This document shows positions 1 through 37,902 of a stretch of 37,902 bases of DNA, piece after piece. The notes beneath the pieces were generated by a model. That model was not told the origin of the DNA. It did no database searches and saw nothing but the letters and a program-made list of their open reading frames with translations. A program made the position numbers and the translations under genes. Each line of letters opens with the position of its first letter. The first letter of the stretch is position 1. Source of the stretch: a virus; IMG/VR virus record IMGVR_UViG_3300045116_000569, positions 1 through 37,902 of that record. One strand, 5' to 3'.

Positions 1-318
1 GGCTATGCCCTGCGGTACGGCGACGCCGATCCCGTGGTGATCATCGAGAAGGGGAGCTACATTCAGGGAGCCGCGGGGTTCGCCGCTATTCACTGGAATA
101 ACGTCACCAACAACGATCTCCGTATCAAACACTCGACAGTCAGGCACGGGACTGGAGGTGCCGCCAACAATCCCTTTGCCCGAACGGGGGCCGTGACGCC
201 GTCGTTCAGGTCGGGGCACAACGTCTTCAACTCCGACCCGGAAATCGGCGGCATCTGGCACAACATCATAGCGGCACCGCAACGCTACGACGCGTTCGAC
301 GCCGGGTACGACTACTGA
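1..318 (+). CDS. Hypothetical protein, C-terminal part (start lies before the window)
   Basis: The reading frame is open from base 1, so the true start lies upstream; the first in-window start-like codon is GTG at 34. About 105 residues are visible. They are rich in Gly, Asn and aromatic residues and end in Asp-Ala-Gly-Tyr-Asp-Tyr, with no membrane segment. I recognise no family. The gene sits 7 nt before the next + strand gene in a block of virion genes, so a structural role (tail or decoration) is inferred from context only. Confidence 0.6.
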   Translation, partial: GYALRYGDADPVVIIEKGSYIQGAAGFAAIHWNNVTNNDLRIKHSTVRHGTGGAANNPFARTGAVTPSFRSGHNVFNSDPEIGGIWHNIIAAPQRYDAFDAGYDY

Positions 319-325
319 GGCCAAC

Positions 326-919
326 ATGGCGGCACGTATCAACCACGTCATTCCTGGGTCATACGCCTCGAACGCCGCGGCGGATGTCGCCATCGTTGCT
401 TGGGGTTGGACCAAGGAGGTTGGATGGGCCTACCTCAACTCCGGCGACGGCACGATGCGGGTCTGGGACGGCGTCTGCTGGAACCGCCTCACGACGGTGG
501 AGCAGGACTTCATCGCGATGACGACTCACGTCGAGGGTGCGGCTCCCTCCGAGACTATGATCGGCGGCTGTATGTTCGACGGTAGCAGCATGACGGGGCT
601 CACGCTGACGTTCTGGGCCACGCTGTCCTGGGTCGTCGCCGGCGCCTGTACGGAACGTGTTCGGCTCTACGATTATGGTGCGTCCCCAGGTCCTCCAGCG
701 GTACCTCCCGTTGCTGTCATTGATCTTGACAACGTCATTGCGGGCGCGGGGAGTGACGGGCCTCTATACGTGTCGGGTACTGTTCTCGTTGATGCTACCG
801 GCCCGGCAGCCGGAAAGATCGCGAACTCGGCGCGGCTCTACGTGGCTGTTGTGACTTTTGTTGGTGGTGCTCTTGCAGACATCGCTTCGGTATGGGGCGG
901 TGGCTTCGTGTTGAGGTAA
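326..919 (+). CDS. Hypothetical protein, probable virion component
   Basis: This frame encodes 197 residues. The ATG at 326 follows a GAGG about 8 nt upstream. The protein is rich in Trp, Gly, Ala and Val and has no obvious signal peptide. The central stretch around residues 85-110 is hydrophobic, but its spacing looks more like beta-strands than a membrane helix. A Pro-rich linker near residues 119-128 separates an N-terminal from a C-terminal part, suggesting two small beta domains. The gene ends 3 nt before the next gene. No family was recognised; a tail-associated role is inferred from position between other tail-type genes. Confidence 0.65.
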   Translation: MAARINHVIPGSYASNAAADVAIVAWGWTKEVGWAYLNSGDGTMRVWDGVCWNRLTTVEQDFIAMTTHVEGAAPSETMIGGCMFDGSSMTGLTLTFWATLSWVVAGACTERVRLYDYGASPGPPAVPPVAVIDLDNVIAGAGSDGPLYVSGTVLVDATGPAAGKIANSARLYVAVVTFVGGALADIASVWGGGFVLR

Positions 920-922
920 ATC

Positions 923-1981
923 ATGGACACTCTGCATCGGAGCTTGAATTTTATGGGACTCGGTGGGAACTTTCACTGGTGGAACGTTACTCGAACGATG
1001 ATTGCTGCCGGATGGACAGTCGTCGAATCCGGTTCTGGGATTGGCGGGTTCCATTTGGCGAACACGGATGTTTTCGACGCTGCCCCAAACAACCCCTTCC
1101 GAGGTGGCGATCCCGTGGGTCTGGCCAAGTTGAGCAGTTCTAACCCCCTTGGCCCATTCACGGAACCGTGGTGTTCTGCCAACTACTGCTGGATCGTCCT
1201 ACAGAGCCCGCTCGGTGCCGGGTTCGACCAATATCTCTTCCAGCGTAATTTTTGGTTTGGTGGTGACCTAGCGGATGCGTACTGGACTATCGCATGGGCG
1301 CCGGAGGGGGATTTCGACTTCACGCTCTGCAACGCCAGCACGGCACCCGCTGCGACGCTCGGAGGACCGTTGTACGTTCTACAGGGGACGATCAACGGAA
1401 ATGGTGCGGTGGTATCGAGCCCAGGGACGGTGGCAATCGTTTCGTCAGTAGCGGCTGACGACACCAGTTCAGGGCAGGGAACCGGAGCGCACGGCGTTTT
1501 CGGAGTCGAGGTAACAGCCCCGAACATGATCAACAACGCGTTCATGATCGACGACTTCAGGCAACTCAGAGCTGTCGAGATGGACGCGAAGCCCGTGGTC
1601 ACGGCGGTCGGACCCTACGCGGCACTGGTTGGGTACATCGACGCCAACACCCTTGGTCAGAACTACCCCGTAGCAATCGTTGATCGCGGTGGACCGACCG
1701 AGGCGTGGAGGGGTGTTGCATATAATACCTTGAAGAACGCGGCGAACGTGTATCTGGTGCCCGGTTCGGGGGGATCGTCCGTTGCGGGGCAGTCTGATGT
1801 TCCGATCGTTATCGGGCATCCGACGCACGGTGGTGTGTTGGGCGTTTCCAGGTGGCTCGATTGGCAAGCGATCAGTCGCTCGTACCCCGATACCAATACG
1901 GCGAAGACCGACTGGTTCGTCCAGAGCTGTCGTGTCAAGTCCCTCGGGGACGGCGTGACCGATCCGACACCGATGCCGTGA
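923..1981 (+). CDS. Hypothetical virion protein
   Basis: This frame encodes 352 residues. The ATG at 923 has a clear GAGGTAAATC ribosome-binding stretch directly upstream. The sequence is rich in Gly, Ala, Val, Asn and Thr with scattered Trp and Tyr, the composition of beta-rich phage surface proteins. It shows no transmembrane helix, coiled coil or enzyme motif. It lies 3 nt after the preceding gene and 8 nt before the next one, so the genes are probably co-transcribed. A role in the tail tip, fibre or decoration of the particle is inferred from neighbours; the exact function is unknown. Confidence 0.65.
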   Translation: MDTLHRSLNFMGLGGNFHWWNVTRTMIAAGWTVVESGSGIGGFHLANTDVFDAAPNNPFRGGDPVGLAKLSSSNPLGPFTEPWCSANYCWIVLQSPLGAGFDQYLFQRNFWFGGDLADAYWTIAWAPEGDFDFTLCNASTAPAATLGGPLYVLQGTINGNGAVVSSPGTVAIVSSVAADDTSSGQGTGAHGVFGVEVTAPNMINNAFMIDDFRQLRAVEMDAKPVVTAVGPYAALVGYIDANTLGQNYPVAIVDRGGPTEAWRGVAYNTLKNAANVYLVPGSGGSSVAGQSDVPIVIGHPTHGGVLGVSRWLDWQAISRSYPDTNTAKTDWFVQSCRVKSLGDGVTDPTPMP

Positions 1982-1989
1982 GGTAAGTT

Positions 1990-2253
1990 GTGGCAACGTG
2001 GAACATCGACCCTGTTGTAGTCACGATTGCGGAGGTCTCGCACTCCGGCCACCGCGCCGTCAGCCCGTTGTTCCAGTCCGGTGGTCCTCTACCAGGAACC
2101 GCTACTCGCCTCCAGTCCGTGTACGATCCCGTGAAGCCCGGCATCGAGACGTGGCCTCACGTCGGAACGGACTACGACTACACCGGTGCTTCCTACACCG
2201 GCCCGGGACCGTTTGGCGGGACGTCCCATTTTACACGGCTTGGGGTCCTCTAA
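1990..2253 (+). CDS. Small hypothetical protein upstream of the large tail gene
   Basis: This frame encodes 87 residues from a GTG at 1990, preceded by GAGGTAAGTT, which supports the non-ATG start. The last third is rich in Tyr, Thr, Gly and Pro. The stop codon (2251-2253) directly abuts the ATG of the next gene, so the two are probably translationally coupled. No family was recognised. It may be a small tail component or a partner of the 1411-residue protein, but this rests only on adjacency. Confidence 0.6.
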   Translation: MATWNIDPVVVTIAEVSHSGHRAVSPLFQSGGPLPGTATRLQSVYDPVKPGIETWPHVGTDYDYTGASYTGPGPFGGTSHFTRLGVL

Positions 2254-5200
2254 ATGGGTGTCTACGGCGCTTTCCTCTACGGCGGTGAACTTTACGGTTC
2301 GCCGGTGTTGCTCCCGAACTCGGCTGACTGGGACATCTATGACTTCTGTGAGCCTACCGACCTGACCATGCTCAGCATCTTGGGTGTGGCGCAGTCTCAC
2401 CCCCTACGTGCTGTGGGCGCACCACACGTTTTCTGGGACGCCGCCAACGATCTGCATCTGATGAGCGACGACGGAGCCTTTTCGGGGTTCTGGATCGATT
2501 ACTACGTAACGAACACGTTCACGTTCCAGTTCACCGTCGTCCCAACCCAGCTCCCGCCGGACTTTTCCACACCAATCTCGAATCGTGTCTTTTTCGGGGT
2601 GTCGAATCAGGGTGGGAAGGCAGTTGGCGTGCTGCTCTCGGCCAATGAGGGCATCGCTCTGTGTACTGACCCGACCGGAGTGACCTACACCAAGATCCCG
2701 TTCACGGCACAGCTCTTTGGCGAGAGCACGGACTACTGGGTCTTTCGACTCACCGTGAACCCGGATACGGGGCAGGGCAACCTCTACGTGACCCGGGCTG
2801 ACGTTCTCGCCGCGCTCACCAAGCACGAGCTGATCTGTACGTTCACTCTGGATGATGTGCCAGGCAGTGCTCTGGATCGAACTCTGGTTCAGGTGCTGGG
2901 CACGGCGGCGGACCCGTCCGAGATCGAGATCGACTGTATCCGCATGTCGTCGGACGAGAAGATCAGCGATCCGAGACCTGTCGCCGTGGTTAGCGAAGAC
3001 CAGTCCCGAGCACTTGGTACGTATGGCTTCTTCGATGGACGGGGTAGCTACGATCCTCCTCCGTTGCCGGAGACGGTACGCTACTGGTGGACGTTGACCC
3101 AGGTTCCGTCGGGTTGTGACCTCGAACTTGCTCTGTCGGGCGCGACACCCGCAGACGTATCCGGCTTCACGCATCTCCTGACCGGGGCTGCGGGCGACTA
3201 TGCTGCGGTACGAGTCGGCGATCTGGTGCGGGGTGACGACGGGAACAGTTTCGTACTCTATGTGAGTGATGACGGAAGCTGGCTGGCCCTGGCGCACAAA
3301 ACTCTCACGGCTGGGACGGCCAGTGGGACCTGGACACTTTTGCGGCAATCGGCCTGGGACGGTGCCAGGGAGCTGGCGCTGTGCCTATCCATCGTCCTGG
3401 ACGAGGTCGTAGACCCAACGCCGCTCGTTCCAGGTCCGGGTGATACCTACCTCGTTGCGGTTGGTGCGCTTGGGGCCTGGGTCGGGCATGACGGCGAGAT
3501 CGCAACGTGGACCGGGGCGGCCTGGTCCTTCACCATTCTGGGGCAGGGCCTGCTCTGCTTTGTCCTGAGCTCGTATCGGATCTATCGAACGACCGGCACC
3601 AAGCTCTGGTATCCAGCCTGGGCTCGGCCCTGGGAGGTGGATTTCTACGAGGGGCGCACTCGTTTTCTCGGTGCGCTCTTCGGTACGACGCTGGGGCTCT
3701 ATGCGGTAGAGCTCACGGTCCATGGTGAGGACCGCTACAGCCTGCCCGTAGAACGGCTTCTTTCGCTCTATGCCGATCCGGTACCGCTGGGTCTACCACC
3801 GGAGGACGTTGGCTTCATCTGGGACTACCTCTCCGACTTCTGGCAACTTGTCGAAGATCGTCAGGCCATCGAGGTGACCTGGTCGGCCCTGGTCCAGCTC
3901 TACTCATCCGAGCTGGTCAAGCTGTACCAGTACGAGGCCGCGAAGTCGTTGAACGACGTCCAGCGCACGTTCCGACATGGTTGGATACGGTTCTCTCCGC
4001 TGCTCGAGGAGACGAACTACGATACGGATCCGGCTTCGATCACGATCACGACAGCGATGAGCTGGTACAGCGGTTCGCCTGGTATCGCACCACGGACCTA
4101 TCAGGCATTGAGCCTTCCCGGGACCGTGGTCGATGGTACCTATCTTGTTCTGGATGGACTTGCTTACCGAGTGGCTCGTGGGAATGGTAACGACATCTAT
4201 ACGTATGATGATCTTCCTGTAGCGGAGCGACCCAAGTACTGGCGCATCGCCAGTCATGTGACTTCGAAAGTCACCGACTTCTCCAGGGCGGGGGTGCGCG
4301 TCGGCGATACGGCGCTGTTCGAGGGGGTCCTCGACGAGGACGTGATCGAGATCGAAAGCTACGTCTGGGGCGTGCGTGGGGTCGCTCTGGTTTTCGACGA
4401 TACCGATGTTGTCGCTGCACAAGCTCTGGGCTATGAGGTCGTGTTCAAGGGGGTTCGTCGTCGTTCCGCGCTCGGTGTGGTTGACGAGCTCGTCGATCTG
4501 CCACGGCTTCAAGAGTACATCGATCGTGGGCTCGACGCCGCCGACATACCGCTGGAGGAAGGCGCCGATTTCCATGTAGAGCGGATCACGACGGTCCACG
4601 GCTACGATATCAACACGATTCAGTTCTACGATCCTTGGTTCGCCGTGGTCGTGCGTGGGTATTATGGGTACACGGGTGGCCCTTTACCACAGAACAGGTT
4701 CCTCGACCCCTTTGCCGACTTCGTGACCAGCTTCGGCGCCAGCGCTGACCTGACAGGGTACGTGCTCGAGCTTGTGGAGACAGGCAAAAGGTACCGGCTC
4801 CGTTCAGTTGTCGGCCCGACCGAGCTCGAGCTCTACGATACGTGCCTCGCCCCGGGCCTCTCCGACCAGCGGTATCGTATCCGGTCCATCGATGTCGTGC
4901 CCGATACGCTCTGGGCAGAGGAAGCGTTCTACGACAATGAGGAAGCAGTCGAGGGACTGTTCGGGACACTGCTGACGTTCCTCCGCACTCACTTCGATGA
5001 GCTCGTCGAGGGGCTGGACTATCTCTCCGTGGTTCGTGGGCTCTGGTACTTCGTGTGGCATGCTCGAACCGTCTGGGACATGGAAGTTGGATCACAGGTG
5101 ATCCTGGGCCTCCCATTCGCCGAGGAGGCCGGGACCATCACCGACATCCAGGATCCATTCGAGACCGACCAGATTCGCGTCCTGGTCCTTGGAGACGAGA

Positions 5201-6489
5201 CCGGACTGGTCAAGTCGTACACCTTCCCGGCATCGGTCGGCATGGCTGTGGATCCGGATACGTCACTTCCCCTGGCTTTGGGCGATCATGTAGATCTGTT
5301 CGATCCGTTGTCGGGTGGGGTCGAGATCCAGGACTACATTCGGGATCCGCTCTGGTGGTATCAGCTTTACCTCGGCGGAGCTTTCTACGAACCGCAGAAG
5401 GTCCATACCTGGGGCATCATCGTAGACGCTGACGTGTTCAGCCTGACCAACATACTGTTCCTGCTGCGGTTTTTGAAGCAGGACTCGAAACGTAGGCACA
5501 AGCCCCACTACACCGACCCGATCATCATCGTGGACAAGGCGCCGGAAGATGACATCACGGTCGCTGAACTTTTGGGCATTGGTCCCGTTGTCCTTTCCGG
5601 CGGGTGGACCTACCCTCATGTCTGGCCGGCGCTGGAACAGCACTACGACTGGACCGACTGCCCTTTCGAATCGCCTCGGGCTGCCGTGAGCAACGCTCCG
5701 ATCACGGGCTGGACCGTGCCGGTGCCACCTCGCCAGTCGATCCCCTTTGGCAACCTTCACCTCTATGATGACCCTGGCCTGGTTCCAGATCAATGGACCG
5801 GGGCCTGGCCGTCCGGGGCTCCTGGTTCTCACGTAGCGACAATCGACGAAGCGCCCTGCATGGTCGATGCTCGGGACGGGCTTGGTCATTGTGTGCACCG
5901 AGTCGATGATGTCCTTGGCGCCGTCAACGTGATTCTCGATGGTGATATGGAGGATCCTGCGAATCCAGGAGCTCCAGGCAGTCCCTGGACGTTGATTGCA
6001 GGAGCACATCCCCTGACCGCGCTCAAGTCCGGCGTCGTATTCCACGACGGGGCACAGAGCCTGAACATTCAAAGCGTTGGTGCCGAGCTCGGCGTACTCC
6101 AGGATTTTCCGGCGCTGGTCGGCGCTTCGATTCAGGTCGGAGCTCGAGTCTGGGTCTACGTGGTCAGCGGCTGTGCCATGGTCCAGTTGATTTCACAGGA
6201 CGGGGTCACGGTCCTGGCCGAGAAGCGAGCCAGCAAGGACCTGTTGCAGTGGAAAGAACTGACGCTGCACGCATGGCAAGCTGGCACAGCGGTGGTGCCG
6301 CTCCAGATCCGGATCACGACGGGGCCAGCTGGGGGCGCGTTCTACGTGGATCAGGTCGGGGCATGGGCTGGTCAGCTTCCTTGGAGCTCATGGGGTGTGG
6401 ACCGTCCGATCATGGGTCGGACCGGAGGCTATACCCCGGGCGGCATGCCGGATGAATACCACGAGCTCATGGTGTATGCTGCACCGTAG
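2254..6489 (+). CDS. Large modular tail/baseplate-like structural protein
   Basis: This gene encodes 1411 residues starting on the base after the previous stop. Several modules can be seen. Around residues 238-290 a segment beginning RPVAVVSEDQ and containing FFDGRGSYDPP resembles a PKD/Ig-like fold. Around 390-430 the pattern GDTYLVAVGALGAWVGHDGE matches the DUF2793-type module of phage and GTA tail proteins. Around 1222-1375 a segment starting NVILDGDMEDP and ending near FYVDQVGAW resembles a carbohydrate-binding jelly roll. The middle is rich in acidic and aromatic residues and has no recognised family. Size and modularity fit a tail hub, baseplate or receptor-contact protein; which one cannot be settled. 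The domain resemblances come from recognition, not a search. Confidence 0.75.
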   Translation: MGVYGAFLYGGELYGSPVLLPNSADWDIYDFCEPTDLTMLSILGVAQSHPLRAVGAPHVFWDAANDLHLMSDDGAFSGFWIDYYVTNTFTFQFTVVPTQLPPDFSTPISNRVFFGVSNQGGKAVGVLLSANEGIALCTDPTGVTYTKIPFTAQLFGESTDYWVFRLTVNPDTGQGNLYVTRADVLAALTKHELICTFTLDDVPGSALDRTLVQVLGTAADPSEIEIDCIRMSSDEKISDPRPVAVVSEDQSRALGTYGFFDGRGSYDPPPLPETVRYWWTLTQVPSGCDLELALSGATPADVSGFTHLLTGAAGDYAAVRVGDLVRGDDGNSFVLYVSDDGSWLALAHKTLTAGTASGTWTLLRQSAWDGARELALCLSIVLDEVVDPTPLVPGPGDTYLVAVGALGAWVGHDGEIATWTGAAWSFTILGQGLLCFVLSSYRIYRTTGTKLWYPAWARPWEVDFYEGRTRFLGALFGTTLGLYAVELTVHGEDRYSLPVERLLSLYADPVPLGLPPEDVGFIWDYLSDFWQLVEDRQAIEVTWSALVQLYSSELVKLYQYEAAKSLNDVQRTFRHGWIRFSPLLEETNYDTDPASITITTAMSWYSGSPGIAPRTYQALSLPGTVVDGTYLVLDGLAYRVARGNGNDIYTYDDLPVAERPKYWRIASHVTSKVTDFSRAGVRVGDTALFEGVLDEDVIEIESYVWGVRGVALVFDDTDVVAAQALGYEVVFKGVRRRSALGVVDELVDLPRLQEYIDRGLDAADIPLEEGADFHVERITTVHGYDINTIQFYDPWFAVVVRGYYGYTGGPLPQNRFLDPFADFVTSFGASADLTGYVLELVETGKRYRLRSVVGPTELELYDTCLAPGLSDQRYRIRSIDVVPDTLWAEEAFYDNEEAVEGLFGTLLTFLRTHFDELVEGLDYLSVVRGLWYFVWHARTVWDMEVGSQVILGLPFAEEAGTITDIQDPFETDQIRVLVLGDETGLVKSYTFPASVGMAVDPDTSLPLALGDHVDLFDPLSGGVEIQDYIRDPLWWYQLYLGGAFYEPQKVHTWGIIVDADVFSLTNILFLLRFLKQDSKRRHKPHYTDPIIIVDKAPEDDITVAELLGIGPVVLSGGWTYPHVWPALEQHYDWTDCPFESPRAAVSNAPITGWTVPVPPRQSIPFGNLHLYDDPGLVPDQWTGAWPSGAPGSHVATIDEAPCMVDARDGLGHCVHRVDDVLGAVNVILDGDMEDPANPGAPGSPWTLIAGAHPLTALKSGVVFHDGAQSLNIQSVGAELGVLQDFPALVGASIQVGARVWVYVVSGCAMVQLISQDGVTVLAEKRASKDLLQWKELTLHAWQAGTAVVPLQIRITTGPAGGAFYVDQVGAWAGQLPWSSWGVDRPIMGRTGGYTPGGMPDEYHELMVYAAP

Positions 6490-6497
6490 GAGGCTGG

Positions 6498-6794
6498 ATG
6501 CCGTTTGTTCCACAGGTTGACCGGCACGGTGCCCTCTTCATCGTTGACGCGGCGCATGATGAAGACGCAGTTCAGCTCTTGTCCGGTCCGGCTCTGGTCC
6601 CGCCTTCTGCTCCTGGTGTCGATCCGTGGGAACCGGGTCCGGGCGAAGAAGGTGTCCCCGTGACGGAGTGGAGTGACGCCACGGGTCATGTCGGGTACGG
6701 TGTGCTGATTCAACCCAACGAAAGCTGGCGCGTAGACGTCCCGCTTCCAGACGGGTACTATAGCCGCATCAGCAAGGACAGGCGCATAAGATGA
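6498..6794 (+). CDS. Small hypothetical protein in the tail block
   Basis: This frame encodes 98 residues. The ATG at 6498 follows a GGAGG. The protein has a Pro/Gly-rich middle and a basic C-terminus. Its stop overlaps the start of the next gene (ATGA at 6791-6794), so the two are translationally coupled. No domain was recognised. A virion accessory or assembly role is inferred only from its place between two tail-type genes. Confidence 0.6.
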   Translation: MPFVPQVDRHGALFIVDAAHDEDAVQLLSGPALVPPSAPGVDPWEPGPGEEGVPVTEWSDATGHVGYGVLIQPNESWRVDVPLPDGYYSRISKDRRIR

Positions 6795-7456
6795 AGCTGC
6801 TGGACCCGATCAAGGTCGACTGCAACGTGCTCCTGGAGGCGGTGAACCGGAGAGGTAGGGTCGTTGCAAAGCGTGAGGGCCACAACATCTTCGTGAACTA
6901 CGGCAGGGACTGGCTCGCGCACCTCATCGCCTACAACACGGGGGGCGCGGTCTTTCGCAATGATCGCATTCGCTACATGGCTTTCGGCATCGGGGGCACC
7001 GGCCAGCGTGTGAGCTCGGATCAGATCCGGGGAGCGCCAGGCAGTCCGTATTCCTACCCTGACTTTCCCGACGCCTGGGGTGGGGGTGGTGGCGCCGGTG
7101 ACCCGACACAGACCCAGACCGATCCAACGGTGACTGCGCTGGAATGGCCCGTCCTGGTCAATGCGACGGATTACTATGACGACGTGAACCAGCCGGCGAC
7201 GTTCCCGGCGGCTACGGGCATCGTTCGCTTCACCACGATCCTCGACTACAACGAGCTCAGCTTTGGTGCCTTTGCCCTGGTGCCCGTGTCCGAGATCGGT
7301 CTGTTCACGTCGAGCATTCCTGGTCTGACCGTGCCACCTGTCGTGGCCGGCGGTCTGCCCGTCGAGAAGTTCATGGTGGCCTATCACACGTTCGGGACCA
7401 TCGACAAGAGTCCGGATGTTGTGTTCCAGGTGAGCTGGGAGCTCAGGTTCTCATAG
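6791..7456 (+). CDS. Hypothetical virion (tail-associated) protein
   Basis: This gene encodes 221 residues and starts in a 4-nt overlap with the upstream gene. Residues 25-60 (EGHNIFVNYGRDWLAHLI and onward) recall small phage tail or baseplate proteins. A Gly-rich loop follows near residues 95-105, then a beta-rich C-terminal half that includes VSEIGLFTS. There is no signal peptide or membrane helix. Its position just before a beta-helix tailspike suggests a connector or baseplate part, but this is inference and no named family could be assigned. Confidence 0.65.
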   Translation: MKLLDPIKVDCNVLLEAVNRRGRVVAKREGHNIFVNYGRDWLAHLIAYNTGGAVFRNDRIRYMAFGIGGTGQRVSSDQIRGAPGSPYSYPDFPDAWGGGGGAGDPTQTQTDPTVTALEWPVLVNATDYYDDVNQPATFPAATGIVRFTTILDYNELSFGAFALVPVSEIGLFTSSIPGLTVPPVVAGGLPVEKFMVAYHTFGTIDKSPDVVFQVSWELRFS

Positions 7457-7465
7457 GAGACACCG

Positions 7466-9469
7466 ATGCCAAAGACGCCGTTGCTGCCGCACAGACTGTA
7501 CATCACGGGAACCGGGTTCGACCCCCTCGAGTTCTTCGTCGGGTGCAACGCCGACATCGCCGACGGTCCTGGCGGTGTCGGTTCGCGCGGTCTGGCTCCG
7601 AATGAGCAGGCCCTGTCCTTCAACTTCAACCGAGCCGACTACGCTCTGGCCAAGAACTGCGAGTGGCTCCAGACCGGAAAGCAGGCGCGAATCACGGTGG
7701 TCTGTGATGCAAACCCAGCTCCGACAGTGGACGCAGACTACTATGGTCCGACCGCGATCGAGGAGGCGCTCGCCGACTACCCCAGCGACGTCGTGATCCA
7801 GGTACGGAACGGTACCTATGACATGACGGGCGTCGCCGCCATTGCCGGTAACAATGTGCGAATCGAGGGCATCAGCATTCATCCCGTCAACGGAGTCATC
7901 CTGGATTGGGGCGCCAACGATCTCACGATCAGCGGCTTCTGTGTCAGTCTATCCAAGATGGCGATGACCTTCGACAACACGCACGGGGTCATCTGGTCGG
8001 GCCTGCTTGGTCAGGTCGACCTCGTCTTCCTGACTGGCAAACTCGTGATAAGCGGGGACTGGTTCAGGGCGGATCGGATCAACGCTGCCATCAACACTCC
8101 GGCCAGTACGGACACTGCGTTGCACCTGAATGGTTGTGCTTGTCACATCTCCAACAGCATCTTCGACGCCGTCGACGGTCTGGCTTTGGATCTTCAGGGC
8201 ACACTGTACGTGTTCATCGAGAACACGTTCTTCGAGAGCTATGCACAGGTGGTCCGGACCAACGGGCTTGTGAAGGGACGCGGTTCCTTTGTGAACGTCA
8301 ACTTCGCCAACTACACCAGCGGCGCCGACTACTTCACCGGGCATTCCGACCTCAGCTTCGATATGAGTCCGGACAGTCAGTTCTCTATGACCAACTGCCT
8401 CTTCGACATACGAAACTGCAGCAGGCTTGGTGTAGGTGCTGTAGCACCTTACGTGACTTGGTCCGGTGTCGGTTCGACGAATACGCGGATCAAGGTGGTG
8501 GAGGGCACGTACTATCGTGATGATCCCCTGCTCCTTGCCTGGGCGGGGATCCATCATGATCTTCAGGTGGATTTCGGTCCGGCGCAGGCCACGGCCACAA
8601 CGCCGACGCAGGCCGCGGTTATGAGCGGGATGGGGACTACTGTCTATAACCTGTATCTGGAGGGGCAGCTCGGGGTCTGGGACACACCACTGGTCGCCGT
8701 CGGCGGTACGGCGAGTCAGAGAGGGACGGTCGATGGTCTTCGTCTGACTGGTGATGGGACCTGGTCCAACGCAATGACACCCCTCGTTGCAGCACTCTAC
8801 GACTACGGCACGATTCGACACTTGAACTGGGACGACGAGGTTTTCGACGATACCGGCGCGCCCCTGCTCTGTCTGGTTGGCACGGATCCTACCACGATAC
8901 CTTTGGTTTTCGACATCGAGATCGATCAGAGTCATCTCCTCATGCAGACCAGGACCAACACACGTGCTCTGATCGGCACCTTCACTGACGGTGAGGATTA
9001 CAGGATCACCAACAACTATCTCTGGACCGACGGTCACGTCAACGCTTGGAGTGACATCTTCCTGGTTGCAGGGGCGGTGCAGTGTGCAAAGGGCACGATC
9101 TCGGGCAATCGTATTGTATGGAACGCACCTACAGTTGGAGGGGGTGGTCCGTTGCTACGCGGTCCTGTGATTGCCGCAGCCGGTGTCGACTTCTGGCGGG
9201 TTGAGGGGAATGAGATTGAAGGGGACATTGCCAGTATGGGGGCGCCGGGGTGGGACAACCTAGTCTATTTTGACGACGGAGCGCTGGAAAACTGCCTAGG
9301 TGGGGGGAACCTGGTCGACAACAACATCCTTCGGAATCTGAATGCTGGTCCCTCCGTTGCGCCGCATGTAGCCAGTGCGAGTGGTGTGGATCAACTCGGT
9401 TTCGGTCCGGGCGTTGGTGTTCCTCCTCTCGGATTTGCCGAGCTTCACAACGTCCAGGCATTCGTCTGA
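7466..9469 (+). CDS. Beta-helix tailspike or tail fibre protein
   Basis: This gene encodes 667 residues with an AGGAGA ribosome-binding site just before the ATG. From about residue 80 the sequence takes on right-handed parallel beta-helix (pectate-lyase-like) character. A segment predicts a ladder entry (TAIEEALADYPSDVVIQVRN, then GTYDM), followed by many short repeats of the type N-x-F-x-x-x and recurrent Asn, Gly and Val, with phrases such as ISNSIFDAVDG and ITNNYLW. Such proteins in phages bind or cut host surface polysaccharide. I see no unambiguous catalytic triad, so enzymatic activity is unproven. It is the last large virion gene before the small membrane genes. Tailspike is favoured over other surface proteins by size and neighbours. 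Confidence 0.75.
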   Translation: MPKTPLLPHRLYITGTGFDPLEFFVGCNADIADGPGGVGSRGLAPNEQALSFNFNRADYALAKNCEWLQTGKQARITVVCDANPAPTVDADYYGPTAIEEALADYPSDVVIQVRNGTYDMTGVAAIAGNNVRIEGISIHPVNGVILDWGANDLTISGFCVSLSKMAMTFDNTHGVIWSGLLGQVDLVFLTGKLVISGDWFRADRINAAINTPASTDTALHLNGCACHISNSIFDAVDGLALDLQGTLYVFIENTFFESYAQVVRTNGLVKGRGSFVNVNFANYTSGADYFTGHSDLSFDMSPDSQFSMTNCLFDIRNCSRLGVGAVAPYVTWSGVGSTNTRIKVVEGTYYRDDPLLLAWAGIHHDLQVDFGPAQATATTPTQAAVMSGMGTTVYNLYLEGQLGVWDTPLVAVGGTASQRGTVDGLRLTGDGTWSNAMTPLVAALYDYGTIRHLNWDDEVFDDTGAPLLCLVGTDPTTIPLVFDIEIDQSHLLMQTRTNTRALIGTFTDGEDYRITNNYLWTDGHVNAWSDIFLVAGAVQCAKGTISGNRIVWNAPTVGGGGPLLRGPVIAAAGVDFWRVEGNEIEGDIASMGAPGWDNLVYFDDGALENCLGGGNLVDNNILRNLNAGPSVAPHVASASGVDQLGFGPGVGVPPLGFAELHNVQAFV

Positions 9470-9489
9470 TCTGCTTGGGGAGGTTTGTC

Positions 9490-9882
9490 ATGGAGGAGAT
9501 TGGGGCCGTACTGTTCAGCTGGCAATTCCTTCTCATCGGCGTCATCGTTTTTCTGCTGATGTACGTCTTCATGTTTCTGGGGACACGGCTCTGGGCCCTG
9601 GATCGGAAGTGGCTACGTCGGGTCCTGGTCTGGACCTATGCTGCCTCGCCCTACCTCCCGGGTTTCCTCGGCGCTGGTCTCGGTGCGATTCCGGTCTGGC
9701 CTCGACCTGGTCCGTTGCAGGAGCTGCCCGACGAGCAAGGGTACTTCGCCATGATTCTACTGGGGCTCGTCGCCGGACTGCTCTATGAGCGGATCTGGAA
9801 GGGGGTGAAGCAGTACATCGAGTCCAGGGGCCTCGACATCGAGCTTTCCGTGCCGCCACGAGAGCAGCGTCGCTTGAGATGA
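9490..9882 (+). CDS. Three-helix membrane protein, possible holin
   Basis: This gene encodes 130 residues. I chose the ATG at 9490 because GGGGAGG lies just upstream; an in-frame upstream start at 9475 has no such site. Hydrophobic segments lie near residues 8-32, 45-66 and 84-100, followed by a charged, Arg-rich tail. The first gene of a run of four small genes directly after a tailspike is a common place for lysis genes, so a holin role is plausible. The family is not recognised and the protein could instead be another inner-membrane protein. It overlaps the next gene by ATGA. Confidence 0.6.
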   Translation: MEEIGAVLFSWQFLLIGVIVFLLMYVFMFLGTRLWALDRKWLRRVLVWTYAASPYLPGFLGAGLGAIPVWPRPGPLQELPDEQGYFAMILLGLVAGLLYERIWKGVKQYIESRGLDIELSVPPREQRRLR

Positions 9883-10292
9883 ACCCCGTATCGGCATTCC
9901 GTGATGAACTCGCGAAGATCGGGGCTGGCCTCCTGGACACGGTGCCTCGCGTCAATGAGGGTATCGACTCGCTCATCTCATTGCGAGACGCCATTCGTAC
10001 CAGGGGACAAGAAGTTCTGGGGCATCGCAACGTGGCCGTGCCTGCCCAGGTCTTTGCGTCGTTGATGGGGCAAGGCTTCACACCCACCCGGCTCGCCACG
10101 CCGCTTCCCGGAGAGAAGTTCTTCCGCAAGACCTGGCGGAAAGGTCAGCTCCATGCTCACCAGATCGGAGATGAGTACTTTGTGCATCTGGATCGAGTTG
10201 CGCCCACGAAAGGTCTTCGTCAGGCGCTGACTCATTTCCGTGATGAGGGTTGGCCCTCGTTGAAAAAGCGGTTGCTCGAGGAGAGGATGTAG
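9879..10292 (+). CDS. Hypothetical protein with an N-terminal DEL-x-KI motif
   Basis: This frame encodes 137 residues, starting in a 4-nt overlap with the preceding membrane gene. The N-terminus reads FRDELAKIGAG. A similar DELEKIA occurs near the start of the virion-type protein at 35194-36150. The rest is a basic, soluble protein with a C-terminal amphipathic helix and no membrane segment. No peptidoglycan-hydrolase motif is visible, so I do not call it an endolysin despite the neighbouring membrane genes. Function is unknown; a virion-associated protein is one possibility. Confidence 0.6.
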   Translation: MNPVSAFRDELAKIGAGLLDTVPRVNEGIDSLISLRDAIRTRGQEVLGHRNVAVPAQVFASLMGQGFTPTRLATPLPGEKFFRKTWRKGQLHAHQIGDEYFVHLDRVAPTKGLRQALTHFRDEGWPSLKKRLLEERM

Positions 10293-10296
10293 CTGC

Positions 10297-10626
10297 ATGT
10301 GGATCGAGGTCTGGGGCTGGTTCAAGAGATACTGGAAGTGGGTGCTGTTCCCTGTCGGGCTGGGTGGTCTTGTGCTCGGTGTCCTACCCACTCTGCTGAG
10401 CTGGTTTCACACTCGACCCCGGAAGTCGACGACGCTGCCTGTCAAGACCAGGGAGGCTCTGGATCGGCTCAAGTCTGCGGATCGGGAACGAGACCGGCGG
10501 CTGATCGAGCTCGAGGCGCAGCACAGGGCACGACTTCAGGCCCTGAGCGTCAAGGAGCAGGAGGAGCTGGAACAGCTCCGCGGCGCTCCTCTGGAGGATG
10601 TGGTGCGATGGTTCGATTCGCTCTGA
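10297..10626 (+). CDS. Membrane-anchored coiled-coil protein, possible inner spanin
   Basis: This gene encodes 109 residues. GAGGAT lies a few bases before the ATG. One hydrophobic helix sits near residues 14-36, preceded by an aromatic and basic N-terminus. A long charged, heptad-like stretch (residues 48-98, rich in Glu, Arg, Leu and Gln) follows. This N-anchor plus coiled-coil architecture is that of inner spanins such as Rz. Its 3' end overlaps the start of the next, signal-peptide gene by 19 nt, as in many spanin pairs. The overlap and layout support the idea, but no sequence family was recognised. Confidence 0.6.
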   Translation: MWIEVWGWFKRYWKWVLFPVGLGGLVLGVLPTLLSWFHTRPRKSTTLPVKTREALDRLKSADRERDRRLIELEAQHRARLQALSVKEQEELEQLRGAPLEDVVRWFDSL

Positions 10627-11132
10627 TCTGCCTCCTGATATTTTTGCCCCGTGGTGTTCGTGCCGAGCAGAGCTGCGGGCCGCAGGACTACACCTCGGAG
10701 ACCCCGCCGGATGTAGGGTGTCCAGGACCAGGAGAAGATGCACTGGTTCCGGATCTGGATCCTCCGGAGTCGGTTCCTGTTCGATCCGGACAGGTCGTGA
10801 CAGCGCCCTGGGACGGAGCTTTGGTGCATCGTGACCGTCTGGTCTATCTGGGTCTGCGTATCCGCGCACTGCGTAGGCTGCGCTGGCTCGATACGCTGCA
10901 GCTGACCCAACGGTGCCTGATTCAAACGGAACATGCCGAGGACGTGGCTGATATTCGAGAAGACCTGTTACGTGCCCAGGCTGCGGATGCGGAGCGACGT
11001 GCGACGCGAGCAGATCGTCAGGCGCAGCGGGCCGAAGCCTGGTGGAACAGTGTCTGGTTTGGCCTTGTGCTCGGTGTGGTTGGCGCTGGCCTGCTCGTGG
11101 TCCTGGTGGCCTACGTCGTAACCGTTATCTGA
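10608..11132 (+). CDS. Secreted/membrane protein with signal peptide and C-terminal helix, possible spanin partner
   Basis: This gene encodes 174 residues. I chose the ATG at 10608 because GGAGG lies about 10 nt upstream and the N-terminus then begins with a signal-like sequence (MVRFALICLLIFLPRGVRA). Cleavage after VRA is likely. A Cys follows shortly after, but not in a classic lipobox. The middle is Pro/Asp-rich, then comes an Arg/Ala-rich coiled-coil-like region (about 100-140), and a final hydrophobic helix (about 147-172). A periplasmic protein anchored by its C-terminus would fit an envelope-spanning lysis role, though it is neither a canonical o-spanin nor a clear u-spanin. Confidence 0.6.
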   Translation: MVRFALICLLIFLPRGVRAEQSCGPQDYTSETPPDVGCPGPGEDALVPDLDPPESVPVRSGQVVTAPWDGALVHRDRLVYLGLRIRALRRLRWLDTLQLTQRCLIQTEHAEDVADIREDLLRAQAADAERRATRADRQAQRAEAWWNSVWFGLVLGVVGAGLLVVLVAYVVTVI

Positions 11133-11147
11133 ATATCGTACAGAGCT

Positions 11148-11180
11148 AAAAGAGCGATTCCAGGTGGTTGGAATCGCTCT
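11148..11180 (-). terminator. Perfect 12-bp hairpin at the end of the replication operon
   Basis: Arms at 11151-11162 and 11169-11180 are perfect reverse complements (AGAGCGATTCCA) around a 6-nt loop. Read on the - strand, the hairpin is followed by TTTAGCTCTG, a short T-tract. It sits 116 nt beyond the stop of the last - strand gene, in the 163-nt gap between converging transcripts. It could also slow + strand transcription, although no T-tract follows on that side. The rest of the gap shows nothing I recognise. Confidence 0.7.
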
Positions 11181-11295
11181 GCCGAAGGGGCGGCAGAAAG
11201 GAGATGCGGCTACCACCACCGGCAGCCAGGCGCCACTCCCTCAGCACTCTTATGCCAGGACACAAGCTCGTTTTTCGATAGGCGGCGTTGGACGT

Positions 11296-12159
11296 CTACT
11301 TGTCCGCCATGAAGTCCTTGAACTTCTGAAGCCCAGCCGCGTGGGCTTCCTTGATCACCGGGGAGAAGTCCGGGATCTTGAGCGCCGAGAACACCTTGGA
11401 CATCGTCTGGATGGTGATCTCCCGAAGCGAAGACGTGGTGACCGCGGCCAGCTTGGCGGCTCGGGCCAATGCGGGCAACGCGCCCTCCACGCTCTGAACC
11501 AGCTCGGTGAGCTCCCGCACTTCCTTCTGCAGCGTGACCGCCGTGGCCTTGACCGTGGCCAGATCGTCGATGAGCTGCCTCATGTCATCGGCGAGGGCCT
11601 TGATCAGGCCGTCGATGGGCATCAGCGAGGGCGGGCCCGCTTCGGTCTCTGCCGCTGCGGTCGTGGCTGCTCGTCGGCGCACGGGTCGTCGCCTGGGCTC
11701 AGACTCGGTGTCAGGCGGGCTTGTCGGTGGTGCTTCGGCCTCTGCTTCAGTTGTCGGTGGCGCATCGTGGGTCAGGGATCCCTGCCCCAGCTCCAGCTCG
11801 GCGTCGGTCCAGAGCTTATCGATTGCATCCATGTCCTCGTCACTGGCTCTCTCAGTTTTTGTCACGGCCCTCTCCTTGCTCCTCGTTGAACTGGACACCA
11901 TGTTGGCGCTCCCCAGGTCATCGACCCGGGTTGTGCTCGTTGCGTTGAGACTCGGTCCGCCGGGTCTCACTCCTTCGTCCCAGCGTCTCATCAACGCTTC
12001 CACGATTCGCTGCTGCGCTTCGGGGTCATTCCCTCCTTCGATCTCGGCGAGCTCACTGTTGGTGAACCCCATGTCCTCCACGGCCATTTTTCGAAGCAGC
12101 AGCTTCGACATGACCAGCAGACGCTGCCGAAACGCGCGCCTCTCCTCCGCCTCTGCCAT
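11296..12159 (-). CDS. Hypothetical protein with disordered linker and C-terminal coiled coil
   Basis: This gene encodes 287 residues. The ATG at 12159 overlaps the previous stop (TGATG) and has a strong GAGGAGG ribosome-binding site. The N-terminal 75 residues are helical and charged. Residues about 80-195 are low-complexity (Ser, Thr, Glu, Pro, Ala, with an Arg patch) and probably disordered. Residues about 200-270 form a heptad-rich coiled coil, followed by a short helical tail. No enzyme motif was seen. It is the last gene of the - strand operon. The frame is the same one that comes in-phase, without a stop, from the RusA-like gene upstream. Confidence 0.65.
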   Translation of the reverse strand: MAEAEERRAFRQRLLVMSKLLLRKMAVEDMGFTNSELAEIEGGNDPEAQQRIVEALMRRWDEGVRPGGPSLNATSTTRVDDLGSANMVSSSTRSKERAVTKTERASDEDMDAIDKLWTDAELELGQGSLTHDAPPTTEAEAEAPPTSPPDTESEPRRRPVRRRAATTAAAETEAGPPSLMPIDGLIKALADDMRQLIDDLATVKATAVTLQKEVRELTELVQSVEGALPALARAAKLAAVTTSSLREITIQTMSKVFSALKIPDFSPVIKEAHAAGLQKFKDFMADK

Positions 12160-12593
12160 CACTCTTCCTCCTCTTCCGGCTTTCGTGCCTGTGCCATTTT
12201 CATCCGTTCCTCGATTCGTTCCCGGTTTGCTTCGTAGCAGTACAGTATCTCGCTCGGCGGCGCGTTCCAACATTCCATACTGCAGGTCGCCGTGAGTTGG
12301 TCCCGGATCTGTTCCTTGAACGTCGTCGTATACCACCGCAGGCGCTTCCTGAGCAGGTCGACCGGGTCCTGGGGCGGGTTCTGCACTGTAGCACCTCCGT
12401 TGCTCTCCAGGACCAGTTCCGCCAACGCTCTCCTCGACAGCCCGCGATGTGCCCGGAGTCCGCGGAGGCGGAGGATCTCCACAAGCTCGGTGCTGTTCAG
12501 CAGACTCAGATGAGCTGGATCGACCAGCATGCCACCACGGAATGCCTCGTTCCAGTCCACCTCGGGCCAAAACCATTTCTTCCTCTGGCCCAT
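12159..12593 (-). CDS. Hypothetical protein with a SAP-like helical motif
   Basis: This frame encodes 144 residues. I prefer the ATG at 12593 (GGAAGAGG about 9 nt upstream) over an in-frame TTG at 12617. Residues about 30-62 (NSTELVEILRLRGLRAHRGL and onward, with a closing LAELVLES) resemble a SAP-type helix-extended-helix DNA-binding motif. The remainder is helical, contains the Cys pair near TCSMEC, and ends in a Glu-rich tail. It is encoded in a different frame from the RusA-like gene, whose open frame runs across it. A DNA-binding accessory role in recombination is a guess from the motif and neighbours. Confidence 0.6.
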   Translation of the reverse strand: MGQRKKWFWPEVDWNEAFRGGMLVDPAHLSLLNSTELVEILRLRGLRAHRGLSRRALAELVLESNGGATVQNPPQDPVDLLRKRLRWYTTTFKEQIRDQLTATCSMECWNAPPSEILYCYEANRERIEERMKMAQARKPEEEEE

Positions 12594-12594
12594 T

Positions 12595-13041
12595 TTCTTG
12601 CACCTCTTCCACAGCAATTATGCCCAGTTCGACCCGAGGACGGTTTGGATCGCACCACTTCTCCGTGATCCACAAGAAGCCGTGGGAATCATCCAGACCA
12701 AGCGCCTCCGTGACTGCGTCCACAACCAGCTTCTGCCTGTTGGATGGTTCCAGCCGCTTGAACCTGGACTTGCTATGTTTTCTTCGGTTCTCCACGGCTG
12801 GAAACCAGACTCGGAGCCAGAAACCGTAGGCGCGGTCACGGGACAGGTCTAGCTGAGCATGTTCCGGTTTCAACAGTTCTTGTACCACGATGTCCCGGGT
12901 TTTTGTCTTGAACCGCTGCGCCTCGGCGGAGAGCGTGCGACCATGGCCGCGGAGGTTGACATGGATCTTGTTGTCGGATGGTGGTAGAGGAAGTTCCACG
13001 TGGAACAACAACCTAGTCGTCGGTAGCGTCCCGATCAGCAT
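12595..13041 (-). CDS. rusA-like: RusA-like Holliday junction resolvase (no in-frame stop at the expected end)
   Basis: The first ~149 codons from the ATG at 13041 (AAGGAG 6 nt upstream) match the RusA fold. They contain VELPLPPSDNK near residues 15-25, then a basic stretch, then SNRQKLVVDAVTEALGLDDS (residues 100-119), which carries the Lys and paired Asp residues typical of the metal site. RusA dimers cut four-way junctions and are used by phages to resolve recombination or replication intermediates. The end given here is only the end of the recognisable domain. The frame has no stop until 11296, running out of phase through the next gene and in phase into the one after. It overlaps the preceding gene by 29 nt. 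Confidence 0.7.
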
Positions 13042-13645
13042 GGGGCACTCCTTGAATGGTCGCGGCCCGGCGGATGGGGGGCAGTCCTGACCGCATCCTG
13101 CTGATGCTGTTGCCCCGGATCACCGCCTCGAGCTCCAGCTTACGGATCTCCACGTAGCGGGACAAGACCCTGCGACGGCGCTCGACTCGTTCCAGGAGCT
13201 CCTCGACGACATCGAGCTTCCGGTCGAGAATTCGCATTGTCTGCTGGAGAGCGATGATGTGCGGATCCGTCTGTGTTGCGTCATCACGTTCGTCCTTGGT
13301 GCCAGTCTTGCCCCGTTTGACGAGCGCGGTAGCAAGGCGAATCTCGACTGCGAGATCCTTCTTGTCGCTGCGGAGATCCGCGAGGCTACTCCCCACGTAG
13401 CTTGCCCACTCGGCATAGGCCCCCTGGAGGTCTCCGAGCTGGTCGTTGGTCAGGCGGCTTACCTGGGGTAGGGGCATGGAGGGGTCCTCGCTGGCGGGAA
13501 CGGGACTCGGGTAGTAGAGTCCGACGGCCTGGAGCTCCGCTTGGACAGGTGGGCCAAGACCGTGAAACGTATCCAGGAGCTCGGCCAGCTTGGGCTCGAT
13601 CTCTCTCATAGGCGGGATAGGCACTCGTTGTGTTCGATCACGCAT
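13013..13645 (-). CDS. Coiled-coil protein, possible UvsY-type recombination mediator
   Basis: This gene encodes 210 residues from an ATG at 13645 with AGGAG upstream. The N-terminal 75 residues contain Pro-rich stretches. Residues about 78-180 form long charged helices with heptad spacing (for example LDRKLDVVEELLERVERRRR). That is the size and layout of UvsY-like mediators, which load the UvsX/RecA recombinase on ssDNA. The gene lies in the same operon as a RecA/UvsX-like gene, a nuclease and RusA. The mediator role is inferred from layout and neighbours, not from a diagnostic motif; a generic coiled-coil protein remains possible. Confidence 0.6.
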   Translation of the reverse strand: MRDRTQRVPIPPMREIEPKLAELLDTFHGLGPPVQAELQAVGLYYPSPVPASEDPSMPLPQVSRLTNDQLGDLQGAYAEWASYVGSSLADLRSDKKDLAVEIRLATALVKRGKTGTKDERDDATQTDPHIIALQQTMRILDRKLDVVEELLERVERRRRVLSRYVEIRKLELEAVIRGNSISRMRSGLPPIRRAATIQGVPHADRDATDD

Positions 13646-13648
13646 TGT

Positions 13649-14479
13649 TCAGCTCCTGATGATGGGGACGAGGCTTCGATGGCTCTTGCCTCCTAGACAT
13701 GCCGAGCGCATACCGCAGGAGCGGCATCTACCTTGTTCCTGGTGTGAGACGACCTTGTTGTGTCGGGTCTGATCTAGGATGAGCATGGCTCGATTTTCCA
13801 CGGTTTTCCACAGCGTGTCGTCGTAGGCCAGGATACGATGATCGAGTCGGGACGTGTCCTTGTTCATGTACAGCAGCACACCGATCGGGGTATCAGTGAG
13901 TGCCATGTAGATCATGAGCTGTCGCACGTAGGGCGCCTGCGCCTTCCGAAGTCGACCGAAACTGGCTGCATTGAGCCCCTTGTAGTCGAGAAGGTAGCGC
14001 AACAAGACTGTTTCCTGTGGTGAGATCTGTATCCGACGCTGGTGCACGAGAGTGTCGGTCCTGCCCCCGATCCTCAGCCGGCGGGCCTCGGCCGAATGCT
14101 TGTAGATGTCGTACTCGAGGTCAACGTCAAAGCCGCGTGCCTGCCCCAGGGTTTCGTAGTAGTAGCCGAGCTGGATGCCGATGGCCTGACCTGTATCGAG
14201 AAGCAATCGCAGCGGGCCCTTGAACTGGTTCTGCGGAATGTGCCCCAGGAGCTCGAGCTGCAGAAATCGATCGCAGGACGTGTTGAACGAGGTTGCGTGC
14301 ATCACGCTGTGACGTCGCTGCGGATTCCAGCGAACGAGCATCGGGTACTCCCCCGTGTTGGCTCGTTCCACAGACCAATCCATGATCTCCCTGGCAGGAT
14401 TCCAGCCGTCGAGCTTCCGAATCACGTCCGGACCGAGCCGACAAAGGTCGGAGATGCTGAGAAGGCGGGTTTCATTCAC
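13649..14479 (-). CDS. PD-(D/E)XK nuclease of the Cas4/RecB type with a likely Fe-S cluster
   Basis: This gene encodes 276 residues from a GTG at 14479 with AGGAGG 6 nt upstream. The nuclease core is visible: GGRTD (Asp142), LLDYKG (Asp165, Lys167) and Gln187 with Tyr191 in YVRQLMIY. Cys69 plus Cys252, Cys255 and Cys261 near the C-terminus reproduce the split Cys pattern that holds a [4Fe-4S] cluster in Cas4 and AddB-type nucleases. Such phage enzymes resect DNA ends for recombination. It sits between the recombinase and RusA genes, which supports a recombination role; there is no CRISPR context. Its start overlaps the previous gene by 8 nt. Confidence 0.8.
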   Translation of the reverse strand: MNETRLLSISDLCRLGPDVIRKLDGWNPAREIMDWSVERANTGEYPMLVRWNPQRRHSVMHATSFNTSCDRFLQLELLGHIPQNQFKGPLRLLLDTGQAIGIQLGYYYETLGQARGFDVDLEYDIYKHSAEARRLRIGGRTDTLVHQRRIQISPQETVLLRYLLDYKGLNAASFGRLRKAQAPYVRQLMIYMALTDTPIGVLLYMNKDTSRLDHRILAYDDTLWKTVENRAMLILDQTRHNKVVSHQEQGRCRSCGMRSACLGGKSHRSLVPIIRS

Positions 14480-15035
14480 GGGACACCTCCTGGAACGTGC
14501 GCCACGGCATCACGGCCAGCTCGATGCCGCCCTTCAGGCCAATCCGCAGCGCGGCGAAGCGGCTTGTCTGGGCTGCGAGCTTGTGGAGGAGGTTCAGGGT
14601 GTCGCTGCCAATGGAGTAACGAGCCGACTCCGTCATCTTGTCATCGACAACGAAGCGGCTTGTACAAGCATCTCCTTTGCACATTCCACTACCTGAGGCA
14701 GGAACACGGCGACCTTCCAGCTCTGCGGCCAGCTCCAGCTCACGGCGTTGTGTCTTCTTGATCTTGGCTCGTCGACCAGAACGGGTGTTGGTGACGATGA
14801 CGTCATCCAGACTGATCCTACCCTCGTGTAGCACCAGGCGTCCCTGTTGCCTGTGGAACAGGTCGCTCCGCACCAGTTTGCCCAGGCAGGGTGCACAGCC
14901 GATCGCAGCGCAGAAGCATCGGTATGGGAGCATGACTTCGACTCCCAGACAGATCGCCACGTTTTTGCAGATGGGGCAGACAGGTCGTTGTGCCAGGGGG
15001 AGCGTGATCAGGCGGATCACAAATAGTGCAGACAT
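14472..15035 (-). CDS. Cys-rich hypothetical protein, probably zinc-binding
   Basis: This gene encodes 187 residues. The ATG at 15035 follows GAGG and overlaps the recombinase stop by 19 nt. The N-terminal 50 residues contain CPICKNVAIC and CFCAAIGCAPC, seven Cys that could form one or two zinc sites. The middle is basic (RRAKIKKTQRRELE), and a further Cys pair occurs near residue 120. No family was recognised. Tight coupling to recA-like and nuclease genes suggests a DNA-processing accessory protein, but this is only contextual. Confidence 0.6.
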   Translation of the reverse strand: MSALFVIRLITLPLAQRPVCPICKNVAICLGVEVMLPYRCFCAAIGCAPCLGKLVRSDLFHRQQGRLVLHEGRISLDDVIVTNTRSGRRAKIKKTQRRELELAAELEGRRVPASGSGMCKGDACTSRFVVDDKMTESARYSIGSDTLNLLHKLAAQTSRFAALRIGLKGGIELAVMPWRTFQEVSRE

Positions 15036-16309
15036 GACGCATTCCTCTTGTTGAGCACGGCTCGATAGAGTTGACCCCAGGCTCCAACGAGGGCGTCGTC
15101 CTGCGCGTAGAGCTCGCTCAGCAACGTCATGAGCCGGCTGCCGCCTGTGCCCCAGGGAGCTCGCTCCAGGATGACATTGCCGCCGGCATCGATGAGGTCA
15201 CAGCCGGCGCTGCCCTCCTTGCCACGTTTGATCACGAGGCCGAGATGGTCTGCGGTCATGACGAGGTTGTGATGGATGTCGAAGCCGGTCTCGTAGAAGT
15301 ACGGGACCTGTCCCTTGAAGCCTTCGTGGGATCCGGCTTTGGCCTTGACCACTTCCCAGGGAATCCATTTTCCCTGGTACGGGCGCTGCTCCGGGATATG
15401 GCTGCCGTAGCTGAGCATGAGGTCCAGAAGTTTGCCATGTCGTATGGCACGGGGGCTGTTGTCCTCGTAGTCCTTCTGAAAGCGGGCTTTGGCGCCCACC
15501 CCCGTCTTCTGGCGGGTCCGGACCTGTCCGATGATGAGGAGGGATGTGAAGTTGAATCTGCCGCGAAGCGGGCTGCTGAAAAATCCCCAGCACTTCTTCT
15601 GGAACTCACTCAGCATGAGCGCTGTTGCTGCCTGCTTGGGCTCATTTTCGAGCGAGGTCTCCATGCGATAATGAGTCGTGGCGCTGGAGATGCTGTCGAC
15701 GATGACCAGCTGACAGCAGTTGGCCGCTATGAGCTGCGCCGTGGCTTCGAGTCGGGCCTCAGCCGTGCCTCCGTCCATGATGTAGAACGCGCCTATGGTC
15801 TTGGTCAGCGTATCCAGCTCGACAGCTGAAAGGGGTGACAGCCCGGCCACATGCCGTCGTTGCTCTTCGAGCAGGAGCTCATCTTCGGACCAAGGTACAC
15901 AGGCTCCGTTGATCAGAGCGTGTCCCTTGTCTGGAGGAAGCTCGAGCCAGCACCAGCCGATGCTTGCCTCGGCCCCGTAGATTTTTTGACAGGCTGCTAT
16001 CGCGCGCCAGCACAGCGCGTTCTTGCCCACCCCATCTGGCCCGCAGATCTGAGTCGTGCCTCCGCTCGGGGGTCCCCCGAAGGTTTGTGAATCGATATCG
16101 GCGATGTGGAAAGGTCGGCGAAGAAGGAACGGGTTCCCGCTCTGATCTGCGACCTGGATCACCTCGCCGCCAGCGGCCTCGTTGATGAAGGCGACGACCT
16201 GATCCTTGGTCAAGGCAGGAACGACCAGGTCGGCCAGACTACGCTTCTCCTCGTTCTGCTCCGGTAGTGCCTTCGCCTTCCTGGGCTTTTTCGGCTCCTT
16301 CTTCGCCAT
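15017..16309 (-). CDS. recA/uvsX-like: RecA/UvsX-family recombinase
   Basis: This gene encodes 430 residues. I chose the ATG at 16309 because AAAGGA lies 8 nt upstream; the in-frame ATG at 16315 is too close to it. The Walker A region reads CGPDGVGKNAL (Lys96, then Asn97 where Thr or Ser is usual). Walker B is CQLVIVDSISS (Asp205). A segment IIGQVRTRQKTGVG matches the RecA NQIR-x-K-x-GV element that begins loop L2. It should form filaments on ssDNA and drive strand exchange. The N-terminus is Lys/Pro-rich. Neighbours (nuclease, RusA, polymerase, primase, helicase) fit a replication-recombination module. Confidence 0.8.
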   Translation of the reverse strand: MAKKEPKKPRKAKALPEQNEEKRSLADLVVPALTKDQVVAFINEAAGGEVIQVADQSGNPFLLRRPFHIADIDSQTFGGPPSGGTTQICGPDGVGKNALCWRAIAACQKIYGAEASIGWCWLELPPDKGHALINGACVPWSEDELLLEEQRRHVAGLSPLSAVELDTLTKTIGAFYIMDGGTAEARLEATAQLIAANCCQLVIVDSISSATTHYRMETSLENEPKQAATALMLSEFQKKCWGFFSSPLRGRFNFTSLLIIGQVRTRQKTGVGAKARFQKDYEDNSPRAIRHGKLLDLMLSYGSHIPEQRPYQGKWIPWEVVKAKAGSHEGFKGQVPYFYETGFDIHHNLVMTADHLGLVIKRGKEGSAGCDLIDAGGNVILERAPWGTGGSRLMTLLSELYAQDDALVGAWGQLYRAVLNKRNASCLHYL

Positions 16310-16327
16310 GTGCATTATCCTTTCTGC

Positions 16328-16804
16328 CTAGTCCTCATCGATTCTGGTCTCGAAGGGCTCGCTTCCGTGCTCGGGGCAGACCGGCGGCTGCCCTTGCAAC
16401 TCTGCACCGCAGTGTGGACATCGAGCCTTCTCGTCTTGCTGCTCCTGGACCGTCTTGACCACCTGTGCATTCGCGTCGTAGCCATACTTTTCCATCACGC
16501 TCTCCATCGTTTCAAGTTGGGTCTGGGCCTGATCCAGCCGTCGGAGCAGGCGGTTTTTCCAGATCGGAGCGGGTTTGAGGCTGACCCCGAGCGTATGCTT
16601 TCTTGTCTCTATGCTCTTTCCCGGGGTACGCCGGAGCCGTCGGAGATGGGGTCGAATCCGGCAGAAGTTGCGCAGGGTCACGGTCTCCCCGCGGACTGTC
16701 GCGTAGATGATCTGGTTCCATGCTTCGCTGAGGACCTTGGCGACCACCTCGGTGCCGACCTCGGTCCGGTCGGCGACGGCGGTGATGAGCTCCTTGTCTG
16801 TCAT
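16328..16804 (-). CDS. HU/IHF-like DNA-binding protein with C-terminal zinc ribbon
   Basis: This gene encodes 158 residues. I chose the ATG at 16804 because GGAG lies 7 nt upstream inside the end of the polymerase gene. The open frame continues upstream but gives unlikely sequence. Residues 1-85 follow the HU pattern: TDKELITAVADRT, a Gly-Glu-x-Val-x-Leu strand (GETVTLRNF) and a basic arm region rich in Arg. A coiled-coil linker (90-125) leads to CPHC (129-132) and CPEH (143-146), a zinc-ribbon-like pair not part of ordinary HU. A role in bending or compacting phage DNA or assisting replication is inferred. Confidence 0.7.
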   Translation of the reverse strand: MTDKELITAVADRTEVGTEVVAKVLSEAWNQIIYATVRGETVTLRNFCRIRPHLRRLRRTPGKSIETRKHTLGVSLKPAPIWKNRLLRRLDQAQTQLETMESVMEKYGYDANAQVVKTVQEQQDEKARCPHCGAELQGQPPVCPEHGSEPFETRIDED

Positions 16805-16814
16805 CCAACTGCTC

Positions 16815-18854
16815 CTACCCCTTGGCCTGTGCCCAGCTCGCACCCGTGCCGGGCTTGGCCCGTAAGGGAACTCGCAAGGCCAGGCCTGGGTGCTCCATGT
16901 GATACTGAACCAGTGTGCAGACCTCGGCCTCGTGCATGATGGGAAACTCGAAGACGATCTCGTCATGGACCTGAAGCAGCATCCGAAACCCGAGCTCCTG
17001 TAACCGTGAGTCGTTACGGAGCAGGATCATGGCGAGCTGGACTATGTCAGCGGCCGTGCCCTGGATCTCGTGGTTCGTCCCCTGTCGCTCACATTCTCGG
17101 GTCGTGTCGCAGCGCTTGCACCAGCACAGGTTCTGGCCCTTGCGCCGGGCTTGATAGAGATGCTCGTTGTAGTCAGCGGGGCTCATTGCCTCGAGGAAGT
17201 AGCGGCGGCGACCGAGGAAACTCTCGATGTAACGTTCAGTCTTGATCCACTCGTGTAGATGTTGCACATGGACCTGGGCCAGTGACAGAGTCCTGAAGAA
17301 GGTCTCGATGATCTCCTTGGCTCTGTACGCAGCTTCATCCATGACACCCTCATCGGACCACTCCGGGTACTCAGCTCGGACCTTTTCGACGAGGCCGAGA
17401 TCTCGAGCCATGGCTCGCTCTGCCTTCCCATAGATCAAGCCGAACGATACGGCCTTCTCCGCATCACGGAGCTCCTTCAGCCACTTCTGTCGAGGTGTGC
17501 GTACCTTGGCCTCTTTTGCCGCAATGATCTCGTCGTAGGGCTCTCCGTAGATCAACTCGGTCAGGGCTGCATGAATGTCTCGTCCAGACCTGGCTGCATC
17601 GATCAGGCCGCGATCCTTCGAGAAGTGCCCCAGCACGTACATCTCGAGCTGGTCATAGTCAGCCACACCCAGCATGCAACCTGGGCTGGCGATGAACGCC
17701 TTGCGAATGTTCAGGAAGGCGGAGCCGCTTCGAATCTGGTTCTGGAGGTTGGGCTCGGAGCTGCTGAGCCGGCCCGTGTCCGCCACGTGCTGGTTGAACG
17801 TGGTGTGAACACGTCCTTTGTCATCAACGGCACCGAGGAGGCCATGAACATAGGTCCCGAGCATCTTACCCAGGGCACGGTGCTCGAGGACCAGCTGGGC
17901 CACGTCGCCGCCGACGCCACCTTGTGAGGCGATGGACTTCAAGACGGTCTTGGACGTGGATGGCTGCGCTGCCTTGTTCTCTCCACCTTTGGTCATCTCG
18001 AGCGGCTCCAGTTGAAGCTCGGTGAAGAAGAGACGGACGAGCTGGGGGGGAGAATCGATGTTGACGATGTGACCAGCGATCTTGGCGATGGCGGCTTCGA
18101 TCTCGGAGCGTCGTTGCACGATCTGAGGCTTCGTTGAAGCCAGGTAGTCCACGTCCAGTCGAATGCCGATCCGTTCCATCTCGAACAGGATCCGTGTGAG
18201 GGGCACCTCGTACCAGCAGAAGATGTCCCAGAGCGTGTTCCCGGCCCAGGTACGTACACGCTTGAGCTCCTGTTTCAGGCGTGTGGCGCAGCGGAATGCC
18301 GCCCAGGCGTCCAGGCTGGCGTAGTCGATGACACGATCCGGATCGGATTCGAAGCGTTCGGTCATGACTTGATACATGGGCTTGTTGCGGGGCTTGACGG
18401 GCTTCCCCTTGTCGTTGAGGGGGTAGAAGGTCTCGTCGAAGGTCATCATGCGTTCATTGAAAAAACGCTCGTAGATCTCCTTGAGGCCATGGGGTTGAGC
18501 CGGATCGAGGAGCCGATCCATGGTCAAAGTGCAAAGCAGATCGCCACCGAGGCGTATCCCGGTGTTGTGCAGCATGTGCACGTCGAACTTGATCTGGGAG
18601 CCGATCCAGGCACGGTTCGGGTCTTCGAGCTGGGAGCGAAATGCCTCGAGCTGGCCTCGTTTCAGGAAGTAGCGATCGTCCCCTGTGGATACTGACCAGT
18701 ACACGACCAGATCTCTTTGTGTATCGAGACCTGTCGTCTCCGTGTCGATCGCGGCAAGATCAACCCGATCCAGCACATGCTTCAGCTCGGCCTCTTTCTC
18801 CGGTGTATTCACGTAGACGGGTCTGGGCCGTCCAAGGGACCAGGCATGTCGCAT
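16815..18854 (-). CDS. polA-like: Family A DNA polymerase with 3'-5' exonuclease
   Basis: This gene encodes 679 residues with GGAG upstream of the ATG. Exonuclease residues are seen at Asp37/Glu39 (AIDTETTGLD), Asp91 (IKFD) and Tyr178/Asp182 (YASLD). Polymerase motif A is VADYDQLEM (Asp399). Motif B is EKAVSFGLIYG (Lys467, Phe471). Motif C is QVHDEI (Asp631). There is no 5'-nuclease domain, as in many phage Pol I proteins. It would be the replicative polymerase. Phe471 is at the E. coli 762-equivalent position, where Phe keeps ddNTP discrimination. Four Cys (577, 579, 582, 588) sit in an insertion before the NHEIQGTAAD helix, which is unusual. It follows the candidate SSB gene after a GC-rich hairpin. 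Confidence 0.93.
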   Translation of the reverse strand: MRHAWSLGRPRPVYVNTPEKEAELKHVLDRVDLAAIDTETTGLDTQRDLVVYWSVSTGDDRYFLKRGQLEAFRSQLEDPNRAWIGSQIKFDVHMLHNTGIRLGGDLLCTLTMDRLLDPAQPHGLKEIYERFFNERMMTFDETFYPLNDKGKPVKPRNKPMYQVMTERFESDPDRVIDYASLDAWAAFRCATRLKQELKRVRTWAGNTLWDIFCWYEVPLTRILFEMERIGIRLDVDYLASTKPQIVQRRSEIEAAIAKIAGHIVNIDSPPQLVRLFFTELQLEPLEMTKGGENKAAQPSTSKTVLKSIASQGGVGGDVAQLVLEHRALGKMLGTYVHGLLGAVDDKGRVHTTFNQHVADTGRLSSSEPNLQNQIRSGSAFLNIRKAFIASPGCMLGVADYDQLEMYVLGHFSKDRGLIDAARSGRDIHAALTELIYGEPYDEIIAAKEAKVRTPRQKWLKELRDAEKAVSFGLIYGKAERAMARDLGLVEKVRAEYPEWSDEGVMDEAAYRAKEIIETFFRTLSLAQVHVQHLHEWIKTERYIESFLGRRRYFLEAMSPADYNEHLYQARRKGQNLCWCKRCDTTRECERQGTNHEIQGTAADIVQLAMILLRNDSRLQELGFRMLLQVHDEIVFEFPIMHEAEVCTLVQYHMEHPGLALRVPLRAKPGTGASWAQAKG

Positions 18855-18873
18855 AATCAGTGCTCCTGCAGAG

Positions 18874-18919
18874 GACAGGGCCGGCCCGTCAATCTTCGCA
18901 GCTGGCGGGCCGGCCTGTC
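18874..18919 (-). other. GC-rich stem-loop between candidate ssb and polymerase genes
   Basis: GACAGGGCCGGCCCG (18874-18888) pairs with CGGGCCGGCCTGTC (18906-18919), a 14-bp stem with one bulged G and a 17-nt loop. It lies in the 79-nt gap between two - strand genes and has no T-tract after it. An mRNA attenuator, processing or stability element is more likely than a full terminator. The role is inferred. Confidence 0.55.
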
Positions 18920-18933
18920 AGTTCGAGCCGTGA

Positions 18934-20166
18934 TCAGAACTCGACATCATCGCTGATGTCGTAGTCCTCGTACTCGGAGCTCTCCGTCTCCGGAGGTGGA
19001 GCTTCCGGCGGTTGTGGCGGGGCCTTGTCTTCAGACTTCGTCTTCTGACTTTCCCCGCGTGCTCTGAGCTGCGGTGCGTCGGTGATGGCTTCGAGGAGCA
19101 GCTCCCGCCGCATCTCGGCTGGAGTCAGTACCGGAGCGATCATGTTGAGGGGGATGGGCCGCAGAAGGCTCTGAACCGCGTCGAGTTCTTCCTGTGTGAC
19201 AGGGCGGACCTCGCCGAAGGTCAGCGTGGACTGCTTGTTTTCACCAGTCCGGTACGGTCTCATCACTGTGGTCCACAGCGTGAGCGCCTCGGGCTCGTTG
19301 CACGAGGTGCACTGCACGAGCTGACGTGCTGCCCCGACGTGTCCGCAGGTGCACTCCCAGTCCGACGTCCGCAGCTCGTCCAGCTCCTCCGGGGCCCAGG
19401 GGTTGCTGTCGATGCTCTGCAGCATCTGACCGCAGTGCTCGCACTCGAACCCGACGTACTCGATGTTGCCGCCGCAGCGGCACTTGAAGCTGAGCTGGCG
19501 AAGATCCAGGTTTCCGATGGCTTCGGCGTGGCTCGGACCCAACTCCATGTACTTGGTCAGACCGAAGGTCCTCTCCTCGTTGCCTTCACGACACAGCTTG
19601 CAGCCCCTGCCCGTGCAGGGTTTGTAGACGGTATACTCCTTGGTAGAATCCTTCTTCGATCGCTCCTTCACCGCGTGGAAGTGGGCCATGAGCACCAGGT
19701 TGAAGATGTGCTGGCGCGTGGCGAAGCTGACCGGCCCCTTGCGACCGCGAAGGTACGCCTCTTCGCATCCCGGGCAGTGGTCATCACCCGTCGTGAGAAC
19801 GAGGCCGCCGGCGCCATCGGAGCGTTCGGCGACGCCAGCGGTGCAGGCCACGACGATGATCTTTTCGATCTTCGGCGTGCCGTCGTCATTCTTCACCGTC
19901 TTGCTGAAGACGGTGCGCCGGTGCACGAACTGGATTCCGTACTCCGTCTCCAGAATCTGTCGCTTCCCGTTGATGTCGGTGTAGGGAAGCCTGTATGCCC
20001 CTCGGAAGGGCAGGATGGGCACGTGCTCCGAGATCGCGGATGCCTTGGGGGGCTTCCACTGGAGGCGAAACGCCCCGCCCCGCGACGGCGGTGCCTTCGT
20101 CGTTCCACGGAGCCGATCCCCTATCCGCTGACCGGCTGAAGCTGCTTTTCGCGTAACAAGTCCCAT
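18934..20166 (-). CDS. Zinc-rich protein with acidic tail, candidate ssDNA-binding protein
   Basis: This gene encodes 410 residues. GGAAGAGG lies 8 nt before the ATG, and the start overlaps the primase end by 46 nt. The N-terminus is basic. Several paired-Cys sites follow: HCPGC, CTGRGCKLC, a CRCGG/CEHCG pair and a CTCGH/CTSCN pair, probably three or four zinc sites. The C-terminal ~50 residues are Pro/Glu-rich and end in an acidic run (SEYEDYDISDDVEF). That last feature is the partner-recruiting tail typical of SSB and gp32-type proteins. Position between primase and polymerase supports an ssDNA-binding role, but no OB-fold motif can be pointed to. Confidence 0.7.
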   Translation of the reverse strand: MGLVTRKAASAGQRIGDRLRGTTKAPPSRGGAFRLQWKPPKASAISEHVPILPFRGAYRLPYTDINGKRQILETEYGIQFVHRRTVFSKTVKNDDGTPKIEKIIVVACTAGVAERSDGAGGLVLTTGDDHCPGCEEAYLRGRKGPVSFATRQHIFNLVLMAHFHAVKERSKKDSTKEYTVYKPCTGRGCKLCREGNEERTFGLTKYMELGPSHAEAIGNLDLRQLSFKCRCGGNIEYVGFECEHCGQMLQSIDSNPWAPEELDELRTSDWECTCGHVGAARQLVQCTSCNEPEALTLWTTVMRPYRTGENKQSTLTFGEVRPVTQEELDAVQSLLRPIPLNMIAPVLTPAEMRRELLLEAITDAPQLRARGESQKTKSEDKAPPQPPEAPPPETESSEYEDYDISDDVEF

Positions 20167-21170
20167 GTCGCAAACCTCTTCCTTTCTTCAAGGGCCAGCC
20201 CTAGGCCCGCATCACTCATGTCGTCAGGTTGTCGCATCATCGGATCCGGATACCGCGCCACGCTCACGGTGTAGCCCTTGCCGATCAGCCACTGCCCGAT
20301 CCGTTTCGTGGCGTCAACGCCAGGCTTGTCCGCGTCCAGGAAGAGTATGAACTCCCCTGTGTAGAGTACACCGAGAATGACAAGCTGGATCATGCTCAGG
20401 GCGCTGCCCATGAGCGCCACGACGTGCTGGTAGCCGTGCTGGATGAGCCAGATCGCGGCCTTGTACCCCTCAACGATGATAACGGGTGCGGTCTCTCCCA
20501 TTTCCTGCCGTGCCAGGACGTTGTAGGCGTTCCACAGATGCAAGCTCTTCTTGAGCTCGTAGCCGGGGAACATCTGATCGAACTCCGGTCCGAAGTCACC
20601 CACGATCATGTTTCCGGCCTCGTCCTTATACCCGCCACGGTAGACTTTGTATCTGGGTCCGATCACCGCACGACCTGCGAGACCGACGAGGTTGCCATAC
20701 CCGTCGCGAATCGGAAACGTGATTCGATGCTTGGAACGATCGTAGCCGATGCCAAGCCGTTTCAGCGTCCGTATGTTGAAGCCATCGTCTCGAAGGCGAG
20801 TTGGGAGGTAGTCGTACACAGCGAGGACGGCTTCGGGCAGGATCAGGGTCCCCTGTAACGGATCCTGGCGGAGGAGATGTGCCTGGTGAACACATTCCCG
20901 GTCACGATGTCGGGCCATGTCCTCGCGGATGGGCGCGAGCACTGCGTCCATCTTTGTCGCGCCCACGCCCAGGCCCCGGAGCAGACTTTGTAGCCCACCT
21001 CCCTCCTTGCACCCATGGCACATCCAGGCCCCGGTGTAGATGTTGAGGGCGAAGCTCGGATTCCGATCTTGATGAAATGGGCAGCAGGCCATGATGTTTT
21101 TGGGCCCGCTGCCCTTGATCTTCTTGAGATGTGGTCGAACCAATTCGAGGATCGGGGTTGGACTGATCAT
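20121..21170 (-). CDS. dnaG-like: DnaG-type DNA primase
   Basis: This gene encodes 349 residues. The N-terminal CHC2-type zinc site is Cys30, His33, Cys51 and Cys54 (CPFHQDRNPSF then WMCHGCKEG). The TOPRIM core follows with VIIVEGYKAA and later FILFLDADKPGVDAT, which supply the acidic metal-binding residues. It would make RNA primers for the phage fork. Its length is shorter than bacterial DnaG because no helicase-binding C-terminal domain is visible. Its start overlaps the helicase stop by 4 nt (ATGA), so the helicase-primase pair is translationally coupled. Confidence 0.9.
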   Translation of the reverse strand: MISPTPILELVRPHLKKIKGSGPKNIMACCPFHQDRNPSFALNIYTGAWMCHGCKEGGGLQSLLRGLGVGATKMDAVLAPIREDMARHRDRECVHQAHLLRQDPLQGTLILPEAVLAVYDYLPTRLRDDGFNIRTLKRLGIGYDRSKHRITFPIRDGYGNLVGLAGRAVIGPRYKVYRGGYKDEAGNMIVGDFGPEFDQMFPGYELKKSLHLWNAYNVLARQEMGETAPVIIVEGYKAAIWLIQHGYQHVVALMGSALSMIQLVILGVLYTGEFILFLDADKPGVDATKRIGQWLIGKGYTVSVARYPDPMMRQPDDMSDAGLGLALEERKRFATWDLLREKQLQPVSG

Positions 21171-22630
21171 GGGAGGTCCTCCACGTCAAAGCCGAGATCG
21201 TAGTAGCTACGGTCTATGGCTTCACCCAGATCATCAGCCTTCTTCGTGACCGCCTTCCTCTTGATACCTCCCTTCTGCAACGCGGGATTCTTGATGACGT
21301 GATCCTGCTGGGTCTCAGGGACATCGATCTCGGCCAGCCGATCCGAGTCCTCGAGCCATCCCGCGAATTTCCAGCGCTCGCTCACTCGAGCGTGGAGGAG
21401 CCAGCCGACGGCTCTGGTCTCCCTGGCCGTAGCCAGGTTGATTCGGAGCTGGACCTCTCCTGTCGGCAGCATCCCGTCCTTTTTGACTCGTAGGGCTAGA
21501 TCAGCTTCCTGTCCTACGGCATCGGCAAACGCGATGTCCTCGGTGTGCTCCTCCTCCTCTGTCTCTTCAGCGCCCTTCCTCCGTGTTCGTTGGGTCGTGG
21601 CGATCACAGGTACGTGCAGGATCTGGGTCACGCCTTTCAGGTCTTGCGTGATGTTTGTCTGATGGTCCCATCGGATGCTCCTCTTCCCGGTCCTGTCGTC
21701 CTTCATCCGGTAGAAGGAATCGGCGATGATGAGATCGGGATCGAATTCTTGCGCCTTCGCCACGAGGTGTGACACTCCGCCGCCTTGTGGGTCATCGAAG
21801 GCGGAGACGAATCGAAGCGATCGGTGCCGTCCGCCTCGTCCGTCTGAGATCTCGTCCTCACGCAGTGCTCGAAGTCGTTCACGGTACCAACGTGCGACCT
21901 TGGCCGGCAAGGTGCCGCGACGCAGGTCTTCATAGTTCAGGTGTAGGTGCGCCGCGGCTACCCTTCGCATCATCCGGAGGTTCCGCATCTCGCATCCGTA
22001 GATCAGAACGCGAGCGTTAGCCAGCTCGTAGGCATTGACCCCGATCACAGCCACGACCCAGCTTTTCATGCTCTTGGGGCGGCCAAAGATGACGGCAAAG
22101 TCCTCGGTTTGAATTCCTCCAAGCTCCGTTGTTACCTCGACCCAGGGCCAGGGCAGCCCGATCATCTTGTCCGGGTTCGCCCTCCGCTCATAGTCGGTGA
22201 TGAGCGCCTCGGCATCATCGGCCAGGGTGAGGTCGGTACAGCGGCCGGGAGCCAGCCGCTGCAGGTCGAGCAGACCTGACTTCAGCGCCTCGAACGCCTT
22301 GTTTGGCGAGTCCTTGTTGAGCTCACTCACGTCGAGGGCGAGCTGGTCGATGCGGGTTTGCATGACCTCTTCTCGGACCTCAGCGCAGAGCTCCTCCATG
22401 GTTTCGGGGACTTTGAGGTCCCGGAACCCGACAAACCTCTCCTTGATCCATCGGATGCTCGGGACCTGACCGTAGTGTGCACGGTCATTGTGGTAGTCCA
22501 GGATGGTGCTGAAGAGCTCACGCTCCACGGGAGTCAGGATGAGGGAGGGGTTGATGCCGAGGCGGCTCGGTGTGGTGAGATCACGGTCGTGAAGTATTCG
22601 GACAATGAGTCGGGCCGCCGCGTTTGGCAT
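21167..22630 (-). CDS. dnaB-like: DnaB-type replicative helicase
   Basis: This gene encodes 487 residues. Residues 1-130 form a helical N-terminal region. Residues 157-175 lead into the ATPase core. Walker A is FGRPKSMKSW (183-191), a Met-Lys-Ser variant common in phage DnaB-like proteins. Walker B is DLIIADSF (Asp304). VIATTQRTR resembles the sensor motif (usually ending SQ). The C-terminal 80 residues are Lys/Asp-rich. It would unwind DNA at the phage fork and recruit the primase encoded next. The ATG at 22630 has AGGAGG just upstream. No separate loader gene was recognised. Confidence 0.87.
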   Translation of the reverse strand: MPNAAARLIVRILHDRDLTTPSRLGINPSLILTPVERELFSTILDYHNDRAHYGQVPSIRWIKERFVGFRDLKVPETMEELCAEVREEVMQTRIDQLALDVSELNKDSPNKAFEALKSGLLDLQRLAPGRCTDLTLADDAEALITDYERRANPDKMIGLPWPWVEVTTELGGIQTEDFAVIFGRPKSMKSWVVAVIGVNAYELANARVLIYGCEMRNLRMMRRVAAAHLHLNYEDLRRGTLPAKVARWYRERLRALREDEISDGRGGRHRSLRFVSAFDDPQGGGVSHLVAKAQEFDPDLIIADSFYRMKDDRTGKRSIRWDHQTNITQDLKGVTQILHVPVIATTQRTRRKGAEETEEEEHTEDIAFADAVGQEADLALRVKKDGMLPTGEVQLRINLATARETRAVGWLLHARVSERWKFAGWLEDSDRLAEIDVPETQQDHVIKNPALQKGGIKRKAVTKKADDLGEAIDRSYYDLGFDVEDLP

Positions 22631-22641
22631 GTGGCGACCTC

Positions 22642-22959
22642 CTAGGGCTTGTCGGGTTCGAGGATTTCGATCTGTCCCTTGTTCACACGGTATTCCTGGT
22701 CCTGGTCTCGGATCACGAGCTGGAACTTGAGCTCGCTGACCAGACGACCAGATACGATTCGCCCGCTGGACATCCTGATCCGGACTAGTTTCCCGACGAA
22801 CTGAGCATAGCCTCGCGCTTCTCCTTCCGAAGTAAGCTCGAGTACACCCTTGACCCGCTCACGAAACCTTTTCGATGAGCGGGCTTCGCGTTCCAGACTC
22901 TCGATTCTCGCGGCAGTAGACGTGTGCGTCTCCGGGCTGCGCTTCCGATTTTCATTCAT
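22642..22959 (-). CDS. Small Sm/Hfq-like protein
   Basis: This gene encodes 105 residues with GAGG before the ATG. Residues 1-50 are charged and helical. Residues 54-100 follow the Sm fold pattern: FVGKLVRIRMSSGRIVSGRL (hydrophobic strand, Gly, strand, Gly) corresponds to the Sm1 motif, and YRVNKGQIEIL looks like Sm2. Sm and Hfq proteins form rings that bind RNA; a small beta-barrel with another role is an alternative. It lies 11 nt upstream of the helicase gene and after a hairpin that ends the preceding gene. Confidence 0.6.
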   Translation of the reverse strand: MNENRKRSPETHTSTAARIESLEREARSSKRFRERVKGVLELTSEGEARGYAQFVGKLVRIRMSSGRIVSGRLVSELKFQLVIRDQDQEYRVNKGQIEILEPDKP

Positions 22960-23001
22960 CGCTTGAGCCTCTCAATTTGTGGCTGTGGACGCAATCGCAA
23001 G

Positions 23002-23029
23002 ATATAGCGGGTGTCGTCTATGACACCGC
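23002..23029 (-). terminator. Weak hairpin at the end of the DUF932-like gene
   Basis: On the - strand GCGGTGTC and GACACC(C)GC form an 8-bp stem with one bulge around ATAGAC. The loop includes the TAG stop codon of the upstream gene. AT-rich TATATCTTG follows. It is a partial terminator or attenuator at most. Confidence 0.4.
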
Positions 23030-24199
23030 CACTGCTTGCGTTGCACCACGGTGAAGCATCCGCACGGCGTAAGCCCCACCGAGACCTTGGAGTGAATCTT
23101 GGAGTCCGGAATCACCTTGGGCTGCGACTCCGATACGGGTCATGGCCTGGAACACGTGGTAGGCGGTAGAGCCTGGTTGCTCGTTGAAAGCACGCTGCGC
23201 TGCCTCCTGGATGTAGGCGGGCAATCCCAGCAACTGCTGTCGCAATTCGTTCAGGGGCTGTGCCAGCGGGATCTCGGTGAGCTTGGCCAGGATCTTGAGC
23301 GCACCATCACGCTGCGTGGGGATACGCTGCCAGGCCTCGGTCATGAGCTTGGCTCGGTCGTCGGTGATGCTCTTGGTGTGCCGCCGCTGGATCAGGCTGT
23401 CGCCATCCAGCAGAACCTTGGCGCCGTTGGTACAGAGCAACATGTAGAGGAACATGTCCATGGTCCAGGCACGCATCCCGATCTCCGAGTTCCCGATCTT
23501 GAAACCTGCCAGGACACGCTGTCCGACTCCTGGAATCTCGTGCCGCTGCGGAGCGAGGAATGTGAAGTAGCTCTGGGAGTTGGAGAGTATTGGAGCGCAG
23601 ACCCTGTACTCGGCGAGCTCGGACCCTGCCGTAGTTCGGAGTGAGTCCAGGATCTCCACGTCTCGGAGCCGGCCATAGCCAGGGCTCACGAAGCCGCGGA
23701 GGTAGCCATCGGCAGTGCTCTTGGAGCGTTCTTGTTCGGTGAGTCGACGTGCAATCACCTTGAACACAAGACCTTCTCGATCCTCACGACGGGTGAAGTG
23801 TCGCGTCATGGTCTCCTGGATCTCGGCGGGCTCATGGTGCCCGAACAGGAGATCCCAGTTCTTGATCCCGCAGACTCGGGAGACCTGGAGCTTGGCTTCC
23901 CGGCTGAGCGTCAGATTCCCGAATCCCCGGACGTGAACTTGACCCACGCCGAGCCATTGAACAGCGTCACTGGCCAGGCACATCACGTCGTCAGTGAACT
24001 CGCTCGACTCGGACAGGCCACGAGCTATAGGTGGTGTTGATCTTGGGATCATGTGCAGATCATCGAGCTTGGTGACCCGTTCCATCAGCTGGTCGAACGG
24101 GTACAACTTCGGGGGCCTTGTCTCCCAGTTCAGTGACGAAGAGCCTCGGCGCTGCGTCGTCGTCGACTGTTCTGCCTGCAGGACCAGTTCGGTTTCCAT
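23018..24199 (-). CDS. DUF932-family phage/plasmid protein
   Basis: This gene encodes 393 residues. I chose the ATG at 24199 because GAGGAGGAG lies just upstream; the frame is open to 24223 but only from a TTG. The central and C-terminal part shows the DUF932 pattern: GLVFKVIARRL, then GYGRLRDVEIL (a variant of the usual Arg-Tyr-x-x-hydrophobic region), then FKIGNSEIG and an M-x-C-TNGA stretch where family members have CxNG. DUF932 proteins are common in phages and plasmids, often near recombination genes, but no biochemical function is established to my knowledge. The start overlaps the preceding gene by 140 nt, unusually long for this operon. Confidence 0.75.
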   Translation of the reverse strand: METELVLQAEQSTTTQRRGSSSLNWETRPPKLYPFDQLMERVTKLDDLHMIPRSTPPIARGLSESSEFTDDVMCLASDAVQWLGVGQVHVRGFGNLTLSREAKLQVSRVCGIKNWDLLFGHHEPAEIQETMTRHFTRREDREGLVFKVIARRLTEQERSKSTADGYLRGFVSPGYGRLRDVEILDSLRTTAGSELAEYRVCAPILSNSQSYFTFLAPQRHEIPGVGQRVLAGFKIGNSEIGMRAWTMDMFLYMLLCTNGAKVLLDGDSLIQRRHTKSITDDRAKLMTEAWQRIPTQRDGALKILAKLTEIPLAQPLNELRQQLLGLPAYIQEAAQRAFNEQPGSTAYHVFQAMTRIGVAAQGDSGLQDSLQGLGGAYAVRMLHRGATQAVAVS

Positions 24200-24473
24200 C
24201 ACTCTCCTCCTCGATTTCCTCAAATACGGCCTGACCCAGGTGCCGTTCCACGGCCTGGATCAGCTCTGTTGCCAGGTCCAGAATTTCTTCGGGCCAACCG
24301 GCTGCAGCTCGAGCCGTGCCCATTGTCAGGGCTCGCGGTCGTCCTGTCTTGGTGCTCGTTTCTTCGAGTTGCAGCAGCTCCAGCTCGGTTTCGATACCGA
24401 GCCCGTTTGTCGTGGTCAGCACGACCTTGGTCACGTTGAGGGCGTGTACCCGTGCTTTGCGTCCACGTTGCAT
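24060..24473 (-). CDS. Hypothetical protein, 3' end possibly frameshifted
   Basis: This frame encodes 137 residues; the ATG at 24473 overlaps the previous stop (TGATG). The N-terminus is basic (QRGRKARVH), followed by beta-strand-like hydrophobic patches and an acidic helix (VFEEIEEES) near residue 90. The last ~47 residues lie over the DUF932-like gene in another frame. A TGATG stop/start junction sits exactly at that gene's ATG but is out of phase with this frame, so a single-base indel near 24200 could explain the long overlap. No family was recognised. Confidence 0.55.
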   Translation of the reverse strand: MQRGRKARVHALNVTKVVLTTTNGLGIETELELLQLEETSTKTGRPRALTMGTARAAAGWPEEILDLATELIQAVERHLGQAVFEEIEEESDGNRTGPAGRTVDDDAAPRLFVTELGDKAPEVVPVRPADGTGHQAR

Positions 24474-24874
24474 CAGTACGATACTCCGTCGATGCTGGAC
24501 GGGGGCTGATGCTTTCGTTGCAGCTCTGCCTCGACTTCGGCCAGGGTTGCGAGCATTCGTTCTTGCTCTCGTTCCAGCTCCTTGTCCAGGATGTGGTCGA
24601 TGATCCGATACGCCCGTTTGATCGTGTGCGGGTCCTGGTTGCAGTGAAGGCTCAAGCCGACATGCGCTGACATGGAGCAGCGACTGAACTCCAGGGAGTG
24701 CTTTACCGTTCGCGACTTGGCTGGAACGGCGCGAGCATTACCGAGGAATAGCTCCGTGTCGATGACGGCACGACGTTCTACACGTCGCGGTTCAATGTCC
24801 TCGAGTGTGATGTCATGCTCTGCGTCCAGCTCGATCATGCTCCTGGGTTGATTCTCTATGTGTCGTCGCGCCAT
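24473..24874 (-). CDS. Hypothetical protein
   Basis: This gene encodes 133 residues. I chose the ATG at 24874 because GAGGGTG lies directly upstream and the upstream gene stops 2 nt before; the frame is open further upstream only inside that gene. Residues 70-110 contain a conserved-looking patch (HVGLSLHCNQDP) followed by a long charged C-terminal helix (LDKELEREQERM). No enzyme motif or membrane segment is visible. It is part of the replication operon between a uracil-DNA glycosylase and another unknown gene. Confidence 0.6.
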   Translation of the reverse strand: MARRHIENQPRSMIELDAEHDITLEDIEPRRVERRAVIDTELFLGNARAVPAKSRTVKHSLEFSRCSMSAHVGLSLHCNQDPHTIKRAYRIIDHILDKELEREQERMLATLAEVEAELQRKHQPPSSIDGVSY

Positions 24875-24876
24875 GG

Positions 24877-25578
24877 TCACCCTCGATATAGGGCCAAGAT
24901 CCGCTTGATGTAAGTCGTGGCCCATTGTAGATCCGACCGAAACTGGTTGGTCAGGGAGTGCTTTCGTCTCCGGAGATTGGCATCCTCCTCTCGTAGTAGA
25001 TAAGCCGGATGATACGTTGGGATCACGGGGTACGACACTGGTTTGTAGACTCCGGGCACCTGTGTCATGAAGAGCTCCCCGCGCGTTTTCGAGATCGCCT
25101 CGTCAATGCTGGTGAGGGCCTGGAGCGCGACTCGACCCAGAGCCACCATGATCAGCGGATCCACCCGGTAAATGACGTCCTCGACACGACGTCGACAATA
25201 CATGATCTCGGTTCGGTTCGGCTTCCGGGCCTTTCGTTGCCCTCGAGCTCCGGGCTCCCAGGGCCAGCATGCCACCACGTTATCGACGAAGACCTGATCA
25301 CGACCGATCCCAAGGCGGCGGAGCTCCGTGTCCAGGAGGATCCCGGATGGGCCGCCGCCGTCCGAGTTGAACGGAACGCCGTCCCTGGCTTCGGCGGGAC
25401 CCGGGCCCTCTCCCCAGAGAATCAAGTGCGCTCTCGGGTTTCCGTGCCCGAGAACTACGTGATCCTGCACCCAGCGCGTGGCACGTAGAGGACAGGGACA
25501 GCACGGTGGATGGTTTTCACGCAAGTAGGCCCGCGTGAAGAGCAGGGGTTCGAGCTCGCTCAGCTTCTTTTCCGACAT
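24877..25578 (-). CDS. Family 4-type uracil-DNA glycosylase with Fe-S cluster
   Basis: This gene encodes 233 residues. I chose the ATG at 25578 (GAGG about 10 nt upstream, 2 nt after the previous stop); the upstream open frame has low-information composition. Key motifs are GEGPGPAEARDGVPF (residues 57-70), SGILLDTEL, VDNVVACWPW with EIMYCRRRV (Cys104, Cys128), and TYHPAYLLR (His190). Cys27 and Cys29 in CCPCPL complete a four-Cys [4Fe-4S] pattern of family 4 UDGs. It would excise uracil from DNA. Presence in the replication operon suggests repair of deaminated phage DNA; this also argues that the phage DNA is not uracil-substituted. Confidence 0.83.
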   Translation of the reverse strand: MSEKKLSELEPLLFTRAYLRENHPPCCPCPLRATRWVQDHVVLGHGNPRAHLILWGEGPGPAEARDGVPFNSDGGGPSGILLDTELRRLGIGRDQVFVDNVVACWPWEPGARGQRKARKPNRTEIMYCRRRVEDVIYRVDPLIMVALGRVALQALTSIDEAISKTRGELFMTQVPGVYKPVSYPVIPTYHPAYLLREEDANLRRRKHSLTNQFRSDLQWATTYIKRILALYRG

Positions 25579-25580
25579 GG

Positions 25581-26111
25581 TCAGGTGTCCTCGTCGGGGA
25601 TCAGGCGTAATCCGAGTTGCTGCTGCACCTGTTGTGCGTGTTGAACTTCGGACGTGGCCATGCCGGGTGTCGCCACAACCAGCGCCGTTCTCTGCTGGGG
25701 GTGCATCTCGAGCAGGCGTTGGGTGAGCTGGATATAGGCATTGACGAAGTTGTCCTGCGCGCTGGGGCTCTGGTCGCGCATCCTGTAGCTGTACAGGATC
25801 AGCGCCGGCTGAATGGTCAGGATATTGATTGGCTCGTAGCCGCAGAACTGAGCCGTGCCGAGCGCGGGCACGGGCTGCGCGGTGCGCTCGAGAGCCAGAG
25901 GGGGCTTCACCTCTACCATCCGCAGCGTGTAGCTGTAGGCCGCCCTCAGTTGCACGTGTTTCGTACTCGGATCCGTTCCTGCCCACAGGCCAAGGAACAC
26001 GGCGCTGTCTCGAAGAGCAATGAGCTGCAGCGAGTCCGCGAGATCGTTACGACACTCGGGCAGTACCACCATCCTCATGAGCTCAACGACATCCTTGGGC
26101 CACTGTTTCAT
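25581..26111 (-). CDS. Hypothetical protein in the replication operon
   Basis: This gene encodes 176 residues. The ATG at 26111 follows AAAGGA and overlaps the helicase stop by 29 nt. The protein has alternating hydrophobic strands and helices, a Gln-rich C-terminal region and an acidic end (PDEDT). No motif was recognised. The gene is followed after 2 nt by the glycosylase gene, so the three genes from the SF2 helicase onward are probably co-translated. Confidence 0.6.
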   Translation of the reverse strand: MKQWPKDVVELMRMVVLPECRNDLADSLQLIALRDSAVFLGLWAGTDPSTKHVQLRAAYSYTLRMVEVKPPLALERTAQPVPALGTAQFCGYEPINILTIQPALILYSYRMRDQSPSAQDNFVNAYIQLTQRLLEMHPQQRTALVVATPGMATSEVQHAQQVQQQLGLRLIPDEDT

Positions 26112-27489
26112 CGCGCACTGATCCTTTCTTGCCTGGATCGATCACCGTGATCGCCAGGTTCCACTCCTTGAACAAACGCAAGATCTGCCTCCCACTCCGT
26201 TGCATCTCGGGCACATTATGGTGAAGCAGCACGATCACCAGAGGAGGCTTTTTCCCCTTGTGGTAGCGCAGGATACGTCCCACGGCCTGAGTGAGGCGGG
26301 ATTCGGAGCTGACCTCGGTGAGCAGGATCAGCGTATCCAGGCTCTTCTTGTTCAACGCTTCGTAGGTACACTCCACCGTGGCGAAAGACAAGGTATGCGT
26401 TCGAAGATCATCCAGGCGCTGTCCGGCCTTCACCTCACCGTCCAGGATTGCCGAGGTCTGGGGGTACAGCGCATGGAGAGCACGAGCATGTTCCTTGGAC
26501 ACGCTGATGGCCAGGACGTCGCGTCCGGCAGCCATGGCACGGTCCACGAGCTGTCGAGCAAGATAGACCTCTCCGGGCAGAGAGCCAAGATGAGCGCATA
26601 ACCTGGCGTGGTGCACCTCACCCGTTCGATCCTGGATCGCACGACGGACTTCGGGATCGCTCAGATCCAGCCGCGTTGGCGAACGGACGATACGCGCCTG
26701 GGGCGTCAGCTCCTGACTCAGGTACTGGTAGAGGATCGGACCGAGGCCCCAGAGGTAGACGAGCTCGAAGCCGTCAGCCCTGTCCACGGTGGCTGTGACG
26801 CCGAACCTTTTTCCGTGAAACATGCTGCTCACTCGGGAGAACGACCGGGCTCCGAGGTGGTTCGTTTCGTCGAAGATCACCACGCCAAAGTACTTCCGGA
26901 TCGTCTCTGGTACCTTGTCATGGTGCAGCGCCAGCGTGTTCAGCATGGCTAGCGTGACCGGCCTCCATTTCCACTTCTTGGGAGGTCCCTGGACCCAACC
27001 CACCTCTTCGTCCAGATCAAGATGCTCGGCGAGCTCCTCCTTCCATTGCTGCAGGATGTGAGGCCGGTTGTTGATGATGAGTGCTGGCACTTTCCACCGT
27101 GCGAGGCATTCGAGCATGATGACGGTCTTGCCCCAACCGCAGCTCACGTGAAGAAGTCCTCCTCTCGCATTGATCAGGTTGGCAACGGCGTCACGCTGGA
27201 CGTGCAGATCGGGATATTGTGCATCCAGTTCGATCCTACTCTCGACACGGATACGTTTGTGGTGTGCGGAGGTGCGATCAACGAGCTCAAGTCCGGGCAC
27301 GAGCTGGATCTGATCCCAGGCTCGGGGGACACCCAGATGCGTTTGGGTCTCCTCCCAGAGCTGCAACGGCCGACCTCGATCTCGGGGTTGAAGAGTCAGG
27401 GCAGAGCGCAGACCTCGCTGAGTCGAGGGTCCGTAGACCGACTTCGGTAACCACAGCATCGTGTCCAGGTATGCTTTGTCAGCTTCCAT
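26083..27489 (-). CDS. Superfamily 2 DNA helicase (UvsW/XPB-like)
   Basis: This gene encodes 468 residues; I prefer the ATG at 27489 to an in-frame GTG at 27495. Motif I is SCGWGKTVIM (117-124 region). Motif II is VVIFDETNHLG, with DETN in place of the usual DExH/D. Motif III is GVTATVDRADG. Motif VI is LTQAVGRILR. The spacing and the Gln100-containing start region (YPDLHVQRDAV) fit SF2 helicases such as UvsW and XPB/RadD, which remodel branched DNA. It could restart or remodel phage forks. It overlaps the next gene by 29 nt and lies 2 nt after the previous stop. Confidence 0.87.
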   Translation of the reverse strand: MEADKAYLDTMLWLPKSVYGPSTQRGLRSALTLQPRDRGRPLQLWEETQTHLGVPRAWDQIQLVPGLELVDRTSAHHKRIRVESRIELDAQYPDLHVQRDAVANLINARGGLLHVSCGWGKTVIMLECLARWKVPALIINNRPHILQQWKEELAEHLDLDEEVGWVQGPPKKWKWRPVTLAMLNTLALHHDKVPETIRKYFGVVIFDETNHLGARSFSRVSSMFHGKRFGVTATVDRADGFELVYLWGLGPILYQYLSQELTPQARIVRSPTRLDLSDPEVRRAIQDRTGEVHHARLCAHLGSLPGEVYLARQLVDRAMAAGRDVLAISVSKEHARALHALYPQTSAILDGEVKAGQRLDDLRTHTLSFATVECTYEALNKKSLDTLILLTEVSSESRLTQAVGRILRYHKGKKPPLVIVLLHHNVPEMQRSGRQILRLFKEWNLAITVIDPGKKGSVRDETVAQGCR

Positions 27490-27491
27490 TC

Positions 27492-27962
27492 TCACTCGTC
27501 CTTGAGCTCAGGCAGGCGTTCCACGGAGTGGGCTGGAAGCTCCAGTGCTCTCGGTTTGGGGGGCAGTGGTCGCGGGGCGTTCTGAAAGAAAGTGGAGAGC
27601 TCCCCCAGGCCAGCGCTGATCATTGCGTAGAACGTGTCCCAGAGCATACCCCACCAGGGACTTTCTCCGGGTCTGAGTGCCTGGTTTCGGTAAGCTAGCC
27701 GTGCTGGTGCAGCAACACGAACCGGGGGTGTGTTCGGACTCGGCATGACACGATGGCCGTGACTGTTCTGCGTGTACTGCCATACTCGAGAGGCACGGTT
27801 TTGACGTACGACCTCGGCTCGACATTCGTCGGCGGTATCACAAATGACACACTCCGTCTCCGTCTGGTCCCAGTGACCGAAGCAGGTTCGAGTTTCGTAT
27901 CCCACGCTTCCTCCTTCCATACCGGCTGCCGTTTTTGCAGGGAAGACCTTATACCGAGACAC
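27492..27962 (-). CDS. Hypothetical protein at the head of the replication operon
   Basis: This frame encodes up to 156 residues from a GTG at 27962; an ATG at 27920 would give 142 residues. Neither has a good ribosome-binding site. The N-terminal third holds a Cys trio (CVICDTADEC), possibly zinc-binding; the C-terminal half is Pro-rich with a short hydrophobic stretch (WGMLWDTFYAMISAGLG). If the TATAAG at 27948-27953 is the operon promoter, only the 27920 start would be used. No family was recognised. Confidence 0.55.
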   Translation of the reverse strand: MSRYKVFPAKTAAGMEGGSVGYETRTCFGHWDQTETECVICDTADECRAEVVRQNRASRVWQYTQNSHGHRVMPSPNTPPVRVAAPARLAYRNQALRPGESPWWGMLWDTFYAMISAGLGELSTFFQNAPRPLPPKPRALELPAHSVERLPELKDE

Positions 27963-27976
27963 CGTGTTCTCTTTGC
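27948..27976 (-). promoter_or_regulatory. Candidate - strand promoter (GCAAAG-17-TATAAG)
   Basis: On the - strand TATAAG (27953-27948) lies 17 nt after GCAAAG (27976-27971). The same pair of elements precedes the two other - strand transcription units in the window. It would drive the whole replication operon. It overlaps the first codons of the GTG-initiated frame, which favours the ATG at 27920. Inferred from the shared pattern only. Confidence 0.4.
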
Positions 27977-28000
27977 TAACCCTCCCGGGGGTGGTAGACT
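27973..28000 (+). promoter_or_regulatory. Candidate sigma70-like + strand promoter
   Basis: TTGCTA (27973-27978) and TAGACT (27995-28000) are separated by 16 nt, each matching 4 of 6 consensus bases. A transcript would start near 28007, about 28 nt before the ATG at 28035. The -35 element overlaps the candidate divergent promoter on the other strand. Confidence 0.4.
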
Positions 28001-28034
28001 GGGGCTACAACAGCGTGCCGGAGGCCTGGGTGAG

Positions 28035-29291
28035 ATGATAGCGCCTTCTGATCTTGTATTGGACGCCTATGATGACAGCTTCGCTGCGGTGCCTCGTCTC
28101 CTTGGTGGTCGGGCCCTGCCCGAGCTGATCAAGACCGCGGCTGCCCTGACTCCGGATCACCTCAACGCCTTGCCCGATCACGCCTTTGCCGCTGTCTTCA
28201 CCGATGGCAGTGCACGGTGTCTGCGCAAATACGCATGTCATGACAGTCCACACACCGTGCTGAGCGTGATGTACTTCCTGGACGCGGCGTCCCGGATTCC
28301 GGACCGGACTCGGACCAAGATCGCGTCGAACCTGTGTTGGGCATGTCGCCAGTTCGATCTCGAGATCCCGGAGCCGTTGCAGAAACTGGCAGGCCAGGAC
28401 CACACGAGGAAGACCCTGATCAAGGGGGATGGGGTGCCGGTCAGGGTCCCGGTGAACGTGGACGCCCGGCGCAAGGAAATGACCAAGACCGCCGAGCTGT
28501 CCGGCACCAGGATCATGCCACTTTCAGCGCCGCGTGCTGCGGTCCAGGAGAAGAAGAAAGGGAAGATCGAGCAGGACGGGGAGAAGACGGCAATGGATCC
28601 CTACGTGAGTTGGGCAGGCTCGTTGCCAGAACGGACTCGGCCCGAGCCGGTTTACGAGCACTATGCCTTGCCTGATCACAGGCTGCCTCTGGATACGTTC
28701 GAGCAGGTCAAGGTCGCTGCCGAGTTCCTGGAGCGGGAGCAAGCCCAGATCCACCCACGGACCAAGCATGGCATGGCGCTGGCGATCATGAAGCAGGCCG
28801 AGGACTTTGGCGTGGGTGTGGGCGACGTGGTTCGGCAGTATGGCTCCGACGGCCTCAACCCCGAAGAATATCTTTCTGCCGGGGTTGAAACACGGCAAAG
28901 GATCTGGGCTGGAACCAAGACGGGAGCACCAACACCCGACCTCTACGCCAAGCTCATGGAGAAGTGTGCTGAACTGGCGCCCGAGGCTTTTGCCGAGACG
29001 CTGTGCCAGCTCGATGAGTCTCTGGGCATGGACCGCTACTGGAATCGTCATTTCCCGGATCCCTGGGCAACCGTGTTCTGCAAGTACGGGGCGGAGGAGT
29101 GGAGCTGGACCGATGGTCGAGGTATGACTTTGGATCGGGAGGGCCTGGTCCGCACCGCCGCGGATCAGGAGCAGGTCAAGGCAAAGCTGGGTGAGGATCT
29201 GGCAGCAGGGCTAGCCAGCGATCCTATCGGTATTTTCGAGTCGCTTCCACTGGACACGCAGCGTGTGATCGCGGCGTTGTCCAGGAAGTAG
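28035..29291 (+). CDS. Hypothetical protein, probable virion/head-associated
   Basis: This gene encodes 418 residues. I chose the ATG at 28035 because GGAGG lies about 10 nt upstream and coding-like sequence begins there; the frame is open back to 27753 but overlaps the divergent gene. Near residues 50-110 a segment reads FAAVFTDGSARCLRKYACHD, then TVLSVMYFLDAASRIPDRTR, a strand plus helix pattern I associate with uncharacterised phage proteins. A Lys-rich linker near 170-190 leads to a helical C-terminal half. It lies 12 nt before the fibre gene. Function is unknown; a structural or internal virion role is inferred. Confidence 0.65.
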   Translation: MIAPSDLVLDAYDDSFAAVPRLLGGRALPELIKTAAALTPDHLNALPDHAFAAVFTDGSARCLRKYACHDSPHTVLSVMYFLDAASRIPDRTRTKIASNLCWACRQFDLEIPEPLQKLAGQDHTRKTLIKGDGVPVRVPVNVDARRKEMTKTAELSGTRIMPLSAPRAAVQEKKKGKIEQDGEKTAMDPYVSWAGSLPERTRPEPVYEHYALPDHRLPLDTFEQVKVAAEFLEREQAQIHPRTKHGMALAIMKQAEDFGVGVGDVVRQYGSDGLNPEEYLSAGVETRQRIWAGTKTGAPTPDLYAKLMEKCAELAPEAFAETLCQLDESLGMDRYWNRHFPDPWATVFCKYGAEEWSWTDGRGMTLDREGLVRTAADQEQVKAKLGEDLAAGLASDPIGIFESLPLDTQRVIAALSRK

Positions 29292-29303
29292 GAGAGAAAG
29301 ACA

Positions 29304-32300
29304 ATGAGCAGCTTGAGCACATCCTTTGGCGGCAAGAGGCCAATCCGGCCGCAGTATGGCGTGGAGAAGGGCGGCTGGGTTGGCGAGCTTGCTGACCTCC
29401 GCAACGACATCGATGAAGCGTTCCAGACGCTGGAAACGATGTCAGCGGCCAGCTTTCCCACGATCCACATGCTGGATGCGGAACAGCCCTTGGACATCAG
29501 TGGTGCCGATCTCGTCATTCGAGGTGGCAAGCTGTTGAATGGCGGTGTCGTCGCGTCGCTGAACAAGAACTCGACGCACGGCCTCACTTTCTACGCCTGC
29601 ACACCGGGCACGGCGGGCAACAGCCTCACGGTGCGGCTCATTGCCGGAGCCGGAACCATCGTTGCCTACGCCGGAGGCGCGCTGCAGGTCACGTTCAATA
29701 ACGGTGTCGATAATGACAACGCCATCGCCACTGCGATCAACGCGGCGAGCTCCGCTGCTCGTGGCTATGTTCGCTGTGTCAGCAGCGGCACCAAGAACGC
29801 GGCTGCGATTCAGGCTGCCGGTGGCTTTCTCGCCACGGCGATGACAGGCGGTCTGGGAACAGACTGGAGCTGCCTCGTCTCCGGTGCTGCCGCATTGCCA
29901 GTACAAGCCACGGGAGCAGCCCCGACTGCACCCGTTGCTGATGCTGTCTGCGCTGTTCGCATTCCCGATCTCACCGCGTTGAGTCCGGCACGCACCTCGG
30001 CGGATGAGAACACGGTCTTCGTCGTGGCCAACGGCGTCAGATCGAACCCGGCCTTCCTCCGCAGCACAACGCGAAGTCTTTCCACGCTGATCCATGTCGA
30101 TGTGGGCTACGGCGGCAGCGATGCCGATGGTACTCCGGAGAAGCCCTATGCCACGATTCAGGAAGGGATCGATGCGGCTTCGGCTGGTGACCTCGTCTTC
30201 GTCGGACCTGGTGCATACGCCGAGAGCCTGACACTGAAGCACGGCGTGAACCTCAAGTCGATCCTGCGTGGCACCGTCACCGTGACCGGGAGTGTCACCT
30301 CTACCAACGTCAGCTGCACCATCCAGGGCGTCAACTTCATCGACGATACGCTCGGCGGCGATACCTTCGCCGCTATCGGCGTGGCTGTGCGTACGATTCG
30401 GCTGATCGACTGCAACATCATTGCTACAGGTACAGGGGGTCTCAGTCTTTCCTATGGCAACGCGAACGGCATTCTGGAGCTCATCGAGACCGATGTCCTG
30501 ACCCGAACCGGAAACGCCAACGAAGCGGCTCAGATCAGATCGGGGACGTTCCGGGGGTATCGCAGCGGCATCACTCACGAAGATACCACTTCCGAGGCGA
30601 TCGTTTTCGAGGGCCAGGCCGCAACCACAGCCCTGCTCCGCCGTTGTGACATTCGGGGTCAGGTCGGACACGAGGCTGCGCTGGTCGTCCCGACCCTGAC
30701 GATCGAGCACTGTTCGGTCGATGTGGGCGCAGTTGCCGCAGTGCTCGTGGCGGCTGGCTGCACCCTGAACATTTTCGACTGCCAGGTGACATCGGCCGAG
30801 GCCACGAATCTCTGCTTCGACGGTGCGGGCACCGTGCAGTATGGCGATCTCACCTTCCGCGGTACGGCCTACGGCTTTGCCGGCACACTCACTGCAATCG
30901 GTCTGGAGGAGAGCGCAACCCTACCGGAAAACGGTATCTATTACGTAGATATCGAAAACGTTTCCGGCATCGAGACCGGCTCGAGGCGGCATCCGCTCGT
31001 ATCTCTGGCCGATGCCAATGCGGTCGCCGTGGCGAACGATGTGATCTACGTCCGCGCCGGGACCTACTCCGAGCACCTCGTTGCGGTGGATGGTGTCACC
31101 TATGTGGCCGAGGGCTGGGGTCGTGGCTACAGCGTTCTCATCGACGGCGCCGTGGCCGGGACCCTGACCTGCGACGATGTCAACGCCAACTTCGAGGGCT
31201 TCCTGTTCCAGGACGACGGCGTCACTGGCAACGATGCTGCTCTGGTCACGCAGACTGCTGCTGCAGCCTGTACGGTCCAGTTCCAAGGATGTCGTTTCAC
31301 CGGTACTGCTGCCGGCGCGTCCGCTCTTCATGTGGACAGCACCAATGTCGTCGTGGTCCTCAACGACTGCGTTCTGAGTGAGAACGCAGGCAACGTCAGC
31401 GAGGCATGCCGCATCGAAACGGGTACGGTCAACGGCTACGACTGTGTGATCCAGCACGGGACCTTGACCCGGGAAAGCCTCGTGGCCGAGGGTGCTGCGG
31501 CAACGACAACGAACTGGTTCAACACCTACTTCACAGGCCGGGTCGTTTCTGAGGCGGCCGTGGTCAATCCCACCATGCGCCTCATCGATTGCGAGATCGA
31601 TGTCGGGGCCGTTTCGGGCCTGGCCATCGCAGCGGGCAACACGGTTCGCCTCCTCGACGTCAAGATCGACTCGACCCAGGCCGATGGCTACGCCATTTCC
31701 GGTCTGGGCAGGGTGGAGCTCACTGGCGGCTGCGTCTTCAGCGACACAGCTCAGGACTTCGACCCGAACCTCACCGTGGTCGAGCTGGCCACGGCGCGAA
31801 TCGCTACCAGGACCTTTTCCGATCCGGGTTCGGTCTGCGTGTTCCAGATTGTTGCCACGGGCCTACCTGCTGGTGGGCAGCTCCTAACTATCGGTGCCGA
31901 CACCTACGAGGCCAACGGCGCCGGTGGCAACATCAACTTCGCCATCGGTGGCACGGCCGAAGCCACCATGGATAACCTTCTGGCTGCGGCCGTGGCCAAT
32001 GGAACCGAGAACTTCTTCTGGGACAAGCCGGGCGGTCTCGGAACCAGCATTCTCCGCCTGCGTTCGGCTGATGGTCCTCAGGGGAACATCATCGCCGCCG
32101 ATCCCAACGTGGCCGTCACCGAGAACCTGAACAACACCGTCTTCGACTGTGGCAACGTCAACGTCAACACCTTGGCCGGTCGGGCTGCCGGTGTCAGGCA
32201 GGAAGCGTCGGCTGTTCTGACGCTCAACGCGGGCCATATCGCAGCAACCACGGCTCGCATCAGCTTCCCCTTCGCTGTGGCCCGATTCGAGGTCAGCTGT

Positions 32301-32441
32301 CGTACCGCGCTCGGTGCTGACATCAGTGCGCACACCGACACCTTCCTGATCAACAACGGCGACGTGCTGGTCACGTTGGCTGGCGGTGTCGGCGACCTTG
32401 TCGCCACCGACGTTGTCTGCGTCAAGGCGTACTCGGCCTAG
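29304..32441 (+). CDS. Large beta-helix fibre/surface protein with internal duplication
   Basis: This gene encodes 1045 residues with GGAGAG before the ATG. After an N-terminal ~90 residues, a Gly/Ala/Asn-rich beta domain (TPGTAGNSLTVRLIAGAG, AIATAINAAS) resembles domains common in phage tail proteins. From about residue 262 to 830 there are two tandem pectin-lyase-like beta-helix units. The C-terminal ~200 residues contain another Gly/Asn-rich beta domain (LTIGADTYEANG) and a final beta segment. Such architecture suits a receptor-binding fibre or capsid/tail decoration. No catalytic residues can be assigned. It ends 48 nt before a converging gene. Confidence 0.75.
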   Translation: MSSLSTSFGGKRPIRPQYGVEKGGWVGELADLRNDIDEAFQTLETMSAASFPTIHMLDAEQPLDISGADLVIRGGKLLNGGVVASLNKNSTHGLTFYACTPGTAGNSLTVRLIAGAGTIVAYAGGALQVTFNNGVDNDNAIATAINAASSAARGYVRCVSSGTKNAAAIQAAGGFLATAMTGGLGTDWSCLVSGAAALPVQATGAAPTAPVADAVCAVRIPDLTALSPARTSADENTVFVVANGVRSNPAFLRSTTRSLSTLIHVDVGYGGSDADGTPEKPYATIQEGIDAASAGDLVFVGPGAYAESLTLKHGVNLKSILRGTVTVTGSVTSTNVSCTIQGVNFIDDTLGGDTFAAIGVAVRTIRLIDCNIIATGTGGLSLSYGNANGILELIETDVLTRTGNANEAAQIRSGTFRGYRSGITHEDTTSEAIVFEGQAATTALLRRCDIRGQVGHEAALVVPTLTIEHCSVDVGAVAAVLVAAGCTLNIFDCQVTSAEATNLCFDGAGTVQYGDLTFRGTAYGFAGTLTAIGLEESATLPENGIYYVDIENVSGIETGSRRHPLVSLADANAVAVANDVIYVRAGTYSEHLVAVDGVTYVAEGWGRGYSVLIDGAVAGTLTCDDVNANFEGFLFQDDGVTGNDAALVTQTAAAACTVQFQGCRFTGTAAGASALHVDSTNVVVVLNDCVLSENAGNVSEACRIETGTVNGYDCVIQHGTLTRESLVAEGAAATTTNWFNTYFTGRVVSEAAVVNPTMRLIDCEIDVGAVSGLAIAAGNTVRLLDVKIDSTQADGYAISGLGRVELTGGCVFSDTAQDFDPNLTVVELATARIATRTFSDPGSVCVFQIVATGLPAGGQLLTIGADTYEANGAGGNINFAIGGTAEATMDNLLAAAVANGTENFFWDKPGGLGTSILRLRSADGPQGNIIAADPNVAVTENLNNTVFDCGNVNVNTLAGRAAGVRQEASAVLTLNAGHIAATTARISFPFAVARFEVSCRTALGADISAHTDTFLINNGDVLVTLAGGVGDLVATDVVCVKAYSA
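30079..31770 (+). repeat. Tandem internal duplication (two ~283-residue beta-helix units)
   Basis: Copy 1 starts near 30088 (HVDVGYGGSDADGTPEKPYA) and copy 2 near 30934 (YYVDIENVSGIETGSRRHPL). Later matching points include EAAQIRSGTFRGY versus EACRIETGTVNGY, VPTLTIEHCSVDVGAVAAVL versus NPTMRLIDCEIDVGAVSGLA, and NIFDCQVTSAEA versus RLLDVKIDSTQA. The offset is 283-294 codons. Divergence is substantial, so this is an old protein-level duplication and not a DNA-level repeat. Confidence 0.75.
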
Positions 32442-32463
32442 CTCTTTCTCCACTTCGTGCAGG

Positions 32464-32510
32464 GCTAAGAAGACGGCCCGGACCTGGGCCTAGAGATGGG
32501 CGGGTCGTCT
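32464..32510 (-). terminator. Hairpin terminator after the sigma-like gene
   Basis: Arms at 32471-32480 and 32501-32510 form a 10-bp stem with one G-U pair. On the - strand it is followed by TCTTAGCCCTG. One arm lies inside the last codons of the - strand gene. It sits in the convergent gap with the fibre gene and may also stop + strand transcripts. The tail matches the TTAGC(T/C)C seen at two other - strand hairpins. Confidence 0.5.
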
Positions 32511-33101
32511 GGGCACCCATCGGCACCCTGGAGGCCGAACCTCCACGGGGGACGGGTAGTCCCAGTTCCGGGTCGTTAGGGCGGCTAGCACCGCCCCGAC
32601 CCGCGCCGCGTCCTCGGGTTCCAGGACCCGGTGCGCGGCCAGGACACACCGTTCTCGGAGCCGGTGTGTCTTCTGGTGAGCAACGGCGCTGCGCCGGCCC
32701 ACCTCGTCGGACTGCGCGAGCCTGAGGAGCTCGCACAGTGTGGAGGAGAGCGTCCGCCAGCGCGGCCGGACCTTCTCCTCCGCCGCCCCGACGGCAGCGG
32801 CGAGGATCACGAGGAGCTCACCGTCGAGCTCCTCGCCATGCTCTCGGGCGGGTGCCCGCAACCCGAGAGCCAGGGCTGCGGGTGCCCGAGGACTTCGAGA
32901 TTGTTGCTTCCTCTTCTCGTCGGCGAGGCAGTGCCGCGCCGAGATTCGAAGGTAATCCCTCAGGTTCTCGGGGACGGTTCCCGATCGGAGCAGCCGACAG
33001 AACGCCTCCTGGAAGGCGTCCTCGGCGTCTTCGTCTGTGGCCCCGCTCCGGACGAGGCCACGGACGAGTTGCGCCCGAAGGCGCTGTAGATCTCTCATCA
33101 T
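32490..33101 (-). CDS. ECF-like sigma factor
   Basis: This gene encodes 203 residues from an ATG at 33101 (a second ATG follows at once). Residues 4-67 match sigma region 2: a helix, then DEDAEDAFQEAFCRLLRSG, then NLRDYLRISARHCLADEKRK, which is the core-binding and -10 recognition layout. After a Pro/Ala linker, residues 96-160 are helical and end LAQSDEVGRRSAVAHQKTHR and LRERC, resembling the region 4 helix-turn-helix. It could redirect host RNA polymerase to phage genes. There is no ribosome-binding site; TATAAG ends 5 nt before the ATG, so a leaderless mRNA is possible. It lies next to structural genes, suggesting late expression control. Confidence 0.7.
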   Translation of the reverse strand: MMRDLQRLRAQLVRGLVRSGATDEDAEDAFQEAFCRLLRSGTVPENLRDYLRISARHCLADEKRKQQSRSPRAPAALALGLRAPAREHGEELDGELLVILAAAVGAAEEKVRPRWRTLSSTLCELLRLAQSDEVGRRSAVAHQKTHRLRERCVLAAHRVLEPEDAARVGAVLAALTTRNWDYPSPVEVRPPGCRWVPRRPAHL

Positions 33102-33106
33102 GTTTT

Positions 33107-33136
33107 CTTATAACCAAAGCAGATCATCAGCTTTCG
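33107..33136 (-). promoter_or_regulatory. Candidate - strand promoter of the sigma-like gene
   Basis: TATAAG (33112-33107) follows CGAAAG (33136-33131) with an 18-nt spacer on the - strand. The next bases are AAAAC then the ATG, so transcription would begin at or very near the start codon. Same paired elements as at 27948 and 34365. Confidence 0.4.
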
Positions 33137-33154
33137 GAGTTTGGTTCTACGGGG

Positions 33155-33195
33155 CTAAGGAAAAGAGCCGGCCACAGGACGTGGTTCGCTGCTCT
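33155..33195 (-). terminator. Hairpin terminator after the coiled-coil Cys/His gene
   Basis: AGAGC pairs with GCTCT (33164-33168 and 33191-33195), with CCAC/GTGG pairing inside and a 5-nt loop. On the - strand it is followed by TTTCCTTAGCCCC. It lies 18 nt after the stop of the - strand gene at 33213 and upstream of the sigma-like gene, so the two genes are probably separate transcription units. The rest of the 111-nt gap holds the sigma gene promoter candidate. Confidence 0.55.
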
Positions 33196-33212
33196 CTCTT
33201 CGGTGGGTCAGA

Positions 33213-34301
33213 TCACTTCGACGGCGGCTCCAGCGAGAGCTCCCTGGACCAGCTTTGCTCCGTCGGGACGTGGACCGCGTCGATACGGCATCCAAATCTG
33301 TGTCGGATGTCTTGCCACCAGTACGATGGGCAACCGGCACAGTGGACCTCGTGGTCGCGCAGGACGCAACTCACGCTCCACTCAGGGGGCGGCGTGGGCA
33401 GACGTGCCTTCAACGCCTTGAAGCGTGCCCACGTTTCGGCTGGAACCTCACTTGCATCATAGGCGCCGAAGGTTGGGTCGTTGCCACGACACTCGTGGTG
33501 GTGTTCCCCGATGTCCTCGTTTCGCAGGAACTGGTATGGTGCCTCGGCCGGGTCCAGGAGCTGTCGGAAGATCCAGTCTTCGACTGCCGCCATCTTCTCT
33601 TTCGAAGGAAGAACTCCGGCTTCGAACCGCTCCAGCTGTTCTGTGGACAGAACAGTCCGGACGAAAGCAGGGAACGCGGCGAGAGCCGCCTGCTTTGCTT
33701 CCGCCTTGGCCCGATCCTGATGCTTCTTGAGCAGGGTCGCTCGTGCCGTCCGTCGCCTTTCCTCGTTGATCTCGACGATCAGCTCATCCAGCCGGGCTAG
33801 ATCTGCGGGGTCGAGGTACTTACCATACTCCAGAAGCTTGCCTCCGGAGCTGACGGGCTGAAAAACGTGGATATGGACCTCTTCGAGGTGACCTCCCTCC
33901 TCCAGACGTAGCGTCTCTACTGCTTTTTCGAGCTCATGCTGTGGGAGTTGACCCTGCTGAATGCTGATGGCACGGGATCTCGCCTGGGCCATCAGATCCT
34001 GGTCGGCCTTCTCCCGCGCTTTCCTGGCCGCTGCTTCGTGCTCGGTCTTTTCCTTCTCCGTTCGCTGAATCTCCTCGTCGAGGAAGGCCACCAGGGCCTC
34101 TCCGGTGTGTGCCGCTGGGCCGTGGAGAACCGGGGTTGCGCCTCTGGTCTCCTTGCTGACTTTGACCAGACGGAGGAGCGTGCTCAGGCGTGCCTCCGTC
34201 CAGCGCTCAGTATCTTCCAGATGGAGCGGCACCGGGCGGGTGCCAGGCTCGCTACGCATGGCTACGGCTTTCTCCCAGGACACATGGATAAAGATTTCCA
34301 T
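33213..34301 (-). CDS. Coiled-coil protein with C-terminal Cys/His cluster
   Basis: This gene encodes 362 residues. I chose the ATG at 34301 because AGGAGG lies 7 nt upstream; the frame is open to a GTG at 34340. Residues about 70-125 are highly charged (EIQRTEKEKTEHEAAARKAR), and a second helical stretch occurs near 180-230. The C-terminal 90 residues contain HHHEC, then CVLRDHEVHCAGC and a final Cys, suggesting a zinc site. No family was recognised. It is transcribed away from the portal-side genes from a shared 116-nt gap. The role is unknown; scaffold or regulatory protein are both possible. Confidence 0.65.
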   Translation of the reverse strand: MEIFIHVSWEKAVAMRSEPGTRPVPLHLEDTERWTEARLSTLLRLVKVSKETRGATPVLHGPAAHTGEALVAFLDEEIQRTEKEKTEHEAAARKAREKADQDLMAQARSRAISIQQGQLPQHELEKAVETLRLEEGGHLEEVHIHVFQPVSSGGKLLEYGKYLDPADLARLDELIVEINEERRRTARATLLKKHQDRAKAEAKQAALAAFPAFVRTVLSTEQLERFEAGVLPSKEKMAAVEDWIFRQLLDPAEAPYQFLRNEDIGEHHHECRGNDPTFGAYDASEVPAETWARFKALKARLPTPPPEWSVSCVLRDHEVHCAGCPSYWWQDIRHRFGCRIDAVHVPTEQSWSRELSLEPPSK

Positions 34302-34364
34302 CTCTTCCTCCTGTCTTCCCTCAAGGAAGACGTTCTGCACGAGCTCCAGTGCCCGCGCGCTTTT

Positions 34365-34393
34365 CTTATATCAGGACAGATGGCTCTCTTGAC
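34365..34393 (-). promoter_or_regulatory. Candidate - strand promoter (GTCAAG-17-TATAAG)
   Basis: TATAAG (34370-34365) with AAAAG after it, and GTCAAG (34393-34388) 17 nt upstream on the - strand. The 10-base TATAAGAAAA is identical at the sigma-like gene promoter. Transcription would start about 57 nt before the ATG at 34301. The remaining gap to 34418 holds TATACA at 34407-34412, 5 nt before the + strand ATG, without a well-spaced -35. Confidence 0.45.
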
Positions 34394-34417
34394 CGCGTCC
34401 TGTTACTATACACAAGC

Positions 34418-35197
34418 ATGAGCGTCACGGTCCCGGTGGAGGAAGCTGCCACGAAGCCTTTCTCCCCGAACAACTTCCTCGTGCATCACGACACCCATCC
34501 CCTGACCCTGACCTTGCTCTGTCTGGATCGGATGGGGGTGGACTGGTTGGAGTGGGAACCGGATGTGCTCAGGGCCGAGCTCCTTCGCGTCTTTCGTCAG
34601 CCCTCGATCCACAGCGCGAATTGGGAGATGCTCCAGGCGGCGCGAACCTGTCTCCTGGCCACATCGCCGTGGAAGACCTGGGAGGTCTTCGCACTGGTCT
34701 GCCAGGCGTTCAACAACAACATCCCGGACTTCCAGAGCTTGCAACGCTCCACGCCAGCTCAGGTCACGGTCTGCGTGGATATGATGCAGCGGTTGGGAAG
34801 TCACACCTTCGCCGACCCGGTCGAGCGGTTCATCGCCGCATGTTACTTGGACGAGAGCATCGACTACCTGCATCCCATCGTAGGCTTCGCCCAGGAATGG
34901 GTGACGCGGCCCATGTATCGATGTCGTCGTTGTGGCCGCGTGGACCATGATGATGCAAACGGCGTCTGTGATAGTTGTGGTGCTCCAGATACCGAGCTGG
35001 AGCGTACCCGTACACGAGACCCCGACCCGATCAAGCGGCGCTACGATGAGATTCGGGCCATGGGACGGGACCGGCCCGTGCTTCAAGAGACCATGGAAGA
35101 TATACAGACGGCCAAGCTCCTTCTCATCGACGCCTACGTGGACTATCGACGTCTCCAGCTGAAGACACAGATGTCTTTGATCCAGGAGGCCCCGTGA
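34418..35197 (+). CDS. Zinc-ribbon protein upstream of the portal region
   Basis: This gene encodes 259 residues. I chose the ATG at 34418 as the first Met of coding-like sequence; it has no ribosome-binding site, but TATACA ends 5 nt before it. Residues 25-150 are helical and Trp/Leu-rich (DWLEWEPDVLRAELLRVF, WEVFALVCQAFNNNIPDF). A four-Cys zinc ribbon follows: YRCRRCGRVD and CDSCGAPD. The C-terminal helix is charged. The Trp-rich first half resembles, in my recollection, uncharacterised phage head-region proteins. It overlaps the next gene by GTGA. Function is unknown; a head assembly or packaging accessory role is inferred. Confidence 0.65.
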   Translation: MSVTVPVEEAATKPFSPNNFLVHHDTHPLTLTLLCLDRMGVDWLEWEPDVLRAELLRVFRQPSIHSANWEMLQAARTCLLATSPWKTWEVFALVCQAFNNNIPDFQSLQRSTPAQVTVCVDMMQRLGSHTFADPVERFIAACYLDESIDYLHPIVGFAQEWVTRPMYRCRRCGRVDHDDANGVCDSCGAPDTELERTRTRDPDPIKRRYDEIRAMGRDRPVLQETMEDIQTAKLLLIDAYVDYRRLQLKTQMSLIQEAP

Positions 35198-36150
35198 AAG
35201 TTCGTAGCTTGGATGTCGAGCTGTCGTACCAGTTCGAGGGCATGGGAGACGAGCTCGAGAAGATCGCGCTCCTGGGACGACTCTGGAATGCTGGTCCGAA
35301 CTGGGGTCGAGCGCTCGGCGCACTTGGCGGGGCTGGTGCTGGTGCTGGCATCGGCTACCTGCGTGCTCCCGATGAAGAGAGTCGTCTTCCTTCGGCCCTG
35401 GGTCATGCGGCAGTGGGTGCTGGCCTTGGACTGGCCGGGGGGCAATTCATGACACGGGCTGGATTGCAGCAGGCAAGCCGCTTTGGCCAGAGACAACTCC
35501 ACGGCTTCACAGGCAAGCTGCCGGGTCACGGTTTTCGTGAATCGTTGAGCGTGAAGGGACCGGAGCGGATCGAAGCCCTGAAGAAGATGAAGTGGACCCT
35601 GCCAGAACAGGTTCCGGAGCACGTCCAGGGCAAGGTCACGGAGAAAGCGGTTCGGGGCGCGATACAGGCAGCGGAAACCGGTGCACAGCAAGAGCAAGGC
35701 AGAATCATGGGCCCGATCTTGCGCAGTAGCCTCGCTCAACGAATCCGTGAGAGCAGGCCTTATGCCTGGCATACGAGACAGCGTCTGCAGTCTGCACTGG
35801 CTCAGCAACAGCTCGCCGAGGCCGGTCTGACTTCAATTCCGGGATCCCTCAAGGCGTACATCGCCGGCTCTCCGGAGACGGGTCTAGGTCGAGCTGGCCT
35901 CCTCGCTGCCAATCTTCGAGCGCCAGGACTCGTGACCGGAGCGGGTCTTCCCCTGCTCTTCGCGGCGCCGTCCGCGGTGGAGGCGGTGCAGGAACGGGAT
36001 GTACGTCCACTGATTCGCGGAGTGGGAGAGGGCGCGGCCACGGTGGCCATGGGCGGGCTGCCCATGATTCCCATGATGGCAACAGGCGATCTCGTATCTC
36101 GTGGCCTGGGAACGGCGCTACGTACGCCAGTGCGTGAGGTGCAGTCATGA
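35194..36150 (+). CDS. Gly/Ala-rich protein with DEL-x-KI motif, probable virion protein
   Basis: This gene encodes 318 residues from a GTG in a 4-nt overlap with the previous gene. GMGDELEKIALLGR near residues 16-30 recalls FRDELAKIGAG of the protein at 9879. Two Gly/Ala-rich stretches (about 44-60 and 70-90) could insert into membranes or pack as glycine zippers, and a third hydrophobic region lies near 250-300. The middle is basic and Gln-rich. The layout suggests an internal virion or ejection-type protein next to the portal gene. No family was recognised. It ends in an ATGA overlap with the portal-like gene. Confidence 0.65.
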   Translation: MKVRSLDVELSYQFEGMGDELEKIALLGRLWNAGPNWGRALGALGGAGAGAGIGYLRAPDEESRLPSALGHAAVGAGLGLAGGQFMTRAGLQQASRFGQRQLHGFTGKLPGHGFRESLSVKGPERIEALKKMKWTLPEQVPEHVQGKVTEKAVRGAIQAAETGAQQEQGRIMGPILRSSLAQRIRESRPYAWHTRQRLQSALAQQQLAEAGLTSIPGSLKAYIAGSPETGLGRAGLLAANLRAPGLVTGAGLPLLFAAPSAVEAVQERDVRPLIRGVGEGAATVAMGGLPMIPMMATGDLVSRGLGTALRTPVREVQS

Positions 36151-37902
36151 TCATCGAACCGGTTCAGACTGCGACGTCGAGCTCGGGGCGTCTTCTCGGA
36201 TCACAGAACGCCACAGGTCCGATTCGATACCCGACTCCGTACTTCGACGTGGCCAACACCTATATGCCGGCCACGGTTCGGGACTTGTTCCAGTGGTGCC
36301 GGTTCTACTTCCTCGTGAATCCGCTCGTGGCCGCCGTCGTCAGCAAGATGGCGGAGTACCCCCTGACCGATCTGATCCTCGACGGAGACACCGAGACGAA
36401 CCGTCGCTGGGAGACCTTCTTCGAGGACGATCTGGCTCTGCGCGAGACCATGATCGACATCGGCCTGTTCTACCATGCCTACGGCAACGCGATCCTGTCC
36501 ATGGTCGATCCTTTTGTGAAGATGCTCAAGTGTGAGCAGTGTGGCTTCGAGGTTCGGGCCGAGAAAGCATCTTACCGTTGGCGTGGTTACAGGTTCCAGT
36601 TGAAATGCGGGGCCTGTAAGCATGAGGGCAGAGCTGCGGTTCGAGATGAGTACCTGAAGACAACGCGAGGCTCCCGGCTCCTACTCTGGAACCCGGAGGA
36701 TCTGACCACGCTTCACAACGACCTCACCGGAGAGACCTCTTACCATTACAGGATACCGGCTCATCTGCGTAATGCGGTCAAGCTCGGCAAGCGGGAGATC
36801 GTCGAGCGAATCCCACAAGAATTCGTCGATGCGGTGCGATTGAACAAGGATGTGGTCCTGGATCCGTCCAACGTCTACCACATGCGTCGTCCCTCGATCC
36901 TGACAGGCCAGCTCAATCGAGGTTGGGGGATCCCGCTGATCATGCCCGTGCTCCGGCATCTCTTCTTTTATCATCTCATGCTCAAGACCCAGGAATGTGT
37001 GCTCCTCGAGCGCATGTTGCCATTCAACATCGTCTCGCCGACGACCACGGTCCCGGGCATGAATCCCTACGAGCACGTGAACCTGTCCAACTGGAAGGAC
37101 ATGGTGGTCGAAGAGGTCCAGAGATGGCGCAAGGATCCGCATTATGTCAGCGTCATGCCGATCCCGCTCAACCATCAGGTGATCGGAGGTGATGGCCGTG
37201 CCCTGCTCCTGACCCAGGACATTCGCCAGCTTGCCGACACCATCGTTCTCGGGATGGGCTGTGTCCCGGAGCTCTTGTGGGGTGGCGTGAGCTGGAGCGG
37301 GTCCAACGTCTCCCTTCGCATGATGGAGAATGGATTTCTTCGCTACGTCAGCAACCTGCTTCGCATGGTCCGGCTCTTCGTCATCAAGAGAACGGCGGCA
37401 CGACTAGACTGGCTCGAGCCCAAGTCGGCCAGGTTCAAACCGTTCAAGATGGCAGATGATCTGCAGCAGCAGGCATTCAGGTTCCAGCTGAATCAGTCCA
37501 AGCTGATCAGCGATGCCTCCTTCCGACAAGGTTGCGACTATGACCCGCGAGAAGAAGATCGTCTGATCCGGGCCGAGACGAAGCAGCGTTACGACGCCGT
37601 CAAGGAGCAACAGACCGCCGAGGCCGAGGTCGCGGGCGAGATCGGTGTGATCCAGGCTAGGTGGCAGGCCAAGGCGCAGAATGCAGCTGCGCTGGAAGCA
37701 CAACAGATGCAGCAGGGAAGCTATGGCACGGCTCCCGGAGAACCTGGAGAGGGAGCGCCTTCGACCCCGGTGAACCCGGAAACGGGCCTGGCTCGGCTCC
37801 GTGCCCTGCCAGCGGCACAGCAGCTCCAGGTCCTCCAGCGAATCAGCGGTGCCAATCCGGACGCGGCCCAGCGTCTCCAGCAAGCGCTCCAAGGTGCGGG
37901 GG
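36147..37902 (+). CDS. Portal-like protein, 3' end cut by the window
   Basis: At least 585 residues are encoded from the ATG at 36147 (4-nt overlap); no stop occurs before the window ends. The N-terminal part (YFLVNPLVAAVVSKMAEYPL, then LRETMIDIGLFYHAYGNAIL) matches the usual start of large-phage portal proteins, the ring through which DNA enters the head. A zinc ribbon is inserted at Cys129, Cys132, Cys154 and Cys157. Later phrases (WSGSNVSLRMMENGFLRYV, then a Gln/Ala-rich helical tail from about 480) also fit portal clip and crown helices. Portal is favoured over other head proteins; the terminase that should lie nearby is not in the window. Confidence 0.75.
   Translation, partial: MIIEPVQTATSSSGRLLGSQNATGPIRYPTPYFDVANTYMPATVRDLFQWCRFYFLVNPLVAAVVSKMAEYPLTDLILDGDTETNRRWETFFEDDLALRETMIDIGLFYHAYGNAILSMVDPFVKMLKCEQCGFEVRAEKASYRWRGYRFQLKCGACKHEGRAAVRDEYLKTTRGSRLLLWNPEDLTTLHNDLTGETSYHYRIPAHLRNAVKLGKREIVERIPQEFVDAVRLNKDVVLDPSNVYHMRRPSILTGQLNRGWGIPLIMPVLRHLFFYHLMLKTQECVLLERMLPFNIVSPTTTVPGMNPYEHVNLSNWKDMVVEEVQRWRKDPHYVSVMPIPLNHQVIGGDGRALLLTQDIRQLADTIVLGMGCVPELLWGGVSWSGSNVSLRMMENGFLRYVSNLLRMVRLFVIKRTAARLDWLEPKSARFKPFKMADDLQQQAFRFQLNQSKLISDASFRQGCDYDPREEDRLIRAETKQRYDAVKEQQTAEAEVAGEIGVIQARWQAKAQNAAALEAQQMQQGSYGTAPGEPGEGAPSTPVNPETGLARLRALPAAQQLQVLQRISGANPDAAQRLQQALQGAG

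Follow-up and report, generated by a model that had tools for sequence, protein, structure and literature searches.

The DNA analyzed here (the window) is the 37,902-base IMG/VR phage record IMGVR_UViG_3300045116_000569, which has a G+C content of 60.6% and comes from a large uncultured bacterial virus. Its minus strand carries genes for a family A DNA polymerase, a DnaB-like helicase, a DnaG-like primase, and RecA-like, ResIII, and UDG proteins; fiber-type genes lie on the plus strand. Given that two relatives, IMGVR_UViG_3300023276_001086 (168 kb; G001) and IMGVR_UViG_3300014613_000001 (178 kb; G002), are both syntenic with most of the window, it probably represents part of a larger genome. 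The locus of interest is a pair of minus-strand genes, encoding a protein with a sigma factor region 2 (P0001) and a coiled-coil protein (P0002), and comprises the following features, listed together with the best copy in the window of a promoter motif described below:

27948-27976, minus strand: best window copy of GCAAA-N15/16-GGTATAAGG, preceding the conserved helicase/replication operon on this strand
29304-32441, plus strand: fiber-type gene with beta-helix matches, left flank of the insert
32490-33101, minus strand: P0001, sigma-region-2 protein of 203 aa, intact open reading frame with its ATG at 33101
32493-32885, minus strand: C-terminal half of P0001 (residues 73-203), region 4 not detectable
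32898-33095, minus strand: sigma region 2 of P0001 (residues 3-68), from PF04542, a six-frame search, our own ECF profile, and alignment
33103-33112, minus strand: TATAAGAAAA, candidate promoter by consensus match, abutting the P0001 ATG
33213-34301, minus strand: P0002, coiled-coil protein of 362 aa with its ATG at 34301, upstream partner gene in the insert
34361-34370, minus strand: TATAAGAAAA before P0002, candidate insert promoter by consensus match
34418-35197, plus strand: conserved gene, right flank of the insert, found directly after the fiber-type genes in the relatives

An earlier reading of the sequence alone (the sequence-only reading) had placed a sigma factor gene at 32490-33101, which we find to be an intact 203-aa open reading frame on the minus strand, and had described it as standing alone between a fiber gene and a coiled-coil gene on the opposite strand. 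The fiber gene is indeed on the opposite strand, but the coiled-coil gene lies on the same strand directly upstream, so that P0001 is not alone but the second gene of a pair separated by 111 bases, with an AGGAGG at 34307-34312 preceding the P0002 ATG. This pair is an accessory insert lying between the fiber gene and the conserved 34418 gene. In G001 and G002, the stretch that runs from the 27753/29304 genes to the 34418 gene lacks both genes (the N-terminal part of the fiber-type gene is kept in G001). The stretches examined of ~11 further viral contigs, as counted after merging near-identical ones, likewise showed neither a relative of P0001 or P0002 nor any sigma region. These contigs were retrieved using the 34418 gene and the 26083 helicase, and two are short and cover only part of the insert slot. 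The P0001 gene has a G+C content of 69.3%, the highest among the main genes of the window (57-63% in the others).

P0002 showed no family match in Pfam, no match to an anti-sigma domain, and no relatives in our searches, and its single-sequence AlphaFold model, computed without relatives, reached a pLDDT of 44. Near its C terminus we noted the sequence HEVHCAGC, an Hx3Cx2C pattern that also occurs in 0.26% of shuffles; with this pattern only and no domain match, P0002 was not taken as a zinc anti-sigma factor, the kind of cognate partner encoded next to ECF sigma factors. A defense system was considered as well and rejected, as PADLOC gave no match. The protein of the right-flank gene (34418-35197) bears an invariant, zinc-ribbon-like CxxC...CxxC arrangement and is conserved across the phage group, making it a useful marker gene; a search with it retrieved 17 related contigs.

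Region 2 of P0001 was matched by the Pfam profile PF04542 at residues 3-68 (E=1.1e-5, 25.5 bits, cut-off 24), in agreement with the residues 4-67 assigned by the sequence-only reading, and holds DAEDAFQEAF (2.2-like) and YLRISARHCLADEKRK (2.3/2.4-like). The same residues are covered by NCBIfam TIGR02937, below that model's own cut-off, by several ECF models, and weakly by PHROG 1740, while hhalign against a profile of 15 ECFs gave a probability of 94.5% over residues 9-112. Using an ECF profile built from these 15 and eight Chloroflexota ECFs, P0001 scored 45.3 bits, compared to at most 11.6 bits in ~1000 C-terminal-core shuffles. For each of the eight Chloroflexota ECFs, none of 500 same-residue shuffles reached the pairwise score of region 2, a test that is not independent of the search because the eight were chosen by their similarity to P0001. 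At the level of sequence, these comparisons confirm region 2 of P0001 as a real sigma domain, the feature by which a protein is placed in the Sigma-70 superfamily. A Pfam T2SSF match of P0001 (E=0.005, below cut-off) was judged to be due to chance. Searches for close relatives of P0001 among viral contigs, genome contigs, phages, and plasmids returned none, including no phage homologue, and the genome matches were generic ECFs aligned mainly via region 2.

The helix-turn-helix of region 4 that had been proposed at residues ~120-160 was not recovered. The C-terminal half of P0001 had no match in Pfam, and PF08281 and PF04545 were absent from all six frames of the window, so that a frameshifted region 4 was also rejected; of the Sigma70_r2 and r4 profile searches suggested in the sequence-only reading, the former thus produced a match (PF04542) and the latter none. 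With two ECF region-4 profiles, the C-terminal half scored in the mid-range of shuffled sequences, whereas all 15 real ECFs used as controls, four of them from phage records, scored 29.9-84.6 bits in leave-one-out comparisons; given that every control was detected, the test has power. ECFs are defined by the presence of both the sigma2 and sigma4 domains (PMC8103513), and the description of P0001 as ECF-like consequently holds for region 2 but not for the second defining domain, which was tested for and not found, so that by these tests P0001 falls outside the ECF group (group IV). The single-sequence AlphaFold model of P0001, again computed without relatives, had a pLDDT of 49, too low to be informative on this point, and a fold search with this model was discarded as meaningless.

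P0001 may instead be a complete two-domain ECF in which region 4 (~residues 110-158) has diverged past profile detection, an explanation we regard as unlikely, although several observations fit it. The length of P0001 and its helix-rich C-terminal half are as expected for a full ECF, the TIGR02989 profile spans residues 3-150 (E=0.1), and MAFFT aligns residues 131-150 to the region-4 helix-turn-helix. Pairwise scores of the C-terminal half against three Chloroflexota ECFs (L039, L041, and L046) were reached by 17, 32, and 34 of 500 shuffles, respectively, a borderline similarity that makes a strongly diverged region 4 possible. Against this stand the lack of any Pfam region-4 match and the two region-4 profiles, which rate P0001 like shuffles while detecting all 15 ECFs.

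We also noted a promoter motif common to the phage group, GCAAA-N15-GGTATAAGG. A scan at a score of at least 13/14 found five sites in G001 and three in G002, compared to 0.3 and 0 in block shuffles, counts that are descriptive because G001 and G002 themselves served to define the motif. Conserved operon starts in both relatives are also marked by TATAAG, with an A-rich block ~20 bases upstream. A promoter-like motif of this kind (A-rich block, 17 bases, TATAAG) is conserved ahead of the helicase operon in the window and in several of its relatives, with copies at 27948-27976 in the window and at L005 12574, L010 6049, L066 5614, L070 5704, L071 5022, L076 5770, and L083 9534. The window contains two copies of TATAAGAAAA, one before each insert gene and both on the minus strand. 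The copy before P0002 has a CAAG at 34388-34391, 21 bases upstream of the T, which is the spacing of the group motif; the copy before P0001 deviates from the group motif by two bases in its distance to the A block, and a transcript from this candidate promoter would be leaderless or nearly so. A requirement for P0001 at the GGTATAAGG promoters was rejected, as relatives without P0001 carry them; P0001 is not needed for the GCAAA/GGTATAAGG motif, and its target promoters need not be these conserved promoters.

Two known proteins provide the closest comparisons. The late sigma factor of phage T4, gp55, works with the coactivator gp33 and the clamp gp45. The sigma similarity of gp55 is confined to domain 2 (PMC2988020), and that of P0001 is limited in the same way. 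In contrast to gp55, region 2 of P0001 is ECF-like enough for detection via Pfam, its last residues (VEVRPPGCRWVPRRPAHL) are basic with no hydrophobic clamp-binding motif evident by eye, and neither a gp33 nor a late-promoter system was identified in the 38-kb window. The other, RsoA of B. subtilis, is a stand-alone sigma2 protein, one of the two parts of a split sigma factor (PMC8103513). RsoA pairs with the sigma4 protein SigO of the same operon, whereas the P0001 neighbor, P0002, shows no sigma4, and no region 4 was found to be encoded anywhere within the window. ECFs such as L039, L041, and L046, gp92 of the Streptomyces phage Gilgamesh, and SigE (sigE) of the Microcystis phage MaAM05 can be aligned with P0001 over the full length of region 2, but the two-region ECFs scored here have, unlike P0001, a detectable region 4. 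Sigma2-only proteins are already a known kind.

Given that P0001 has the half that grips the polymerase, while the half that recognizes the -35 element is undetected, it may redirect or obstruct the host RNA polymerase. Our preferred reading, to which we tentatively assign a probability of roughly 0.48, is that P0001 is an acquired accessory phage sigma2 protein that binds RNA polymerase and acts as a minimal promoter-specificity subunit like T4 gp55 or RsoA. The profile comparisons support a sigma-family domain, which would bind the host RNA polymerase, and we infer that region 2.2 would dock on the beta-prime clamp helices of the host core enzyme. The target of the 2.3/2.4-like stretch may be -10 elements, such that P0001 would serve -10-type promoters while making no -35 contacts itself and, as the sequence-only reading had put forward, might turn the host polymerase toward phage promoters. 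Lacking region 4, P0001 would either depend on a partner or block the polymerase, and the sigma4 or coactivator role would be supplied by the host or by a protein encoded beyond the 38-kb fragment. No partner protein was seen in the window, which counts against the sigma2-subunit reading, as do the low confidence of the structure model and the borderline C-terminal similarity to the three Chloroflexota ECFs; with no homologues found other than generic ECFs, conservation also lends no support to a functional protein. At present, P0001 can be regarded as an accessory phage gene of an ordinary type, unusual in its missing half; sigma factors are in themselves not rare in phages, with 86.6% of the phage genomes in one database having none and the others at least one (PMC9429907).

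Retention of region 2 together with a missing region 4 would also suit a decoy, which would sit on the clamp helices with its sigma2 domain, block the host sigma factor, and shut off host transcription while recognizing no promoters. The P0002 gene bears the group promoter motif, placing the pair possibly under phage control, but P0001 has also retained the 2.3/2.4-like residues predicted to contact DNA, and we consider a decoy improbable. We hold similarly little expectation, and slightly less, that P0001 is a recently captured bacterial ECF gene now decaying as functionless passenger DNA: its outlying G+C content, missing region 4, and absence from all relatives examined are compatible with this, whereas its frame is intact through 203 codons and a candidate promoter lies upstream. 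Highly doubtful, in our view, is a split sigma factor within the phage group, comprising a sigma2-only subunit (P0001) and an XRE-HTH/sigma4-only subunit (in G001) that would each reach the polymerase on their own and be separately gained and lost among relatives. Finally, that P0001 is no sigma factor but a helical protein matching by chance is extremely improbable, as its score in the general library is only moderate (25.5 bits) but independent libraries (Pfam, NCBIfam, and PHROG) agree, the ECF profile score of 45 bits far exceeds that of the shuffles (at most 11.6), and the pairwise scores of region 2 exceed every shuffle of region 2 itself.

Upon our inspection of G001, we noted a 442-codon frame on the minus strand (106416-107741; L060, L062) with a sigma70 region 4 (PF04545, 48 bits, above cut-off). 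By eye, this frame starts with an XRE-like helix-turn-helix; region 2 is absent, making it a complementary sigma half.

In G002, the slot that holds the sigma insert in the window is occupied by a CRISPR mini-array (~87378-87716; L010 7378-7716) of six 29-base repeats at 61-base spacing with 32-base spacers. Archaeal viruses are known to carry such mini-arrays (PMC6858448). A search for the protospacer of one of the spacers matched the array itself only. The exact repeat was found in one genome of the collection, the Chloroflexota MAG DUUT01000048.1 (L038), where an array of 18 repeats adjoins a Cas1-like frame (identified as Cas1 by eye). The identity of the two repeats suggests that G002, and perhaps also the phage of the window, infects Chloroflexota. 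If P0001 binds the polymerase, it would represent a minimal sigma2 protein carried by a phage, whose host would be a Chloroflexota bacterium should the CRISPR clue from G002 hold, and a small test case for how much of a sigma factor suffices to redirect or block RNA polymerase. A simple scan for CRISPR-like repeats also found three regularly spaced exact repeats at ~89195 in G001 (L013 ~9195).
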